Source of the DNA: Verrucomicrobiota bacterium
GTDB lineage: Bacteria > Verrucomicrobiota > Verrucomicrobiia > Limisphaerales > J093
NCBI GenBank assembly: GCA_016871715.1
Contig: VHCO01000005.1
Location: 1-64,000 of the forward strand
Length of the DNA stretch: 64,000 nt
Reading direction: 5' to 3'
Each line of letters starts with the position of its first letter. Position 1 is the stretch's first letter. A model generated the notes under the pieces. It was not told the origin of the DNA. It made no database searches and was given only the letters and a program-made list of their open reading frames with translations. This document shows, in pieces, positions 1 to 64,000 of the stretch. The position numbers and the translations under genes are program-made.

Positions 1-1
1 G

Positions 2-772
2 TTCAGCAAGTGGTACAACATACGGCATCAGCGGTTTGGGACGTTGTGGGCGGAACGGTTTCGGAGTGTGCTGGTCGAGGATCAGACGGGGGTGCTGGAG
101 ACGGTGTCGGCGTACATCGACTTGAACGCGGTGCGGGCGGGTTTGGTGGAGGATCCGAAGGATTACCGGCACTGCGGATACGCGGCGGCGGTGGCCGGGG
201 ACGCGAAGGCGCGGTCGGGGTTGTTGAGTTTGTACACGGGCGGGAGTGGGGGAGCGCCTGGGAGCGGGGTTGGGGCGGGAGGGGGCCAGGCGACGCGGGC
301 AGGGGCGGCGGGGGCACCAGGGGAAGATGAAGGGGCAGGGACAGGGACCCGCGGGCAAGATGCCCGCGCTCCATTCTTGGCCGGCGCACAGGCTCCAGAG
401 GGGTTCGAGGAGCCGCGGAAGGCAAGGGTGCGTGAGTGGAAGGAGGTTGGGGCGGAGTATCGGCGGCGGCTGTTTGTGCGTGGGGGTGTGTCTGGGAGCA
501 GCGGGAAAGTGGCGTTGAGTCGGGAGCAGATTAGGCGGGTGTTGAAGAAGGGCGGGGAGTTGAGCGTGGGGGAGGTGTTGCGGCTGCGGATACGGCACAT
601 GACGGACGGGGTGGTGTTGGGTTCAAAGGGGTTCGTGGATGCGGTGTGGTTGGCGCATCGGGAGCGGTTTGGATCCAAGCGGCGGAGCGGGGCGCGGCGG
701 ATTCAGGGCGGGGGAACGGCGCTGGCGGAGTTGAGGGCGTTGCGCGACTTACGGGTGGACGCGATCTGTTGA
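2..772 (+). CDS. REP-associated tyrosine transposase (RAYT), 5'-truncated by window edge
   Basis: This is the C-terminal part of an IS200/Y1-like transposase of the REP-associated (RAYT) group. The frame is open from base 2, so the gene begins before the window; the catalytic HUH motif is therefore not visible. What is seen is the family's conserved stretch 'FGTLWAERFRSVLVED' followed by 'YIDLNAVRAGLVEDPKDY', then a Gly/Ala-rich linker, and a tail with 'LRIRHMTDGVVLGSKGFV', which I recall as typical of verrucomicrobial RAYTs. The linker contains an in-frame palindrome (350-368) of the kind these enzymes are thought to mobilise. It ends in TGA at 770-772. No partner gene is visible. Identity as a RAYT is secure from sequence pattern; activity cannot be judged. 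Confidence 0.85.
   Translation, partial: FSKWYNIRHQRFGTLWAERFRSVLVEDQTGVLETVSAYIDLNAVRAGLVEDPKDYRHCGYAAAVAGDAKARSGLLSLYTGGSGGAPGSGVGAGGGQATRAGAAGAPGEDEGAGTGTRGQDARAPFLAGAQAPEGFEEPRKARVREWKEVGAEYRRRLFVRGGVSGSSGKVALSREQIRRVLKKGGELSVGEVLRLRIRHMTDGVVLGSKGFVDAVWLAHRERFGSKRRSGARRIQGGGTALAELRALRDLRVDAIC
350..376. repeat. REP-like palindrome inside RAYT ORF
   Basis: Eight-base arms (CGCGGGCA at 350-357, TGCCCGCG at 361-368) flank AGA, followed by CTCCATTC. The same unit occurs inverted at 43402-43429. Here it is translated in frame within the transposase linker. Confidence 0.75.
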
Positions 773-883
773 GAGCAGGGGCCGCTGTTGGGTGCACCGG
801 CGTGTCGGCTGAGTGTACCCCGTGGGCAGAGGCGCTTTTGCATTTGCCTCAGGGGTGAGGCTGACCTGTAGAATGCGCCGCAT

Positions 884-1993
884 ATGAGACGGGCCCGGCT
901 TGCATCCGTAGGTGGGTTGGTGATGGTGGCGCTTGGCCTGGTATCGGACTCGATGGCCGCGGCGCAGCTCCTCGACGACCGTGCGATCACCGTTGGATCG
1001 GCGGGCGAGGTAGCGGCCAAGCGCCGGGCTCTCATCCAGTACATTTGGGGAGCGGATGGCTTCCCTGCGCAACGGATGCCGGACCAGGTGGTGACCAACC
1101 TTGCCAGTCCGGTGCGGCAGCTCACTGGGTTAGCGCGCGTGGACGAGTTGCGGATCGACATGGCGCCGGGCCTGCAAGGGTTGGCCTATCATTTCGTTCC
1201 GGCAGAGCCGAATGGCGAGTTGGTGGTGCTGCACCACGGCCACGGCTGCACGTTGGACGACGATCCTTCGCCGGCGGATGTGGGTTACGGCCTGCAACGC
1301 ACCATCCACGCCTTGTTACGGGCGGGCTACGGCGTGTTGGGCGCGTTCATGCCGCATCTGCGGCCGGGGGATTGCACGGGTGGTCACGACGCCATGTTCA
1401 CCAAGCCCACCACGGGCAGTCCCCTCAGGTACTTCATCGAGACCACCGCCGTCAGTCTGAACTACCTCAAGGCGCGGAGCGGTCCCGGGCAATTTCCCGC
1501 GTATGGGGCGTTCCATATGGCTGGGCTGTCGGGCGGCGGTTGGACCACGACGGTGTATGCGGCGATCGACCCGACCATCCGTTGCAGTTTCCCAGTGGCG
1601 GGGTCCATTCCGCTCTACCTGCGGACCGGCGGATCGATTGGCGACCGCGAACAGACGGAGCCGACCTTCTACGCCCTGGCCGGCTATCCGGATCTCTACA
1701 TTCTGGGCGCGACCGGGGAGGGCCGAGCGCAGGTGCAGGTCCTGGTGCGGCGGGACGATTGCTGTTTTGGCCAGGCGCAGCACGACGAGCAGGGCGTCGG
1801 CCGGCCCTACGCGGATGCGATGCGCGAGTACGAACGCCGCGTGGTCGACGCGCTCCACGGCATCGGGCCCGGCAGCTTCCGCTTGGAGATCGACGAGACC
1901 GCGCCTGGCCACATGATCTCGCATTGGGCGATCGAGCGGGTGATCTTGCCCGTGTTGCGCGGTGCCGGTGTCCAGACGCCCTCGGCCCGGTAG
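884..1993 (+). CDS. Secreted alpha/beta-hydrolase-like protein
   Basis: A 369-residue protein with an N-terminal signal peptide (two Arg near the start, hydrophobic stretch, Ala-rich cleavage region around residue 28). The rest looks like an alpha/beta-hydrolase fold. 'GLSGGGW' gives a nucleophile elbow with Ser about residue 216, 'LVVLHHGHGC' looks like the oxyanion-loop region near residue 115, and 'APGHMISHW' near residue 343 could supply the catalytic His. The substrate cannot be told; esterase or peptidase-like S9/dienelactone-hydrolase relatives are possible. A -10-like TAGAAT lies at 869-874, 9 nt before the ATG. It precedes the FadB-like gene by 55 bp on the same strand, so they may be co-transcribed. 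Confidence 0.75.
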   Translation: MRRARLASVGGLVMVALGLVSDSMAAAQLLDDRAITVGSAGEVAAKRRALIQYIWGADGFPAQRMPDQVVTNLASPVRQLTGLARVDELRIDMAPGLQGLAYHFVPAEPNGELVVLHHGHGCTLDDDPSPADVGYGLQRTIHALLRAGYGVLGAFMPHLRPGDCTGGHDAMFTKPTTGSPLRYFIETTAVSLNYLKARSGPGQFPAYGAFHMAGLSGGGWTTTVYAAIDPTIRCSFPVAGSIPLYLRTGGSIGDREQTEPTFYALAGYPDLYILGATGEGRAQVQVLVRRDDCCFGQAQHDEQGVGRPYADAMREYERRVVDALHGIGPGSFRLEIDETAPGHMISHWAIERVILPVLRGAGVQTPSAR

Positions 1994-2048
1994 GCCGCTG
2001 ACGCCGGGCTAAGACGCCCCAACGCGGACGCCGGAGCAGCTCCGAACG

Positions 2049-4118
2049 ATGAGTGCCGTTCACTACGAATGCCACGACGGGTTGGGCGTGTTACGGTTGG
2101 ACGCTCCACCGGTCAACGTCCTGAGCCTGGCCCTGCTCGAGGATCTTGAAGGCGCGCTCCGGCGCGCGCAGGCCGACGCCCAGGTCCAGGGCCTGGTGAT
2201 CACGGGCGGCACGAGACAGTTCAGCACGGGCGCGGACGTGGGCCTCTTCCGCGCGGTCACCACCGCCGAAGACGCCGTTCGCATCTCGTGTCGGTTTCAG
2301 GCGGTCTTTCAGGCGGTCGAGGACTCCACCAAGCCCGTGGTGGCGGCTCTGGCCGGCCATGTCATCGGCGGGGCGCTCGAGTTGGCGTTGGCGTGTCACT
2401 ACCGCGTTTGTAGGCCGGACACACGGTTCAGTGCGCCGGAGGTGAAGCTGGGCATCAATTCTGGCGCCGGCGGCACGCAGCGTTTGCCCCGGCTGATCGG
2501 TCTCGGGCCCGCACTCGAGCTGCTGCTCACCGGCCAGGTGATAAGCGCGCCGGCCGCGCTCGCCGCAGGTTTGGTCGACTCGGTCTGCTCGGGCGAGGAC
2601 CCGATCGCGAGTGCCGCGGCACTGCTCGAGGCGCGGCCGCCAGTGCGCAAGACACGGGAGCGCGCCGAGAGGCTGAAGGACGCCCAGGCCAATGCGGGGG
2701 CACTGGCTGAGGCGCAGGCTCGCGTGGCTAACGTGCGACCGGGACTGATCGCGCCTGCGCAGATTCTCGCGGCTGTCGAGACCGGGTTGCGCGAGTCGTA
2801 TGCGGCCGGGCTACGTCGCGAGCAGACCGGCTTTGCGGCCTGCCTGCAGACGCAGGCGACGCAGAACCTGATCCATCTGTTCTTTGCCACGCGTGACCTG
2901 GGCAAGGCCCCTGCGCTCGAGGGCGTGCCCGCGGGGCCGGTGGCCAAGGTGGGTGTGGTGGGCGTGGGTTCGATGGGCATCGGGATTGCGCAGGCGCTGC
3001 TTGCCGCGGGCTTACCGGTCGTGGCTCTCGACCAGAACGAAACACTTGTGCGGCAAGGGTCAGACCGAATTCGTCGCGCGCTCACCCACCGCGTGGCTCA
3101 GGGTAAATGCGCGCCCGAGCGGGCCGAGCAGATGCTGGCCTTGCTGCGCCCGACGACGCGATGGGAAGAGCTGGCGGATGTGGATTTGGCGATCGAGGCC
3201 GTCTTCGAGGAGGTGGCAGTCAAGCGCGCCGTGTTCGCCGCGCTCGAGCCGCATTGCCGGCCGGAGGCGATCTTGGCGTCGAACACGTCGACGCTTTCCC
3301 TGGACGAATTGGCGGCCGGGCTGGAACGCCCCGAGCGGCTGATCGGGCTCCACTTCTTCAACCCGGCTCAGCGGATGCCGTTGGTCGAGGTGATCTATCG
3401 GCACGGCACCCCGCCGGCGGTGACGGCCACCGCGCTGCGGTTCGCGAAGGCGATCCGCAAGACGCCGCTCTTAGTGCTGAACCACCCCGGGTTCGTGGTC
3501 AACCGGATGTTCGTGCCTTATGTGAAGGAGGCCTTCTGGTTGCTCGAGGAAGGCGCAGAGCCGCGGGCGATCGATCAGGCGATGGTCGAGTTCGGCTTTC
3601 CGATGGGCCCATTGGTTTTGACCGATCTGGCCGGACTCGATATTTTGGCGCGGACAGACCAGGTGTTGAGCCGGGCCTTTCCGCGACACGGCCCGCTGCC
3701 TTCGGTGGTGGCGCGGCTGGTGGCGGAAGGGCGATTGGGCCAGAAGACCGGCGCGGGTGTTTATCGCTACGAACCAGGCGAGCGGCGCCCGCACGATTGC
3801 GAGGCGACGCGCGAGTTGGTGTGCGCCGTGCGCCGCGAGCAGGGCAGCGCCGCTCGTGCGATCGGCCCGGACGAAATCACGGAGCGTTTGGTGTTGCGGA
3901 TGGCGAATGAAGCTTTCGGGTTGCTCGAGGATGGCGTGGCGCGGCGGGCGGCGGATGTGGACGCCGCGACCGTGTTGGGCTTGGGTTTCCCGGACTTCCG
4001 GGGCGGCATTTTGCGATACGCGCACGAGGCAGGGCTGGGCAACGTCCGAACTCGGCTTGGCGAGCTGGCGCGGCGCTGGGGCGAACGTTTTGCGCCGGGC
4101 GAACTACGAAGCCACTAG
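2049..4118 (+). CDS. Bifunctional enoyl-CoA hydratase / 3-hydroxyacyl-CoA dehydrogenase (FadB/FadJ-like)
   Basis: A 689-residue multifunctional beta-oxidation enzyme, close to the usual 710-730. Residues about 1-190 are a crotonase domain. The two hydratase glutamates appear conserved: one in 'GGALELALACHYRV' and one in 'APEVKLGINSGAGGTQR'. From about residue 298 a Rossmann NAD-binding motif follows ('VGVVGVGSMGIGIA'), then the dehydrogenase His in 'GLHFFNPAQRMPLVEV'. Two 3HCDH C-terminal domains follow ('GFVVNRMFVPYVKEA', and a second ending near residue 670). It hydrates trans-2-enoyl-CoA and oxidises the 3-hydroxyacyl-CoA. Only 17 bp separate it from the Fe-S dehydratase gene, so a shared acyl-CoA pathway is likely. 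Confidence 0.93.
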   Translation: MSAVHYECHDGLGVLRLDAPPVNVLSLALLEDLEGALRRAQADAQVQGLVITGGTRQFSTGADVGLFRAVTTAEDAVRISCRFQAVFQAVEDSTKPVVAALAGHVIGGALELALACHYRVCRPDTRFSAPEVKLGINSGAGGTQRLPRLIGLGPALELLLTGQVISAPAALAAGLVDSVCSGEDPIASAAALLEARPPVRKTRERAERLKDAQANAGALAEAQARVANVRPGLIAPAQILAAVETGLRESYAAGLRREQTGFAACLQTQATQNLIHLFFATRDLGKAPALEGVPAGPVAKVGVVGVGSMGIGIAQALLAAGLPVVALDQNETLVRQGSDRIRRALTHRVAQGKCAPERAEQMLALLRPTTRWEELADVDLAIEAVFEEVAVKRAVFAALEPHCRPEAILASNTSTLSLDELAAGLERPERLIGLHFFNPAQRMPLVEVIYRHGTPPAVTATALRFAKAIRKTPLLVLNHPGFVVNRMFVPYVKEAFWLLEEGAEPRAIDQAMVEFGFPMGPLVLTDLAGLDILARTDQVLSRAFPRHGPLPSVVARLVAEGRLGQKTGAGVYRYEPGERRPHDCEATRELVCAVRREQGSAARAIGPDEITERLVLRMANEAFGLLEDGVARRAADVDAATVLGLGFPDFRGGILRYAHEAGLGNVRTRLGELARRWGERFAPGELRSH

Positions 4119-4135
4119 ACGGAGAGCAGACTGTT

Positions 4136-5368
4136 ATGGCGACGACGACTGAACCACGGAGAGACTTCGAGGCGACCAAACACATGAAGGCCCTCATGGG
4201 CAAGTACTATGCCGATCTGACCACGGGCCCGGCCCAGGGCAAGAAGACGGCTTGGTGCACGAGCGTCGGTCCGGCCGAGCTGCTGCGGGCCCTCGGGTTC
4301 AATGTCTATTTCCCGGAGAACCACGGGGCCATGCTCGGCGCGACCCGCATGGCGGCGGACCTCATTCCGCTGGCCAATGCGCGGGGTTTTTCGCCCGACA
4401 TTTGCTCCTACCTGACCAGCGACATCGGTTCCTACCTGAAAGGCGAGAGCCCCTTTCAGAAGATGAAACTCCCGGGGCCGCCTCGGGCGGACGTGCTGGT
4501 GTTCAACACCAACCAATGCCGCGACGTTAAGGATTGGTTCCAGTTCTACGCGCGGGAATGGAAGGTGCCATGCGTGGGCATCCACACGCCACGCTCGCTC
4601 GGGGAGTTGGACGACTCGATCATCGAGGACGTCGCCCGCCAGATCCAGGCGCTGGTCCCGCAGCTCGAACCGATCGCCGGGCAGAAGCTCGACCCGGCCA
4701 AGTTACGGGCGGTGATGGAATGGTCGCGGCAGTGCACGGATCTATGGAAGGCGGTGCTCGAGACGGCGGCGCAGCGCCCGACGCCGATCACATTCTTCGA
4801 CGGCACCATCCAGATGGGGCCGGCGGTCGTGCTGCGCGGCACGCCCGAGGCGGTGGACTATTACTGTACTCTGCTGGCTGAGCTCGAGCAGGGGGTGGCC
4901 AACGGCACAGCGGCTGTGCCCGAAGAACGGTTTCGGATCTACTGGGAAGGGATGCCGATCTGGGGGAAACTCCGCGACCTCTCGACCCAGTTCGCCTCCC
5001 TGCGGACCGCCGTGGTGGCCTCGACCTATTGCAACAGTTGGATCTTCGACGACCTGGATCCGGCCGATCCCTACCGGAGCATGGCGCGGGCGTACTGCCG
5101 GCTGTTCATCTGCCGAAGCGAGGACCGCAAGGAACAGTACCTCGAACAGATGGTCGCCAAGTTCAAGGTGGACGGCATTCTCTATCACGACGCCAAGACC
5201 TGCCCGAACAACTCGAACAACCGCTACCAAATGCCCCAGCGCCTCGAGCAAAAGCTGAGCCGGCCCTACCTGGTCATCAACGGCGACCTCAACGATCTGC
5301 GCCTTTATTCCGAAGAACAGGCCCGGACGAACATCGAGGCGTTCATCGAGCAGCTTGCGGAGCGGTAG
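4136..5368 (+). CDS. 2-hydroxyacyl-CoA dehydratase / benzoyl-CoA reductase D-component family protein (HgdB/BcrC/DCCP-like)
   Basis: A 410-residue member of the HGD-D family: Fe-S enzymes that receive electrons from an ATP-driven activase. Family-like segments are 'KKTAWCTSVGPAELLRALG', 'CSYLTSDIGSYL' and 'NTNQCRDV', each with a Cys that could ligate a cluster, and a late Cys in 'DAKTCPNNSNNRY'. Classical dehydratases and class I benzoyl-CoA reductases need two such subunits, but only one is present here. It could be one half of a heterodimer with its partner elsewhere, or a single-chain double-cubane-cluster-type reductase. The matching activase lies 3.7 kb downstream (9031-9825), separated by a broken kinase gene and a tRNA. 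It is probably co-transcribed with the FadB-like gene. Confidence 0.85.
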   Translation: MATTTEPRRDFEATKHMKALMGKYYADLTTGPAQGKKTAWCTSVGPAELLRALGFNVYFPENHGAMLGATRMAADLIPLANARGFSPDICSYLTSDIGSYLKGESPFQKMKLPGPPRADVLVFNTNQCRDVKDWFQFYAREWKVPCVGIHTPRSLGELDDSIIEDVARQIQALVPQLEPIAGQKLDPAKLRAVMEWSRQCTDLWKAVLETAAQRPTPITFFDGTIQMGPAVVLRGTPEAVDYYCTLLAELEQGVANGTAAVPEERFRIYWEGMPIWGKLRDLSTQFASLRTAVVASTYCNSWIFDDLDPADPYRSMARAYCRLFICRSEDRKEQYLEQMVAKFKVDGILYHDAKTCPNNSNNRYQMPQRLEQKLSRPYLVINGDLNDLRLYSEEQARTNIEAFIEQLAER

Positions 5369-5469
5369 CGGCCTGCGCCGCGCACGGCGGTGGGGCCGGC
5401 CTCAAGTCTCGTAAGCCGCCGCCGACTACGGAGAAGGCCGAACGGTATGCGGCCCCGGGCACGGAACCG

Positions 5470-8400
5470 GTGCTGGGCTGGAGACCGGCCGTTGGCCAAA
5501 CCCTGCCGAACACGCATTGGATGCTGGAGCAGAAACTGGGCGAAGGGGGATTCGGTGAGGTGTGGATTGGGCGTCACCAGCACATGAAAGAGCGCCGCGT
5601 GTTCAAGTTCTGTTTTCGCGCGGACCGCGTGCGGACGCTCAAGCGGGAGTTGACGTTGTTCCGGCTGTTGAAGGAACGCGTGGGGGAGCACCCGCATATC
5701 GTGCGGCTGCACAACGTCTATCTGGAGAGTCCGCCCTACTACCTGGAGGAGGAATATGTGGCGGGCGAAGACCTGGGCCACTGGCAGCACGACTGGAGAT
5801 GGTGATCCAAGCCGCTGAGGCTCTGCAAGCCGCTCACGACGCAGGGGTGATTCATCGGGATGTAAAGCCGGGGAACATCTTGGTCAGCGGTCAAGGGCCA
5901 GTGGTCAGGGGCGAGCAGCCATCAGCCCTTAACGAGCAACGATCAACCACTTCCCCGGATTCGTCTCTCGCCCCTCGCCCCTCACCCCTATCCGTGAAAC
6001 TGACCGACTTCGGCATCGGCCAGGTGGTATCGGCGGAGGCCTTGGCGGGGATAACGAAGGCGGGCTTCACGGAGACTTTGTTGGGGGAAGGCTCCTCGTT
6101 GAAGACCGGGACACAGCTCTACATGGCGCCGGAGTTGTTGGCGGGAAAGCCGGCTTCAGCCCGTTCCGACATCTACTCTCTGGGCGTTGTGCTCTACCAA
6201 CTGCTCATGGGCGATCTCACTCGTCCGGTGACCACGGACTGGGCGGACGGTGTTTCGGATCCTCTGCTGCGGGACGACTTGAAGCGTTGCTTCGCGGGGA
6301 ATCCGCAGGAACGGTTCGCAGGGGCAGCGCAGTTGGCACAGAACCTTCGGGATCTGGCCTCGCGTCATGCCGAAGTAGCGCGCCAACACGCCGCCAAGGC
6401 CGAGCGGGACCGGTTGCGTCGTCAAGCGGAACAACGCCGCAGAATCGTCATTGCCGCTGCCGGTCTCGCTGGGCTGTTCATGGTCGTGGCCGTGGCCCTA
6501 GCGTATGGCTTGCGTCAGGCCGAGCAGGCGCGCCAAGTGCAGCGGCTTCACACCTACGCCTCCGACATCAAAGCTGCCCACGCCGAATTGCAGCGCGACA
6601 ATCTGGGGTTGGCCGCGCGGCTGTTGGAGTGTTACTTGCCTGGGGAGGGGGACGAGGATCTGCGCGGAGTCGAGTGGCGCTATCTCTGGCAGCAATGCCG
6701 AGGGGATGCGCGCCGGACTCTCGACCACCCCGACCTCGCTCCCACCGACGCGGCCCTCGCTCCCGATGGCCGTTACCTCGTCACCACGGGCTTGGATCAC
6801 AAGGTCCGGGTTTGGGACCTCGCGGCTGGGAGCGTTCGGCACGTATTCGAGGGAGGGGGTACCCTTTCTCCCAAGATGGCCCTGGCGTTCTCGCCGGACG
6901 GAAAGCGGCTCTTCATGCGAGGCCAGCAGGGAATCGAAGTGCGCGAGACCACGGATTGGAGGGTCGTTCAACAACGGCCGGGCCTGCACGCTGGCTCGCC
7001 GATCGTGGTCTCGGGCAACGGCAGGGTGGTGGCGGGTTTCGTCGGCGACGGCCTCCCGGGGCGGGATTGGCCGGAGGGCTACAGCCTCCAAGCCTGGGAC
7101 CTCGAGACGGACCGCATCCGCGTCCTGACCAATGCCATGGCCGTCTGCTTCAACCTGGCCGTCGATACGCGCGGAACGCGCGTCGCCTATTCCCGGGCAG
7201 TCCCATTGTTCGGCGGACGGAATTCCATCTGCCTGTGGGATGTCCAACAGGGTACCACCGCCGAGTTTGCGCGGGAGGAGGACGTGATGTCGCTGGCCAC
7301 TTCAGCCGACGACCGTTGGCTAGCCTCCGGCCACTACCGAGGCGACGTCTGCCTCTGGGATCTCGACACCCACCGGCTCAGCCTGAGGTTTCGCGCGCAT
7401 CGTGGTTTCATCTACGGCCTGGCGTTTTCGCCCGACGGCCAACGGTTGGCCACGGGCGGGAGCGATCAGTTGATTCGCGTCTGGCAAACCGGGACCACCA
7501 ATAGTCTGCGAACGTTGCGGGGCCACCGAACCGAGGTCTACCGGTTGGCTTTCTCCAGCGACGGGCACACCCTCGTTTCCGTGAGCGGGGATGGAACGGC
7601 CAAGTTCTGGGATGTCCAACTTGGCCAGGCCCCCACGGCTGCCCTCCGCCTCCCAGCCGATGCGACGCCCATCGGACTTCTGCCCGACGGCAGGGCCCTG
7701 CTCACGGTGGGGACGAACGCCGGAGTCGCCCAAGCCTGGCGCCTACCTGACGGCCACCTGCTGCGCTCCTATTCGATGGGCCAGGCCGATGGCCCACCGT
7801 TCGAGACGATCCGATTCTTTCCTCGCCAAGGGTGTGCGCTCGGGATCAGCTCCGACGGCACGGTCCACGTGCGCGACCTGGCCAGGGGTACAGACGGAGA
7901 ACCGGTCTCGTTGGGGGACTCCTCTTTTCGGCCGGACCGCCTGTCGCACGACCGACGGTGGCTCCTGGGATGGGCACCCGACGACCGCCCAGGGATTGGC
8001 CGGCTGGTCCTTTACGATCTGCGTCAGGCCCGCCGAGTTGCAGGTTTTGGGTTCCTGTTCCAATTCGCTTATGGCGCTGCCTTCTCTCCTGACTGCCGTC
8101 GGCTTGCCTTTTCGCGTTTCGACATTGACCAGGCCAAGCAGACGGTCGTCCTCTGGGATCTGACACGCAACCGCCTGCGGCAGACCCTCGGGGAATCCCG
8201 GTGGCCGGTCGGCGCTCTCGCTTTCTCGTCAGATGCAGGGCTGCTGGCCGCGGGCGGCTGGGATTGCTACCTACACCTATCGGAACTCGCCACCGGCAAA
8301 CTCCGGTTTGCGGTGCAAGCCCATGTCCCTGGAGTGGGACGCCTGGCCTTCTCGCCGGATGGCAGGACGTTGGTCACGAGTGGAGGCGACGATGTGCTTC

Positions 8401-8630
8401 GATTCTGGAATGTCGCCACGGGACGAGAAATGCTCGTGATCCAGGATGCCTGGATGCCCTCGGGACGGCGGGAGAGCGGTTATGCAAATTCACACCTTGC
8501 CGGTCAGGCGAGTCTGTTCACCTCCGATCGCCGGATGGTCTGGCAAGATCTCGAGGGCATCATCCACGTCGCCGATTTGCCCACTCTCCACGAGATCGAC
8601 ACTCACCACGGAGCCGCGGGCGCTCCGTGA
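5470..8630 (+). pseudogene. Ser/Thr protein kinase with transmembrane segment and WD40 repeats, frameshifted
   Basis: The kinase N-lobe ('KLGEGGFGEVWIGRH', then 'RVFKFCF' with the ATP-site Lys) is read in one frame up to a TGA at 5803-5805. The C-lobe continues in a second frame from about 5793 ('LEMVIQAAEALQAAHDAG', 'GVIHRDVKPGNIL', DFG as 'LTDFGIGQV', 'MAPELL'). The join also seems to lack about ten residues usual between the lobes, so this is a small deletion rather than only a one-base slip. Then come a single transmembrane helix (about 6435-6500) and many WD40 repeats to the end. A translated repeat-derived insert sits between the HRD and DFG motifs (5887-5992). The start is uncertain: GTG 5470 or ATG 5521. 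Sequencing error remains possible. Confidence 0.8.
5887..5992 (+). repeat. Low-complexity REP-like insert in kinase domain
   Basis: About 105 bp of GTGGTCAGG/CTCGCCCC-type repetitive sequence between the catalytic loop and the DFG motif. It stays in frame, adding about 35 Ser/Pro/Gln-rich residues not expected in a kinase core. Confidence 0.6.
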
Positions 8631-8694
8631 GCAACGGGCGAAGGCCAACGGGGGTGCAAAGGCAACTGGCTATAGATTAGCTGGATACAGAAGT

Positions 8695-8769
8695 TGGTGG
8701 GTTGGCAGGGACTCGAACCCTGGACCAACGGCTTAAAAGGCCGCTGCTCTACCACTGAGCTACCAACCC
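8695..8769 (-). tRNA. tRNA-Lys (anticodon TTT), CCA encoded
   Basis: Read on the minus strand it folds as a full cloverleaf. The acceptor arm is GGGTTGG/CCAACCC with discriminator A and an encoded CCA. The D-arm is GCTC...GAGC. The anticodon stem GCGGC/GCCGT encloses loop CTTTTAA (anticodon TTT, Lys). The T-arm is CAGGG-TTCGAGT-CCCTG. It lies between the broken kinase gene and the activase gene. Confidence 0.97.
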
Positions 8770-8770
8770 G

Positions 8771-9030
8771 ACGCGCCCCCCACCTCGGCGGCCTTCCCAA
8801 CACCCAACACCCGAGACAATCCACCCCGGGCTAGGCCTGGGCCGCTTCCCCATTCGCGTTCGCGTCCGCGTTCGCGCATTCGCGATTGGCGCGCAAGCGC
8901 CTCGGCCGCCGCGAATCGACTGGCGCCTACTATGCCGCACCCCACCGCGCCGGCAAGCGGTTTCGAGATGCCTGTCTTTAGGCTTGCGAAGATGCGCCAA
9001 CGGTGCCGTGAATCATCGGGACAGCGGTCC
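8771..9030. other. Intergenic, low-complexity
   Basis: No convincing gene. The stretch 8851-8890 is a run of CGCGTTCG/CGCATTCG-like short repeats. An upstream extension of the activase frame is open from 8932, but it lacks family similarity before the ATG at 9031. Confidence 0.5.
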
Positions 9031-9825
9031 ATGCAATACTTCTGCGGCATCGACATCGGCGCGGCCACGGCCAAGCTCGTCCTCATCGATGAGCAGGGCG
9101 TGACCGTGGCCAAGGCCCTGTCGCGCTCGGGCGTCGATTACGCGAAGGCGGCCGAGCGGAACCTGGCGGAGGCACTGGGGGCGGCGAAGCTCGACCGTGG
9201 CGAAATCGCCTGCACGTTTTCGACGGGGTACGGCCGGGACAACGTGCCCTGGAGCGACGGGCGGATGACGGAGATTGCGTGTCACGGCCGTGGGGCCTGG
9301 CATTACTTGCGGGCGCGGATGACGCTGATCGACATCGGGGCGCAGGACAGCAAGGTGATTCACCTGGACGACCAGGGGCGGCGCACCAGCTTCAAGATGA
9401 ATCGGAAATGCGCCGCCGGGACGGGATCGTTTCTCGAGGAGATCGCGCTGCGACTCGCGTTGCCGGTCGAGGACTTGAACGACCTGGCCGAGCGCTCGAC
9501 GAAGGAGGTCACCCTCGGGAGTTTCTGCACGGTCTTTACTGCCACGGAGATCCTGGCCAAGATCCGCGCCGGCGAGCGGGTGGAAGACATTGTCAAAGGC
9601 GCGTTCCGCTCCGTGGTGAAGCGGATCATGGAAATGGACCTGGCTGACGGCGCGCTGGTGATGACCGGCGGCGTGGTGGCGCACAACCCGTACCTGGCCA
9701 AGCTCGTCGGCGAGGCCTTCGGGCAGCCAGTCCGCGTGCCGCCCGATGCGCAGCACATCGGGGCGTTGGGCGCAGCCCTGTTCGCGCTCGAGAAGGTCAA
9801 ATCTGGAGAAGCCTTATGCTCATAA
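9031..9825 (+). CDS. ATP-dependent activase of 2-hydroxyacyl-CoA dehydratase/benzoyl-CoA reductase (BadF/BcrA/HgdC family)
   Basis: A 264-residue ASKHA-fold ATPase that injects a low-potential electron into its Fe-S partner enzyme on ATP hydrolysis. Nucleotide-binding signatures are 'FCGIDIGAATAKLVLID', 'LIDIGAQDSKVI' and 'MTGGVVAHNPYL'. The two Cys that hold the dimer-bridging [4Fe-4S] cluster are present at residues 127 ('NRKCAAGTG') and 166 ('GSFCTVFTATE'). These match the positions I recall for the HgdC activator. The ATG at 9031 is chosen because the family begins right at 'MQYFCGIDIG'. The gene overlaps the MBL hydrolase by 10 bp, so these two form one unit. Its likely client is the dehydratase-like protein at 4136-5368. 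Confidence 0.92.
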   Translation: MQYFCGIDIGAATAKLVLIDEQGVTVAKALSRSGVDYAKAAERNLAEALGAAKLDRGEIACTFSTGYGRDNVPWSDGRMTEIACHGRGAWHYLRARMTLIDIGAQDSKVIHLDDQGRRTSFKMNRKCAAGTGSFLEEIALRLALPVEDLNDLAERSTKEVTLGSFCTVFTATEILAKIRAGERVEDIVKGAFRSVVKRIMEMDLADGALVMTGGVVAHNPYLAKLVGEAFGQPVRVPPDAQHIGALGAALFALEKVKSGEALCS

Positions 9826-10745
9826 AGAGTCCCCCCGCGGAGATCACTCGCGACTTCTGGATGTTGGGCACCGCCGAGTACCCGGTCTTTGGCTACCGGG
9901 ACGCGGACGAGTGCGTCTTGTTCGAGGCGAGCGTGAGCGCCGTGGCCCCGGTCATCGCTCGGCAATTGGCGGCCCTCGGTGTCGGCCCGGAGGCCGTCCA
10001 ACAGGTGATCGTCACCCATGCCCATCCGGACCACGTCATGGGCGTGCCGGTGTTGCGGAAGTTGTTCCCGCGACTGACGGTCTTGGCCTCGCCGGTGGCG
10101 GCCAAGACCCTCGGGGTCGAGAAGGCCGTCGCCTTCTTCTGCAAAGTGGACCAGGCACTCGCCGCTGCGCTCCAGACCGCCGGATCGCTTTCCGGAGCGG
10201 ACCAGGCCCAGCCACCGGCGGAGATGCGCATCGGCATCGACCGCACGATCCAGGAAGGCGACACCGTGACGGCAGGGGAAGCCAGTTTCGCCGTGCTCGA
10301 GACGCCCGGGCACAGCGAATGCAGTCTGAGCTTTCACGAGCCGCGCCGAGGCTGGTTAATCGTCTCGGATGCCACCGGCTATTACCTGCCAGAGCACGAT
10401 TGGTGGTGGCCGAATTACTTCGCGAGTTACGGGGCGAACCTCGATTCGATGCGGCGGTTGGCCGAGCTGGGGGCCGAGGTGCTCTGCCTGAGCCACAACG
10501 CGGTCGTGAGCGGGGCGGAGCATGTGGCTGCCTACTTCGCGCGCGCACTTTCCGCCACGGAATCCTATCATCATCGGATCGTCGCGGAGGTCCGGGGCGG
10601 CAAGTCCAGCCGCGCCCTGGCGGAGGAGTTGGGCGCCGAGGTGTATGCGAAGACGCAGTTGCTCGGGTTGGATTTCTTCCAGAAGAACTGCGCTCTGCTG
10701 GTCAAGCAATCCCTGCAACACGAGGGCATCACCGAGCAGGCATGA
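9816..10745 (+). CDS. MBL-fold metallo-hydrolase
   Basis: A 309-residue metallo-beta-lactamase-fold hydrolase. The metal-binding motif 'VTHAHPDHVMG' (HxHxDH) lies near residue 70. A second metal His is in 'TPGHSECSLSF', an Asp in 'GWLIVSDATGYY', and a last His in 'CLSHNAVVSG'. Such proteins act as thioesterases, glyoxalase II-like enzymes or lactonases. The 10-bp overlap with the activase gene suggests a linked role, perhaps hydrolysis of a thioester in the same acyl-CoA pathway (inference). Its stop overlaps the next gene's ATG by 4 bp. Confidence 0.88.
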   Translation: MLIKSPPAEITRDFWMLGTAEYPVFGYRDADECVLFEASVSAVAPVIARQLAALGVGPEAVQQVIVTHAHPDHVMGVPVLRKLFPRLTVLASPVAAKTLGVEKAVAFFCKVDQALAAALQTAGSLSGADQAQPPAEMRIGIDRTIQEGDTVTAGEASFAVLETPGHSECSLSFHEPRRGWLIVSDATGYYLPEHDWWWPNYFASYGANLDSMRRLAELGAEVLCLSHNAVVSGAEHVAAYFARALSATESYHHRIVAEVRGGKSSRALAEELGAEVYAKTQLLGLDFFQKNCALLVKQSLQHEGITEQA

Positions 10746-11002
10746 CTGCCTCGACTGAACCGTTCGCACAGTGGCCCTGCAAATTCTGGCTCGGACGCCT
10801 CCGCGAATTCCCCGACGTTATGACCCAGGGGCGGACGCTCAAAGAACTCGAGGAGAAAATGCGGGACGCCTATCAAGTGGGGGTCCTCGACGACGCACCG
10901 AAAGGCTCCGCGGGAGCGTCGCCCTACCCAACGATGAGCCTCTCGGCCCGCAGTAAGCGGCATCGGAGCGATGAGCAGAGAGAACGACCATCCCTCCCGT
11001 AA
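10742..11002 (+). CDS. HicB-like antitoxin-family protein, C-terminus degenerate
   Basis: An 86-residue protein starting in an ATGA overlap with the MBL gene. Residues 10-50 ('FWLGRLREFPDVMTQGRTLKELEEKMRDAY') resemble the HicB antitoxin N-terminal domain, which imitates RNase H. No HicA toxin gene is next to it, and the last 35 residues are Ser/Arg-rich and unlike the family. They run into the RAYT/REP region, so an original C-terminus may have been replaced. Orphan HicB-like proteins are common. The function here is unknown. Confidence 0.6.
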   Translation: MTASTEPFAQWPCKFWLGRLREFPDVMTQGRTLKELEEKMRDAYQVGVLDDAPKGSAGASPYPTMSLSARSKRHRSDEQRERPSLP

Positions 11003-11696
11003 TGCGAGTGATTCCGGCAGGTCCGGTAGGGCGAGGCTCCTGCCGAGCCAACCGACATCCACCGGCGCAGTTCCGCGGGAGGCCCCTCCTACCGAGGCAA
11101 CGCCTGCGGCTCGGCAGGAGCCTCGCCCTACCGGGGCCTGTCGGCCAAGCGATTCCGAGCTCCACAATCGCCGCAAACCGGCGGAGGGGGTCCGCATCGA
11201 ACTCGGCAGGCCGAACATCGTCTTCGTCACTGTCTGCACGAAGGACCGGGGCGCTTGGCTGGCATGTGAGGAGGCGCAGCGGTTGCTCGTCCAGGTTTGG
11301 CGTCAGGCGGACACGTGGCAGACGGGGCGGTATGTGCTGATGCCGGACCACGTGCATTTGTTCGCCGCGCCGCGCGATTTGCGGTTCACCATCGAGCGGT
11401 GGTTGCAGTATTGGAAAAGCCAGTTCAGCAAGGCGCACAACCATGCCGATTGGGTGTGGCAGTCGAAGGCGTTCCATCATCGGTTGCGCCACGACGAGAG
11501 CTATTCGGAGAAGTGGCGTTATGAACGCGAGAATCCGTTGCGGGCCGGCCTGGTTACCGACGTTGAGCGCCGATCATGCTGCGACGGGTGCCAAGGCCGC
11601 CCGCGGCGCCACATCGCGCTCGATTTGGCGCGCTTTCTCGTACCGCGCCCGCCGCAGGTCGTAATCGGCCTGCAATCCCGTCCACAACTCCGCTGA
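10971..11696 (+). CDS. RAYT-type (IS200-like) transposase, terminal regions altered
   Basis: A 241-residue reading frame whose middle third is a Y1-type transposase: 'VFVTVCTKDRGAW', then the HUH motif in 'YVLMPDHVHLFAAP', 'WLQYWKSQFSKAHN', and 'RYERENPLRAGLV' ending near 11563. The first 75 residues are translated from a 27-bp inverted repeat (11023-11134), so the real start may be later. After 'RAGLV' the frame runs into sequence antisense to higA with no family likeness, so the C-terminus is probably lost. The pairing of a RAYT with a flanking palindrome is the usual arrangement for REPIN systems. The element sits between the HicB-like gene and higBA. Confidence 0.72.
   Translation: MSRENDHPSRNASDSGRSGRARLLPSQPTSTGAVPREAPPTEATPAARQEPRPTGACRPSDSELHNRRKPAEGVRIELGRPNIVFVTVCTKDRGAWLACEEAQRLLVQVWRQADTWQTGRYVLMPDHVHLFAAPRDLRFTIERWLQYWKSQFSKAHNHADWVWQSKAFHHRLRHDESYSEKWRYERENPLRAGLVTDVERRSCCDGCQGRPRRHIALDLARFLVPRPPQVVIGLQSRPQLR
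11023..11134. repeat. Perfect 27-bp inverted repeat (REPIN-like) at RAYT
   Basis: Arms 11023-11049 and 11108-11134 are exact reverse complements, separated by 58 bp. Size and position next to a RAYT gene fit a REPIN. It is translated in frame within the RAYT reading frame. Confidence 0.85.
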
Positions 11697-11891
11697 CGTG
11701 CCGAAGTAGCGGGACAGGCGCAACGCGGTGTCGGCGGTGATGCCGCGCTTCTCGAGCACGATCTCGTTGACGCGCCGCGGCGGCACATGCAGCGCGCGGG
11801 CGAGCGCGTTCTGCGACAGGCCATACGGTTTCATGAACTCCTCGCGGAGGATCTCGCCGGGGTGAATCGGGGGCAGCTTGTTCTTGTTCAT
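11574..11891 (-). CDS. higA: HigA-type antitoxin (XRE family)
   Basis: A 105-residue helix-turn-helix antitoxin. The conserved opening 'IHPGEILREEFMKPYGLSQ' and the HTH 'NALARALHVPPRRVNEIVLEKRGI' are diagnostic, followed by 'DTALRLSRYFGTSAELWTGLQ'. It binds and neutralises HigB and represses its own operon. It lies 2 bp downstream of higB, the usual toxin-first order. Its 3' end is antisense to the degraded end of the RAYT frame. Confidence 0.9.
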   Translation of the reverse strand: MNKNKLPPIHPGEILREEFMKPYGLSQNALARALHVPPRRVNEIVLEKRGITADTALRLSRYFGTSAELWTGLQADYDLRRARYEKARQIERDVAPRAALAPVAA

Positions 11892-11893
11892 TT

Positions 11894-12112
11894 TCAGTGG
11901 TAATCGACTATTTCCACGTCGCTCGCGTCCTCGCCCTCCCATCGGAACCAGATTCGCCACTGGTCGTTGACGCGGATGCTGTGTTGCCCGGCGCGGTCGC
12001 CCTTCAAGGCCTCCAGCCGGTTGCCGGGCGGGGCGCGCAAGTCCTGCAGCCGCCGCGACGGTTCATCCGCGAACAGCCGCTCGGTTTCCGGGCAGGCGAA
12101 ACTGCGTATCAT
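11894..12112 (-). CDS. higB: HigB-type toxin (RelE superfamily), internally shortened
   Basis: A 72-residue protein matching HigB at both ends: 'MIRSFACPETERLF' and 'LRAPPGNRLEALKGDRAGQHSIRVNDQW', ending 'VEIVDYH'. Full-length members are about 92 residues. The missing stretch is the central helix region between residues about 20 and 22 ('...ADEPSRRLQDLRAPP...'), where one expects a segment like 'RFxAIExxAxRKLxxLDAA'. The deletion is in frame. The mRNase may therefore be inactive or altered, although the antitoxin is intact. Confidence 0.82.
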   Translation of the reverse strand: MIRSFACPETERLFADEPSRRLQDLRAPPGNRLEALKGDRAGQHSIRVNDQWRIWFRWEGEDASDVEIVDYH

Positions 12113-12275
12113 GTGCGTCCACCATAACGCTCGACGTCATGGACGTCAATCCCCCCGCCCCCCTCACTCAGGTAGCCTGCTGTCTGCGGCGATGATCGGT
12201 CGCTCGATCGCCTCGACCTGCGTGGGTCCCGAAATCGCGTGCCTTCCGGGTGTCTCCTGGTACCCTATCGGCGCC

Positions 12276-13271
12276 ATGACAGGAATTCTGGGAACGGGGC
12301 ACTACCTGCCGCCCAAAGTGGTCACCAACTTCGACCTCATGAAGCGGATGGAGACCACCAACGAGTTCATCGTCGAACGCACTGGGGTCCAGCGCCGGCG
12401 CCACGCCGAGCCGGAGGTGGGGGCGAGCGACTTGGGCGCGCTGGCCGCCCGGGCGGCGGTGGCCGATGCCGGGCTGCAGATGCGGGACATCGATCTGTTG
12501 ATCCTGAACACGATCACGCCGGACCATGCCGATCCGGGCACGGCGTTCTTTCTCCAGGCCAAACTCGATTTGCCCGGGATTGCTGTCTTCGAGATTCGGC
12601 AGCAGTGCGCCGGGCTAATCTACGGCCTGGCCATCGCGGACAGTTTCCTTAAAACGGGCGCGTGCCGGTATGCGCTGATCGTCTGTGCTGAGGTCCTCTC
12701 CAAACGCATCGATGGTTCCTACGACGGCCGCAACATTGGGATTCTGCTGGGCGACGGCGCGGGGGCAGTGGTGGTCGGCCCCAGCGACGACCCAGAGCGC
12801 GGGTTGGCCTCGATCCGACTTCACGCGGACGGCCGCGGGGCTAAGGCGCTGTACTCGGCCGCGCCGGGGACCGGTTCGGGGCGGCCCGAGTACCTGTGCC
12901 CAGACGACTTCGCCGCGGGCCGCATCCATTTCCGTATGGACGGCAAGGCGGTGTTCGAGAATGGCGTGGCGCGCATGTCTGAGGCGGTGTTCGAGTCGCT
13001 CGAGGTCAATGGGCTGAAGCTGGAGCATATTGACCTGTTGATACCGCACCAGGCGAACCTGCGGATGCTCGAGGCGATCGTGGCGCGCGTCGGCGCGCCG
13101 CTCGACCGGGTCTTTGTCAACGTCGAGGAGTATGGCAACATGGCTTCGGCATGTCTGCCCGTCGCGTTAGACCAAGCGCGACGCAGCGGGCGGGTGATCG
13201 ACGGGAAGCGCGTGTTGCTGGTCGCGTTCGGCTCGGGTTTCGTGTGGGCGTCGGCGCTGCTGCGCTGGTAA
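12276..13271 (+). CDS. fabH: 3-oxoacyl-ACP synthase III (FabH-type)
   Basis: A 331-residue thiolase-fold condensing enzyme that starts fatty-acid synthesis by joining acetyl-CoA (or another acyl-CoA) to malonyl-ACP. The catalytic triad is visible: Cys in 'RQQCAGLIYGLA', His in 'LLIPHQANLRM' and Asn in 'EYGNMASACLP'. The ATG at 12276 is chosen because the family begins 'GILGTGHYLPPKVVTN'; a -10-like TACCCT lies at 12261-12266. It is not next to plsX/fabD, so it could serve a specialised acyl chain. The pyrK-like gene follows by 33 bp. Confidence 0.9.
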   Translation: MTGILGTGHYLPPKVVTNFDLMKRMETTNEFIVERTGVQRRRHAEPEVGASDLGALAARAAVADAGLQMRDIDLLILNTITPDHADPGTAFFLQAKLDLPGIAVFEIRQQCAGLIYGLAIADSFLKTGACRYALIVCAEVLSKRIDGSYDGRNIGILLGDGAGAVVVGPSDDPERGLASIRLHADGRGAKALYSAAPGTGSGRPEYLCPDDFAAGRIHFRMDGKAVFENGVARMSEAVFESLEVNGLKLEHIDLLIPHQANLRMLEAIVARVGAPLDRVFVNVEEYGNMASACLPVALDQARRSGRVIDGKRVLLVAFGSGFVWASALLRW

Positions 13272-13304
13272 CGCGTTGGGCGGGCGCCGCTGCGCGGGGC
13301 AGAA

Positions 13305-14129
13305 TTGACGGCGCGGTTGGTGGCCCGCATGCTCGGCGGCGGCGTGCTCGAGCGAACCGTGCCCATCCTGACCCATGAACGCGACACCGGCGGGTACTTC
13401 CGGTTGGCGGTCCGCGCGCCGGACATTACCCCGCTGGTTCAACCCGGGCAGTTCGCCCATGTCCGCATCCTGCCCCTCAAATCGGCCCTGTTACGGCGCC
13501 CGTTTAGTATCTTCCAGGTCGCGGGTGAGACCTTTTCGATTCTGTACAAGGCCGTGGGCCAAGGCACCGAAGTCCTGAGCCGGATGCGGCCGGGCGAGGA
13601 GCTGAACGTCATCGCCCCGCTCGGGCGCGGCTTTACCGTCCCGCGAGCGGGCGACTCTCGACCGCTGCTGGTCGCCGGCGGGTACGGGATGGCCGCCCTG
13701 TATCTACTGGCCCAACGCGCTCCCGAGAAAGGGATCGTGTTCGTCGGCGGACGACGGCGTCAGGACATCCTGTGCGTCGATGAATTCCGCGCGCTTGGCT
13801 GGGAGGTCCGCATCACGACCGAGGATGGCAGCCTGGGGGAGCCAGGGCTCGTGACGCAGCCGTTGGTCGAGGAACTGCGGCGCGAGAGCGCCGGGCGCAA
13901 GCTCTTTGCGTGCGGCCCGACCGGGATGTTGCGGGCGGTGGGCCGGATCGCCGAGGAGCGGGGTATGGCGGCGGAATTGTCGATGGACGAGCACATGTGT
14001 TGCGGGGTGGGGGTGTGCCTCACGTGCGTGATCCCCGTGAAGACGAGCGCGGGTTGGGAGTATCAGCGCACCTGCATGGAGGGGCCAGTGTTCGACGCGC
14101 GGCAGGTGGTGTGGGAGACTGATCCGTGA
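13305..14129 (+). CDS. pyrK: Dihydroorotate dehydrogenase B electron-transfer subunit
   Basis: A 274-residue FAD/[2Fe-2S] protein of the ferredoxin-reductase fold, passing electrons from PyrD to NAD+. The FAD motif is 'LLRRPFSIFQV', and the NAD/FAD glycine motif is 'PLLVAGGYGMAALYLLA' followed by 'FACGPTGMLRAV'. The C-terminal [2Fe-2S] loop is 'EHMCCGVGVCLTCVIP' with a later Cys in 'QRTCMEGPVF'. The start is uncertain: TTG 13305 or ATG 13329. Its stop overlaps the GTG start of pyrD by 4 bp, confirming co-translation. Confidence 0.92.
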   Translation: MTARLVARMLGGGVLERTVPILTHERDTGGYFRLAVRAPDITPLVQPGQFAHVRILPLKSALLRRPFSIFQVAGETFSILYKAVGQGTEVLSRMRPGEELNVIAPLGRGFTVPRAGDSRPLLVAGGYGMAALYLLAQRAPEKGIVFVGGRRRQDILCVDEFRALGWEVRITTEDGSLGEPGLVTQPLVEELRRESAGRKLFACGPTGMLRAVGRIAEERGMAAELSMDEHMCCGVGVCLTCVIPVKTSAGWEYQRTCMEGPVFDARQVVWETDP

Positions 14130-15034
14130 ACCTCGCTGTCCAAATTGGCAAGCTGACCTTGCAGAACCCGGTGATGGTGGCGTCGGGGACGTTCGGTTAT
14201 GGGGTCGAGTACGCCCGGCTCATCGATCTGAACCGACTCGGCGCGGTGGTGGTCAAGGGGATCCGCCTCGGGCCGGTGCGCGGCAACCCGCCGCCGCGGA
14301 CGGTCGAGGTCACCAGCGGCTTGATCAACGCCATCGGTCTGCAGGGACCGGGCGTGGACGGGTTCATCGAGAAGTACTGGCCGTTCCTGCAGGGGCTGAA
14401 GGTGCCCACCATCATCAATATCTGGGGCACGACGGTCGACGAATACGCCGAGGTGGCGCGGCGCTTTGACGCCCTGGGCGGTGTGGGCGCCCTCGAGCTC
14501 AATGTCTCCTGCCCGAACATCAAAGAGGGCGGTTCGCAGTTTGGCACCGACTGCAAGTTACTGGCCGAGGTGGTGGCGGCCTGCCGGCGCGCGACGACTC
14601 TGCCGCTGATCACGAAACTGAGTCCGAACGTGGTGAACATCGCGCCGTACGCGCGGGCGGCGGAGGAAGCGGGCAGCGACGCGCTGGCGATCATGAACAG
14701 TTACCCGGCCCTGGCGATCGACCTCGAGACCCGCCGACCCAAGCTAGCTAATGTAACCGGCGGCCTGACCGGGCCGTGCATCAAGCCCATCGCCCTCAAG
14801 CTGGTCTGGGACGCCGCCAAGGCGGTCCGCATCCCGATCATCGGCATGGGCGGCATTCAGTCCGCGGCGGACGCCCTCGAGTTCCTGGTGGTGGGGGCGA
14901 CGGCGGTGGCGGTGGGCACAGCCAACTTCTACGAACCGCAAACGGCGCTCGAGGTGATTGCGGGGATGCGGGAGTTCCTTCAACGCAAGGGCATCGAGGA
15001 CGTGCGCGAGTGGACGGGGAGTCTGCGCGCCTGA
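14126..15034 (+). CDS. pyrD: Dihydroorotate dehydrogenase, class 1B catalytic subunit
   Basis: A 302-residue FMN TIM-barrel enzyme oxidising dihydroorotate to orotate in pyrimidine synthesis. Signatures: 'NPVMVASGTFGYG', 'NAIGLQGPGVDGF', the active-site Cys in 'LELNVSCPNIKEGG' (class 1 enzymes use Cys), 'LITKLSPNV', and FMN-phosphate motifs 'IGMGGIQSAADALEFL' and 'VGATAVAVGTANF'. The start is GTG at 14126, overlapping pyrK. Pairing with pyrK marks it as NAD-linked class 1B. Confidence 0.96.
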   Translation: MNLAVQIGKLTLQNPVMVASGTFGYGVEYARLIDLNRLGAVVVKGIRLGPVRGNPPPRTVEVTSGLINAIGLQGPGVDGFIEKYWPFLQGLKVPTIINIWGTTVDEYAEVARRFDALGGVGALELNVSCPNIKEGGSQFGTDCKLLAEVVAACRRATTLPLITKLSPNVVNIAPYARAAEEAGSDALAIMNSYPALAIDLETRRPKLANVTGGLTGPCIKPIALKLVWDAAKAVRIPIIGMGGIQSAADALEFLVVGATAVAVGTANFYEPQTALEVIAGMREFLQRKGIEDVREWTGSLRA

Positions 15035-15172
15035 CTAGTCAGCGACGTGGGCCTGGATCCCGTGGAGGACCCGGACGCGGAGCAGTTCCTGTTCGAGTTT
15101 CAATTCACTGGCTCGGCGATGAGGGATCTCGAGCTTCGACCCTGGTGGGCGCGGGGTGGTCGCTCGTAGGGT

Positions 15173-16663
15173 TCAGCGTAACAACAGCAGGGTCGACAGT
15201 GGCACCGAAACGATGCGCGGGTCATCCGAGCCGGGAGCATCCTCGAGGGTCACCAGAAGGCTGAACGGTGCGTGGTAGTGGGCTTTGTCCATGAAGGCCC
15301 GCAGGCCCCGGGTGTCCGCATGGTCGATGCGGCGGCGGTACTTGACTTCGACCGGGATTCGGTGTTCGCCGACCGTGAGAATGAAATCGACCTCTGGCTC
15401 GGCCGCGCGCTCCGGAAAATGATGCACCCCCAGGCCATAGATGGACTTGAAGAAGTACCCGACGGTGCTTTCGGCGATGCGACCGGCGAGATCGTGCAGG
15501 TGAGGGGCAGCGCCTAATCCTTCGGGGGTGAGGGGAATCGGCTCGCGCAGCCAGGCTGCACGCAGGGCATGGTCGCACAGGCAGAGCTTGGGCGCCCCAC
15601 GCTTGCGCTTGAGGCGCAGTTCAAGTGGCTCGATCAACCGCAGCAGCAGGGTGCCGTCCAGGAACCTCAGATATGCGAGGACACGCTGCCAGCCGAGGTT
15701 TGCCCGCAGGGAGCGCTGCAGTTCGGAAAGATAACTGCTCTGCGACGGGGACTGCCCGATGTACGTGCAACCGAGCCGAAAGACCTCGGCTAGGAGGCTC
15801 TCGTCGCGCTTTTGTCCAGGCCCCAGCCGCAGGTCGTGCTGGATGGCTCGCCGCACGACGGTCTCCGTCAGGTGCTCCGCCAGACTCTCCCAAGGTTCCG
15901 TCGGATTCACATGGGCGTAGGGATAAGCTCCGCGCTCGCTGAAAGCGGCAAACACGGCGCGGCGCAACTCTGATTGCCGCTGGCCGGAGGCCCGCAGGGA
16001 GAGCCAGACCTCCTTTTCCTTCAGCGGGGTGAGCCCGTTCTCCGGCAGGGTGGCGTCGAGCGTGCCCAGGCCCCGTACCTGACCGATCTCCCGGAGCAGG
16101 AGGGGACCCATCTCCAGCGTGCGCACCCGGCCTGCCAGACTGTCGCGCCCAGCCTCGATGCGCAGCGCCGAACTGCCGGTCACCATCGCGCGCACGCGCC
16201 CAATGTCCAGCAGGTGCTTCAGTTGCGGACCCCACTCTGCCAGGTTCTGTACCTCGTCGAGGAACACGACGAACGGCGCGGCGTCGTTCGCCGCCTGATT
16301 CATGGTCTTGCCGGCCACGTTTTCCTCGAACCACCGCAGGAGCTCGACCAGCGGCATCGAGAGTTTGCGCAGTTCGGGCAGGTCATCGAACTGAAGCCGC
16401 AGCAATCGCTGCGGGGCCAGGCCGGCCGCCAACTCGGCCGCGATCAGTTGGTTCAGCAGGGTGGTCTTCCCGATTTGCCGTGGCCCGCGCAACACCACGC
16501 AAGGCACGGTGCCTTCGCGAAGGTGCCGCTGGATCGGCTCGAAGGCCCACCGTCGCACGGGCGGCAAGCCCAGCAACGGCTCGCCGCGCCACCATGGGTT
16601 CAGGTTGCGAAGCGTCGTCTCGAGGCCCCGGGAAAGAAGCTGGAAAAGAGTCGCGTCACTCAT
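15173..16663 (-). CDS. AAA ATPase with DUF4143/nuclease-like C-terminus
   Basis: A 496-residue protein of the AAA_14-DUF4143 group. Walker A is 'GPRQIGKTTLLNQL', Walker B 'FVVFLDEVQNL', sensor 'AMVTGSSALRIE'. The C-terminal part has 'EVDFILTVGEHRIPVEVKYRRR', a PD-(D/E)xK-like pattern (E..D..VEVK). Such proteins are widespread in mobile and defence loci; their function is poorly known. The ATG at 16663 begins the family-like region ('MSDATLFQLL'). A 31-codon leader frame overlaps its start by 8 bp and is preceded by the shared cassette promoter (16759-16786). Confidence 0.85.
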   Translation of the reverse strand: MSDATLFQLLSRGLETTLRNLNPWWRGEPLLGLPPVRRWAFEPIQRHLREGTVPCVVLRGPRQIGKTTLLNQLIAAELAAGLAPQRLLRLQFDDLPELRKLSMPLVELLRWFEENVAGKTMNQAANDAAPFVVFLDEVQNLAEWGPQLKHLLDIGRVRAMVTGSSALRIEAGRDSLAGRVRTLEMGPLLLREIGQVRGLGTLDATLPENGLTPLKEKEVWLSLRASGQRQSELRRAVFAAFSERGAYPYAHVNPTEPWESLAEHLTETVVRRAIQHDLRLGPGQKRDESLLAEVFRLGCTYIGQSPSQSSYLSELQRSLRANLGWQRVLAYLRFLDGTLLLRLIEPLELRLKRKRGAPKLCLCDHALRAAWLREPIPLTPEGLGAAPHLHDLAGRIAESTVGYFFKSIYGLGVHHFPERAAEPEVDFILTVGEHRIPVEVKYRRRIDHADTRGLRAFMDKAHYHAPFSLLVTLEDAPGSDDPRIVSVPLSTLLLLR

Positions 16664-16751
16664 GGCGTGCGGTGCTCCCGTCCCTCGACCGCCGGCAGGG
16701 CCGGCTGTCGCTGGCACTGGCAGGCGTCGTGGGGCTGTGCGGACGTCGCAT
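16656..16751 (-). CDS. Possible 31-residue leader peptide ahead of DUF4143 ATPase
   Basis: It begins with ATG exactly 7 nt after the -10 hexamer, at the same spacing and with the same start context (ATGCGACGTCCGC) as the mod gene and the mini-ORF before the OLD ATPase. Its TGA at 16656-16658 overlaps the next gene's ATG region, so the ATPase could be translationally coupled. Residues 'MRRPHSP' have no known function. It may simply be a remnant of a captured start region. Confidence 0.4.
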   Translation of the reverse strand: MRRPHSPTTPASASDSRPCRRSRDGSTARHE

Positions 16752-16758
16752 TTCGCCA

Positions 16759-16786
16759 GTTGTAGCGGAAAAGGGCGCCGCGTCAA
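16759..16786 (-). promoter_or_regulatory. Promoter cassette copy 3 (before DUF4143 ATPase)
   Basis: -35 TTGACG at 16786-16781, 16-bp spacer, -10 TACAAC at 16764-16759, then 7 nt to an ATG. It is nearly the same as copies at 24065-24092 and 25956-25983 and lies 10 bp beyond the res stop. Confidence 0.65.
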
Positions 16787-16795
16787 ACTCCTGGG

Positions 16796-19421
16796 TCAGA
16801 CTCCTGGCCGGGCAGCGTCCAGGATGGTTCTCACGTCGCCTGCTTGGCGCGCGAGCCGGAACTCCCAGTGACCATACCCCGCCTGCGCGTTGACGGCGGC
16901 GCACCACCGTTGCGCGGCCGCTTGTTTCACCTCTGCCAGCGGGTCGTGTCCCTTGGTTTCCAGGATGAGATACCGCTCCCCGGCGGTCTCGAGTCGGAGG
17001 ATGAAGTCCGGCTGGTAATCGTGCATCTGGCCATTGTGCAGGTAGGGGACGGCGAAGCCGAGCCCGGCGTTCTTCACGAAGGCGCGCACCGCCGGATGCG
17101 TGTCAATGAAATATGCCGCCTGCTGTTCCCACTTGCGCGTGTCCGCCACGACGCAGTTGACGTGTGACTTGTGGACCTCGCGCACGTCGCGGGTCGTCCA
17201 GAAATCCACCTCGCGCGTCGAGCCGGGGCCGCGCGACATCTCCAGGCGCGGAATCTCGGGCGCCTCGCCGTTGGCCGCATCGGGCCGGATGGATTCCAGC
17301 AGCACCTCGACCAGCCAGCCGTAGTAGGGCGCGAAGTGGAGGTCGCGCAAGTCGCCGGGCGGCTGCACGGCGACCTCGCTGCGCACGTAACGGTCCACAA
17401 TGGCTGCCATCTGGGGGAAGAGGACCGGTGCCGGCACTTCGCACCCGCGCTGTTGAATGAAGTCCCGGGTTAGCGTTCGAGCCACGTCGAACACCAACTC
17501 TTGCACGCGCAGTTGCGAGCGACGTTCGTTCAGGCTCACCTGATCCTCGCGGCCCGGCCCCAACAGCGAGGGACGGCCGCGGTTGTTCAGGTTCAGTCCC
17601 TTGACCTGCACTTCCGGCGGAATCTGATCGGGCTTGATCAGCACGGCGGGAATACTCCTCCAATCCACCGACACGCGATTGCGCACCGCCTGGGTGTAGC
17701 CCTCGACCCGCGGGAAACGAATCTCCAAATGCGCGCGTTCCGCCAGGGCGTGGATGTGGAACCGTTTGACGGGCGGCGGCGGCGCTCCGTCCGGGTTGGC
17801 CTTGAACGGCACGACCTCGAAGGGCACGCCGCCAGTCGAACACGACGTTGGCCAGCGCCGTGTTCTTACAGACGAGAATGAAAACCGGCGGACGCGGCTC
17901 GTCGTTCTTCTCCCAGGCCGCGCGTTCCGCTTCCCAAAGCCCGGCCAGCATTCCAATCGGCGTGTGCGCCCATTTCAGGACCGCCTCCGGCTTCGGGCTG
18001 GCGTGTTTGCCACCGCGCTCGGCGGGCGTCAGCCGGCCCGGCTGGAGAATCCAGCGCCAGATATTGAAGTAACCTGGAATCTCCGCGCCCGTCGTGTCGC
18101 GGATGGCAAGCTGCGGAATCTTCACCAGACCGGACTCGATGGCGTCCATCAGGCTGAAGTCGCTCACCACCCACGGGAATGGCCGGTTGGTTTCCTGGCC
18201 CACGCGGCCGAGGAAGTACGGCGTGGCTGACAAATCCAGGCAGAAGTTGATCCCGCGCAACTTGTGGATGCGGTCCAGCCCGTCAATCCAGACGGTGGCT
18301 TCCTTGAAAAACTCCTCCGCCTCTTCCGTCTCGCCAAAGTCCTCCTGCTCCTCCTCATCCGGAGTCTCGCGCTTGATGCGGTAGGCGTGATGCGCCTCGT
18401 CGTTCATCACCAGGAGGTTTTGTTTCCCGCCGATCTCCCGGCCCAGGAGGCGGTTGATGAGCGCCGTGTCGCTCTCCACGTAGCGGCGGCTACGGACCTG
18501 GAGCGCGTTGTCCTGTTCGGGACACCCTTTTACGACCTCGATCAAGCCGTTCTCAATCTGCTGAAGCAGCGTCTCGCGCGTCAGGAAACGCGTGCCGCGC
18601 CGCGTGTCGTTCTTCTCTCCAATGCGGATGGTTTCCGTCGTCAGCACCTCCCGCCCGCGCCTGACCACCTTGGCCGCGTCGCCGGTGGTGACGGATTGCG
18701 GCTCGAAGACGTGCCAGTTGGTGACGATGACCCGGCCCTGCCGCAACCGCTCCATGAGATGCCCCGGCACGAGATCGCGCGTGCGGTAGAGGCTGGCCTC
18801 GGCGCGCTCCGGATCGAGTTCGCAACAGCGGTCGCGGATGGTCACGTTCGGCACCACCACCAGCACGGCGTCGGAGAACCGGCCGTCGCTGCGGTCGTTC
18901 ACCTTGTTGAGGATGCTCCAGGCGGCGACCATCCCCATGACGGTTGTCTTGCCGGAGCCCGTGGCCATCTTGCAGGCGTAGCGGACGAAGCCGGCGAACC
19001 CTTCGGCCTTGCGGTCTTCGCTCGGCTCGTCGCGCGGAATTCCGAGGCCCTGCCGGAAGTCCGCCCGCGCCTCGAGCAGGAAGATGACCGTCTCCGCCGC
19101 CTCGATCTGGGCGAAGAACAGCCGCTTCTCCCGTCCTTCGCGCCGCCAGTGCTGGAGCAATTCGAGCGACGTGCGCGTCACGCCCGCATACCCGCTCTCG
19201 CGCCAGGCCTTCACGCGCTCGCGGATGCGGTTGACCAATTGCATCTCGATGGCCAGGCCACCGCGTTCGTCGGTCTCGCGCTTGGGATCGCGGTAGAAGT
19301 AAAGGGCGGGCCGGCGGCCCAGGCGGCGCTCGGCCGGCCGGCCTTCGAGAATCCACCAGTGCTCCTTCGGTTCCTCGAAAGGCGAGTTCAGGATGGGGCT
19401 GGGGACTTCGAAGTTGCTCAT
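16796..19421 (-). pseudogene. Type III-like restriction subunit (Res helicase-nuclease), deleted and frameshifted
   Basis: The N-terminal half (from ATG 19421, 'MSNFEVPSPILNSPFEEPKE') has helicase motif I 'KMATGSGKTTVMGM', motif II as 'MNDEAHHAYR' and 'LDLSATPYFLG'. At about 17831 the frame jumps: 'ALANVVFDW' joins one base out of frame to 'GVPFEVVPFKANPDG'. In the relatives I recall, roughly 140 residues lie between these points, including helicase motifs IV-VI ('GLRPFMSQLLCEQVVGRGLRR'-like). The C-terminal part then resumes, with a nuclease-like 'DYQPDFILRLE...YLILETKG'. Loss of motifs V/VI should abolish translocation. Its start overlaps the DUF4276-like gene (ATGA). Confidence 0.85.
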
Positions 19422-20020
19422 GGGACAGTGGCCAGCCGAATGGCCGCCAAGGCGCGGCGCAGGCTTTCGCTGCGTTGTTGTGCCCGGCTCGGGCGCCAGT
19501 GACATTCAATGAACTCAGTCATTCTCGGGGTGTAGCCTTTGCCCACGATTCCAGAACTGCCCTGCACGGGCACCAAGTCATCTCGAAGCCGGACGGACCT
19601 CGACCGCCGCGCCAAGTTCACCAGCGTCTGCTTTGGATTCGTTTCGGTGTCTGGACTTCGCGGCAGCAACGCTCCAGAGATGCGGAGGAAATCGGCAAGG
19701 GAATCATCCGCCAGAAACCAGCTTTCCAACATCCGCTCGGCAATGCGCAGAACAAAACCAGGATGCCTGGATGGTCTCAGGTGTTTGGCGAGCAGCCCGC
19801 TGGGGCACGGGAATGCCTCCAAGTCAGCCAGTCCCAGCACGGGGCCAAGTTTCGCTGCTGCGCGGTTGTAACGCGGAGCGTCTTGCCAGAAGCGAACCCG
19901 CCCGCCCTTGTCGATGGGTTGCACCCCTTCCGTGCGAGCGCCCGCCGCGGCCAGGAGTTTCAAGCTGGCGGGCACCTCCAGCGCGCCTTCGACTACCACC
20001 AGAGCGAAACCCCGCGTCAT
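19418..20020 (-). CDS. DUF4276-like (TOPRIM-like) protein paired with AAA ATPase
   Basis: A 200-residue protein. I recognise a family pattern often annotated DUF4276: 'LVVVEGALEVPASLKLLAAAG' at the start, 'RIAERMLESWFLADD' in the middle, 'NPKQTLVNLARRSRS..LRDDLVP' and a late 'GYTPRMTEFIECHW'. The acidic residue after the first strand (VEG) and the ESW(F)LAD segment suggest a TOPRIM-type metal site, but that is inference. It overlaps the AAA ATPase stop by 4 bp and the res start by 4 bp (ATGA both sides), so all three are one translation unit. Probably an effector nuclease of an ATPase-nuclease pair. Confidence 0.65.
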   Translation of the reverse strand: MTRGFALVVVEGALEVPASLKLLAAAGARTEGVQPIDKGGRVRFWQDAPRYNRAAAKLGPVLGLADLEAFPCPSGLLAKHLRPSRHPGFVLRIAERMLESWFLADDSLADFLRISGALLPRSPDTETNPKQTLVNLARRSRSVRLRDDLVPVQGSSGIVGKGYTPRMTEFIECHWRPSRAQQRSESLRRALAAIRLATVP

Positions 20021-21192
20021 ACGTTCAGCCTGTCAAAGAGAGCCATCTGCCGGGTTTCGGTTCGCGGCAACACGGCTTCGCTGGCCGTGAGACCTGCTTG
20101 CATGAGGCGCACGATCTCGCTGCGAGCCGCGCCCTCAACTACCTGTGCCCCCTCAGCAGCAGGCAGCATCAGCAGGACCTCCTCGGGCGCGATGCCGGCG
20201 TCCATCAGCAGGTGCTCGCTGTGCGTGGTGAGAATGACTTGCCGGCCTGCTCCGCCGACCTGCGCCCGGTGGATAAACGGCGCCAATCGCTTCACAATGG
20301 CAGTGTGGAGTGACAGCTCCGGTTCCTCCAGCAGCAGCGGACCGCCCGGTTCCTGAAGCGACCACAACAGGCCGATCAACCGCAGCGTTCCGTCGGAGAG
20401 TTGGCGTTCGTCTTGATAGGCCCCTTGCGGCCGCCAATGCCGGAACTTGCCTTCCAGGTGCGGTTGCCCGTGCTCGTCTATCTCCAGCCGCAAGTTCTCG
20501 AGTTGCGGTGCAACGGTCTTGAGGACCCGTTCGAGTCGTCGGAGTCGGGCCTTCTGTGTTCTGGGCGTGGTGTTGCGAATCTGATCCAGCAAGTCCCGGC
20601 CGTAAGGATCTGTGCCCAGCGTATCGCCGCGAGGAGACTGTTCCTCCCGCAACAACTGCGGCACCAAATGGAGATAGGCCACCGTGCGGAAGAAGTCTGC
20701 CAGTTCTCGGAAATCCTGATTCGCTCGCAGAACACCGATGGCCGTTTCTTTCAATCGTTCTGGGTCAGTTTCGTCCTGATTGTCCGGTCGGGCCAACTTG
20801 CGCTCCGTTTCCCCAGAGACGCGCAGGCGGTCCACCAGCTCGCGAACCACAACGGGCCGGGGATTCCGGTCGGACTCATGGGCGAAAGCCAACTCGTAGC
20901 GCCACCCGGCTCCCGCTTCATCTTTCACCACCACTCTAATCATCACGTCCGTGTTCAACCCACGCGCATACAAAGACCGAACTTTGCCCATTCCTCCGCG
21001 CTGGTTGACCGCCGGCCCTAGTCCCCCTCCCTCCAGAACGAGATCACGCAGGAAACGGAACACTTGAAGGAAGTTGGACTTGCCGATGGCGTTCGGACCG
21101 ACGATGAAGACCCGATTGGCTAGGTCCACTTCAACGCTCGTGAAATTCTTCCAGTTCTCCAGTTCAACCCGGGCAAAGCGCATTTTGTTCAT
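20017..21192 (-). CDS. AAA family ATPase (SMC/ABC-like, AAA_21 type)
   Basis: A 391-residue ATPase. N-terminal 'FARVELENWKNFTSVEVDL' and Walker A 'VGPNAIGKSNFLQVF' near residue 35. An ABC-like signature region is 'RQLSDGTLRLIGLLWSL'. Walker B is 'PLLLEEPELSLHTAIV', and the His switch lies in 'VILTTHSEHLLMDAG'. There is no TOPRIM domain in this chain; the next gene probably supplies the catalytic partner. ATPases of this class sense cell damage or phage in OLD/Gabija/Septu-like defence pairs (family knowledge). It starts in an ATGA overlap with a Res/Mod chimeric mini-gene. Confidence 0.85.
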   Translation of the reverse strand: MNKMRFARVELENWKNFTSVEVDLANRVFIVGPNAIGKSNFLQVFRFLRDLVLEGGGLGPAVNQRGGMGKVRSLYARGLNTDVMIRVVVKDEAGAGWRYELAFAHESDRNPRPVVVRELVDRLRVSGETERKLARPDNQDETDPERLKETAIGVLRANQDFRELADFFRTVAYLHLVPQLLREEQSPRGDTLGTDPYGRDLLDQIRNTTPRTQKARLRRLERVLKTVAPQLENLRLEIDEHGQPHLEGKFRHWRPQGAYQDERQLSDGTLRLIGLLWSLQEPGGPLLLEEPELSLHTAIVKRLAPFIHRAQVGGAGRQVILTTHSEHLLMDAGIAPEEVLLMLPAAEGAQVVEGAARSEIVRLMQAGLTASEAVLPRTETRQMALFDRLNV

Positions 21193-21392
21193 TTCGTCTC
21201 CTCCAATTTCTTCACCACCAGCAATTCATTTCCCCTCGGGTCAATCACCTTCACGGCCACCTGGCCGTGCTCGCCGGCAGGGAAGGGGGCGCCCGGCGTG
21301 GCAGCAGGCTGATCTTCGAGAATCCACCAGTGCGCCTTCGGCTCCTCGAAGGGCGAACTCAGGATGGAACTGGGGACTTCGAAGGTGGTCAC
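21189..21392 (-). pseudogene. Chimeric fragment: Res N-terminus joined to Mod C-terminus
   Basis: A 67-codon frame. Residues 1-27 ('MTTFEVPSSILSSPFEEPKA', then 'HWWILE') copy the start of the true Res at 19421, with about 80 bp of closely similar DNA. Residues about 40-67 ('PAGEHGQVAVKVIDPRGNEL') look like the final strand of Mod proteins of this R-M family. Its stop overlaps the AAA ATPase start (ATGA), as the original mod stop probably did. It reads as a recombination scar that keeps translational coupling. Confidence 0.7.
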
Positions 21393-21416
21393 AGGTAGTA
21401 GCGAGAGGCCGTCGGG

Positions 21417-21626
21417 TCAAGTCTTGCCAGAGGGCGGTGGTTCCTCGCGCCATGCGGCGGCGGGCTCCTTCGGCGCATGGCGTGGCACCTGCCGCACGAG
21501 CCGGTCGCCGTATTGCTTTTCCTCCTCGCGCAGCGCGGCGAAGATGCGGTGAACGTCATAGCCGTATTCGGCGGATAACTCGTCACGAATCCGCCAGATT
21601 TCCTCGATGGGATTCTCGTCTTTCAT
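21417..21626 (-). CDS. Small antitoxin-like partner of a PIN-domain protein
   Basis: A 69-residue acidic/helical protein ('ENPIEEIWRIRDELSAEYGYD', then 'ALREEEKQYGDRLV'). Proteins of this type are commonly found just after PIN-domain (VapC-like) genes and may be their antitoxins. Here the ATGA overlap joins it to a frame that ends as the C-terminal half of a PIN domain. With the toxin half missing it may be an orphan. Confidence 0.6.
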   Translation of the reverse strand: MKDENPIEEIWRIRDELSAEYGYDVHRIFAALREEEKQYGDRLVRQVPRHAPKEPAAAWREEPPPSGKT

Positions 21627-21907
21627 AGCTCCGGATAAGTTGCCATCAACTCAGATGGGGTGCAAAGCACGGGCAGCGACAGCCCCATCGCCGTGCAAAC
21701 GGCGGCGAGCCGGCGTTCAATCATCTTGTTCAAGATGTGCCGGCAGTTCCATGTCAGCAGGAAATCCATCTCGTGCGCAGCCGCGTAGCCAATGTGGATC
21801 GCGTCGGACGCCGCTCGCGTCGGAATCAAGCCTGCCTCGTCCCACGCCTCGCGCACGAGCCGTTGGCTCAATGGGCCGTTCTCCGGGCCGAACAGGATGG
21901 CGACGGC

Positions 21908-21941
21908 TTTGGAGTGCGGTGACTGGTCACCGCACTCCAAA
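21908..21941. repeat. 16-bp perfect palindrome inside mod
   Basis: Arms 21908-21923 and 21926-21941 with a 2-base loop. It is translated as 'LECGDQSPHSK', a peptide typical of REP-derived inserts. Confidence 0.8.
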
Positions 21942-22342
21942 ACCGCCTCCGCGCTCAGGGCGAGGGTCTTGGCCGGAGGGCGGATGTTCTTCAACGTCAC
22001 GGTCTGGTTGCCGGGCAGGCGCAGCACGGGCGCGCGGCGCAGGACCTCCAGCATCCGCTGCACGTATTGCTCGTGGGATTCGCCCTGCATGCCGGGCGTG
22101 TCCGGTTCGGTGTCCAGGCCCTCGGCGGTGGGGATGGTGGCCTCGAAGGTGAACGGGCCGGTCACGCGCACCACGCCCTTCACGATCTCGGGCCGGTCCA
22201 CCAGCACTTCCTCGGCGGGCGGTTCGTTGTTGGCGATGCTCTTGAGCGTGATGTGCGGGACGATGCCTCCCACTTCCTCGCCCTTCTGGTTCTGTTTGCG
22301 GCGATAGACGAAGCCGTTGGCGGGGCTGTTGGGGAGCGTGCC

Positions 22343-22415
22343 CGTAGCGGCGTCTCGGCAGAGCGCCGCTGTCTCGGTAGGGGAAATGGCGGCGCTCTGC
22401 CGAGACGCCGCTACG
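22343..22415. repeat. 27-bp perfect inverted repeat inside mod
   Basis: Arms 22343-22369 and 22389-22415 are exact reverse complements around a 19-bp loop. The reading frame stays open, coding about 25 residues between 'PVGG' and 'LPNSP' that do not belong to the methylase fold. Confidence 0.85.
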
Positions 22416-23807
22416 CCGCCGACTGGGTTGATCTGGTAGTAATCGAACGTCGCGGTGAGGAGGCGCTGGCGCGCCAGCGCCAGCGGCACTCTACTGGTGT
22501 CGCAGGTGATCCAACGCCGCCCCCACTGCTCGGCTACATACGCCGTCGTTCCGCTCCCACACGTCGGGTCCAGCACCAAATCGCCGGGGTCGGTCGTCAT
22601 TAAGAGGCAGCGCTCCACGACTTTGGGGTTGGTCTGAACCACATAGAGCTTCTCCTCGTTGAAGCTACCGCTGATGGTGTCGGTCCACAGGTTGTGCGTG
22701 ATGGAGATTGGCAAATCTCCGATAAAGCTCCTGAACTGAATCGAGTTCGTGGTTGCCTGCATCCGGCCAGCCTCAGCGACGCGGTTCAAACCATCGACCG
22801 TTACCTTCCAGTGGGAGTCTGCTGGCGGGCGGCTCCGGGCGAAACGAGCGATACCAAGCGGTATCGCTTCCAGCCTTCCTCCATGACGCCTGTCTCGGAC
22901 TCCTCGCGAGTGAGAGGACGATGGGTTTTGGTGTCAGTCGAAAGCGCAAGCCGATAGAGGTCAAGCGAGTCCAAATCGGCTTTGGGTTTGAACAGTTGCC
23001 GGTATTTCACTTTTTCTTTGTGCTTGGCGTACCAGCAAAGGAAGTCGGCCACGACGGGGAGCGTGCTGCTCGTGGCGTAAGGGGCTTTCTGAACAGTGAT
23101 TATGCAGACACAATTCTCCGCCCCAAACACCTCATCCATCACTTCGCGGACGTGGTGGAGGTTTTCGTCGGAGATTTGGACGAAGATGGAGCCGGTGGGG
23201 GCGAGGAGTTCGCGGGCGAGGAGGAGGCGGTCGCGGAGGTAGGTGAGGTAGGAGTGGAGGCCCAGTTCCCAGGTGTCTCGGTAGGCCTGGACCATCTCGG
23301 GCTCGCGCGTGAGGTCGTCGTCTTCGTTATGCTTCACGTCGCGCTTGCGGATGAAGGGCTGGAAGTTCGAGCCGAACTTTACGCCATAGGGCGGATCCAC
23401 ATAGATCGTCTGCACCTGGCCGCCGAGGGACTCGAAGCGGAGGAGGGAGTTCATCACCACCAGCGAGTCGCCGAGGATGAGGCGGTTGACCCAGCGATCG
23501 CGGTGCTCGTACGCGCGCAGGACCTGGTCGGCCAGGGGCCGGTCGTGACAGGCAAAGAGGTTATTGAGGAAATCGTCCTGCTTCTCGCGGCGGTGGCCTT
23601 TGAGGGTCTCGAGGATGGCCTTGGTCGAGAGCCGTTCGTGGACAAAGAGCGGGAGGGTGGGCACGTCGAACGAGAGGCGCTCGGCTTTGCCGGACCAGTT
23701 CAGGAAAGGGCCGGAGAGGCCGCGCAGGCGGCGCCGGGCGTCGGCGATTTCGGATTTCAGATTCGCGATTTCAGAATCGCGCTGCTTGGAGGCCGGCAGC
23801 TTGGCCA

Positions 23808-23835
23808 AATCCGCAATCCGCAATCCGCAATCCGC
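23808..23835. repeat. Four tandem AATCCGC heptamers inside mod
   Basis: Four exact 7-bp copies, next to further GATTTCAGATT-like repeats (23749-23780). They code 'ADCGLRIADLAKL' and 'EIANLKSEIAD' in the mod N-terminal region. Confidence 0.8.
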
Positions 23836-24064
23836 AATTTCCGCGATCAGACGCTCGGCGGTCTCGCGGCCGGGGTTTTGTCCGTCCCAGCACAACTCCG
23901 GCGCCAGCGCAGAATCGTAGCGGTAGCTGGCTGGCGCTTTGGCCTTCTTGAAGTGGGCCTGCGTCCCGATCTCGGGGCGTGCGGCGAGGTCGGCCTCCGG
24001 ATGCCGGTAAGTCTGGGCATCCCTGGTTGGCGCGGCGTGCTTGCGCGGGCGTGGCATGTCGAGA

Positions 24065-24092
24065 GTTCTAACGCAAAAGCCGGCGGCGTCAA
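24065..24092 (-). promoter_or_regulatory. Promoter cassette copy 1 (mod)
   Basis: -35 TTGACG at 24092-24087, 16-bp spacer, -10 TAGAAC at 24070-24065, 7 nt to the mod ATG at 24057. A transcript would start at or within a few bases of the start codon. Confidence 0.65.
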
Positions 24093-24143
24093 AGCCCTTG
24101 CTGTCCGGTGGGAAAGGAGGGGAGCCACCCCGGAGGACCTGAC

Positions 24144-25874
24144 TCAGGCGCCCGCGCCACGGCCGACTTCTGCGATCCTGGCAAGCACCGCGCGGACCTC
24201 CGGATCGACTTCCTCGGGACCAAGATGGCGAGCGAGTTGGGCGTAGTCGGACTTGTTCATCGAGTTTGGCAGCCCCAGCTCCTTGAAGAAGCTGCCAAAG
24301 ACCGGGCGCAAGTAGTCCTCGCTCGCCTTCACGGTCCGCCACGATTCATGACGTGGGTCCCGGAGGGCCGCCGGCGCGGTGTTGTCCGTGATCGCCTTTT
24401 CCATCGCAGCTTTGCGGCGTTGCAGCTCGACGCGACCAAAAAGGTCCTCCGCGGTGACGCTCGACTCGGCCCAACGCCGCAACACCTGGGGGGCGCAGAA
24501 GTAGTTCTCGAGTTCGCGCCGGCGCCACTGCAACTCGATCAGCGCGCTTCCAGGGCGCAGGCGGATCTCGGGGCTTTGGTCGTAGAGGGCCAGACCGCGC
24601 AGCAGGGGAAAGGCCTCGCGCAAACCGAAGAAGTGAGCGCGGGCCTTATCGGGCTGGTTGAGGACGTAGTGTTGAAAAGGGCGTTCGAGGGCTCGGGCGG
24701 CCGGCGCATCGCCAACCACCTCGGCCAGGATACGGAGCGCTTCGAGGTCCGTGCTCCCTTCGAGGTAAAGCACCCAGCCGGTCACCTCGGCTTTGTAGGA
24801 TTCCTCGTAGCCCAACAGTGCCAACGCCTTGCGCAACTCGACCGGCTGCCGTACCAGGTGGGGTTGACCCACGAACGCCACGATTTGGTCTCGCTCGGCC
24901 TCGTTGAGGACCACTTCGGAATGGGTTGCCATGATCAGTTGCCCCCCGAACTCGCGGGCCGTGCGCGTCAGTTCAGCGTAGATTTGCGCCTGCCTCAGGA
25001 TCTCCAAGTGCGCATCCGGCTCGTCGATCAGCAGCACAAAACGCGGCTTCCACCGGAGAAACGTGAGCAGCAGCAAGGTCTGCTGGCAGCCGCGGCCGGC
25101 GGCGCTCAGGTCCAGGTCCGTCTTCTGGCCGCCTTCTTGATAGCTCATTTGAATCTCACCGCGCGTGGCGATGTATTCCGGCGCGTTGAGTCGCACACCG
25201 AACAGCCGTTCCATCTGTCCCACCACCCCTCCCCAGTCGCCCTCTGCCGGCTTGTCCTTCTCCCGTTCCCACACTTTCCAACAGAGGTTGCGCAAGACCT
25301 GCGCCGTTTGCGCTTCGCCCAGGGACACTTCAATCGCCCCTTCATCAATCCGCCGCTCGTTGGCCGCCAACCCCGACATGGGCGGCAAATAGGCTACGCG
25401 CACACCCGTGGCTTCCGGGGGGATGGGATTCCGCTGGTCGCCTCCCGGCGACAACCGCGCGGGCCGACAGTGGATGATCTCGTCATTCGAGTAATCGAAC
25501 TCGAGCGGACAGCGCCACGCGACACCATCCGTCACCCCTTCCACCGTGATTTCGACGAGGATGTTCTGGGTGGCCTTGCCGGCCCCGTTGGGCGCCTGAC
25601 GCAGATGCTGGTCTCGCCACAGCAGCGAGGTCTGCGGCACGGGCAACTGCACCAAGTCCCGCCGGTTGATCACCACCCCGACCCGCGCTTTAGCCTTGCT
25701 CTTGGCACCCCGTTTCTCCAGCCAGGTCCGCAGCCCCAGCTCCCACAGGGCCAGCGCCTGGAGCGCCGTGGTCTTCCCCGAGTTGTTCGGCCCAACGAAG
25801 ACCACCGGCGAACCCAACGGAACGTCCACCTCAACAAACCGTTTGAAGTTCCTAATGCGTAGTCGAGTGATCAT
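24144..25874 (-). CDS. OLD-like ATPase-TOPRIM protein
   Basis: A 576-residue protein. Walker A is 'FVGPNNSGKTTALQAL' near residue 30; an ABC-signature-like 'DLDLSAAGRGCQQTLLLL' follows, then Walker B 'RFVLLIDEPDAHLEIL' and switch His in 'LIMATHSEVVLNEAE'. The C-terminal part has a TOPRIM-like strand 'GWVLYLEGSTDLEALRIL' (EGxxD) and is therefore OLD/GajA-like: ATPase plus metal nuclease in one chain. Such proteins act in anti-phage defence, either alone or with a helicase partner; no GajB-type helicase is adjacent. The ATG at 25874 overlaps the stop of a 25-codon mini-ORF copied from the mod start. Confidence 0.82.
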   Translation of the reverse strand: MITRLRIRNFKRFVEVDVPLGSPVVFVGPNNSGKTTALQALALWELGLRTWLEKRGAKSKAKARVGVVINRRDLVQLPVPQTSLLWRDQHLRQAPNGAGKATQNILVEITVEGVTDGVAWRCPLEFDYSNDEIIHCRPARLSPGGDQRNPIPPEATGVRVAYLPPMSGLAANERRIDEGAIEVSLGEAQTAQVLRNLCWKVWEREKDKPAEGDWGGVVGQMERLFGVRLNAPEYIATRGEIQMSYQEGGQKTDLDLSAAGRGCQQTLLLLTFLRWKPRFVLLIDEPDAHLEILRQAQIYAELTRTAREFGGQLIMATHSEVVLNEAERDQIVAFVGQPHLVRQPVELRKALALLGYEESYKAEVTGWVLYLEGSTDLEALRILAEVVGDAPAARALERPFQHYVLNQPDKARAHFFGLREAFPLLRGLALYDQSPEIRLRPGSALIELQWRRRELENYFCAPQVLRRWAESSVTAEDLFGRVELQRRKAAMEKAITDNTAPAALRDPRHESWRTVKASEDYLRPVFGSFFKELGLPNSMNKSDYAQLARHLGPEEVDPEVRAVLARIAEVGRGAGA

Positions 25875-25948
25875 CTCGCCTCCTCGTGTATCCCTGCCCC
25901 CAGGTAACTCGTCCTGGCTGGCAAGGCGTGTTTGCGCGGACGCGGCAT
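25871..25948 (-). pseudogene. 25-codon copy of the mod start region
   Basis: It begins 'MPRPRKHALPA', as mod does ('MPRPRKHAAPT'), and then diverges. Its TGA overlaps the OLD-like ATPase ATG (ATGA), so it may act as a translated leader. Confidence 0.6.
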
Positions 25949-25955
25949 TCCTGGA

Positions 25956-25983
25956 GTTGTAACGCAAATGGCCGCTGCGTCAA
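25956..25983 (-). promoter_or_regulatory. Promoter cassette copy 2 (before OLD-like ATPase)
   Basis: -35 TTGACG at 25983-25978, 16-bp spacer, -10 TACAAC at 25961-25956, 7 nt to the mini-ORF ATG at 25948. About 70 bp around it align with the mod copy. Confidence 0.65.
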
Positions 25984-26090
25984 ACCCCTTGCGGTGGGCA
26001 TGGCGAACCTGACGGACTGGGCCGAACGAGCGGGCCGGGGTCGGCGCGCCTAGGGGCACCCGCTGAGGAAGACCGCGGGGTTCGCTCGGT

Positions 26091-26119
26091 TTGACAGTTG
26101 GCGGCGGCGAGACCAGAGT
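26091..26119 (+). promoter_or_regulatory. Candidate lepB promoter
   Basis: Perfect -35 TTGACA at 26091-26096, 17-bp spacer, weak -10 CAGAGT at 26114-26119, 7 nt before ATG 26127. The geometry matches other genes in the window. Confidence 0.5.
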
Positions 26120-26126
26120 CGCGGCG

Positions 26127-26627
26127 ATGACAGATTTCCAGCTTCAGCCCTGGTGGGGGCGGGTGTTGGTGGGGCGGCATCCGCGGCGCACGCTGGTGCG
26201 CGCGGCGACACTGATCGCGCTGAGTTTCGTGCTGTTCAAGTTCGTCTTCGTCGCGATCCGCGTGACGGGCCAAAGCATGGAACCGACGTACCGGAACGGA
26301 CGTGTCGCGTTGATCAACCGGCTCGCGTACCGGACGCGCGCGCCGCAGCGCGGCGAGGTGGTCAGTCTGCGGCTGCGGGACAGCCGGTTGCTGCTCCTGA
26401 AACGGATCGTGGCGCTCCCGGGCGAAGCGGTCGAGCTGGACGACGGCCGGGTGTTGGTCGACGGGGAGTTGCTGCGCGAGTCGTATGTTCGCGGGGTGGG
26501 GCTCACGCCCATGTCCCATGGCGTTCGCCTGCAGTTGGACGAGTACTTTGCCATGGGCGATAACCGGGAGATCTCGGCTTTCGGCGTGGTTCGGCGGGAC
26601 GAGATCCAAGGAAAGGTGCTCTTTTGA
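26127..26627 (+). CDS. lepB: Signal peptidase I
   Basis: A 166-residue membrane serine protease that cleaves signal peptides of exported proteins. One transmembrane helix at about residues 24-45. The catalytic Ser is in 'VTGQSMEPTYRNG' and the general-base Lys in 'LLLLKRIVALPGE'. The later boxes are 'VLVDGELL' and 'YFAMGDNREIS', slightly short of the usual 'GDNRxxSxDSR'. It is small but complete. The ATG at 26127 is preferred over TTG 26091 because that TTG is part of the -35 hexamer. The next gene starts at a TTG overlapping its stop. Confidence 0.93.
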   Translation: MTDFQLQPWWGRVLVGRHPRRTLVRAATLIALSFVLFKFVFVAIRVTGQSMEPTYRNGRVALINRLAYRTRAPQRGEVVSLRLRDSRLLLLKRIVALPGEAVELDDGRVLVDGELLRESYVRGVGLTPMSHGVRLQLDEYFAMGDNREISAFGVVRRDEIQGKVLF

Positions 26628-27124
26628 ATCGGTGGGTCGCAGGGCTGCTCTGCGTGGGTCTGGGCGTGTTGGCGTTCCTGACCTACCGCTGGCTCTTCCC
26701 GAGCGACGAGGCGCGCATTCGCCGGCGAGTCGCCGAGGTGGTGGCCGCGGTCAACGTGCGACCGGAGATGGGCCGCCTCGAGCGGTTGGGCGCGGTCAAC
26801 CGTCTGATCAATCAGGTGACCCAAGATGTGACCGTCCGCCTCGGTGACCCCGGCGCGGGCACGCGCGAGATTCAGGGCGCGGCCGATCTGCGGGAAGCGG
26901 TCTCAACCGCCCTGCTACACTTGGAGGCCTTGGCCGTGCAATTGGCCGACCTCGAGGTGAAGGTCGCCCCGGGGGCCGAAACGGCCACGGCTCAACTCGT
27001 GGCCTCGGTCCGAGTGAATGGGAGCGCCGATGTGCAAGTGCACGAGCTGCGGCTGACCCTGAGCAAGATGGCGGGGCGCTGGAAGCTGGCCCGCGTCGAT
27101 CCGGCACCCACGTTGGGTCTGTGA
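26624..27124 (+). CDS. Membrane-anchored hypothetical protein
   Basis: A 166-residue protein starting at TTG 26624, overlapping the lepB stop by 4 bp. A single N-terminal membrane segment (about residues 5-24, 'VAGLLCVGLGVLAFLTYRWL') is followed by a soluble alpha+beta part. A likely NTF2-like or nuclear-transport-factor-type fold is only a guess from its length and the final 'KMAGRWKLARVDP' strand. No catalytic motif is visible. Coupling to lepB suggests an envelope role. Confidence 0.6.
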   Translation: MNRWVAGLLCVGLGVLAFLTYRWLFPSDEARIRRRVAEVVAAVNVRPEMGRLERLGAVNRLINQVTQDVTVRLGDPGAGTREIQGAADLREAVSTALLHLEALAVQLADLEVKVAPGAETATAQLVASVRVNGSADVQVHELRLTLSKMAGRWKLARVDPAPTLGL

Positions 27125-27136
27125 GGGTCCGAGCCG

Positions 27137-29989
27137 TTGGGCCTCGGGCGCGCCCCTCTAGCCAGAGCTCCTCCGGGGCATTACCTTCCGCGCGGCGATA
27201 GATTCACTTTGAGCATTCAGCACCAGTCTGAGACGGCCTCCAGGCCAAGCGTTGGGGCAACCGTCGCCTCGAGAGCGACGCCGGCGCTGCCGACCGCGGA
27301 AACCGGGCTCGTGCATGGCGCCGCCCCGGGCGCGGCGGGTCTGCCCGAGCTGCTAGCTCCGGCGGGCGACTGGGAGTGCGCGCGGGCCGCGGTCGAGAAT
27401 GGCGCGGACGCTATCTACTTCGGGCTCGAGCGGTTCAACGCCCGCATGCGGGCCCGGAACTTCACCACGGCCGATCTTCCGGAGCTCCTGGCCTTCCTGC
27501 ATCGCCGCGGGGTGCGCGGGTACGTGTCGCTCAACACGCTGATCTTCACCGACGAACTCGCGGCGGCCGAGGCGACGTTGCGCGCGTGCATCGCCGCCGG
27601 TGTGGACGCCGTCATTGTGCAGGATGTGGGCTTGTGCCGGATGATCCGCGCGTTGTCCCCAGATTTTCCCATCCACGCCTCGACGCAGATGACCATCTCG
27701 AGCGCGGCGGGTGTGGCGTTCGCGCGCGAGTTGGGCTGCCAGTTGGCGGTGTTGGCGCGGGAGTGTTCGCTGCGAGAGATCCAGTCCCTCCGGGCCGAGC
27801 AGGCGCAAGCGCTGCCGCTCGAGGTCTTCGTGCACGGGGCGCTCTGTGTGGCCTACTCCGGCCAGTGCCTGACGAGCGAGGCCCTCGGGGGCCGCTCCGC
27901 GAATCGGGGCGAGTGTGCCCAGGCGTGTCGCCTGCCCTACCAGCTCGTCGCCGAGGGTCGAGTCGTCCCGCTGGGTGACCGGCGCTACTTGCTGAGCCCC
28001 AGGGACCTGGCCGGACTCGAGCTGGTGCCTGCGTTGGTCCGGGTGGGGGTGGCCTCGCTGAAGATCGAGGGCCGACTCAAGTCGCCTGAGTACGTGGCGA
28101 GCATCACACGGCTTTACCGCCAAGCCCTGGACGGTGCCGCGGCGCAACTCGGGAATCCCGCGACGCCCCCTGAATCGGCGACGCGCGCGGCGGCGCAGTA
28201 CGAGATGGAGATGGCCTTCTCGCGCGGGCTACACACGGGCTGGTTCCAGGGGGTGAACCACCAGGAATTGGTGCATGGGCGCTTCGGCAAGAAACGAGGC
28301 GTGTTTCTGGGCGAGGTCACTGGCGTCGAGCGGGACCAGGTGTGGGTCAGGTTGGCCGGTCCCTTGGCCGCCGGCGACGGTGTCGTGTTCGACGCCGGCA
28401 CGCCCGATCGCGAAGAGCAAGGCGGCCGCGTTTATGCCGTCGGATCCCAGGCTGCGCGCAGCCGGACAGGGAACGCCCAACCTCGAGTTTCCCGGGCCGA
28501 TCCCAGCCTCGCGGTGGGAGGCGGGGACGGACCGGAAGTCGCGCTCGAGTTCGGGCGCGGGGATGTCGACTTGCAGCAGGTGCGGGTTGGCGATCGGCTC
28601 TGGAAGACGAGCGATCCCCAGCTCGAACGGCGGTTGCGGCATACGTTCACGCAACCTGGCCCGGTGTATCGGCGGCCGATTGTCGCTCAGGTGCGCGGGG
28701 CGGTTGGCCTCCCGCTCAGCCTGACTCTGCGCGATGAAGCGGGTCGCGAAGCGCGCGTCACTTCGGCCCTGCCGCTCGCGCTCGCCACGCGCCAGCCGCT
28801 GACGCCGGCGTTGCTGACGGCCCAGCTCGGGCGCCTCGGCGGCACGCCGTTCCGCCTCGCCCGCGTCGACTGTCAGCTCGAGGGGGCGGTCATGCTGCCG
28901 GTGAGCGAACTGAACCGGTTGCGCCGCGAGGCGGTCGCGCAGCTCGACACGCTCCGCGCGACCCCGAACCACTGGACCCTCGAGCGCGGGCTGGACCGCG
29001 CCGCCGCTGGGAGCTGCCCGGTCGAGGGCGGGGCAAGCGATATAGCCGCCGGCACGGCGCCGGCCGAGTTGATCGTCCTGGTGCGCACCTTAGCGCAACT
29101 CGAGGCTGCCCTCGAACAGGGGGTGACCACTCTCTACTGCGAGTTCGAGGAGCCCAAGCGGTACCGGGAAGCGGTGGCCTGCTTCCGCGATACCCGCCGC
29201 GCGGTTGCTCCCAGCCCGAGCGCCACCCACCCACAGGCGGGCCCCCAACCGGCTGCGGAGGCTCGGCCGGCCGAGCTGTTCCTGGCGCCGCCACGTATTA
29301 GCAAGCCGGGTGAAGAGTGGATTCTACGTTTGGTGCGGTCGGCGGAGGCGGACGGCTACTTGGTGCGAAACTACGATCAGCTCGAGTATTTCCGAGGGCA
29401 CCGATGCGTGGGGGACTATTCGTTCAACGTGGCCAATCCACTGAGCGCGGCGTATTTCTTCGACCGGTATCGGCTCGAACGGCTGACGGCCTCCTACGAC
29501 CTCAACAACCAACAACTCGAGGCGCTGCTCCGGGCAACGCGGCCCGAACGGTTCGAGGTGACCATCCACCAGCACATGCCCATGTTCCACATGGAGCATT
29601 GCTTGTTCTGCGCGTTTCTTTCGGACGGCACGGACTACACCAACTGCGGGCGCCCTTGTGACCGGCGCGAGCTGCGGCTGCGCGACCGAGTTGGAGCCGA
29701 GCACCCAGTCAAGGCGGATGCCGGCTGTCGGAACACGGTGTTCAACGCGCTCGCCCAGACCGGAGCCGAGTACGTGGGCCGGTTGATGGCAGCGGGAGCC
29801 CGGTTCTTCCGAATCGAATTCCTGGATGAACCCAGCGAGCTGGTCGGGCGGACGATCGCCATGTACCGCCAACTGCTCGCGGGAACCATCAGTGGCGCAA
29901 CCTTGTGGCGTGAACTCAAGCTGCGCCACCAGCTCGGCGTAACCCGCGGTGCGCTCGACAAAGGCGACCGGCCAGTCACCGTGCTCTGA
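27137..29989 (+). CDS. U32 peptidase-family protein (large, with DUF3656-like middle)
   Basis: Up to 950 residues; the conserved region begins about residue 68 ('GLPELLAPAGDWECARAAVE'). The U32 core is clear: 'NGADAIYFGLERFNARMRA', 'IHASTQMTISS', 'LEVFVHGALCVAYSGQCLTSEALGGRSANRG' with the Cys pair, and 'VASLKIEGRLKSPEYVA'. A middle region (about 400-620) resembles DUF3656. A second barrel-like part (about 720-930) carries Cys in 'HMEHCLFCAFLS', 'NCGRPCDRREL' and 'KADAGCRNTVF'. Relatives such as RlhA hydroxylate 23S rRNA; others are called collagenase-like. The TTG start at 27137 is the longest option; a later start near 27210-27310 is equally possible. Confidence 0.85.
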   Translation: MGLGRAPLARAPPGHYLPRGDRFTLSIQHQSETASRPSVGATVASRATPALPTAETGLVHGAAPGAAGLPELLAPAGDWECARAAVENGADAIYFGLERFNARMRARNFTTADLPELLAFLHRRGVRGYVSLNTLIFTDELAAAEATLRACIAAGVDAVIVQDVGLCRMIRALSPDFPIHASTQMTISSAAGVAFARELGCQLAVLARECSLREIQSLRAEQAQALPLEVFVHGALCVAYSGQCLTSEALGGRSANRGECAQACRLPYQLVAEGRVVPLGDRRYLLSPRDLAGLELVPALVRVGVASLKIEGRLKSPEYVASITRLYRQALDGAAAQLGNPATPPESATRAAAQYEMEMAFSRGLHTGWFQGVNHQELVHGRFGKKRGVFLGEVTGVERDQVWVRLAGPLAAGDGVVFDAGTPDREEQGGRVYAVGSQAARSRTGNAQPRVSRADPSLAVGGGDGPEVALEFGRGDVDLQQVRVGDRLWKTSDPQLERRLRHTFTQPGPVYRRPIVAQVRGAVGLPLSLTLRDEAGREARVTSALPLALATRQPLTPALLTAQLGRLGGTPFRLARVDCQLEGAVMLPVSELNRLRREAVAQLDTLRATPNHWTLERGLDRAAAGSCPVEGGASDIAAGTAPAELIVLVRTLAQLEAALEQGVTTLYCEFEEPKRYREAVACFRDTRRAVAPSPSATHPQAGPQPAAEARPAELFLAPPRISKPGEEWILRLVRSAEADGYLVRNYDQLEYFRGHRCVGDYSFNVANPLSAAYFFDRYRLERLTASYDLNNQQLEALLRATRPERFEVTIHQHMPMFHMEHCLFCAFLSDGTDYTNCGRPCDRRELRLRDRVGAEHPVKADAGCRNTVFNALAQTGAEYVGRLMAAGARFFRIEFLDEPSELVGRTIAMYRQLLAGTISGATLWRELKLRHQLGVTRGALDKGDRPVTVL

Positions 29990-30068
29990 AGGCCCGCAAA
30001 CCCGCCGCCTGCGGCCCGCGGCGAGAGCCCGGGTTTGCGCTCGCCGGCTCGGCTCGGGCGAAGCCGCT

Positions 30069-30842
30069 TCAGTCGACCCAGCCGCGCAGCTTGTACACCC
30101 ACCAGCCAATCTGCTCGTGGACGTAGTAATCTAACTCCCGGAGCCCGCCCAGTTGGGGAACCACGGCGAACTTCGGGTCGCTGCTCTCGAGCGCCGACAA
30201 CCCCTCGAAATCGCACGCGACAGGCGTCACGTTAACCCCCACAGCGCGGAAGACGGCTTCAGCCCGTTTCATGTGGAAGGCGGAGGTCACGAGGACGATG
30301 CGCTGCCAGCGCCGCTCCTCGATCAGGGCCTTCGTGCGCAGCGCTTCGTCGCGCGTGTTGCGGCAGTTGCCCAAGGTCAACAGGGTCGCGTTGGTGAAAC
30401 CCCAGCGGATCAACCAGTCCTTCACCAGGTCGCTCTCGGCCGGGCCAGGTCGGCCCGGCCGCGGTCCGCCCCCGCCCAGGATCACGGTCGAGGCCGTGCC
30501 GCGGCGAAGCAGTTCCATGACGGTCAGGGCGCGGTCGCTGGCATCGGCCACGTCGATGCCCAAGGGATCATGGCGCGAGGCACGGAGCTGCCCACCCAGC
30601 ATCACGATGGCATCGGCCCGCGGGAGACTCGCGACCTCGACACCCGCATAGGGGCGTTCCAAGCCGGCGAACAAGTACGCTGTCAGGGGGGTGGCGCCGA
30701 AGGCGTAGAGGAAGGCGGCCAGCAGGGCGGGGGCGATCGCGCGCCGCCACTCCCGACGCCACAGCCGCCAGCCGATCAACAGCAACAGCCCCACCCAGAA
30801 GACCCCCAGCAGATGGACGTGGCGCGCTATGGCATGAAACAT
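30069..30842 (-). CDS. YdcF/ElyC-type DUF218 membrane protein
   Basis: A 257-residue protein with two N-terminal membrane segments (about residues 10-27 and 35-55) and a DUF218 domain: 'ADAIVMLGGQL' with the Gly-rich turn, 'STVILGGGGPRPG', 'ESDLVKDWLIRWG', 'CRNTRDEALRTKALI' and 'IVLVTSAFHMKRAEAVFRAVG'. Family members act in envelope or peptidoglycan-precursor homeostasis (ElyC, SanA). It is convergent with the U32 gene and lies downstream of the epimerase gene on the same strand. Confidence 0.85.
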   Translation of the reverse strand: MFHAIARHVHLLGVFWVGLLLLIGWRLWRREWRRAIAPALLAAFLYAFGATPLTAYLFAGLERPYAGVEVASLPRADAIVMLGGQLRASRHDPLGIDVADASDRALTVMELLRRGTASTVILGGGGPRPGRPGPAESDLVKDWLIRWGFTNATLLTLGNCRNTRDEALRTKALIEERRWQRIVLVTSAFHMKRAEAVFRAVGVNVTPVACDFEGLSALESSDPKFAVVPQLGGLRELDYYVHEQIGWWVYKLRGWVD

Positions 30843-30885
30843 AGTGATGAGGCCTTGGGATAGACGACTGTTCCGGCGTCGCCCC

Positions 30886-31800
30886 TCAGGCTAAGGGCCG
30901 TAATTCGAGGGAGAAGGCCGCGCTAAACGTCTTCCCTGGCTCGAGCAGAATGAGCTCGTGGTCCTTCACCCGCGTGAAGGCGTTCGACAGCGCCGTCCAC
31001 GGCTCCAGACAATACGACGGCTCATCGACGGCCTTGGACCAGACGGCCAGGAATCGGTACGGCGCGGCGTTCTCCCAGTTCAGGGCCACCTCGAGTTCGC
31101 TGATTGGATCCACCAGCAGGGCCTCGCGCGGCTTGAGGTCGCCGAAGAACAGCGTCCCGGACACATCCTCCTGCACACTCCAGTTCTGGGCGGGGAACGG
31201 CTTGGCGCTGAAGTGCTCGCCGCGGCCATGCATGGTCAACCGCCGCGAATCCGGGATTGCCACAAAGCACTCCTCGCGCCGGCCTTTCGGGGTCAGCGGC
31301 AAGGGAAAGTACGGATGGAACCCCGTGCTGAACGGCAGCGATTCACTCGAGCGGTTCTCGATCTCCTGATCCCACAGCAGGCGCCCATCGAGGAGCCGGT
31401 ACGTAAGGCGGTGACTAAACGCGAACGGGTACTGACTGCGCGTATGGTCGCCGTCCGCCAGCTCCATGGTGAGGGAGGTGGGGGTCGCGTCCAACACCAT
31501 CCACTTCGAGCGCCGGGCGAAGCCGTGCTGGGGCATTTCGTAGCGTCGGCCCTGCCACTCGTAGTGGTGGTCCTTGTCCGGCAAATGGTTGAAGGAAACG
31601 AGCGGAAAGAGGATCGGGTTGCCCATGTGCATCTCGCGCGGGTAGCGCTCCACAATGGCTTGCGAATAATGGAGCGCATCCACCCAGCCTTGCCCCGGCA
31701 ATCGGCGCCGGTAGCGCAGAAGCCAACCCCCTAGCCCAGGCGCGATCCAGGCCTGCGCCTCGTCGCCTTCCTGCAACGTCACATATTCGCGGTCCAACAT
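30886..31800 (-). CDS. Aldose 1-epimerase family protein
   Basis: A 304-residue galactose-mutarotase-fold enzyme. Characteristic are 'MGNPILFPLVSFNHLPD', a first active-site His in 'MPQHGFARRSKW', 'FSTGFHPYFPLP' with the second His, and a C-terminal 'SYCLEPWTALSNAF' where the Glu would be the general base. It interconverts anomers of an aldose or hexose-6-phosphate; the exact sugar is unknown. A REPIN-like repeat lies 60 bp upstream of its start. Confidence 0.88.
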   Translation of the reverse strand: MLDREYVTLQEGDEAQAWIAPGLGGWLLRYRRRLPGQGWVDALHYSQAIVERYPREMHMGNPILFPLVSFNHLPDKDHHYEWQGRRYEMPQHGFARRSKWMVLDATPTSLTMELADGDHTRSQYPFAFSHRLTYRLLDGRLLWDQEIENRSSESLPFSTGFHPYFPLPLTPKGRREECFVAIPDSRRLTMHGRGEHFSAKPFPAQNWSVQEDVSGTLFFGDLKPREALLVDPISELEVALNWENAAPYRFLAVWSKAVDEPSYCLEPWTALSNAFTRVKDHELILLEPGKTFSAAFSLELRPLA

Positions 31801-31860
31801 CGTTCTTGCCTCTGCATCCGTTGCCGTCCATGCGACCGGCCAGCCGCATATTTCTCAGAT

Positions 31861-32008
31861 ACTCATGAGCCGCTGAGATGGACTCCATGCCGGCGGTAGG
31901 GCGCGCAGTTCTCTGCGCGCCGCGGCTTCTGTGCCCACAGCGGTCTGCGGCGCGCAGAGGACTGCGCGCCCTGCCGGCAACTTGGCGTCTATCCCGAGCT
32001 CTCATCAG
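31861..32008. repeat. ~150-bp REPIN/MITE-like element, copy 1
   Basis: Inverted arms at 31899-31925 and 31947-31971 (GCGCGCAG..CTGCGCGC cores). One end is ACTCATGAGC, the other CTCTCATCAGG. Copies at 37547-37694 and 40914-41061 lie in the opposite orientation. Nothing else is seen in the 31801-32128 gap. Confidence 0.8.
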
Positions 32009-32128
32009 GAACCCCGTCGCACGCCCGCGCGCCGGTTCGCCCCGCCGCTCAGCAGCGGGTCACTGAATCGAGGGCCACAGACTACGACTGAACGAACCGT
32101 ATGTCACGCCTGAACGGCCCTTCTGACC

Positions 32129-32157
32129 TTGCTCGCCAGCCTCGTATCCGGTAGGAC
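32129..32157 (+). promoter_or_regulatory. Candidate promoter of cysteine desulfurase gene
   Basis: -35-like TTGCTC at 32129-32134, 17-bp spacer, -10-like TAGGAC at 32152-32157, 9 nt before the GTG start. Confidence 0.4.
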
Positions 32158-32166
32158 GCCACCGGT

Positions 32167-33315
32167 GTGAAGCCGACTATCTACCTAGATTACAACGCCA
32201 CGACCCCGCTCGATGGGCGCGTCCGCGAATTCATGGAGCCGTATCTCGGGGAGGTGTTTGGCAACCCGTCCAGCGTTCATCACCTCGGCCGCCGGGCGCG
32301 CATCGACTTGGACGCCGCCCGCGACCAGTTGGCTCAGTCTTGGCGCTGCCGCCCGAGCGAGGTCGTCTTCACCTCTGGAGGGACGGAAAGCAACAACCTT
32401 GCAGTCTTAGGCACGGCCCGGCGGCTGGCCAGTCGTGGGCGGCATCTGGTTGCCTCGGCGGTTGAACATCCCGCGGTCCTCGCGCCCTGCCATTACCTGG
32501 CTCGACATGAGGGTTTTGCCCTCACATTGGTCGGCGTGGACGCAGAGGGCCGGGTTGACCCCGGCGCGGTGGCCGCCGCGCTGCGGCCGGACACAATCCT
32601 GGTCTCGGTCATGGCAGCCAACAACGAGATCGGCACGCTCCAGCCCGTCTCGGACATTGGCGCGCTCTGCCGACAGCGCGGCGTCGCTTTCCACACAGAC
32701 GCGATCCAATGGTTTGGCAAAGAACCGTTTACACACATCGGGCAGTTCCAGGCCGACCTCGTCTCGGTGTGTGCTCACAAGTTCCATGGCCCGCGCGGGG
32801 CAGGCGCGCTCTTCATCCGCTCGCCCTTGCAGCCGGAAGCGCTGTCGCTCGGCGGAGGTCAGGAGCACGAACGGCGCGCTGGCACCGAGAATCTGGCGGC
32901 CATCGTGGGCTTGGTCGATGCCTTCTGCCGGTTTGTGCCGGAGCCTGTGTTCGAGTGCGACAAGCTGGAACCCCTGCGAGTGCGTCTAGAAGCAGCGGCG
33001 ATTTCCATCCCCGGGGTCCAAGTCCTTGGCCAGAATACCCCGCGGCTGGCGAACACACTGGCCTTGAGCATCGCCGGTTGCGACAGCCTGTCGGTCTTGG
33101 CCAACCTGGATCTCGAGGGGATCTGTGCCTCAAGCGGCTCGGCCTGCTCGAGTGGCGCCCTGGAACCGTCCCATGTCCTGCTCGCGTTGGGATTGGATGC
33201 CGCTACGGCCCAATCTCTGGTGCGGTTTTCGCTGGGCCGGGGCTCGAACCAGGAGGAAATCGAGCTGGTAGGCCAGCTCTTGCCCGAACTCATTGAGCGC
33301 GCTCGAGGCACTTGA
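32167..33315 (+). CDS. Cysteine desulfurase (NifS/IscS family)
   Basis: A 382-residue PLP enzyme releasing sulfur from cysteine for Fe-S clusters and thiolated RNA. It starts at GTG 32167 ('MKPTIYLDYNATTPLD', the family opening). Further marks are 'FTSGGTESNNLAVLG', 'MAANNEIGTLQPV', 'FHTDAIQWFG' (PLP Asp region), the Schiff-base Lys in 'SVCAHKFHGPRGAGALF', and the persulfide Cys in 'CASSGSACSSGALEPSHV'. The motif fits the shorter-loop NifS/group II-like pattern with SSGSACSSG. No isc/suf partner genes are adjacent. Confidence 0.93.
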   Translation: MKPTIYLDYNATTPLDGRVREFMEPYLGEVFGNPSSVHHLGRRARIDLDAARDQLAQSWRCRPSEVVFTSGGTESNNLAVLGTARRLASRGRHLVASAVEHPAVLAPCHYLARHEGFALTLVGVDAEGRVDPGAVAAALRPDTILVSVMAANNEIGTLQPVSDIGALCRQRGVAFHTDAIQWFGKEPFTHIGQFQADLVSVCAHKFHGPRGAGALFIRSPLQPEALSLGGGQEHERRAGTENLAAIVGLVDAFCRFVPEPVFECDKLEPLRVRLEAAAISIPGVQVLGQNTPRLANTLALSIAGCDSLSVLANLDLEGICASSGSACSSGALEPSHVLLALGLDAATAQSLVRFSLGRGSNQEEIELVGQLLPELIERARGT

Positions 33316-33478
33316 GGAGGGCCGGGGGGCCGGAGGTGGGGTCCAGGGGTGGAAAGACGCTGAAAAGCCGGTGAACAGGTCCCCTGGGCGGTGAGTAAGC
33401 GGTCTGGACGCCTCGGGTTCCCTCGGGGTCCGCACGGGATTGGGCGGCGTCGGGTGAGGCTAAGTCGTTGCGCCAACC

Positions 33479-33530
33479 TTGACACTGCAAGTTGTTTCCA
33501 CTATTCACAGCCCATAATAAGAAGCTTCTT
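33479..33530 (+). promoter_or_regulatory. AT-rich dnaN upstream region: promoter and 12-bp palindrome
   Basis: A perfect -35 TTGACA (33479-33484) stands 17 bp before TATTCA (33502-33507). AAGAAGCTTCTT at 33519-33530 is a perfect palindrome and could be an operator. The 60 bp before dnaN are strikingly AT-rich for this window. CTATTCACA (33501-33509) is one base off a DnaA box. Confidence 0.45.
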
Positions 33531-33559
33531 TTAAATACAATCAGTCACAGTAAGCCTCC

Positions 33560-34669
33560 ATGAAACTCACCATCGCCCGAGAGCAGATCATTCTCGGTCT
33601 CCAGGCCGTGCAGAATGTCGTGGGTACGCGCACCACCCTGCCGATCCTCTCCAACGTGCTGCTGCGTGCTGACGAAGGAGGGCTCGGGTTGACCGCAACC
33701 GACTTGGATGTGACCATCGCGTGCGTCGTCGAGGCGCAAGTGGGCAAGCGCGGAGCCACCACACTCCCGGCCAAACGCTTGTTCAGCATCGTCCGCGAGT
33801 TGGCCACGCCGGAAATCGAAATCGAGGTCGATGAGCGCAACCTCTGTACTTTGCAGTCGGGCGGCTCCTTCTTCCGTATCCACGGGTTGGCAGCGGACGA
33901 TTTCCCGCCGGTGCCCGAGTTGGGCGAACGCAAGAAAGTCGTGGTGCCGCAGGCGAAGTTGAAGGGGATGCTGCGGCGGACGGCCTTTGCCGCCTCGACC
34001 GATGAGACGCGCTACGTGTTGAACGGCCTCTTGTTCAGCCTCAAAGAGCACAAGATCACCATGGTGGCCACTGACGGGCGGCGCCTGGCGTTGACGGACG
34101 AAGAAGTGGATGTGGACCCGGAAAACCAGGCGGAGTACATCGTCCCGACCAAGGCGATCAATGAGCTCAACCGCCTCCTGGTGGGGGATGGGGAGGTCGA
34201 GCTGGTCTCGACCGAGAACCAGGTTGCCTTTACGTTGCGCGATCCCAAGGGCTTCACCGTCTTGGTCTGGTCGAAACTGGTGGACGGGACCTATCCAAAT
34301 TACCGGCAGGTCATCCCGAGCGAATCGCGGGAGCGGGTCAGCCTGCCACGCGAGGAGCTGCTCCAGGCGCTGCGCCGGGCCGAGATCATGACCAGTGACA
34401 AGTCCAACTCCGTCAAGCTGGCGTTCTCGAAAAACAACCTCTCCATCACGGCCAATACGCCGGATGTGGGCGAGGCACGGGAGAGCCTGGCCGTCAACTA
34501 CCGAGGAGTCGAACTGAGCATCGCCTTTAACCCGAGCTTCTTCCTCGAGGCCCTCAAGGCCTTGGACGACGACGAGGTCTTCCTCGAACTAACGGACGAG
34601 CTCAGCCCGGGCGTCGTCAAGACCAACGGGCCGTTCCTCTACGTCATCATGCCGATGCGCATGAACTAG
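33560..34669 (+). CDS. dnaN: DNA polymerase III beta subunit (sliding clamp)
   Basis: A 369-residue clamp, normal length. It starts 'MKLTIAREQIILGLQAVQNVVGTRTTLPILSNVLL' in overall pattern, with the three-domain layout typical of DnaN: 'GLTATDLDVTIACVV', 'RLFSIVRELATPEIEIEV', 'GGSFFRIHGLAADDFPPVP', 'LNGLLFSLKEHKITMVATDGRRLAL', and the C-terminal 'VIMPMRMN' tail. It encircles DNA and tethers polymerases. dnaA is not adjacent. The gene converges on atpG: both stop codons lie in the four bases 34666-34669 (CTAG), so no intergenic terminator exists. Confidence 0.97.
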   Translation: MKLTIAREQIILGLQAVQNVVGTRTTLPILSNVLLRADEGGLGLTATDLDVTIACVVEAQVGKRGATTLPAKRLFSIVRELATPEIEIEVDERNLCTLQSGGSFFRIHGLAADDFPPVPELGERKKVVVPQAKLKGMLRRTAFAASTDETRYVLNGLLFSLKEHKITMVATDGRRLALTDEEVDVDPENQAEYIVPTKAINELNRLLVGDGEVELVSTENQVAFTLRDPKGFTVLVWSKLVDGTYPNYRQVIPSESRERVSLPREELLQALRRAEIMTSDKSNSVKLAFSKNNLSITANTPDVGEARESLAVNYRGVELSIAFNPSFFLEALKALDDDEVFLELTDELSPGVVKTNGPFLYVIMPMRMN

Positions 34670-35544
34670 CCCATCGCCATTGCCGCCGTCGAGATTTCCA
34701 GCAGTTCGTTGGTGATCATCGACTGGCGCAGCTTGTTGTAGTCTAGGGTCAGATCCTTGATCAACTGCTGGGCATTGTCGGTGGCGTTCTTCATCGCCAC
34801 CATCCGGGCGCTGTGCTCGCTCGCTTTGGCCTCGAGCAAGACCTGGTAGACCCGGAAGTTGAGGTAGTGCGGCAACAGCGCTCCCAACACCGCCTCCGCG
34901 CCCGGCTCGAACAGAAACTCCGCGGCGCCCTTGGTCAGCGCGCCGTGGATCTCGTCCCCGCCGACATCGGTGCTGACCGCCGCGATCTCTCCCACGGGCA
35001 GGAACGACAAAGTCTGCGGCCGCTGCGTCAAGGTCGAGATGAAGTTGGTGAAGAGCAGGTCGACACCGGCCACCTGTTCGTTGAGGAACAAATCGCACGC
35101 GAACCGCGAGATGGCGCGTGCCTCGGCGTAAAGGGGAGTGTCCTTGTAAGTGAACTCAGCCGCCAGCTCGCGTTTGGTGCGGGCAACGAACTGGGCCGCC
35201 TTCCGCCCCGCCGTGATGAAGACCGTGGATTGGCGGTCGCACTGGGCCACTTCGCGCATGAGATTGGCATTGAGGGCGCCGCACAACCCCTTGTCCGAGC
35301 TGATCACGATCACCGCCCGCCGAGCGCCCTCTCGCTGCTCCATGAGCGGGTGGCTGAAATCCCCCACATGGTGCGTCACCTCGGCCAGGACCGAGTTCAT
35401 CAAAGCTGCGTACGGCCGGCCCGCCAGCGCGGCCTCCTGTGCCTTGCGCATCTTCGAGGCCGCCACCATCTGCATGGCCTTGGTGATCTGGGCCGTGTTC
35501 TTGACCGACCGGATCCGGCGTCGAATGTCGCGCGTGCTGGGCAT
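34666..35544 (-). CDS. atpG: F1F0 ATP synthase gamma subunit
   Basis: A 292-residue central-stalk subunit. The N-terminus 'STRDIRRRIRSVKNTAQITKAMQMVAASKM' is diagnostic, with 'SSDKGLCGALNANL' in the middle. The C-terminal helix has 'ARMVAMKNATDNAQQLIKDLTLDYNKLRQ'. It rotates inside the alpha3beta3 head. It is the last gene of the atp run here; atpD and atpC, which normally follow, are absent. Confidence 0.96.
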   Translation of the reverse strand: MPSTRDIRRRIRSVKNTAQITKAMQMVAASKMRKAQEAALAGRPYAALMNSVLAEVTHHVGDFSHPLMEQREGARRAVIVISSDKGLCGALNANLMREVAQCDRQSTVFITAGRKAAQFVARTKRELAAEFTYKDTPLYAEARAISRFACDLFLNEQVAGVDLLFTNFISTLTQRPQTLSFLPVGEIAAVSTDVGGDEIHGALTKGAAEFLFEPGAEAVLGALLPHYLNFRVYQVLLEAKASEHSARMVAMKNATDNAQQLIKDLTLDYNKLRQSMITNELLEISTAAMAMG

Positions 35545-35570
35545 GGGTCAAAAGGTCGACGCCACCGGGG

Positions 35571-37103
35571 CTAGCGGTAGGTCTGCTTGAACTCGGTCAA
35601 CGCCCCCTTCAACTCCGCGCTCAGGGCATCGTCCAGGGTCTTCTTGGCCTGGATCTGCTGCAATAAGGCCTCCTTCCGGCTCGCCAGGTAATCGGTGAGT
35701 TTGGCCTGGAAATCCTTGACCTTGTCCACCGCCACCTCGTCCAGGAAGCCGTTCTGCGCCCCCCACAGGACTGCCACCTGCACCTCGACCGGGATCGGGC
35801 TGTACTGCGATTGCTTGAACACCTCCACGATCCGTTTGCCGCGCTCCAGTTGCGCTTGCGTCTTGGCGTCCAGGTCCGAACCGAACTGCGCAAAGGCCGC
35901 TAACTCGCGAAACTGCGCTAACTCGAGCTTGATGCGGCCAGCCACCTGTTTCATCGCCTTCACCTGGGCGGCCGAACCCACCCGCGACACCGAGATGCCG
36001 ACCGAAATGGCCGGCCGAATGCCCTGGTAGAAAAGGTCCGTCTCGAGGAAGATCTGGCCGTCGGTGATCGAGATGACATTGGTGGGGATGTAGGCCGAGA
36101 CGTCGCCGGCCTGCGTCTCGATGATCGGCAGCGCGGTCAACGAGCCGTTCCCGTTCTTCTCGTTCAGCCGCGCCGCCCGCTCCAGCAGACGGCTGTGCAG
36201 GTAAAAGACATCCCCGGGGTACGCCTCGCGGCCCGATGGGCGCTTGAGCACAAGCGACACCTGCCGGTAAGCCACCGCGTGTTTCGACAGATCGTCATAG
36301 ATGATCAACGCATCCATGGCGTTGTCCATGAACCATTCCCCCATCGCGCAACCCGCAAAAGGCGCTAGGTACTGATTCGTGGCTGAGTCCGACGCCGCCG
36401 CCACCACGATGATCGTGTAGGGCATGGCCCCTTCGTCCTCGAGCACCTTGATGACGCGCGCGATGTTCGACTGCTTCTGCCCCACCGCGACGTAAATCGA
36501 GTAGAGCGGCCGGTACTCTGGGTCCCCAGCCGCCTCGGCCGCCTTGTTCAGCCGCGCGTTGTTGATGATGGTATCGACGCCCAGCGTGGTCTTGCCCGTC
36601 GACCGATCCCCAATGATCAGCTCGCGCTGGCCGCGCCCGATCGGAATCATGGCGTCGATGGCCATAATGCCCGTTTGGACCGGCTGGCTGACCGAACGGC
36701 GCTTGATGATGCCCGGCGCAATCTTCTCGACCGGGTAGAACGTCTGGGTGTCCACCGGGCCCTTCCCGTCCAGCGGCCGGCCTAAGGCGTCCACCACCCG
36801 CCCCAAGAGCGCCTTACCCGCGGGCACCTGCAACAGGCGCCCCGTGGTCCGCACCTCCTGCCCCTCCCGGACGCTGAGGTAGTCCCCGAGAATAATCGCC
36901 CCCACCTCCGTCTCCTCGAGGTTCAAGGCCAAACCCACCACGCCGTCGCCGAAATCGAGCATCTCGTTCAACATCGCGTCGGTCAGCCCCTCGATCTTGG
37001 CCACGCCATCGCCGATCTCGCGGACGATGCCGACATTCTCCTTGCGCACACCGGCCTTCACACCGGCGATTTGCGCTTCGATCTCTTGCAGTAACGTGCT
37101 CAT
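35571..37103 (-). CDS. atpA: F1F0 ATP synthase alpha subunit
   Basis: A 510-residue, full-length non-catalytic nucleotide-binding subunit. P-loop '[15 protein letters not shown]', the region '[20 protein letters not shown]', '[21 protein letters not shown]', and the signature '[17 protein letters not shown]' near residue 370. N-terminal '[26 protein letters not shown]' is the beta-barrel. It sits 36 bp downstream of atpH and 26 bp before atpG, all on the minus strand. Confidence 0.97.
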
Positions 37104-37139
37104 ACGTGCTGGGACTGGCCACCGGGCGCCGCCCGATGG

Positions 37140-37532
37140 TCAAAAGCTCTCTTTAAGTCGAGCTAGCCGGGACTGGATGCTGCCGTCGTAGACATCGCTG
37201 CCCACGCGGACCCGCAGACCGCCCAGCAAAGCCGTGTTCTCGGCAAACGCCACCTCCAAACCCGCCCCGTAAAGGCGCCCCAAACGCGCCTGAACCTCCG
37301 TGCGCTGCGCCTCCGTCAACCGCACCGCGCTCTCGATCCGCGCAGCCCGCCGCTGAACGTCCAGCTTCACCAAGCGCTGGAAGTGCGTCAGGATCGCCAC
37401 GTGCCCGCGCGGGTGTTGGGCGATCACTTGCGCCACCGCCTGGCGGACCCGGCCGGCCTCGAGCAGGCCAGCCACTTGGCAGGCGCGGAACAAGGCCTTG
37501 GCTTCGCGGCGGGCCTGTTTCGAGATTCTCAT
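37140..37532 (-). CDS. atpH: F1F0 ATP synthase delta subunit (short form)
   Basis: A 130-residue OSCP/delta-like protein, versus about 180 usual. It keeps the C-terminal features: 'HFQRLVKLDVQRRAARIESA' and 'LLGGLRVRVGSDVYDGSIQSRLARLKESF', the delta tail that binds subunit b. The N-terminal helical bundle that contacts alpha is reduced to about 40 residues. The shortened form could be lineage-specific or could reflect loss of the start when a repeat entered the gap upstream (37547-37694). Position between atpF and atpA supports the call. Confidence 0.88.
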   Translation of the reverse strand: MRISKQARREAKALFRACQVAGLLEAGRVRQAVAQVIAQHPRGHVAILTHFQRLVKLDVQRRAARIESAVRLTEAQRTEVQARLGRLYGAGLEVAFAENTALLGGLRVRVGSDVYDGSIQSRLARLKESF

Positions 37533-37546
37533 GGGCAGGACGATAC

Positions 37547-37694
37547 GGATGAGAGCCAGGGATCGACTGCAGCTCGCTGGTGGGACGCGCAGTCCCCTGC
37601 GCCCCGCAAACCGCTCGGGACACAGGAGGTCGCGGCGCGCAGAGGACGGCGCGCCCGACCGCCGACATCTAGTCCGTCTCGGTGACTCATGAGT
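37547..37694. repeat. ~150-bp REPIN/MITE-like element, copy 2, inside the atp operon
   Basis: It lies between atpF and atpH. Inverted cores GACGCGCAGTCCCCTGCGCC (37583-37602) and GGCGCGCAGAGGACGGCGCGC (37634-37654). The ends are GGATGAGAGCCAGGGAT and CTCGGTGACTCATGAGT, matching copies 1 and 3. Confidence 0.8.
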
Positions 37695-37720
37695 AACGTT
37701 CGCACTGGGCCCCGGGCCCT

Positions 37721-38248
37721 CTAGGCGGCCAATTCGCGGTTCGTCTCTTCGATCAAGCGTTGGTGATCGTCCACGGTGAGGATCTTCCCGGTAACCTTGG
37801 CCGTGGTTTCCACCACCAGGCGGCCCACCTCGCGTCGGAGCTCGAGCTTCATCCGCGCCAGCTCCGCCTCGCTCGCCTCGCTCGCCTTGGCGATGATCTC
37901 GTTCGCGGCCGCCACGGCCTTTTGCGTCTCCTGCTCGAGGACACGCGCGGCCGCCGCGCGCGCCTCTTCGATCAACTTGTTGGCCTGGGCATTCGCCTGG
38001 TTCAGCGCCTCCTGTCGCGCCGCCTCCGTCCGCGCCAGCTCCGCCTGGATCTGAGCTGCCTTGTCCAGACTCTCCTGGATCCGCTGTCGGCGCTCCGCCA
38101 GCACCAGCAGGATCGGCTTATAGGCGAACCGGTGCAGCAAGAAGGCTACAATGCTGAAGCTGACGATCTGAGCGATCAGGTGCGGCCAATCGACCCCAAA
38201 GTCGAGCGCCGTGTCGCTGATCATGTTCGCGAACAGGACGTGCTGCAT
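37721..38248 (-). CDS. atpF: F1F0 ATP synthase b subunit
   Basis: A 175-residue peripheral-stalk subunit: one N-terminal membrane helix (about residues 20-40, 'LIAQIVSFSIVAFLLHRFAY' region) and then a long charged coiled coil ('RQRIQESLDKAAQIQAELARTEAARQEA'). It ends 'DDHQRLIEETNRELAA'. It links subunit a to delta and the F1 head. Only one b-type gene is seen (no b'). The distance to atpH (188 bp) is unusually long for this operon because of the repeat. Confidence 0.94.
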   Translation of the reverse strand: MQHVLFANMISDTALDFGVDWPHLIAQIVSFSIVAFLLHRFAYKPILLVLAERRQRIQESLDKAAQIQAELARTEAARQEALNQANAQANKLIEEARAAAARVLEQETQKAVAAANEIIAKASEASEAELARMKLELRREVGRLVVETTAKVTGKILTVDDHQRLIEETNRELAA

Positions 38249-38325
38249 AAAACTCGTGAGCGAGGCCGGGCCGGCGGAGCTTCCTCCACCGCGCCCGACC
38301 CCGGTTGATCGTTACCGGACCACGG

Positions 38326-38661
<336 letters not shown>

Positions 38662-39573
38662 TCATGCGTGCGCCTTTTCATGACCTTCTTCGTGGGTGCA
38701 GATCAACAAGGTGAATACCGCCGTCAAGAGCATGAACACCAACGCCTGCACCAACCCCACGAGCACCTCGAGAAAATAAAACGGTATCGGAATCAACCAC
38801 CCCAACGCCGGCACCAGCCGCGCCATCGACTCGAGCATGTTCTCCCCGGCAAAGATGTTCCCGTACAACCGAAAACTCAGTGAGACCGGCCGGAACAAAA
38901 TGGACACCACCTCGAGCAGGCCGACCGCGAAAAACACCACCACCATCAGCACCTTCAGCATACCCGCCGTCTCGCCTTTCGGCCCGAAGATATGCAGAAA
39001 GAACCCCCCCGGCCCGTTCGCCTGCAGCGCCCACACCACCCAGCAGGCGAAGAAAATCAACGCCATCGCCAGCGTCATGTTCATGTCCGCGTTACCCCCC
39101 CGCAACAGCGGCCGGCTAATGTGGTGCAAATGGCCTTCGCTGTCCGGCGTGCCCCAGCCGATCGTGCCCACACCCGGGATGAGCCCAAACCAGTTGGTGA
39201 ACAAGATGAAGATGAACACCGTGGCGAAAAACCAAAACGTCTTCTTCGCCAGCTCAGCACCGATGATGCCCTCCAGAAACTCGTAGAGGCTCTCGACCAG
39301 CCATTCCCAAAAGTTCTGCAGACCGTCCGGCACCGCCTTCAATTGCCGCGTCGCCGCCCGCGCCAACACGATCAGCCCCGCCGCCACCATCCAGGTCACC
39401 ACCATCGAGTTGGTGATAAACCCCCCCTCGCGACCCAGACCCACCGCGCTCTGCGGCAACCCCGCCGCCGCATGTCCGCCCCCGCCCGAGGGCGTCTCCG
39501 CCGCCCACCCGGCCCAGGCTAAGCCCAGCCACAGCAGACTCGCGCAGTACAGACTGAGACGCCGTTTCGTCAT
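38662..39573 (-). CDS. atpB: F1F0 ATP synthase a subunit
   Basis: A 303-residue membrane subunit forming the proton half-channels. The ATG at 39573 gives 'MTKRRLSLYCASLLWLGLAWAGWA', a signal-like first helix. The essential stator Arg is in 'LSFRLYGNIFAGENML'. Multiple membrane helices follow, with 'TFWFFATVFIFILFTNWFGLIPGVGTIGWG' and the C-terminal 'LVQALVFMLLTAVFTLL'. It is the first gene of the minus-strand operon; no atpI precedes it. It is divergent from the lipid kinase gene. Confidence 0.95.
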   Translation of the reverse strand: MTKRRLSLYCASLLWLGLAWAGWAAETPSGGGGHAAAGLPQSAVGLGREGGFITNSMVVTWMVAAGLIVLARAATRQLKAVPDGLQNFWEWLVESLYEFLEGIIGAELAKKTFWFFATVFIFILFTNWFGLIPGVGTIGWGTPDSEGHLHHISRPLLRGGNADMNMTLAMALIFFACWVVWALQANGPGGFFLHIFGPKGETAGMLKVLMVVVFFAVGLLEVVSILFRPVSLSFRLYGNIFAGENMLESMARLVPALGWLIPIPFYFLEVLVGLVQALVFMLLTAVFTLLICTHEEGHEKAHA

Positions 39574-39742
39574 GAAAAGAATGAGCCTTCGCGGGCAACC
39601 GATCCCCGGCCCAACACTGTCCAGCTTGGTCGAAGGCGGGCCGTACGTTGCCCAACCGCCTGCCTTTGCACAAGGGTTTTTTTGATACAGTTCCAGCTTC
39701 CCAGCCGCCTCCCACGGCGTACTTTCCTCCTCAGCAACGCCT

Positions 39743-40633
39743 ATGGCGACCTGCATCATCTTCAACCCCGTTGCGCGCGGCGACAAAGCCCGCCGCTTCG
39801 CCTCCGCCCTCGAACAGATGGCCCCGGGCTGCGCCCTCGAACCCACTTGCGGCCCCGGCAGTGCCACCGCTCTGGCCGCCGCCGCCGCCGCCGCCGGCCA
39901 CGACCCGATCGTCGCCGCCGGAGGAGACGGTACGGTGAACGAGGTCCTCAACGGCCTGGCCGTCGAGCCCACCGCCCTCGAGCGGGTGCGATTAGGGGTC
40001 TTGCCCTTAGGGACCGTCAACGTGTTCGCCCTCGAACTGGGCCTGCCCGCCGACCTCCGCCAAGCGATCGCCATCGTCCGCGCCGGACGCGAGACCCGCG
40101 TGGACTTGGCGGTCGCGGACTCCCTCGAGCAGGGAACACCGCGCCGGCGGTACTTCGTTCAGTTGGCAGGGGCCGGCTTGGATGCGCGGGCCATCGAATG
40201 CGTCCGGTGGGACTGGAAGAAGCGGGTCGGACCCCTGGCCTACATCGCTGCCGGCTGCCAGGCCTTGCGTGGACCGCAACCGCAGGTGATTGTCGAGAGC
40301 GACTCCCACCGTGCGGCGGGCAACCTCGTGCTGGTGGGCAACGGGCGGTTCTACGGGGGCCGGATCCCGATGTTCCGTGAAGCCGACCTACGGGACGGTT
40401 TGCTCGAGGTCAGGGTCTTTCCCCGGGCCGATCTGGTTGCCCTGGCGCGATTTGGCTGGCGTTGGTTGCTCCGCCGCGGCACCCCTGCGCCCCACGAGAC
40501 GTGCTTCCGCGCCAACCGGTTCACCCTGCGCTCGGATACCAAGCTGCCCTTCGAGGTCGACGGCGAGAACGTGGGGTGGCTACCCGCCACCTTTAGTGTC
40601 CAGCGCCAAGCCCTGCGCGTGCTCGTGCCCTGA
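39743..40633 (+). CDS. Diacylglycerol kinase-family lipid kinase (YegS/DgkB-like)
   Basis: A 296-residue soluble lipid kinase. 'CIIFNPVARGDKARRF' opens the domain, the catalytic 'VAAGGDGTVNEVLNGLA' holds the GGDGT nucleotide motif, and 'LGVLPLGTVNVFALELGLP' is the next conserved strand. A C-terminal beta-sandwich ends 'KLPFEVDGENVGWLPATFSV', with the D-G-E motif. It phosphorylates a lipid hydroxyl such as diacylglycerol or a long-chain base. It is transcribed away from the atp operon. Confidence 0.9.
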   Translation: MATCIIFNPVARGDKARRFASALEQMAPGCALEPTCGPGSATALAAAAAAAGHDPIVAAGGDGTVNEVLNGLAVEPTALERVRLGVLPLGTVNVFALELGLPADLRQAIAIVRAGRETRVDLAVADSLEQGTPRRRYFVQLAGAGLDARAIECVRWDWKKRVGPLAYIAAGCQALRGPQPQVIVESDSHRAAGNLVLVGNGRFYGGRIPMFREADLRDGLLEVRVFPRADLVALARFGWRWLLRRGTPAPHETCFRANRFTLRSDTKLPFEVDGENVGWLPATFSVQRQALRVLVP

Positions 40634-40913
40634 CCCTGCCCCAGTCCCCGGTGTCTGTTGTCAATTGTCAACTACAACAAATCTGTCAGAAAGAACTCAC
40701 AGAACTCCCCGGACCACGCTTCGAGAACCAGTCCGGCCACCCGGAACCGTCATCGTCATCGTCGTCGTCCTGCGTCCTGGTTCCGTAGTACCGCCGACGC
40801 CGGCGTACCGCCGGTTTTCTAACCGGCTCCCAGCGGCTGGTTTGTCGGTTCAGTTCTACGCGCTGCAGGGAAGCGGCGGGCTGGCGGGCAGCTCCGAGAC
40901 GAAGTTCCGACGC
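40634..40913. other. Intergenic, nothing recognised
   Basis: No gene, RNA or terminator is convincing. A short ATCGTCATCGTCGTCGTC run and CGCCGGCGTACCGCCGG-type palindromic sequence at 40795-40815 are the only structure seen. Confidence 0.4.
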
Positions 40914-41061
40914 GATGCACTGCACAGAACAGTCCGATGGTGGGGCGCGCAGTCCTCTGCGCGCCGCAAACCGATGTGGGCACTGGAGGCCGAGGCGGGC
41001 AGAGCGCAGAGGACTGCGCGCCCTGCTGCCGACATCTCGTCCATCTCGGTGACTCATGAGT
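40914..41061. repeat. ~150-bp REPIN/MITE-like element, copy 3
   Basis: Inverted cores GGGCGCGCAGTCCTCTGCGC (40943-40962) and GCGCAGAGGACTGCGCGCCC (41004-41023). The right end ATCTCGGTGACTCATGAGT (41043-41061) matches copy 2. The left end is less conserved. Confidence 0.78.
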
Positions 41062-41157
41062 GACTCCCCCCCGCAACTCGCCAGGTGCCTTGACTTCGCA
41101 GCTCATGGCGGCATGCTGCACCTCATCATCACCGACCTGACCAGGCAGCAGGAGCCG

Positions 41158-42435
41158 ATGCCGTACCGATACCGATACCATGAGGCATGTGTCTTGCTCG
41201 CATTGCTGGGGGTTGCGCTGGGGGCGGCGCCGCTGGGCGCCTCTGCGAAAGTCGTCTACGTAAGCGGTCAGCAAACCACCAACACCTCTCCCGACGGCTT
41301 GTCCTGGCAACGGCTTTTCCCGCCATCCAACCCGCGATCGAGACGACCGCAGAGGGGGACGAGGTCTGGGTAGCGAGCTCCACCTACTTCGGGAGACTGG
41401 CGGGCGGGGGCGTGCTCTGCTCGAATGCGTCTCCGGTGATTGCTCATAACACGTTCGTCGCCAATATGGCGACTGGGGCCGATACTGACCATGGTGGAGG
41501 TGCGATTTTCTGCTATGACAGTACGGCGCTGCTGCTGCGCAACCGATTCCCGGGGCATACGGCTACCGCGAGCGCCGGGGTTGGTGGGGCCGTCGCCTGC
41601 GTGGGCGGCTCGCCCGTGGTCGTCAGCAACCTGTTCGTGGACAACCTGGCTGGGATCGGGGGCGCGTTGCGCGCCCGCGCTAGCTCTCCGCGAGTTGCTT
41701 ACAACCGCCTAGTGAACAACCGCGCGCGGTTCGGCGGCGGGGCGATCAAGTTTGTCATCTCGTCAGGCGTCATCGAGAACAACTTGATTCGGACCAACTC
41801 TGCGGAGTCCAGCGGTGGAGGCATCACCTGCTGGCTCAGCTCGCCGCAGATCATGAACAACGCGATCCTGGGCAACGTGGGTGGTGTTGGCGGCGGCATC
41901 TACTGCACGCAATCGAGCGAGGCTCGGATCGTGAACAACACCCTGGCTTGGAACCACGCAACGAGAGTGGGGAAAGGAGGCAACCTCTACTCCGAAAGCG
42001 CGTCGGTGACGATCGCCAATAACCTGGTCGCTTTCGGGTCGTCGGGCATCGAGGGTGCTGGCCTGAGCCTGGTCAGCAATTGCGTATTCGGTAATAGCGC
42101 CCGTGATTTCGTCGGCTTCCCAGACCCCACGGGCACCCGCGGGAACATCTCGGTGGATCCGCGACTGCAAGCGACTTCTTCCTTCCCTGGTTTTCACCTG
42201 CTGCCGGATTCGCCCTGCCGCGATGCCGGCGACCTCACCATGATACAACCCACCTTGCAAGACCTGGACGGCCAACCGCGTTGGCTGGGCGCCAGCGTCG
42301 ACATCGGGGCTGACGAATCCAACGGGACGGTGATCGACTCGGCGCCGCCCACCATCCTGCGGGTCAGCCCCGCGGGCGATGACGGCAACGATGGGTCAAG
42401 CTGGGAGCAGTCGATGCGCAAGATGCAAGGCAAGG
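41158..42435 (+). pseudogene. Secreted right-handed beta-helix protein, frameshifted and truncated
   Basis: An ATG at 41158, preceded by AGGAG, starts a signal peptide ('ACVLLALLGVALGAAPLGASA') and then 'VVYVSGQQTTNTSPDGLSW'. At about 41310 the frame must shift by one base to continue 'ATAFPAIQPAIETTAEGDEVWV'; one missing G after TGG explains this. The body has repeated beta-helix turns ('VIAHNTFVANMA', 'VVVSNLFVDNLAGIGG', 'PRVAYNRLVNN', 'GVIENNLIRTNSA', 'PQIMNNAILGN', 'ARIVNNTLAWN'), ending 'CRDAGD...DIGADE'. A second module begins 'VSPAGDDGNDGSSWEQSMR' but breaks off near 42435. It is probably a surface protein or polysaccharide-binding relative. A base-call error is possible for the frameshift but not for the lost end. 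Confidence 0.72.
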
Positions 42436-42522
42436 GTCAACGCTGCTTTGCACCCCGGGGCAGTAGGCATTCACCGTTTCCGGTTTGGCAAACCCACCCC
42501 TTTCCGTCAGGCTGGGTGAGGC

Positions 42523-43296
42523 ATGCACTGGCCCAAGCTCAGTCGGCGCGCTTGGATGCGTGCGGCGTTCTGGTCGGCCCCAGCCCTCGCCCTCGCGGAT
42601 GCGTTGTGGTTGGAGCCTGGCTGGCTGAAGTTGCGGACATTGCCGCTGACTCGAGGCCCCGCCCGCACCCGGTTCGTCCACTTTACCGACCTGCATCACA
42701 AGGGCGACACCGACCTCCTGCAGGAGCTGGTGCGCGCCATCAACCGGTGGGCACCCGAGTTCGTCTGTTTCACGGGCGATCTCATCGAGGAAACGGAGTT
42801 CCTGGCGGAGGCTTTGGAGGCGTTGCGCGAGATCCAGGCCCCGCTCTACGGGGTACCGGGCAACCACGATTACTGGTGCCAGGCCGACTTCGCGGTCATC
42901 CACCGCGCCTTCGCCGCCACGGGTGGCGGTTGGCTTTTGGATCAAGCCGCCCTCGCTCCCGGTGGCCAGGTCAACCTCCTGGGCGCCTCGTGTCGGCGGC
43001 CATTCCACCTCGAACTCAGGCCCGCCTTGCTCAACGTGGCCTTGATCCATTACCCGGCCTGGGTGGTGAACCTCGGCTCGCGGCGGTTCGACCTTGTCCT
43101 CGCTGGGCATTCGCACGGCGGCCAAGTGCGACTGCCGTTGATCGGTCCGCTCGTCCTGCCCACAGGCGTCGACTCCTACGACCTTGGACTCTATCGAACC
43201 CCCGCCGGCCCCCTCTACGTCGGGGCCGGGGTGGGCTGGTTCTACCTGAACGTGCGGTTCCGCTGCCGGCCGGAAGTCACGCTGATCGAACTCTGA
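42523..43296 (+). CDS. Metallophosphoesterase (YaeI/LpxH-like) with Tat-like leader
   Basis: A 257-residue calcineurin-fold enzyme. The leader 'KLSRRAWMRAAFWSAPALALA' has a twin-Arg pair before a hydrophobic stretch, so export by Tat is likely. Metal motifs are complete: 'FTDLHHKGD' (DxH), 'VCFTGDLIEE' (GD), 'YGVPGNHDYW' (GNHD), 'NVALIHYPAW' and 'LVLAGHSHGGQVRLP' (GHxH). This type hydrolyses phosphodiesters or lipid pyrophosphates at the membrane. The preceding beta-helix remnant runs into its upstream sequence. Confidence 0.9.
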   Translation: MHWPKLSRRAWMRAAFWSAPALALADALWLEPGWLKLRTLPLTRGPARTRFVHFTDLHHKGDTDLLQELVRAINRWAPEFVCFTGDLIEETEFLAEALEALREIQAPLYGVPGNHDYWCQADFAVIHRAFAATGGGWLLDQAALAPGGQVNLLGASCRRPFHLELRPALLNVALIHYPAWVVNLGSRRFDLVLAGHSHGGQVRLPLIGPLVLPTGVDSYDLGLYRTPAGPLYVGAGVGWFYLNVRFRCRPEVTLIEL

Positions 43297-44154
43297 CGAA
43301 CTCTGAGGCGTAGGCGTTGTGTCAACGAATAATCTCCTGTCTAATTAGCGTATCGTATAGTCGTCCTGCTTCGGAAAACATGAAACTCGTTGCCAGCAGG
43401 TGGAATGGAGCGCGGGCATCTTGCCCGCGTTCGCGTTGGCAGCGTGTCAACAATCAACTGCCTGTCTAGCCATCGCCCAAATCCTTAGAGAGGTGGAGCG
43501 CGAGCGGTCCTCTCCGCCCAGCGGGTCTGACGACCGCGACTCGCGCCTCGCAAGGCGCCTGCCAGATCTCACCCAACACCGGCTGCGGCAAGTACTTCGC
43601 TAAGGTTTCGGGTAGCCAGAGCCAGTGAACGCGAAGGTCGAAGGTGAGCGTGAGTGACGATGCGAATGCGACCATGGACTCGACTTTGGAGGGAGTGGAG
43701 GGAGGGGAGAAGAGAAGAGAGGAGGGGTCCCGTCGGGTTGGGTTTGCCGGGATTGGCTTGCCGGGATTGACAAAGACGAGCAGCGCGACAGGATCGAAGT
43801 CGACGACCAAACGACCAACCACGACCCGGACCTGCGAGCTAGGAACCCCGCACCGACGCAGGCTGGGGTCGGGCGGGCCCGGGGCCAATGCTAGGGGCTA
43901 AGTGAGCCTGCAGCGGCAGGTTGTGCTGCCGCCGAGTGGCTCGGGGCTGCTGAGCCTGGTTCTGGGTCGCCCGGAACGGAACGGGGGCGGAGAGGCTGAG
44001 GGACAGGTCGAGAGGTCGAGTGGGAGCGGGTGATGGTGATGATGGTGATTGGTGGACGGCTTGCGCGGCTGATGAGCATCAGGGTGGGGTGGGGCAGGTG
44101 TCGCGGACAGCCGTCGGGATCGCAACAGGCGCATCACTTGACGCATCGTGCTTT
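43297..44154. other. Gene-poor stretch with REP palindrome
   Basis: 858 bp without a convincing gene. It contains an AT-richer patch (43320-43380) and a REP palindrome. A purine-rich, GGAGGG-type low-complexity region (43680-43740) and GGTGATGGTGATGATGGTGA repeats (44028-44050) follow. Open frames here on both strands are Pro/Arg- or Gly-rich and look like chance. Confidence 0.5.
43402..43429. repeat. REP-like palindrome, inverted relative to 350-376
   Basis: Arms CGCGGGCA (43411-43418) and TGCCCGCG (43422-43429), preceded by GGAATGGAG. It is the reverse complement of the unit inside the first RAYT gene. Confidence 0.75.
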
Positions 44155-45372
44155 ATGAGAATCAGGTTTGCCGGCAGACGGTTCTGGGAGAACGTCGCGC
44201 GCGTGAAATCGGTTTTGGCTTCGAGCTGGAGGCGAGTCCGACGGTTGATTGGGCGGGTGTGGGGTCGTGACCCCGCGCCGGCTCGGCAGGCGGACGTTGG
44301 GGTTGGACGGAGCCGACGGGAGCTGTTGCGCGCCTTGGGAAGTCTGCCGCTGTTGGGGTGGTTGTCATGGCCTCGAGCGCGGGCGGTGGGGGCCGAGTCG
44401 GTGGATGGCGTCAGTGGCGCCACGATTACGTTGTTCGACAAGTCCGAGGCGGAGGAGTACCTCCGGCTGCGCGGGTTGGACTTACAGAGCCCAGCGGCGC
44501 ATGCACTGCAGGGGCATATGCCCGTGGGCAAGTTGGGCGGGTTAACGCTGGGGCGGCTGATCAGTGGGAGCAACCTGATCAGCATGAATCTGCACGCGCG
44601 GGATTTGGGGTATGTAGGGGAATTGGCGCGTCACTACAACACGCAGGACCGGATCTTCCTGACGCTCAAGAAGCTGGAGGAACAGGGCGTCAACGCCATC
44701 GTCCTGAAGAACCACAACTTCCGCCAGTTCAAGCTGGCCAAGTACTGGACCGACTGGGGGGGCCGGATGAAATGGATCGCCGACGTCATCACGACCGACC
44801 TCAACCAGTATGAGCGGTTGTTGGTGGAGCACCTCGAGCTGGGGGCGGCGGCGGCTTACTTGTGGGGTGGGGCCAGCGACACTTGGTATCACCAGGGGAA
44901 AGCGCGCCAGATCGTGCAGGCCTACGAGATCATGCGACGTTACTCGATCCCCGTGGGTATTGGCGCGCATCGGATCGAGCCGATCGCGTTCTGTGAAGAG
45001 GAAGGTTTGAAGCCGGATTTCTACTTTCTGACGTTGCACCACGATCGCTATTGGTCGGCGCACCCGCGGGGCAACCGGCGGTTCCAAGAGATGTACGAAC
45101 CGGACTCGCCCGACCACGACTTTTACCACGACAACCTCTTCTGCCATGACGCCGAGCGGACTGCGGCGTATATGCAGGATGTCGACGTCCCGTGGATCGC
45201 GTTCAAGGTGCTGGCGGCCGGCGCTATCCCGCCCCGGGACGGTTTTCGCTATGCGTTCCGGAGCGGCGCGGACTTCATCTGTGTGGGCATGTTCGATTGG
45301 CAGGTGGTCGAGGACGCGCGCTTGGTGCGCGATGCCGTGGTCGAGGCGCGGAGCCGGCCGCGCCGGTGGTGA
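44155..45372 (+). CDS. Tat-exported conserved protein, aldo/keto-reductase-like TIM barrel (function unknown)
   Basis: A 405-residue protein. 'GRSRRELLRALGSLPLLGWLSW' at about residues 45-65 is a Tat signal (S-R-R-x-L-L). The body ('LGGLTLGRLISGSNLISMNLHARDLGYVG', 'RIFLTLKKLEEQGVNAIVL', 'YSIPVGIGAHRIEP', 'FYFLTLHHDRYW', 'GADFICVGMFDWQVVED') resembles proteins from Planctomycetes/Verrucomicrobia related to aldo-keto reductases. I see no full AKR catalytic tetrad. The ATG at 44155 is preferred because the GTG at 44020 adds a low-complexity stretch. It is 62 bp upstream of the dus gene. Confidence 0.7.
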   Translation: MRIRFAGRRFWENVARVKSVLASSWRRVRRLIGRVWGRDPAPARQADVGVGRSRRELLRALGSLPLLGWLSWPRARAVGAESVDGVSGATITLFDKSEAEEYLRLRGLDLQSPAAHALQGHMPVGKLGGLTLGRLISGSNLISMNLHARDLGYVGELARHYNTQDRIFLTLKKLEEQGVNAIVLKNHNFRQFKLAKYWTDWGGRMKWIADVITTDLNQYERLLVEHLELGAAAAYLWGGASDTWYHQGKARQIVQAYEIMRRYSIPVGIGAHRIEPIAFCEEEGLKPDFYFLTLHHDRYWSAHPRGNRRFQEMYEPDSPDHDFYHDNLFCHDAERTAAYMQDVDVPWIAFKVLAAGAIPPRDGFRYAFRSGADFICVGMFDWQVVEDARLVRDAVVEARSRPRRW

Positions 45373-45434
45373 GGTGGATCGGGGTGGTGGCTTGACCTTA
45401 TTGCCGCGCCTGGGCGTAGGGGTATAGTCGGCGC

Positions 45435-46547
45435 ATGTTGCGGTTGGGCACGGTCACGCTCGAGTCGAACTTGTTCCTCGCTCCGCTCGCCGGGTACACC
45501 AATTTGCCGTTTCGGCTGGCGATACGCGAGTTGGGCGGGGTGGGGCTATGCACGACCGACCTGGTGAACGCGCGCTCGCTGCTCGAGCGGAGAGCCAAAG
45601 CCCTCAAGCTCATCGAGACGCGCCCGGCGGATCGGCCCTTAGCGGTTCAACTCTTCGGGGCTGTGGCGGAAGAGATGCGCGACGCGGCGGTTTACCTCGA
45701 ATCGCTCGGCGTAGCGGCGGTGGACATCAACATGGGTTGTCCAGTGCGCAAGGTGTGCCGGGTGGGGGGCGGTTCGGCCATGCTGAACGAGCTGGACAAG
45801 ACCGCCGCTCTGGTGCGGGGCATGGTTGCGGCGGTGCGGATCCCGGTGACGGCCAAGATGCGGCTGGGTTGGGACGACGCCAACTGGACGGCGCCGGACC
45901 TGGCGCGGGCGCTCGAGGACGTTGGGGTGGCGGCGGTATTCGTGCATGGGCGGACGCGGGAGCAGGGGTTCGGCGGCACGGTGAACTTGGCCGGGATCCG
46001 CGCGGTGGTCCGGGCGGTAAACCGGATTCCGGTGATTGGCAACGGGGATGTGACGACGCCGGAGGCGGCGAAGCAGATGCTCGAGGAGACTGGATGCGCC
46101 GGGGTCAGCATGGGCCGCGGGGCGTTCCACAATCCGTGGTTGTTCGTGCAGACCCGGCATTACTTGGAGATGGGTGAACGGTTGCCGGAGCCGGATTTCG
46201 AGCAACGCGTGGTGCTGATGTGCCGGCATCTGGACCTGATGATCGAGGTCTTTGGCGAGGCGCTGGGGTGTCGCATGTTTCGGAAGGTGGCGCCGTGGTA
46301 CGCGCGCCGGTTTGGCCCGGCGGTCGAGTTCAAGAAGCGGGTGGTGACCTGCGCCAGCCGAGCGGAGTTTGACACGATCCTCGCCGAGTACCGGCGGTGG
46401 CGGGAGCAGTTCCTGGACGAGCGAGGTGAGCTGCAGCCACGGTTTCGGCCTGCCCCACTCGCGGCCGCGTTGAAATCGGCGGGCGCGGGCGCGGGCTGCG
46501 CGGGAGGCAGTGTGCCGGTGCCGCGGGGGCCGGTCGAGCGGTGGTGA
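45435..46547 (+). CDS. dus: tRNA-dihydrouridine synthase (DusB-type)
   Basis: A 370-residue FMN enzyme reducing uridines in tRNA D-loops. Core marks: 'NLFLAPLAGYTNLPFR', 'RPLAVQLFGA', the catalytic Cys in 'DINMGCPVRKVCRVGGGSAML', 'VTAKMRLGWD', 'VHGRTREQGFGG', 'IPVIGNGDVTTPEAAKQML' and 'GVSMGRGAFHNPWLF'. The last 40 residues are Pro/Ala/Gly-rich and not part of the fold. A TATAGT hexamer (45423-45428) lies only 6 nt before the ATG, so the mRNA may be nearly leaderless. Confidence 0.94.
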   Translation: MLRLGTVTLESNLFLAPLAGYTNLPFRLAIRELGGVGLCTTDLVNARSLLERRAKALKLIETRPADRPLAVQLFGAVAEEMRDAAVYLESLGVAAVDINMGCPVRKVCRVGGGSAMLNELDKTAALVRGMVAAVRIPVTAKMRLGWDDANWTAPDLARALEDVGVAAVFVHGRTREQGFGGTVNLAGIRAVVRAVNRIPVIGNGDVTTPEAAKQMLEETGCAGVSMGRGAFHNPWLFVQTRHYLEMGERLPEPDFEQRVVLMCRHLDLMIEVFGEALGCRMFRKVAPWYARRFGPAVEFKKRVVTCASRAEFDTILAEYRRWREQFLDERGELQPRFRPAPLAAALKSAGAGAGCAGGSVPVPRGPVERW

Positions 46548-46620
46548 GGCATGAGGCAAGAAAAAGGGAGTGGAGCCGCGGGGGACGAGGCTGGCATAGT
46601 GGGCCTGGAGCACGACGGCG

Positions 46621-47823
46621 ATGAGTATGTTCGAAACAGTTGGGCGCGGGGCCGAGGCGACCGAGCGAAAGGACAACACGCGACGGAAGCTCGAGCGGAT
46701 GAACCGGGCGTTGCGCCACCAAACGCCCGATCGGGTGCCGATCAGCGATTTTTTCTGGGGCAGCTTCACGCGGCGTTGGCGGGAGGAGCTGGGGTTGGCG
46801 GCCGACGCCAATCCCTATTACCATTACGACCTAGATTGGATCGTGACGGTACCGAACATGGACCCGTGGATTCGCCCCTTCCAAACGCTGGCCGAGAACG
46901 CCGAGGAGGTGGTGGTGAAGACCGGGTTTGGCGCGACGCTGCGCAAGCGGTTCGATTTGCCCATGCCGGAGATGCAGGCCTGGGAGGTCGACACCTTCGC
47001 GGCGCTGGAGCGGGTCGAGTTCGATGACCCGCGGGATCCGCGGCGGTTTCTGGCGGCGGGCGACAACCAGATCGCCGGGGTGGGAGACGGATTCCAGCGC
47101 GATTCGCCGGCTTGGCTCGAGACGGTGCGGTCGTTGCGTCCGGACTTCCCCGTGTACGGCAGCATGATCGAGGCGAGCGAATGTCTCACGCGCCTGATCG
47201 GGCAAGGGAACACGCTGCTCTGGATGGCGGAGCATCCGGAGCGCATGGGGGCGGTCATCAACCGGTTAGGGGCGTATTACCTCGAGATGGCCCGGGCCGA
47301 ACTCGAGGCTGGCCGGGGGTTGCTGGACGGGTTTGTGATTTGGGGTGACGTGGCCTACAAGAAGGGGACGTTCATGTCGCCGAACTACTGGCGCGCCTAC
47401 TACAAGCCTTGGGTGGTCAAGATGGTGAAGCTGGCGCAGGCGCACGGTCTGCCGGTGATCTACCACGGGTGCGGCAACGTGAAGGCGCTGTTGCCCGATT
47501 TCATCGCGATGGGCGTCGATGGCTACAACCCGCTCGAGGCGAAGGCGGGGCTGGATGTGGTCCACTTGCGCCGGGTCTACCGCGACCAGCTCGCCTTTTG
47601 CGGCAACAGCGACGTGACGGTGTGGGAGACAGGGGATCGCGCGGCGGTGCGGCGCGAGGTGTTGCGCAAGCTCAACGCCGCCAAGCAGGGCGGGTACGTC
47701 TTTATGTCGGACCACTCGGTGACCAGCGCCGTGTCTGGGCCGACGTACGATTACATCGTGGCCCTGGTGCGCGAGCACGGGCGCTACCCGCTGGCGCTCG
47801 GCGAATTCGACGAGGCAGTTTGA
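46621..47823 (+). CDS. Uroporphyrinogen decarboxylase (URO-D) family protein
   Basis: A 400-residue URO-D-fold protein, longer than HemE (about 350). The opening 'NRALRHQTPDRVPISDFFWG' is typical of non-heme URO-D paralogues. A Zn/corrinoid-methyltransferase-like pattern is hinted at by 'GLPVIYHGCGNVKALLPDFIAMG' (HxC), followed by 'GYNPLEAKAGLDVVHL' and 'LAFCGNSDV'. That HxC is a mark of MtaA/MtbA-like methyltransferases or related metal-dependent members rather than HemE. It is adjacent to rhaM, so a sugar or methyl-transfer role is possible; the function is unassigned. Confidence 0.82.
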   Translation: MSMFETVGRGAEATERKDNTRRKLERMNRALRHQTPDRVPISDFFWGSFTRRWREELGLAADANPYYHYDLDWIVTVPNMDPWIRPFQTLAENAEEVVVKTGFGATLRKRFDLPMPEMQAWEVDTFAALERVEFDDPRDPRRFLAAGDNQIAGVGDGFQRDSPAWLETVRSLRPDFPVYGSMIEASECLTRLIGQGNTLLWMAEHPERMGAVINRLGAYYLEMARAELEAGRGLLDGFVIWGDVAYKKGTFMSPNYWRAYYKPWVVKMVKLAQAHGLPVIYHGCGNVKALLPDFIAMGVDGYNPLEAKAGLDVVHLRRVYRDQLAFCGNSDVTVWETGDRAAVRREVLRKLNAAKQGGYVFMSDHSVTSAVSGPTYDYIVALVREHGRYPLALGEFDEAV

Positions 47824-47881
47824 CGACCCAGTGGGCAGGTCCTGGGGAGCGGCTTTGGCTTCAACCGAAAGGAAACCAGCG

Positions 47882-48220
47882 ATGAAACGTTACGGCATGG
47901 TGCTGGGGCTGCGGCCCGAGCGCATCGAAGAATACAAGCGGTTGCACGAGGCGGTTTGGCCGGACGTGCTCAAGATGATCCGCGAGTGCCACATTCGGAA
48001 CTACTCGATCTACCTGCGCCAACTGGACGACGGCGCCTGGTACCTCTTCAGCTACTTCGAGTACACCGGCAAGGACTTCGCCACCGACATGGCCCGGATG
48101 GCGGCGGACCCGACCACGCAACGCTGGTGGTCGTTCTGCAAGCCTTGTCAGAAACCGCTGGTGGGGCGCGCGGCTGACGAATGGTGGGCGTCTATGGAAG
48201 AGGTCTTCCACATGGACTGA
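47882..48220 (+). CDS. rhaM: L-rhamnose mutarotase
   Basis: A 112-residue ferredoxin-like-fold enzyme that interconverts alpha and beta L-rhamnose. Family marks: 'YGMVLGLRPERIEEYKRLHEAVWPDVL' with the catalytic His, 'NYSIYLRQLDDGAWYLFSYFEYTG', 'DPTTQRWWSFCKPCQKPL' and 'WWASMEEVFHMD'. The ATG at 47882 matches the family start. It lies 58 bp after the URO-D-family gene; no rhamnose kinase, isomerase or aldolase is in the window. Confidence 0.95.
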   Translation: MKRYGMVLGLRPERIEEYKRLHEAVWPDVLKMIRECHIRNYSIYLRQLDDGAWYLFSYFEYTGKDFATDMARMAADPTTQRWWSFCKPCQKPLVGRAADEWWASMEEVFHMD

Positions 48221-48237
48221 GCAGCGCGAGCGCCGGT

Positions 48238-48263
48238 GCGCAAGGGGACCTTGTGCCTTGCGC
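48238..48263. terminator. Hairpin between convergent rhaM and hsp70 genes
   Basis: GCGCAAGG (48238-48245) pairs with CCTTGCGC (48256-48263) over a 10-base loop. There is no T-run, so it could be a factor-dependent or weak bidirectional terminator. Confidence 0.35.
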
Positions 48264-48300
48264 GTTGGCGCGGGCCCCGACCATCGATGGCGCCGCCCTG

Positions 48301-50304
48301 CTACCGGATCACGCCGCGTTTGCGGAGCAGGGCTTCCATGGCCTGATCCATCATCAAGTCGGCCAACGGCCGGGTGGCGTCGTCCAACTCGGCCGTGGCG
48401 GCCTTGAGTTGGGGCACGTGACCGGTTCGGGTGCGGGTGTCTTCGGTGGCGAGGGCCTGCTCGGTGGCGGCCAGCGCGGCCTCGATGCGGGTCCGGCTGG
48501 CCGGGTCGAGTTGGGTGTGGCACTCGGTTAAGCCTTTGCGGGTGGCAGCGATGGTTTCGGCCGCGCGGAGTTTGGCCTCGATCCACTGGCGCGCCTGGAG
48601 ATCGTCGAAGGCGTGGGCGACCGATTCCTCGACCATTCGTTGGACGGCGTCGTCGTCGACGTCGACGGCCGAGCGCATGGGCACGACGACTTGACGGCCG
48701 GTTTTGACGTCGCGGGCGAGCACGTGGAGGATGCCGTTGGCGTCGATCTCGAACTGGACACCGACGCGCGCCACGCCTTTGGGGGCCGGCTCGAACTCGA
48801 GGGTGAACCGCCCCAAGGTCCAGTTGTCGGCGGCCCGCTCGCGTTCGCCCTGGAGGACGTGGATGAGCATGCTGCGTTGGTAATCGACGGCGGTGGTGAA
48901 CAGCTCGCCGGCCTTGATGGGCAGGGTCGAGTTGCGGGGGATGATGACATTCATCAAGCCGCCGAAGGTCTCGAGGCCAAGGGACAACGGCGTCACGTCC
49001 AGCAAGAGCAGGTTTTGGAAGCCGCCGGCGAGGATCTCCGCTTGGATGGCTGCCCCCAAGGCCACGGCCTCGTCTGGGTTCTGGGACGTGTTCAGGCGTG
49101 GGCCCTCGAGCGGCGAAGGATCGATCGGTCCGGCCTGCGGCGCGGCGGTGTCCGGCTCGGGGACGCACCCGAACCAGGCGGCAACGAGCTGGCGCACCAG
49201 GGGCATGCGCGTTTGGCCGCCCACCAGGAGGACTTGATGCAGGTCTTTGGCCTCGAGCTTGGCGTCGGCCAGCGCCCGCAGGCAATGCGGCCGGGTGCGC
49301 TCGATCAGGTCGCACGTCAGCCGCTCGAGCTCCGTTCGTGTCAGGCGGCAACTGAAACTGAAGTCGGGCGTCAAAAAGGGCAGTGCCACCTCGACCTCAG
49401 TCTCGGTCGAGAGTCGAATTTTCGCCTGCTCGGCCGCCTCGCGGATACGCGAGAGCAGGGGTAAGGCGGCGGAAGGCGGCAAGCCACTCCCGGCCGGAGG
49501 CGGAAGAGGGACGGGGGCATCGGACACAGGCGACGCGGGGGGTGCGGCGGGGTCGAGGTAGGTCAGGTCTGGGCCACCGGCGGCTCGGATACGTTCGAGC
49601 AGATGGTCGGCGAGTCGGCGGTCGAGGTCGTCGCCGCCGAGGCGGGTGTTGCCGCTGGTGGCGAGCACTTGGAAGACGCCGCCGTGGAGCTCGAGGATCG
49701 AGAGATCGAAGGTGCCGCCGCCGAGGTCGTACACGGCCAGGCGCGAGCGCTCGCGGAGGCGGTCCAGGCCATAGGCGAGGGCGGCGGCGGTGGGTTCGTT
49801 CACGATCCGCTCGACGCTGAACCCGGCCAGTTCGCCGGCCAGTTTGGTGGCCTGGCGTTGGGCGTCGTTGAAGTAGGCCGGCACGGTGATCACCGCCCCC
49901 GTGACCGGTTCGCCCAGCGCCGCCTCGGCATCGCCCTTGAGCTTCTTGAGCACCTCGGCGGAGACCTCGGCCGGCGTGTAGGTGCGGCCGTGGATTTCGA
50001 GGGTGACCGGCTCGCTGCCTTGGCCGCGGACGGGATAGGTGACGCGGCGTTCGTCGTGGCTGAGCTCTTGGCCGCGCCGACCCATAAAGCGCTTGACCGA
50101 GTACACCGTTTCCGCCGGGCGTAGGATGCGGATGCGATGGGCTGGGCGCCCCACGAGTGGTGGGGCGTCCGGGGCGGGGTAATGCACGACCGACGGTGTG
50201 AGGCGTTGGCCGTCCGGATCGGCGAGGACACCAGGGATGCCAGCGTCCACGACAGCAACGAGGGAATGGGTGGTGCCCAGGTCGATGCCGACGATCTTGC
50301 TCAT
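48301..50304 (-). CDS. Hsp70-family chaperone (HscA/DnaK-like)
   Basis: A 667-residue Hsp70. ATPase signatures: '[15 protein letters not shown]', '[18 protein letters not shown]', '[16 protein letters not shown]', '[13 protein letters not shown]'. The substrate-binding part begins '[24 protein letters not shown]' and the lid follows. Two Pro/Ala-rich inserts (about residues 255-285 and 395-420) are not in DnaK. There is no C-terminal EEVD, DnaJ or GrpE neighbour, so it looks like an HscA-type specialised paralogue. It lies 57 bp downstream of the SNF2 helicase gene and is probably co-transcribed with it. Confidence 0.9.
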
Positions 50305-50361
50305 GATGCGGGAGCGGGGCCGGGTACTGCGGCGGCTGGGCGGGGTGGGGCGGGGTTAGGG

Positions 50362-53300
50362 TTAGTCGGCCAGGAGATACTGGAGGTCGTCGAGGGTGAG
50401 GCTCTGGGCGAACTTCTCTTCGCCCAAAACGTCTTCCGCGAGCGCGGACTTCTGCCGCTGGAGCGCGCGGATTTTCTCTTCGATGCTGTCTTTGATCAGG
50501 AGGCGATAGGCGAGGACTTTATTGACTTGTCCGATGCGGTGAGTGCGGTCGATGGCCTGGTTCTCGACGGCGGGGTTCCACCAGGGATCGAACAGGATGA
50601 CGTAACTGGCGGCGGTGAGGTTCAGGCCGAACCCGCCGGCGCGGAGCGAGATGAGGAACACGCCGGAGCCGGGGGCGGTTTGGAAGCGTTGGACCAGTTC
50701 ACCGCGGTTTTCGGTTTCGCCGGTCAAGTAGTACACGGGCCAACCCAATTCCTCGAGCATGGGCTTGAGCAGCTTGAGCAGTTCGACGAACTGGGAGAAC
50801 ACCAGGACTTTGTGCCCCTCTTCCATGAGCGGCCCCAGTTGGTCCAGCAACGCGCCGACCTTGGCGCTCTCGGCGCGCGAGTCGGGCTTGGCAAGGGCTG
50901 GGTGGCAGCAGATCTGGCGCAGCCGCATCAGCGAGGCCAGGAAGTGGAACTGTTGTTGCGCCAGTTGTTCCGGGGTCTGGATCCCCAGCAACAATTGCTG
51001 GGCACGCTTCAGTTCGGCCCGGTAGAGCAGCTTCTGCTCGCCCTCGATCTCGCAGTACAGGTCTTCCTCGATGCGGTCAGGCAGGTCTTTAGCCACCTGC
51101 CCTTTGGTCCGGCGCAGCAGGAAGGGGCGCACGCGGGCGGCTAGGCGGCGGCGGGCGAAGGGATCGTCTTTGCGGTCGTAGAGGCGGCCGAACTGCTGGC
51201 GGCTGCCGAGGACGCCTGGCATGACGAAGGCCATCAGGCTCCAGAGGTCCATGAGCCGGTTTTCGATGGGTGTACCGGACAGGACCAAGCGGTTCTCCGC
51301 TCGCAGGGCGCGCGCCACTTGCGCCGTTTGGGATCCGGGATTCTTGATGTACTGGCCTTCGTCCAGGATCACCGCGTGCCACCGGATGGGGACGAGGCTC
51401 TCGCCCAACAACCGGAGTTGAGAGTAGTTGACGACGTGCAGATCGGCCTGGTCGAGGTGCTCGTGGAACGCGTTCAGCTCGCTCGCCGGCCAGAGTTTGA
51501 CCCGCAACTGGGGCGTGAACCGGGCCACCTCGGCTCGCCAGTTGTCCATCACGGACTTGGGACAGACCACCAACACCGGCGCCAACGGCGCATCCGGCGC
51601 GGTGCGGGCAGCGGGATCGGCGGCGGGGTGGGCGGGGTCGCAGCCAGGGTTCGGGCGGTCGCCGTTGTTGCCGCCGGCTGCGGGCGTGGCGGGAGTGCGC
51701 AGCCAGACTAACCAGGCCAGGGCCTGGAGCGTTTTGCCCAAGCCCATGTCGTCGGCCAAGATCCCGCCGAAGCGGTTCGCCGCGAGGTATGCCAGGAAAT
51801 GGTACCCCTCGAGTTGGTAGGGCCGGAGGTTAGCCGTCACTCCGGCCGGCAGGGCGGGCGTGACGCGGGCCTGGATTTCGCTGGCGCGTCGTTGGATTTG
51901 GGCGGCTTGCAGTTCGGGCAGGAACTTCTTAGCGGCGTCATCGGCCAGTTGCAGGGCGTGGAGGCGCTGCGGCTCGGAGGTCAGCTCGTGCGGGGTCAGC
52001 CCCAGGCGGGCGAGGCGTTCGTCTTCCTCTTCGGACAGGTCGAATTGGAGTCGGCGCCAGCCTTTGCCGGGCAGGCGAACGTAGCGGCCCTTGGCATCCA
52101 GCAACAACTTCAACTCCTCCGGCGAGAGCGTCGTATCCGAGGCGTCCAGCACCACTTTGAGGTCGAACCAATCGATGGTGGTCTCGGTGGCTTCGAGGCG
52201 GACTTTGCCGGCGACGGCTTGCTGCGCCAGGGTGGCCAGGTCCCCGACCAGGTGGAGGTGGATCTCGGGGGGGACAGTCTTGAGCCAGGCGGCAAAGGTC
52301 TCTGGGAACTGCCGTGTCACGCGCAGGCTCAGGTACCCGTAGTAGGCTTCCCATCGTAGCCCGAGCGGCTCCATGGCGCGCGGCACGCGATCCAGATCGG
52401 TGCGGTCGTAGTAGACCAGGGCTGGGGCGGTTTTGCGCTTGCGCCGGGTGTCGGACTCGACGGCAATCCAGGACTCCCCGTTCCATTGCTCGCGGTGGAC
52501 CCCGTCTTCGGACTCGGCCAAGACGTAGAACTGGCAGACCTCGGTCTTGCTGCCCGGATAAGTGGGCTGCAGCTCGCAGCGCACGGCCACGCGCAGGGGC
52601 ACTTGCCGGACCCGCTCCTGCACGCGGGGCGGCATATCGAGGCCCAAGCTCCGCAACAGCTCGACACCCGGCTGCGTCTCGAGGGCGGGGGCCGGAATCA
52701 GATTCTCTTGCCTGACGTCGAGCAGCAGACCCGCGGCGGGGGGGCCGTGGTAAACCGCGCTGCTGCTCAAGTAGAGGGGCGGCTCGCCGGGCAAGACCCA
52801 CAGCGGACTCGGGGCCGGTGTCCCATCCGCTTTGACCAAGCGCAGCCGGTAATCGTCGTCATCGTTCTCGGCGGGGGTGAGGACCCAGGCCAGCGACTCG
52901 TGGGCGTGTTCCAGGGGCAGGCCGTTCGCCGCGATGAGCCGCTCGCGCAGCGTCGGGTGTCGCAGCAATCGGCCGACCAGGCGCAGCGCGGCGGTGTCGG
53001 CCAGGCTCAGCCGAGGGTGGGGCGAGACGTTATAGCCGCGTTCAAGGGCGACCTGCCAGAGCAAGCCGGCCTCGGGCGTCAATTCGACAGACCCATCGCG
53101 GTAGCTGGAGTGGAATTGGCGCAGGGGCGCAGGCTTGACCGCCTCGAAACCGTCGCGGCCTGGCCGGCGCCATTCCAGTTCGAGGTTTTCGCCGAGGAGC
53201 CGCCAGCGCAGGTCGTACGCCCCGCTGCCAGCGGCCGCCCGGTGCCGCTCCGCCCTGAAGCCCTGCAGCGACTCGGTCCAGCGCTCGATCGACCGGCTCC

Positions 53301-54018
53301 GGTTCCACTTCCGGAGCTTCTCCTGCACCGGGCCGAGGTCGCTAACCGGCTTCATGAATTCCGGCAGGCGCTTGCCGTGCGACTCGAGGGCATGGGCCAC
53401 GTAGAGCCAGAACTCGTGTTCGGTCTCGGGAAAAGCGGGCCAGAGTTGCAGCGTGTTCCAGCCGTAGCCCCCGAGGTTGAGGCCCAGCTCGTCCAAGTCC
53501 CATTGGTTGAGCAGGCGCGTCTGGCAAACGCGCGTGTAGACCTCGTTGAGCCGTTGCAGGAACACGCGCTCTTGGGGTTTGAGCGAGCGCCCCAAACCCC
53601 GCGCGACGGTGTCGGCTAACGAGGTGTGGCCCGCCGAGCCGTTCTGCGTGCGCTCGGCGGCGCCGCGGCGAAGGAGGGCCGGCTTCTTGCCCGTGCTCAG
53701 GCTGCGCACGGTCGAGAGGTTGTGCTCGGCCAGGAGCGCTTTCATGGCCGCATACAGGTGCGGGCAGTCGTCGCCGTCGTCCGAGGAACATGAGCACCAG
53801 CCGATCCAGCTCTCGTTCCCGGGGCATTCGAGGTGAACAGAGTGTTCTTCGCCATCGACCACGATGGCCTCGTACTCGAGGCCGGGCTCGACACACCGAA
53901 GCTGTTGGACCCGACCGGTCCGGAAGCAGAGTTCACCCGCTTTGATGGCGCGGCTGCTGAATTCTTCCAGGTAGTCGGCGGCGTCCTGAGCGTTAACCAG
54001 TTCGTACATGTCGCTCAT
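50362..54018 (-). CDS. SWIM zinc-finger SNF2 family helicase
   Basis: A 1218-residue protein. A SWIM zinc finger sits near residue 80 ('WCSCSSDDGDDCPHLYAAMKALL', CxC...CPH). The SNF2 motor is in the C-terminal third: motif I 'GILADDMGLGKTLQAL', motif II as 'AVILDEGQYIKNP', motif III 'LSGTPIENRLMDLWSLM', motif IV 'KVLVFSQFVELL', motif V 'LISLRAGGFGLNLTAA' and motif VI 'QAIDRTHRIGQ'. It probably remodels nucleoprotein complexes or transcription complexes. The ATG at 54018 begins 'MSDMYELVNAQ'. It is followed by the Hsp70 gene. Confidence 0.93.
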   Translation of the reverse strand: MSDMYELVNAQDAADYLEEFSSRAIKAGELCFRTGRVQQLRCVEPGLEYEAIVVDGEEHSVHLECPGNESWIGWCSCSSDDGDDCPHLYAAMKALLAEHNLSTVRSLSTGKKPALLRRGAAERTQNGSAGHTSLADTVARGLGRSLKPQERVFLQRLNEVYTRVCQTRLLNQWDLDELGLNLGGYGWNTLQLWPAFPETEHEFWLYVAHALESHGKRLPEFMKPVSDLGPVQEKLRKWNRSRSIERWTESLQGFRAERHRAAAGSGAYDLRWRLLGENLELEWRRPGRDGFEAVKPAPLRQFHSSYRDGSVELTPEAGLLWQVALERGYNVSPHPRLSLADTAALRLVGRLLRHPTLRERLIAANGLPLEHAHESLAWVLTPAENDDDDYRLRLVKADGTPAPSPLWVLPGEPPLYLSSSAVYHGPPAAGLLLDVRQENLIPAPALETQPGVELLRSLGLDMPPRVQERVRQVPLRVAVRCELQPTYPGSKTEVCQFYVLAESEDGVHREQWNGESWIAVESDTRRKRKTAPALVYYDRTDLDRVPRAMEPLGLRWEAYYGYLSLRVTRQFPETFAAWLKTVPPEIHLHLVGDLATLAQQAVAGKVRLEATETTIDWFDLKVVLDASDTTLSPEELKLLLDAKGRYVRLPGKGWRRLQFDLSEEEDERLARLGLTPHELTSEPQRLHALQLADDAAKKFLPELQAAQIQRRASEIQARVTPALPAGVTANLRPYQLEGYHFLAYLAANRFGGILADDMGLGKTLQALAWLVWLRTPATPAAGGNNGDRPNPGCDPAHPAADPAARTAPDAPLAPVLVVCPKSVMDNWRAEVARFTPQLRVKLWPASELNAFHEHLDQADLHVVNYSQLRLLGESLVPIRWHAVILDEGQYIKNPGSQTAQVARALRAENRLVLSGTPIENRLMDLWSLMAFVMPGVLGSRQQFGRLYDRKDDPFARRRLAARVRPFLLRRTKGQVAKDLPDRIEEDLYCEIEGEQKLLYRAELKRAQQLLLGIQTPEQLAQQQFHFLASLMRLRQICCHPALAKPDSRAESAKVGALLDQLGPLMEEGHKVLVFSQFVELLKLLKPMLEELGWPVYYLTGETENRGELVQRFQTAPGSGVFLISLRAGGFGLNLTAASYVILFDPWWNPAVENQAIDRTHRIGQVNKVLAYRLLIKDSIEEKIRALQRQKSALAEDVLGEEKFAQSLTLDDLQYLLAD

Positions 54019-54028
54019 CGCAAGCCGC

Positions 54029-54056
54029 AGTGTAGAGCCGGTTCGGCCGGGTACAA
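54029..54056 (-). promoter_or_regulatory. Candidate promoter of SNF2-Hsp70 operon
   Basis: -35-like TTGTAC (54056-54051), 16-bp spacer, -10 TACACT (54034-54029), 10 nt before the ATG. The region from here to 54351 holds no other feature I can support. Confidence 0.45.
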
Positions 54057-54351
54057 GTGGAGAGTGGCCAACCGACGCAGCCGACACGCTGAGCGCTCAG
54101 TGGAACGGCGACCGGTGGGGGACTCACTGGCTCCCTGGTGCCGGCTGCCGGCTGCTGGGGGCTGTGGCGCGCAGGGTTTGGCCACCTCATCGGTCTTCGA
54201 ACCCGTTCCGTGCCAGCGCCTGGCGCAGAATGGTTCTGTCAATGACTAAAAACCCGTCGAGTAGTACTGTTCGACCTGGAGCCTATGTCAACGACGACAA
54301 GAAAGTCACTTAGCTCGGCAGTCTATGATCCGGGGCACTGCATCTGTCTGG

Positions 54352-54465
54352 CTAGTATCCGCGCTGCCGGCAACTCCTTGGCAAGCAACAGAGCAGGGCG
54401 AAGCCGACCCCAAGCAGCAGCCAGGTCGAGGGCTCCGGTACGCAAATGTCGAACGCTTTCAAGAG
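54352..54465 (-). pseudogene. Orphan PEP-CTERM sorting tail
   Basis: A short frame reading 'VPEPSTWLLLGVGFALLCC' and then an Arg-rich end ('RSCRQRGY' stop). This is the complete VPEP-membrane-Arg signal recognised by exosortase, but it lies in a different frame just past the ThuA stop with no protein attached. It is either a gene remnant or a +1 readthrough extension of ThuA. Confidence 0.7.
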
Positions 54466-55286
54466 GTTCGTTGCCGGCGCGGGCCGGCCCAGCGGACGGC
54501 GTTGGCCATGATGCGTTGCACCTCGGGCAGGTAGAAGTCGCGGTAGGTTTCGTGCCCGGGCGAGAAGTAGAACATGCGCCCCCGGCCGATGGTCCAGCAC
54601 AAGCCGACGCGGGTGGGTTCTTCCTTGCCGTCGGGGTAGATGTAGACGCCCTCGAGGGGAACGGCTTCGGGTGTGGGGACCTTGTACGGCTCGCTGTAAC
54701 GCTCGACCTGCGGGAGGGTGAAATCGGCGAGGCCGCGCGCGATGGGGTGCTGGGGGTCTTTGACGACGATCTTGAGTTTGCAGCCGTCGTTCTTGTAGGC
54801 GCTCCAACTGCAGGCCGTGCCCATGAGGCGTTTGTTGGGTTTGGCGAAGTGGGAGGAATGGAGCGAGACAAAGCCCATGCCACCTTCGGTCACGCGCTTG
54901 ACGATGCGGTCGACATATTCGTCTTTGACGTCGCCGTGGCGCTTGTGGCCCCACCAGATGAGCACGTCGCAGCGGTCGAGGGAGTCCTGGGCGCAACCTT
55001 GCTCGGTGCTGGCGAGGTTGGCGGTCTCGACCGTCCAGCGCGGGAGGGACTCTCGCAGGGCAGCGGCGATGACGGTGTTGATGTCGTCGGGATAGACCTT
55101 ATCGACCGGGGCGGTGCCTTCGGACCAGACCACGACGCGGCGGGCGGGAGCGTCGGCGCGCTGCGCCTGGGCGGTGTAGGCGAAGGCAGCGGCCCCCAAG
55201 CCAGCGGCCAGAAAGGCGCGGCGTGAGCAGGCGGAATGGGAGGCGAGGGTGGTGGGGCTAGGATCGGGGATGTTCATAGCGGGCAT
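54459..55286 (-). CDS. ThuA-like domain protein with Tat signal
   Basis: A 275-residue protein. The leader 'CSRRAFLAAGLGAAAFAYTAQA' is a Tat signal. The ThuA domain (glutamine-amidotransferase-like fold) follows: 'RRVVVWSEGTAPVDKVYPDDI', 'CDVLIWWGHKRHGDV', 'GGMGFVSLHSSHFAKPNKRLMG', 'DPQHPIARGLADFTLP', 'GRGRMFYFSPGHETYRDFY'. ThuA proteins act in sugar (trehalose-like) use; the catalytic role is unclear. Start choice: ATG 55286, with 55277 as alternative. It is next to a GH51 gene, which suggests periplasmic carbohydrate processing. Confidence 0.88.
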   Translation of the reverse strand: MPAMNIPDPSPTTLASHSACSRRAFLAAGLGAAAFAYTAQAQRADAPARRVVVWSEGTAPVDKVYPDDINTVIAAALRESLPRWTVETANLASTEQGCAQDSLDRCDVLIWWGHKRHGDVKDEYVDRIVKRVTEGGMGFVSLHSSHFAKPNKRLMGTACSWSAYKNDGCKLKIVVKDPQHPIARGLADFTLPQVERYSEPYKVPTPEAVPLEGVYIYPDGKEEPTRVGLCWTIGRGRMFYFSPGHETYRDFYLPEVQRIMANAVRWAGPRRQRTS

Positions 55287-55378
55287 GGTTGATCTGAGGC
55301 GAACTAAAGGCAAGCGGACAATGGCCGACAGTGGCAAGGGCGAGAAATATCGACGAGATCGAGCGAGCCGGAGCGCGT

Positions 55379-57592
55379 TCACGGGGCGGGGAGCCGCACG
55401 CGGGCGACGGTGTAAGGGGCGAGGTCGATGGTCAACTGGCCGGCGTGGACGGGGAGGCTCGAGTCGGACGGCAGCACGGCCTCTGGGTGTTCGAGGGTAT
55501 TGGCCGCCCAAGGCACCGCCGCGGTCAGGGTGCGGACTGTGGCCATGCCGGCGGCGGGGAAGTCGCGGCACTCGATGCTGAGCCGGATAGGGCCGGTGGA
55601 ACCGCGATGGACCAAGGACAAGAGCAAGGCACCGTCGGGGGCAACGGCGGCGAGGGTATCCAAGGCGCCGAAACTAAGGTTAGGCACGGCGTTGCGTAGG
55701 TCGGGCAACACGCGTGGGGCCTGTTCGAGGGCGCACTCGATTTCGAGAGCGACGGGGGTTGCCTCGGCCAGGGCGGCGAACATGGCTTGGGCGTAATGGC
55801 AGGGGTTGGCCCAAACGCGCTCGCGTTCTTTACGCAAGCCGCCCCCGTGATTGACGGTGGCCGAGTGCGTGACCATGGTGACGAACGGGGCGAGGCGGAC
55901 GCAGGCGTGGTAGATGAGCACGTTGTAGATGGCCTCGGTGAGACTGGCTTGGCCGGGCAGATTGTCGCGGGTCAGGCGGACGGGCGCATTGGGCTCAGGG
56001 GCACGGCTGAGGCGGGCGAAGGTTTGGAGTTCGGTGACGGCGAGGCGGGGTTGGGCGATCCCAGAGCGGGCCAAGTCATCGCGCAGGGCGCTCCAGCGTT
56101 GCTCGAGGACCTCGGGGACGGCCATGAAATCGCGGTGCACGGCGACTGGGTCGGTTGCCGGGGAAACGGTCCCACCGATGAGGGGATGGTCGGTGGTGAC
56201 CTCGAGCCGCGGTCCGGCGCCGGCGATCAGGGTGTCGTTCCAGTCTTTGCCCCACAGGACGGGTGCGCCGCAGGCATAGAGCGTGACGGTGGGATCGACT
56301 TGGCGGAGGGCTTGGGCGAACTGGCGGTAGCGGTCCACATAGCCGGCGGCGGTGGTCCAATGGAACTGCCAACGGCCCCACAGTTCGTTACCGATCTCCC
56401 AGTGTTGGACGCCGTAGGGGTCGGGATGGCCGTGAGCGGCGCGCAATTCACCCATGGGGGTGGCGGTGCTGCCGTTGCAGTACTCGAGCCAGCGAGCCGC
56501 TTCGGCGGCGGTGCCATCGCCGGCGTTGACACAGATCATCGGTTCGCAGCCGACGGCGCGGCAGAAGGCGATGAACTCGTCGGTGCCGAAGGTGTTCGGT
56601 TCGACGCCGCCCCAGGCGTAGTTGGGGCGGGTGGGTCGCCGCTCGATCGGACCGATCCCATCCTCCCAGTGGTACGCGCTGACGAAGTTGCCGCCTGGCC
56701 ACCGGAGCAGCGGCAGATGGGAGTCTTTCAGGAAGCAGATCACGTCGGGGTCGGCCCCGCGCACGTGGTCGATGGGGCGCAGGAAGGCGTGGCGGACGAC
56801 GAACTGGCCGGGGCGGTCGGCGAGGATAGCGAGGCGGTAGGCAACTGTTGGATCGGTCGAGTCAGGCACGGTGAGTCGGCCTTGCAGGCGCGTCCAGGTT
56901 TCGCTGAGGCCGGCGACGAGCGTTTCGTCGCAGGACACGAGCCGGTCGGCGCCTCGGGCGAGGCTGATGCGGAGCGATGACAGGTCGGGTGACCGGGCGT
57001 AGATCTCGAACTCGAAGGTGCGCTGGCGGTGGAGCGGCAGCCAGATCCATTGGGCGAGGCCTTGGCCGGCGGCGCTGGCTTGGAGGCGTTGGGCGCGGCC
57101 GCCGTGCGGGCCGGTGTCTGGGCTGACCGTCACCGCCGCGCGCGGGCCGACGCGGGTCCAGAAGCTGGCCAATCCGTCCCCGTGCGCCTGGACGAGGCCG
57201 TCGAGTTCGGTTTCCGGCCAGCCGAAGCGGGTGGCGAGCCGGCGCAGTTCCTCGTGAATGCGCTGGTCTTCCCAGTGGAACTTGGTCAAGCCGTCGGGCG
57301 ACATTTGGCCGGTCCAGAACGGGTAGTCGGCGAAGGTGGGGTTGCGCAGGATTTGGGCGTCCATGCCGTTGTAGATATTGAAGCCGAGGTGTTCGGCGAA
57401 TTTGCCCGTGATCGCGCGCGGGATGGGGTGCGCGGCGCGTTGGCGGGTGTGGATGCGGAGGATGGCGCGGGAGGGGTCGGTGGCGGGGCGCAGTTGGCGC
57501 AGCGGCGGTCGAGCGGCGGCGGGTACGGGCTCAGCGGCGCGCAGGGAACCGATCGCTGCAACGAGAAGGAGGAAGAGACGCCAGGAGTACAT
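55379..57592 (-). CDS. Secreted GH51-type alpha-L-arabinofuranosidase-like hydrolase
   Basis: A 737-residue secreted enzyme with signal 'SWRLFLLLVAAIGSLRAAEP'. The N-terminal part has 'PRAITGKFAEHLGFNIYNGMDAQILRNPTF', which is the GH51 opening. A jelly-roll-like carbohydrate-binding segment is inserted at about residues 130-260. The barrel continues 'LPLLRWPGGNFVSAYHWEDGIGP'. The general acid Glu lies in 'HWEIGNELWGRW' and the probable nucleophile Glu in 'RLAVTELQTFAR'. It ends with a C-terminal beta-sandwich. It would release L-arabinose from hemicellulose. A near-leaderless promoter precedes it. Confidence 0.9.
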   Translation of the reverse strand: MYSWRLFLLLVAAIGSLRAAEPVPAAARPPLRQLRPATDPSRAILRIHTRQRAAHPIPRAITGKFAEHLGFNIYNGMDAQILRNPTFADYPFWTGQMSPDGLTKFHWEDQRIHEELRRLATRFGWPETELDGLVQAHGDGLASFWTRVGPRAAVTVSPDTGPHGGRAQRLQASAAGQGLAQWIWLPLHRQRTFEFEIYARSPDLSSLRISLARGADRLVSCDETLVAGLSETWTRLQGRLTVPDSTDPTVAYRLAILADRPGQFVVRHAFLRPIDHVRGADPDVICFLKDSHLPLLRWPGGNFVSAYHWEDGIGPIERRPTRPNYAWGGVEPNTFGTDEFIAFCRAVGCEPMICVNAGDGTAAEAARWLEYCNGSTATPMGELRAAHGHPDPYGVQHWEIGNELWGRWQFHWTTAAGYVDRYRQFAQALRQVDPTVTLYACGAPVLWGKDWNDTLIAGAGPRLEVTTDHPLIGGTVSPATDPVAVHRDFMAVPEVLEQRWSALRDDLARSGIAQPRLAVTELQTFARLSRAPEPNAPVRLTRDNLPGQASLTEAIYNVLIYHACVRLAPFVTMVTHSATVNHGGGLRKERERVWANPCHYAQAMFAALAEATPVALEIECALEQAPRVLPDLRNAVPNLSFGALDTLAAVAPDGALLLSLVHRGSTGPIRLSIECRDFPAAGMATVRTLTAAVPWAANTLEHPEAVLPSDSSLPVHAGQLTIDLAPYTVARVRLPAP

Positions 57593-57599
57593 GCGGCGG

Positions 57600-57628
57600 A
57601 CTGTAGCTCGAGGCGGGGGTAACGTGAA
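57600..57628 (-). promoter_or_regulatory. Candidate GH51 promoter
   Basis: -35-like TTCACG (57628-57623), 17-bp spacer, -10 TACAGT (57605-57600), 7 nt to the ATG. The geometry is the same as the R-M cassette and lepB. Confidence 0.5.
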
Positions 57629-57847
57629 TCTGGAAGTAAGGGTTGAGCCGCGCCCGCTGAGGGGTGTGTGGACCATGCAGTGCAGGGCCGCGCTTGACTG
57701 CTGGCAACCCTGGATCACGACATCTCCCATGCCGCGGTGGAGGTCATTGCCTGATCCGGGCTCGGCTTGGGAGAGGTTTGGGTCAGCCCCGGTTAGGCGA
57801 TGATTGGGGCGCACGCCAAAGCGTGGACACCCAACCGACCGGCTGAG

Positions 57848-57877
57848 AAAAAAGGGACCGGGCTAGTGCCCGGTCCC
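57848..57877 (-). terminator. Rho-independent terminator of the giant secreted protein gene
   Basis: On the minus strand a 10-bp perfect GC stem (57877-57868 with 57863-57854) with a 4-base loop is followed by six T (57853-57848). It lies 26 bp after the stop of the upstream gene. It is the clearest intrinsic terminator in the window. Confidence 0.9.
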
Positions 57878-57902
57878 TGTGCTCAGGTTGAACTCGGCTC
57901 GG

Positions 57903-60900
57903 TTACGGATTGACCGTGCGGTAGTACCGCTCGGGGTCATTTGCCGTGACGTCCAGCGGGCTGGTGGCACCCGCCACATCCTGCCAACTGGCGGGACTGA
58001 GCGAGCTGCTGGATTGCAGCTTGCCGGTGAAGGTGACGTGCACCTTGCCATCGGGCTGTTGGGCGATGGCGATCGTGGGGGGCGCGACGGTCTTGACGGC
58101 GTAGTAGGCCTTGACGGCGTTCGGGTTGTTTCGGTCGTTGACCGGGATCTTGGTGTTGTTGGCGCCGTAGGTGAAGAACTCGAGGTTCGCGTCGCCGCCG
58201 CCCTGGTACCAGAGAAGGCGGATGGGATAGAGACCCGCTTCGGGCGTGATGAACGCGAACGGAATGTCGCGCGCACCCGCGCCGCGGTCGCGACTGAAGA
58301 GGACGGTGCCGGTGGTTTCGCCCGGCAGCCCGATTTGGACTTTCCAGCCATCATCGCCGTTGATGCCGAACTTCTGGTACCCGGCCGGGAGGTCGAGGTA
58401 AGCGAAGATCTCGGCCGTGGCGTTGTCCTTGGTGGCGCCGGTTCCCGGCAGGCCCGGGATGGGTTGATCCGGGAAGCCCGGTGCACCGGCCATGCCGGCT
58501 AGGTCGATGAAGTTGCCGATCTCGGCACCGGACTGGCCCGGGACGCGCCGGTGGCTCCAGTTGATGATGCCTGGGACCAGGTAGGAACCGTCGGGGCCAG
58601 GGCCGTCGGCGACGACATTAGCGGGTGTGCCGGTCAGTTGCGCCTCGGCGGCCGCGACGGTGTTACCCCCCGGGCGAGCGGCGGTGGATTGGACGACTTT
58701 GGCGCGGAACCCGACGGCGGCGAGGTCGGCCTCGGTCGAGGGCAGGGCGACGCCGGCGGGGACGTCCACGTAGGTGGACACGCGGAAGGTCCAATAGTTG
58801 GTGGTGCCGGCGTAGACCAGGCCGGCGGTGTTGGTGGAGCCGGAAGGCAACGGCGGGTTCGGGGTGTAGACGACGAGTTTGTCGGTCGAGTTCAGGACGG
58901 TGGTGACGGTGGGCGTCACGGATTCACCGTTGAGCACCATGCCGACGGAGCCGCTGCCGAGGTCGGCGACGATGGCGCCGACAGCTTCACCGAAGGGCAG
59001 GTTGACCAGGGCCTGGTCGAACCGCGGTTCGTCGTTGGCGAGGTCGGCTGGGTTGCCTCCGGGCACGGTGATGCGGATTGGGCCCGGGCCAGTCTGTTGG
59101 ATGGTATTCTGCCACAGGGTGGCGTGGGTGGGCATGGGGTAAACAGAGAACTTGACCCACGGTCGGGTGGAGCCGCTGTAGGCGCTGTAAGCGGTGATGG
59201 GGGAGTTCAACTGGCCGCTGTTACCGACCACAGACGGGTAAGCGCCGAAAGGATCGTTGACCAGGATCTGCGTGCCGGTCTGACGATCGAGGCTGAAGAA
59301 CTCGAGGTTGATGCCGCCGCCGCCTTGCCAGAACAAGATGCGGATCGGATAGATGCCGTCTTCGAGGACGATGATGTTGAAGACCGCATTGGGGTAATGG
59401 GCGGGGTTACCGTTCTGTCCGCCCGGGGCGTTGCGCCAGCCGAGCAGGGTACCCAAGGTGTCCTTCACGTTAGGCGCCGAGATGCAGGTCCAGCCATCGT
59501 CCACGTTCACAGCCAGGATATGAGCGCCGGCCTTGAGGTCGAGGTAGGTGGTGAACTCGCAAGCGACGTTGTCTAAGCCCGAATTGGAAGTCCCGGTGCC
59601 TGGCACGCCTGGAATCTGCGTGTCGAGGTTGAAAATGCCCGCATTGGCGGCGACACCACCCGCGCCCGCGGTGGTCGAGTGGTTGAAGTTGAGGACCTCG
59701 AAGATGTCGTAGGTGCCGTCCGGGTTTGGCCCTGCGGCAGCGCGGTTCGGATAAGGCAGGCCGGTGGCCCGGCTGATGTAGCCGTCGGTGAGTTGGATTT
59801 CTGCCCGCGGCATGTTGTTGCCGCCGCCGTTCTGGCCGGTGTAACGGCCGCCGTTGCCTTGGTTGGCGTCACCGGACCGGTCGAGCTGGTGGGTGCGGAC
59901 TTTGAACCCGGCGCCGGTGACTTGCCCCGCCTGGACGCGGTTAGCTAGCGGGATTGGTCGGGTGTAGGGCGGCACGTTAAAGGCCCAACTGTTGCTGACG
60001 GTCTTGACGGTGCCGCCGTCGCTGAGGTCGTTGTAGGTGTAGGTCAGGACGGCGCTGACGGTTCCGGACGGGAGCAGGTTCGCGACCGAACTTGCGCGCC
60101 GGAGAGTGGTGACCCGGCCGGTCTTGGTGGCGGCGATGGTTTGGGTCACGCCGTTGAGGGTAAGGACGGCTGAGCCGGCGTTCAGGGGCGAGCCGCCGTC
60201 AGTAACGTCCAGGACCAGGTCTTGGTCGGCATAGGTCCAGTTGTAGGCCACCGCAGGCAGGGCGCGGGAGATGTAGGGCGGGGTATTGACGCTCTCGCGG
60301 TAGGCCATGATGGGCGTTGGGGCCGTAGCATCGTTGATCAACCGCCGCACCCCGGTCTCATCTAGGAAGAAGAACTCACAGTTCGAGCCGCCGCCCGTCT
60401 CGAACCACATTAGGCGGAACGGATAGAAACCATCCGCGGGAATGACCACATCCATGATGGTATCTGCCGAGGCGCGGTCGCCGGCGGTGCCGAGTTGGGC
60501 GCCGACGACGTCGCCGGGCCCGCGACCGATGGACAAGCGGAAGCCGTCGTCGCTATTGACGCCGAAGCGGTAGCCGCCGGCCTTGAGTTCGAGGATGGTC
60601 TCGATCGAGAAGACGTAACGGTCGGTGGTGTTCTGACTGAAGTTGCCGGTGATGCCGGGGACCGGTTGGTCCTCGAAGGGCGGGGTACTGTTTACGGAGA
60701 AGTTGCCGATGGCCGTGGGTGCGTCCTGGTTCCAGTTCACCACGCCCGGCACGGTGAAGTAGCCTTGGGCATCGGCGGTTCCAATAATGGTCCCGAGGGA
60801 ATCCATCCAGTCGGTCATGGCGGTGTTCGGGTAGGGTTGGCCGATCAGCGGATCGATATAGCCGCCGGCGATCTGGCGTTCGGCATTGAGGAACTGGCCA

Positions 60901-62210
60901 GTGGCCGGGTTCCGGTTGACATCGATCTGGTAGACCTTGGCTTTGAAGCCCGGCTTGGTGGTATCTGCCGAGGCGAGCCGATAAATGGGGTCGATGGCCG
61001 AGGCGGTGCCGACCAGGGCGGTATAGGTGAAGGTGTTGGCGAAGGCGGGCGAGCTGGTGGTGCTGTAGCCCACGACGATGGTATTGACGCCGGCCGACAG
61101 AAAGCCTGTGGGGCCGCGGTAGGTGATGCGGGAGATGTTCCCCGCCTTGACGAGTGAGGGTGTGACGGTGGCGCCGTTGACGGTTAGGGTGACCGAGCCG
61201 GGCTGGACCGAGTAATCCCAGTCTTGCAGGTCAATCGAGACGCCGCCCACCGCGCTGCCCGGGCCGCCCGTCGTTTGGTTCAACATTGCCAACGGCAAAC
61301 AGGCCACCATGTGGGGCTGGCCAGATCTGGTGTCGAGCGGGAAGGTGGTGATCTTGAGGTTGTCGACCCAGTGGTTGTCGGTCGAGCCGCCGGTGCGCGC
61401 GCCGAAGCCGAACCGGGCCGAGCCCGAGGGGCTGCGGGTGAACTCGGTGATGGCGCGGAAGATCGGGACGTTCGTGTAGACCACGACGCTGTTGTACACC
61501 AGGTCAAGGGTGCCGTCGGTGTCCACCCGGATCTTCACTGGCCAGTAGACGGGTGCGCCGCCGGCGGCGGTTTGGGTGCGGATGGTGTTGGCGCTGCCGA
61601 TGGGTTGCGCGCCGGTGGTGGTCGAGGCGGCGCCCACCAGCCGGTGGATCTGAATGGCGTTGTTCCACTTCAGGTCGATGGCGGGGGCTTCGGCCGGGGT
61701 GCCGCCGTTGTTGTAAACGTCGAAGTTGACGGTCAAGCCGCCGATGCTGCCCGGGCCTTCCTCGCTGTAGGCGCCGTCGGCGAAGTCGCCGAAGAAGAAC
61801 GACATGCCGTCGGCAGCGCTGCCACTGCCGATGTAGAGGTCGAAGGTGACCTCGAAGCCGCCGATGGTGGCGCCGAAATCGAAGTCGTCGATGATTGCGC
61901 CGCCCTGCTGACTGCCGGTGGTGTCGGTGAGTTTGAGGACGCCGGTGTTATTGACGCCGCCCGTCGAGTGATCGTAGTTGAGGGCGGTACCGAATAAGTT
62001 CACGCCAATCGGGATGCCCGTATTGAAGTCGGCGTTGAAGGTCGCCGCGCGGCCGGCGACGGCTAGCCCGACCGCGAGCAGGCCTAGACTGATCCGCGCG
62101 CTGGATGGGGCACGTGGCGACGTTCGCCTCGGGACGGTGCGAGGGACGCCGATGCCAAGCGTTAGCGCGCCTGGCGGGATACGGACGGGTTGGGGTGTTA
62201 GGGACTTCAT
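57903..62210 (-). CDS. Giant secreted protein: L-type lectin-like domain plus three PA14-like domains
   Basis: A 1435-residue protein. The hydrophobic segment at about residues 38-60 ('ISLGLLAVGLAVAGRAATF') is a late signal sequence after a basic, Pro-rich start. A legume-lectin-like domain follows ('GVLKLTDTTGSQQGGAIIDDFDFGATIGGFEV', 'ADGMSFFFGDF', 'WNNAIQIHRL'). Three similar modules then come, each with a PA14-like core: 'GGYRFGVNSDDGFRLSIG', 'GAHILAVNVDDGWTCI', 'GYQKFGINGDDGWKVQIG', each followed by 'YPIRLLWYQGGG'-type and 'EFF' strands. It ends 'ANDPERYYRTVNP' with no PEP-CTERM. It probably binds surface or plant polysaccharide. Confidence 0.8.
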   Translation of the reverse strand: MKSLTPQPVRIPPGALTLGIGVPRTVPRRTSPRAPSSARISLGLLAVGLAVAGRAATFNADFNTGIPIGVNLFGTALNYDHSTGGVNNTGVLKLTDTTGSQQGGAIIDDFDFGATIGGFEVTFDLYIGSGSAADGMSFFFGDFADGAYSEEGPGSIGGLTVNFDVYNNGGTPAEAPAIDLKWNNAIQIHRLVGAASTTTGAQPIGSANTIRTQTAAGGAPVYWPVKIRVDTDGTLDLVYNSVVVYTNVPIFRAITEFTRSPSGSARFGFGARTGGSTDNHWVDNLKITTFPLDTRSGQPHMVACLPLAMLNQTTGGPGSAVGGVSIDLQDWDYSVQPGSVTLTVNGATVTPSLVKAGNISRITYRGPTGFLSAGVNTIVVGYSTTSSPAFANTFTYTALVGTASAIDPIYRLASADTTKPGFKAKVYQIDVNRNPATGQFLNAERQIAGGYIDPLIGQPYPNTAMTDWMDSLGTIIGTADAQGYFTVPGVVNWNQDAPTAIGNFSVNSTPPFEDQPVPGITGNFSQNTTDRYVFSIETILELKAGGYRFGVNSDDGFRLSIGRGPGDVVGAQLGTAGDRASADTIMDVVIPADGFYPFRLMWFETGGGSNCEFFFLDETGVRRLINDATAPTPIMAYRESVNTPPYISRALPAVAYNWTYADQDLVLDVTDGGSPLNAGSAVLTLNGVTQTIAATKTGRVTTLRRASSVANLLPSGTVSAVLTYTYNDLSDGGTVKTVSNSWAFNVPPYTRPIPLANRVQAGQVTGAGFKVRTHQLDRSGDANQGNGGRYTGQNGGGNNMPRAEIQLTDGYISRATGLPYPNRAAAGPNPDGTYDIFEVLNFNHSTTAGAGGVAANAGIFNLDTQIPGVPGTGTSNSGLDNVACEFTTYLDLKAGAHILAVNVDDGWTCISAPNVKDTLGTLLGWRNAPGGQNGNPAHYPNAVFNIIVLEDGIYPIRILFWQGGGGINLEFFSLDRQTGTQILVNDPFGAYPSVVGNSGQLNSPITAYSAYSGSTRPWVKFSVYPMPTHATLWQNTIQQTGPGPIRITVPGGNPADLANDEPRFDQALVNLPFGEAVGAIVADLGSGSVGMVLNGESVTPTVTTVLNSTDKLVVYTPNPPLPSGSTNTAGLVYAGTTNYWTFRVSTYVDVPAGVALPSTEADLAAVGFRAKVVQSTAARPGGNTVAAAEAQLTGTPANVVADGPGPDGSYLVPGIINWSHRRVPGQSGAEIGNFIDLAGMAGAPGFPDQPIPGLPGTGATKDNATAEIFAYLDLPAGYQKFGINGDDGWKVQIGLPGETTGTVLFSRDRGAGARDIPFAFITPEAGLYPIRLLWYQGGGDANLEFFTYGANNTKIPVNDRNNPNAVKAYYAVKTVAPPTIAIAQQPDGKVHVTFTGKLQSSSSLSPASWQDVAGATSPLDVTANDPERYYRTVNP

Positions 62211-62445
62211 GGTTGGGTTGCGCTCGAGTGAGCGTTGGGTTGATGGTGGTTCCGAGGCCGGCCGGCAGAGGGTGCCGTTCGACCGCAAGAATTGCCTGCT
62301 CCCACAAAAAACCTCCTCCCGGCCATATGGGATGGAAGCTCGACTGAGCCAAGGCTGGTTATGGGTTGCAAGCGCGCGGAAGAATGGCCTGGGCCAGAAG
62401 CTTGTCAAGGGGTTTCGGCAAGATTGTCCTAGTACCCAGAATCCT

Positions 62446-62733
62446 GAGCGCGGCCATCTTGGCCGCGAGGTAGCGGGTGAGACGCCCGCTCTCCGTTGGG
62501 GAGAGGGAGCGCGGCCATCTTGGCCGCGAGGTAGCGGGCGAGACGCCCGCTCTCCGTCGGGGAGAGGGAGCGCGGCCATCTTGGCCGCGAGGTAGCGGGC
62601 GAGACGCCCGCTCTCCGTTGGGGAAAGGGAGCGCGGCTATGTTGGCCGCGAGGTAGCGGGCGAGACGCCCGCTCTCCGTTGGGGAAAGGGAGCGCGGCTA
62701 TGTTGGCCGCGAGGTAGCGGGCGAGACGCCCGC
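62446..62733. repeat. 61-bp tandem repeat, about 4.7 copies
   Basis: Units start at 62446, 62507, 62568, 62629 and 62690 (last partial). Each unit holds two palindromes: CGCGGC-CATCTT-GGCCGCG type and AGCGGG-CGAGACG-CCCGCT type. Copies differ at only a few bases. It lies upstream of the giant gene; the 62211-62445 stretch holds nothing else recognisable. Confidence 0.92.
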
Positions 62734-62793
62734 GTCTGGAGTTTGGCAAGAGTCAGATGGGGCGGTTTTGCATTTTCGGAAGGTATTCAGTCA

Positions 62794-62982
62794 ATCTGGC
62801 TATGCAGTTGACTCTTGTACGCGCAATCCCCGGCCCGTGGGCATCGCGTCGCCATGTGACGGCGGGCCCAGCGGCATGGTTGCGGCCCGGTTGGCGCTCA
62901 GGCGGCCTATTCACGGCGCGGCATGCCGCCTCCGCGCTTTGCCCGTCGTCACCTACCACAAGAGTAAACTGCATAGCCAGAT
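62794..62982. repeat. 25-bp inverted repeat flanking 139 bp (MITE- or IS-end-like)
   Basis: Arms 62794-62818 and 62958-62982 are reverse complements with one mismatch. TCAGATG (62753-62759) and CATCTGA (63002-63008) form an outer pair. The right side overlaps the transposase 3' end. Confidence 0.75.
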
Positions 62983-62992
62983 CAGTCAATTT

Positions 62993-63808
62993 TCAATTTC
63001 GCATCTGATTTAGGTCCCGTCCGGCTGCCTCTTGCTGGAGCAAACGAATCAGATCACGGGTCGAGGGGCGCGCAGGTTGGATCCGCCGCCAGGCCGGCAG
63101 CCGCGCAAAGGCGTCGGTGCGCCGGTCGCCAAAGACCCGAATGTTGCTCCACAGCAACATGGCGTAGGCCGCAACCAGGAAGGCCGGCGCCCGGGCCACC
63201 GCCTGGGGGTTGCGCACCTGGGCTTGGCCCACGCCCAAGAGAGTCTTCTCGTCGCGGAAGTTGACCTCGACCTCCCAACGGGCCAGATAGGCGGCGATCA
63301 GTTCGGCCGCCGGGGTGCTCAGGTTGGTGGTGATGAGGAAGGCCGGCTCCCGATAGAGCAGTTTGCGGCCTTTTCGCAAGCGGTAACCGGCCGGGCTGAT
63401 GAGGATCAGGCGCAAGGGCCGAGCTTGGCTCACCTTGGGCCAGCAGACTAAAGGCACTTGCTTGTACTTGAGGCTACGGAGTTGGGCGGCAACAAAGAGC
63501 TCGGCGCTTTGGCAGGGCAGGTTGGGGTGCCGGAGGTACTCCTGGGGGGTGGGCAAAACCGGGCTGTACTTGCGCGCCCCGGCCCGCTGTTCGGGGGGCA
63601 GGAAGGCGCGGAACTTGGCGTCCTTGCGCACGCGGGCCACCACGTCGGTGCGCTCGGGTAGGCCACCGAAGAAGGTGCGGTTGGAGTAACTGCCATCGAC
63701 GACATCAATGAGCCAGCGCTGGTGACCGTCGGGTTGGCGGTCCAGATGCTGGCGACAGAAGCCCAACTGGTCCAAGGCGACCAGACTCAAGCGATGTTTC
63801 TTGCGCAC
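62993..63808 (-). pseudogene. IS4-type DDE transposase, N-terminus lost or frameshifted
   Basis: A 271-residue C-terminal part of a DDE transposase. A catalytic Asp region ('LIDVVDGSYSNRT') is followed by the IS4 YREK signature, matched exactly as Y-2-R-3-E-6-K in 'YLARWEVEVNFRDEKTLLG'. The frame is open upstream to about 63925, where two adjacent stops occur. The sequence beyond, to the window end, reads in another frame ('DDEIVLRGPKSKRDYPGVL'), so the N-terminal part is disrupted, either by a frameshift or by a second element. The GTG at 63808 is only nominal. Its last codons lie inside the flanking inverted-repeat region. Confidence 0.75.
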
Positions 63809-64000
63809 TTCCTTGCAGGCGGCTTGTTCTTGAGCCGAGGCGTCGCCACCAACGCCACCACACGACGCAACACTCCCGGGTAGTCCCGCTTGGATTTGGG
63901 GCCGCGCAACACAATCTCATCATCGCGCAGAATGTTGCCTTGACGCTTCTTGATCCGGCGCCGCTTGACCCGGTAGTCCAGATTGTCCTTGGTGTGTGAA

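Follow-up and report, generated by a model that had tools for sequence, protein, structure and literature searches.

A GTAG-tagged REPIN nested in inverted arms with TA ends lies between atpF and atpH in a Limisphaerales genome

Several families of MITEs with TA targets are linked to IS630, among them Nezha in cyanobacteria, RUP in pneumococcus and Correia/NEMIS in Neisseria. These elements measure ∼100–160 bp, have inverted ends with TA on both sides, lie between genes and are transcribed as hairpins, all of which are features common to the element described here; unlike them, it has a REPIN at its centre, its ends are unrelated to theirs as far as known, and no partner IS was found. REPINs (Bertels and Rainey, 2011; PMC3116915) and the GTAG REPs that are numerous in the verrucomicrobium Opitutus terrae (Di Nocera et al., 2013; PMC3733652) resemble it in their inverted GTAG palindromes, conserved spacer and hundreds of mostly intergenic copies. 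Compared with REPINs, however, the inserted unit is larger here (152 bp), with arms outside the tags and no cognate RAYT found, and its two REPs are ∼28 bp apart, whereas the head-to-head GTAG-17 dimers of O. terrae have spacers of 1–2 bp. The same survey described REP dimers enclosed in long palindromes, of the GTAG-15 type in Anabaena variabilis and of the CGTC-1 type in Halothiobacillus neapolitanus (PMC3733652). In both, as here, a head-to-head REP dimer is nested in a long conserved palindrome, and in A. variabilis TA likewise closes the arms (TATAGGA...TCCTATA). In these known cases the palindrome is not found without its dimer, whereas remnant single arms occur here; moreover, the arm and core sequences of the present element are unrelated to theirs, its arms are imperfect and its host belongs to another phylum. 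REP dimers inside palindromic arms are known already, and the present element adds to that kind.

The window analysed here is a stretch of 64,000 nt (positions 1 to 64,000 of contig VHCO01000005.1, assembly GCA_016871715.1) from a Verrucomicrobiota bacterium of the order Limisphaerales. A preliminary description, made from the letters of this DNA, had proposed a dispersed REPIN/MITE-like element inside the ATP synthase operon, with three copies in the window. A search using an nhmmer profile built from 22 full-length copies bore out three related copies at these three loci, but not their exact limits: the start given for the operon copy lay 3 bp inside the real end. After refinement this copy spans 152 bp, from TA to TA, with a full-length profile match (1–152, 137.9 bits). 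The features of the locus are as follows.

34666..35544, minus strand: atpG, downstream in the operon (Pfam)
35571..37103, minus strand: atpA, downstream in the operon
37140..37532, minus strand: atpH, delta subunit of 130 aa, intact downstream neighbour (Pfam OSCP; same length in relatives)
37544..37695, minus strand: composite element, 152 bp, TA...TA, in the atpF/atpH gap (nhmmer match, end motifs, empty site in relatives)
37544..37579, plus strand: outer arm type B, TACGGATGAGAGCCAGGGATCGAC..., with terminal TA
37580..37606, plus strand: first REP of the REPIN core, GTGG replacing the GTAG tag, GGACGCGCAGTCCCCTGCGCCCC
37633..37659, minus strand: second, inverted REP, GTCG replacing the GTAG tag, GGCGCGCCGTCCTCTGCGCGCCG
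37660..37695, minus strand: outer arm type A, TACTCATGAGTCACCGAGACGGAC..., with terminal TA
37721..38248, minus strand: atpF, b subunit, upstream neighbour (Pfam ATP-synt_B)
31860..32009, plus strand: second copy, 150 bp, between the divergent genes 30886-31800 (minus) and 32167-33315 (plus) (profile)
40928..41061, minus strand: third copy, 134 bp matched, low-coordinate end degenerate (profile)

The strict end motif is present at both sides of the operon copy. Terminal ATCTCGGTGACTCATGAGT ends, which had been ascribed to all three copies, occur in one type of arm (at the right of copies 2 and 3) and not in the other arm, which is related but different (TACTGATGAGAG..CGGGATAGAC). A lone outer arm without REPIN also occurs at 30842-30875, directly before the gene 30069-30842 (minus strand), and lone arms are found elsewhere as well.

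The family consensus, TACTCATGAGTCACTGAGATGGACTACAAGTCGGC - GGTAGGGCGCGCAGTCCTCTGCGCGCC - spacer - GGCGCGCAGAGGACTGCGCGCCCTACC - ...CTCTCATCAGTA, is a nested palindrome in which a REPIN of ∼82 bp, made of two inverted GTAG-tagged REPs set head to head, lies within inverted arms of ∼35 bp. The two outer arms are related to each other and inverted (TACTCATGAGTCACTGAGAT.. and TACTGATGAGAGCTCGGGAT..), with imperfect complementarity; they end in TACTSATGAG, with TA at both ends of the element, and beyond these TA the similarity stops, the flanks of different copies being unrelated. A GTAG tag stands beside each palindrome of the consensus (GGTAGGGCGCGCAG...CTGCGCGCCCTACC), and inverted core pairs spaced ∼50 bp start to start recur across the genome, which is the architecture of a REPIN, while the length of 152 bp, the ∼35-bp arms and the lack of any gene inside are those of a MITE. 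Both halves of the proposed name are apt, since MITE-like arms enclose a GTAG REPIN core.

The family is abundant, well in excess of chance. Across the 554 contigs of the draft genome (8.58 Mb), 294 sites carry the core palindrome GGCGCGCAGNNNNCTGCGCGCC, as against none for the reversed control, and 59+64 sites carry the end motif, again versus none. An unbiased sample of 1.26 Mb, made up of the window and of contigs picked by size, contains 54 places with a profile match, or ∼43 per Mb, from which we estimate ∼370 copies per genome. A larger sample of 2.45 Mb, read in stretches of which some were chosen by end hits and which is hence partly biased, yielded 110 places. Both arms are present at 54 of them, a single arm at 37 and no arm at 19; TA is found at both ends in half of the two-armed copies (27 of 54). 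Copies are intergenic in 103 of the 110 cases, compared with 17% of non-coding sequence under a crude gene model (83% coding). Gaps between co-directional genes hold 66% of the placed copies versus 61% expected from their length (p 0.44), and the orientation of copies is unbiased (13:18), so that the family avoids genes without showing a preference for operons. Tandem arrays of ∼100-bp units with the REPIN core were also seen at contig starts (L101:14-754 on contig C15, L093:25-325 on contig C12).

The element separates atpF from atpH, as had been stated; 25 nt lie between the atpF stop and the element, and 11 nt between the element and the atpH start, both flanking genes being intact. AtpA led to 58 related genomes, and the comparison drew on the 29 best readable operons among them. 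The atpF–atpH gap measures 188 bp here versus −4 to 50 bp in almost all of 28 readable relatives, L140 and L146 giving odd values (frameshift-like or an extended ORF call) and one further locus being without atpF. When the flanks are joined through a single TA, with 150 bp removed, they align straight over the junction with seven relatives at 65–71% identity, leaving an inferred pre-insertion spacer of 38 bp; the ancestral TA itself is not visible in these diverged relatives. The long gap and the alignment of the joined spacer together identify a lineage-specific insertion, in which arms and core entered the site as one block. A single copy fixed in all relatives, which had been named among the findings that would refute the proposal, was absent, copies being many and the site empty in relatives. 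Empty sites for other copies were sought inside repeats of the same genome, where none spanned the junction; the operon site, through the relatives, is the only one.

AtpH had been called unusually short and its shortness brought into connection with the insertion. It is short by comparison with textbook delta subunits, but not as a local oddity: its length is 130 aa in almost every readable relative, with 131–133 aa in a few and longer ORF calls in two, and none of them carries the insertion, which refutes the connection. Since relatives without the element share this length, we regard the shortness as an order-wide trait and not as damage by the element. The OSCP match of AtpH begins at profile position 87 of 172, only the C-terminal part being matched, and across 37140-37532 and the corresponding loci of relatives (L122-L150) the N-terminal domain of AtpH that caps F1 seems mostly reduced throughout the order. 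The short AtpH is thereby removed as a false lead for the insertion, and as an order-wide trait it merits a study of its own. As for the layout of the operon, the gene next after atpG is a convergent dnaN (33560-34669), in place of atpD-atpC; the gene for the beta subunit apparently lies at G000:C90, while many relatives have it ∼1 kb downstream of atpA.

A strong hairpin in the operon mRNA had been predicted, and the computed fold backs it: the folding energy of the 188-nt spacer transcript is −95.1 kcal/mol, versus −83.7 ± 4.4 for shuffled sequences (z −2.58), a value equalled by 1 of 200 shuffles. It had further been proposed that this hairpin could stabilise the message upstream of it, which would here be atpBEF, or attenuate atpHAG, altering the subunit ratio; the two effects could also act together. 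Apart from the fold, such a role would draw on the lengthening of the spacer from ∼38 to 188 nt, with no Shine-Dalgarno-like motif visible before atpH here or in aligned relatives, so that translational coupling between atpF and atpH could weaken, and on a weak lean of the family toward the stop of the upstream gene (35:21, p 0.08). Yet we found no T-run intrinsic terminator in 37400-37800 and no sigma-70-like promoter in the atpF–atpH spacer; co-directional gaps are not enriched in copies, orientation is unbiased, most relatives do without the element, and the operon copy has drifted at its REP pairs without compensation, for instance in its second REP, where an A has changed to C opposite T. 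With neither terminator nor promoter, and with no bias toward operons or in orientation, a passenger is likelier than an effect on expression, and a functional part in the operon seems to us quite unlikely. Selection for the hairpin through compensatory change was rejected as weak, such change being slight (2 of 23 pairs, covariation term 0.41). A known structured RNA was rejected as the identity of the repeat, the tRNA at 8698-8769 being the only Rfam match at gathering score in the window. Both GTAG tags of the operon copy are mutated (GTGG, GTCG), and it retains ∼85% identity to the consensus; together with the uncompensated stem change, this makes an ageing passenger the simplest reading, although the copy may have a modest effect on mRNA decay or on atpF–atpH coupling.

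We consider the repeat in the ATP synthase operon to be, probably though not certainly, a high-copy non-coding composite mobile element that inserted whole at a TA and is now likely a passenger. A 150-bp unit, with its GTAG-tagged REPIN in inverted arms with TA ends, would have entered a TA of the ∼38-bp atpF–atpH spacer, the TA being duplicated on insertion, or else the TA could be part of the element rather than a duplicated target. From the TA ends and inverted arms we infer cut-and-paste movement by a DDE-type transposase that would read the TACTSATGAG ends and prefer TA targets, whereas the inner REPIN would go back to an older family, spread throughout the order and generated by a RAYT. 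The operon copy would now be ageing and tolerated, transcribed with the operon as a hairpin whose influence on translation or mRNA decay would be modest at best. It is unlikely, in our judgement, that the whole unit moved instead as single-stranded DNA by means of a RAYT or another Y1 (HUH) transposase, the TA then being part of the arm: a GTAG tag with an inverted REP dimer is indeed a typical RAYT substrate, and the genome has several Y1 genes, one of which, on contig C97, has a remnant arm ∼0.7 kb away, but the known target of RAYTs is the GTAG hairpin, outside of which the arms lie, the RAYT-like gene on C97 has arrays of another REP as its own flanks, and inverted arms with TA at both ends better match cut-and-paste elements. 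Far less probable still is an ordinary REPIN whose arms are merely flanks shared from an old duplication. Bare cores exist, at 19 of the 110 places, but both arms recur at 54, the sequence past the TA is unrelated, and the empty operon site, where arms and core make up one block, contradicts it.

Candidate partners of the composite element were sought among the transposases of the genome. IS630/DDE_3 was rejected, as the genome has one IS630-type gene and the contig stretch around it shows no matching ends, and no autonomous element, in the form of paired arms 0–3 kb apart without the core, was present in 2.45 Mb. Y1 transposases were rejected as flanking partners, the sampled flanks of 30 Y1 loci being without the element except for the remnant arm near the gene on C97. 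The best Y1 gene scored 77.1 bits with the RAYT model (cut-off 80), and no RAYT-like gene flanked by the core REP was found in this genome (554-contig assembly) or in nine relatives; one relative (G049) has a REP-like pair near one Y1 gene, but with a different stem. The window contains, at 62446-62733, a 61-bp tandem array with another GTAG-REP-like palindrome (GGTAGCGGGCGAGACGCCCGCT), and 66-bp arrays akin to it flank the RAYT-like gene on C97 (L034, G000:C97). The genome also has a Y1-transposase-like family of ∼400 aa with ∼45 copies, many at contig ends (L036, L046, L048, L049, L055, L057 and others). In the copies compared, the similarity of ∼87% is limited to the ORF, and most of these have a TTGACA motif ∼35–70 nt ahead of the ATG, although their flanks are otherwise unrelated.

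Core and arms differ in their distribution. Searched with the 152-bp query, 96 related genomes match only over positions ∼28–122, mostly 36–117, which correspond to the REPIN core; the outer arms gave no match in these genomes and are confined to their own, and a 24-nt arm motif had no exact match in 84,980 species genomes (own genome excluded). The exact core REP is found, among the matches listed, in many genomes of Verrucomicrobia subdivision 3 / Limisphaerales, a distribution that by itself would assign the genome of the window to this order. Judged by these sequence comparisons, the core is common to the order Limisphaerales and the arms are private to one lineage. In the relative G041 (L249-L256), sampled by core only, the same core type lies within unrelated arms, (C)AGCNGTTCTCATTTTG, at 13 of 13 flanks, and in DBS2-1.bin101 (L293-L314) it lies within arms of yet another kind, TAGCCCGAATATTTCA; no shared arms were seen around the cores of G049. 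Of the leads, the most interesting is this recurrence of one core type in unrelated arms elsewhere in the order. Together with the TACTSATGAG arms of the present genome, these make at least three arm sets, and we tentatively raise the possibility, itself doubtful, that in the Limisphaerales GTAG REPINs take up unrelated outer arms time and again and then spread as larger composite transposons.

The placement in the ATP synthase operon is ordinary for a family of several hundred copies, and its location appears to be neutral. More useful is the nested design, with an order-wide core, lineage-private arms and relatives that have the same core type in other arms. It offers a comparative system for how REPINs, usually thought to be moved by RAYTs only, spread without an evident partner. 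If the repeated acquisition of arms is true, these elements would be a two-layer parasite, in which hairpins made by RAYTs are mobilised again by other transposases.
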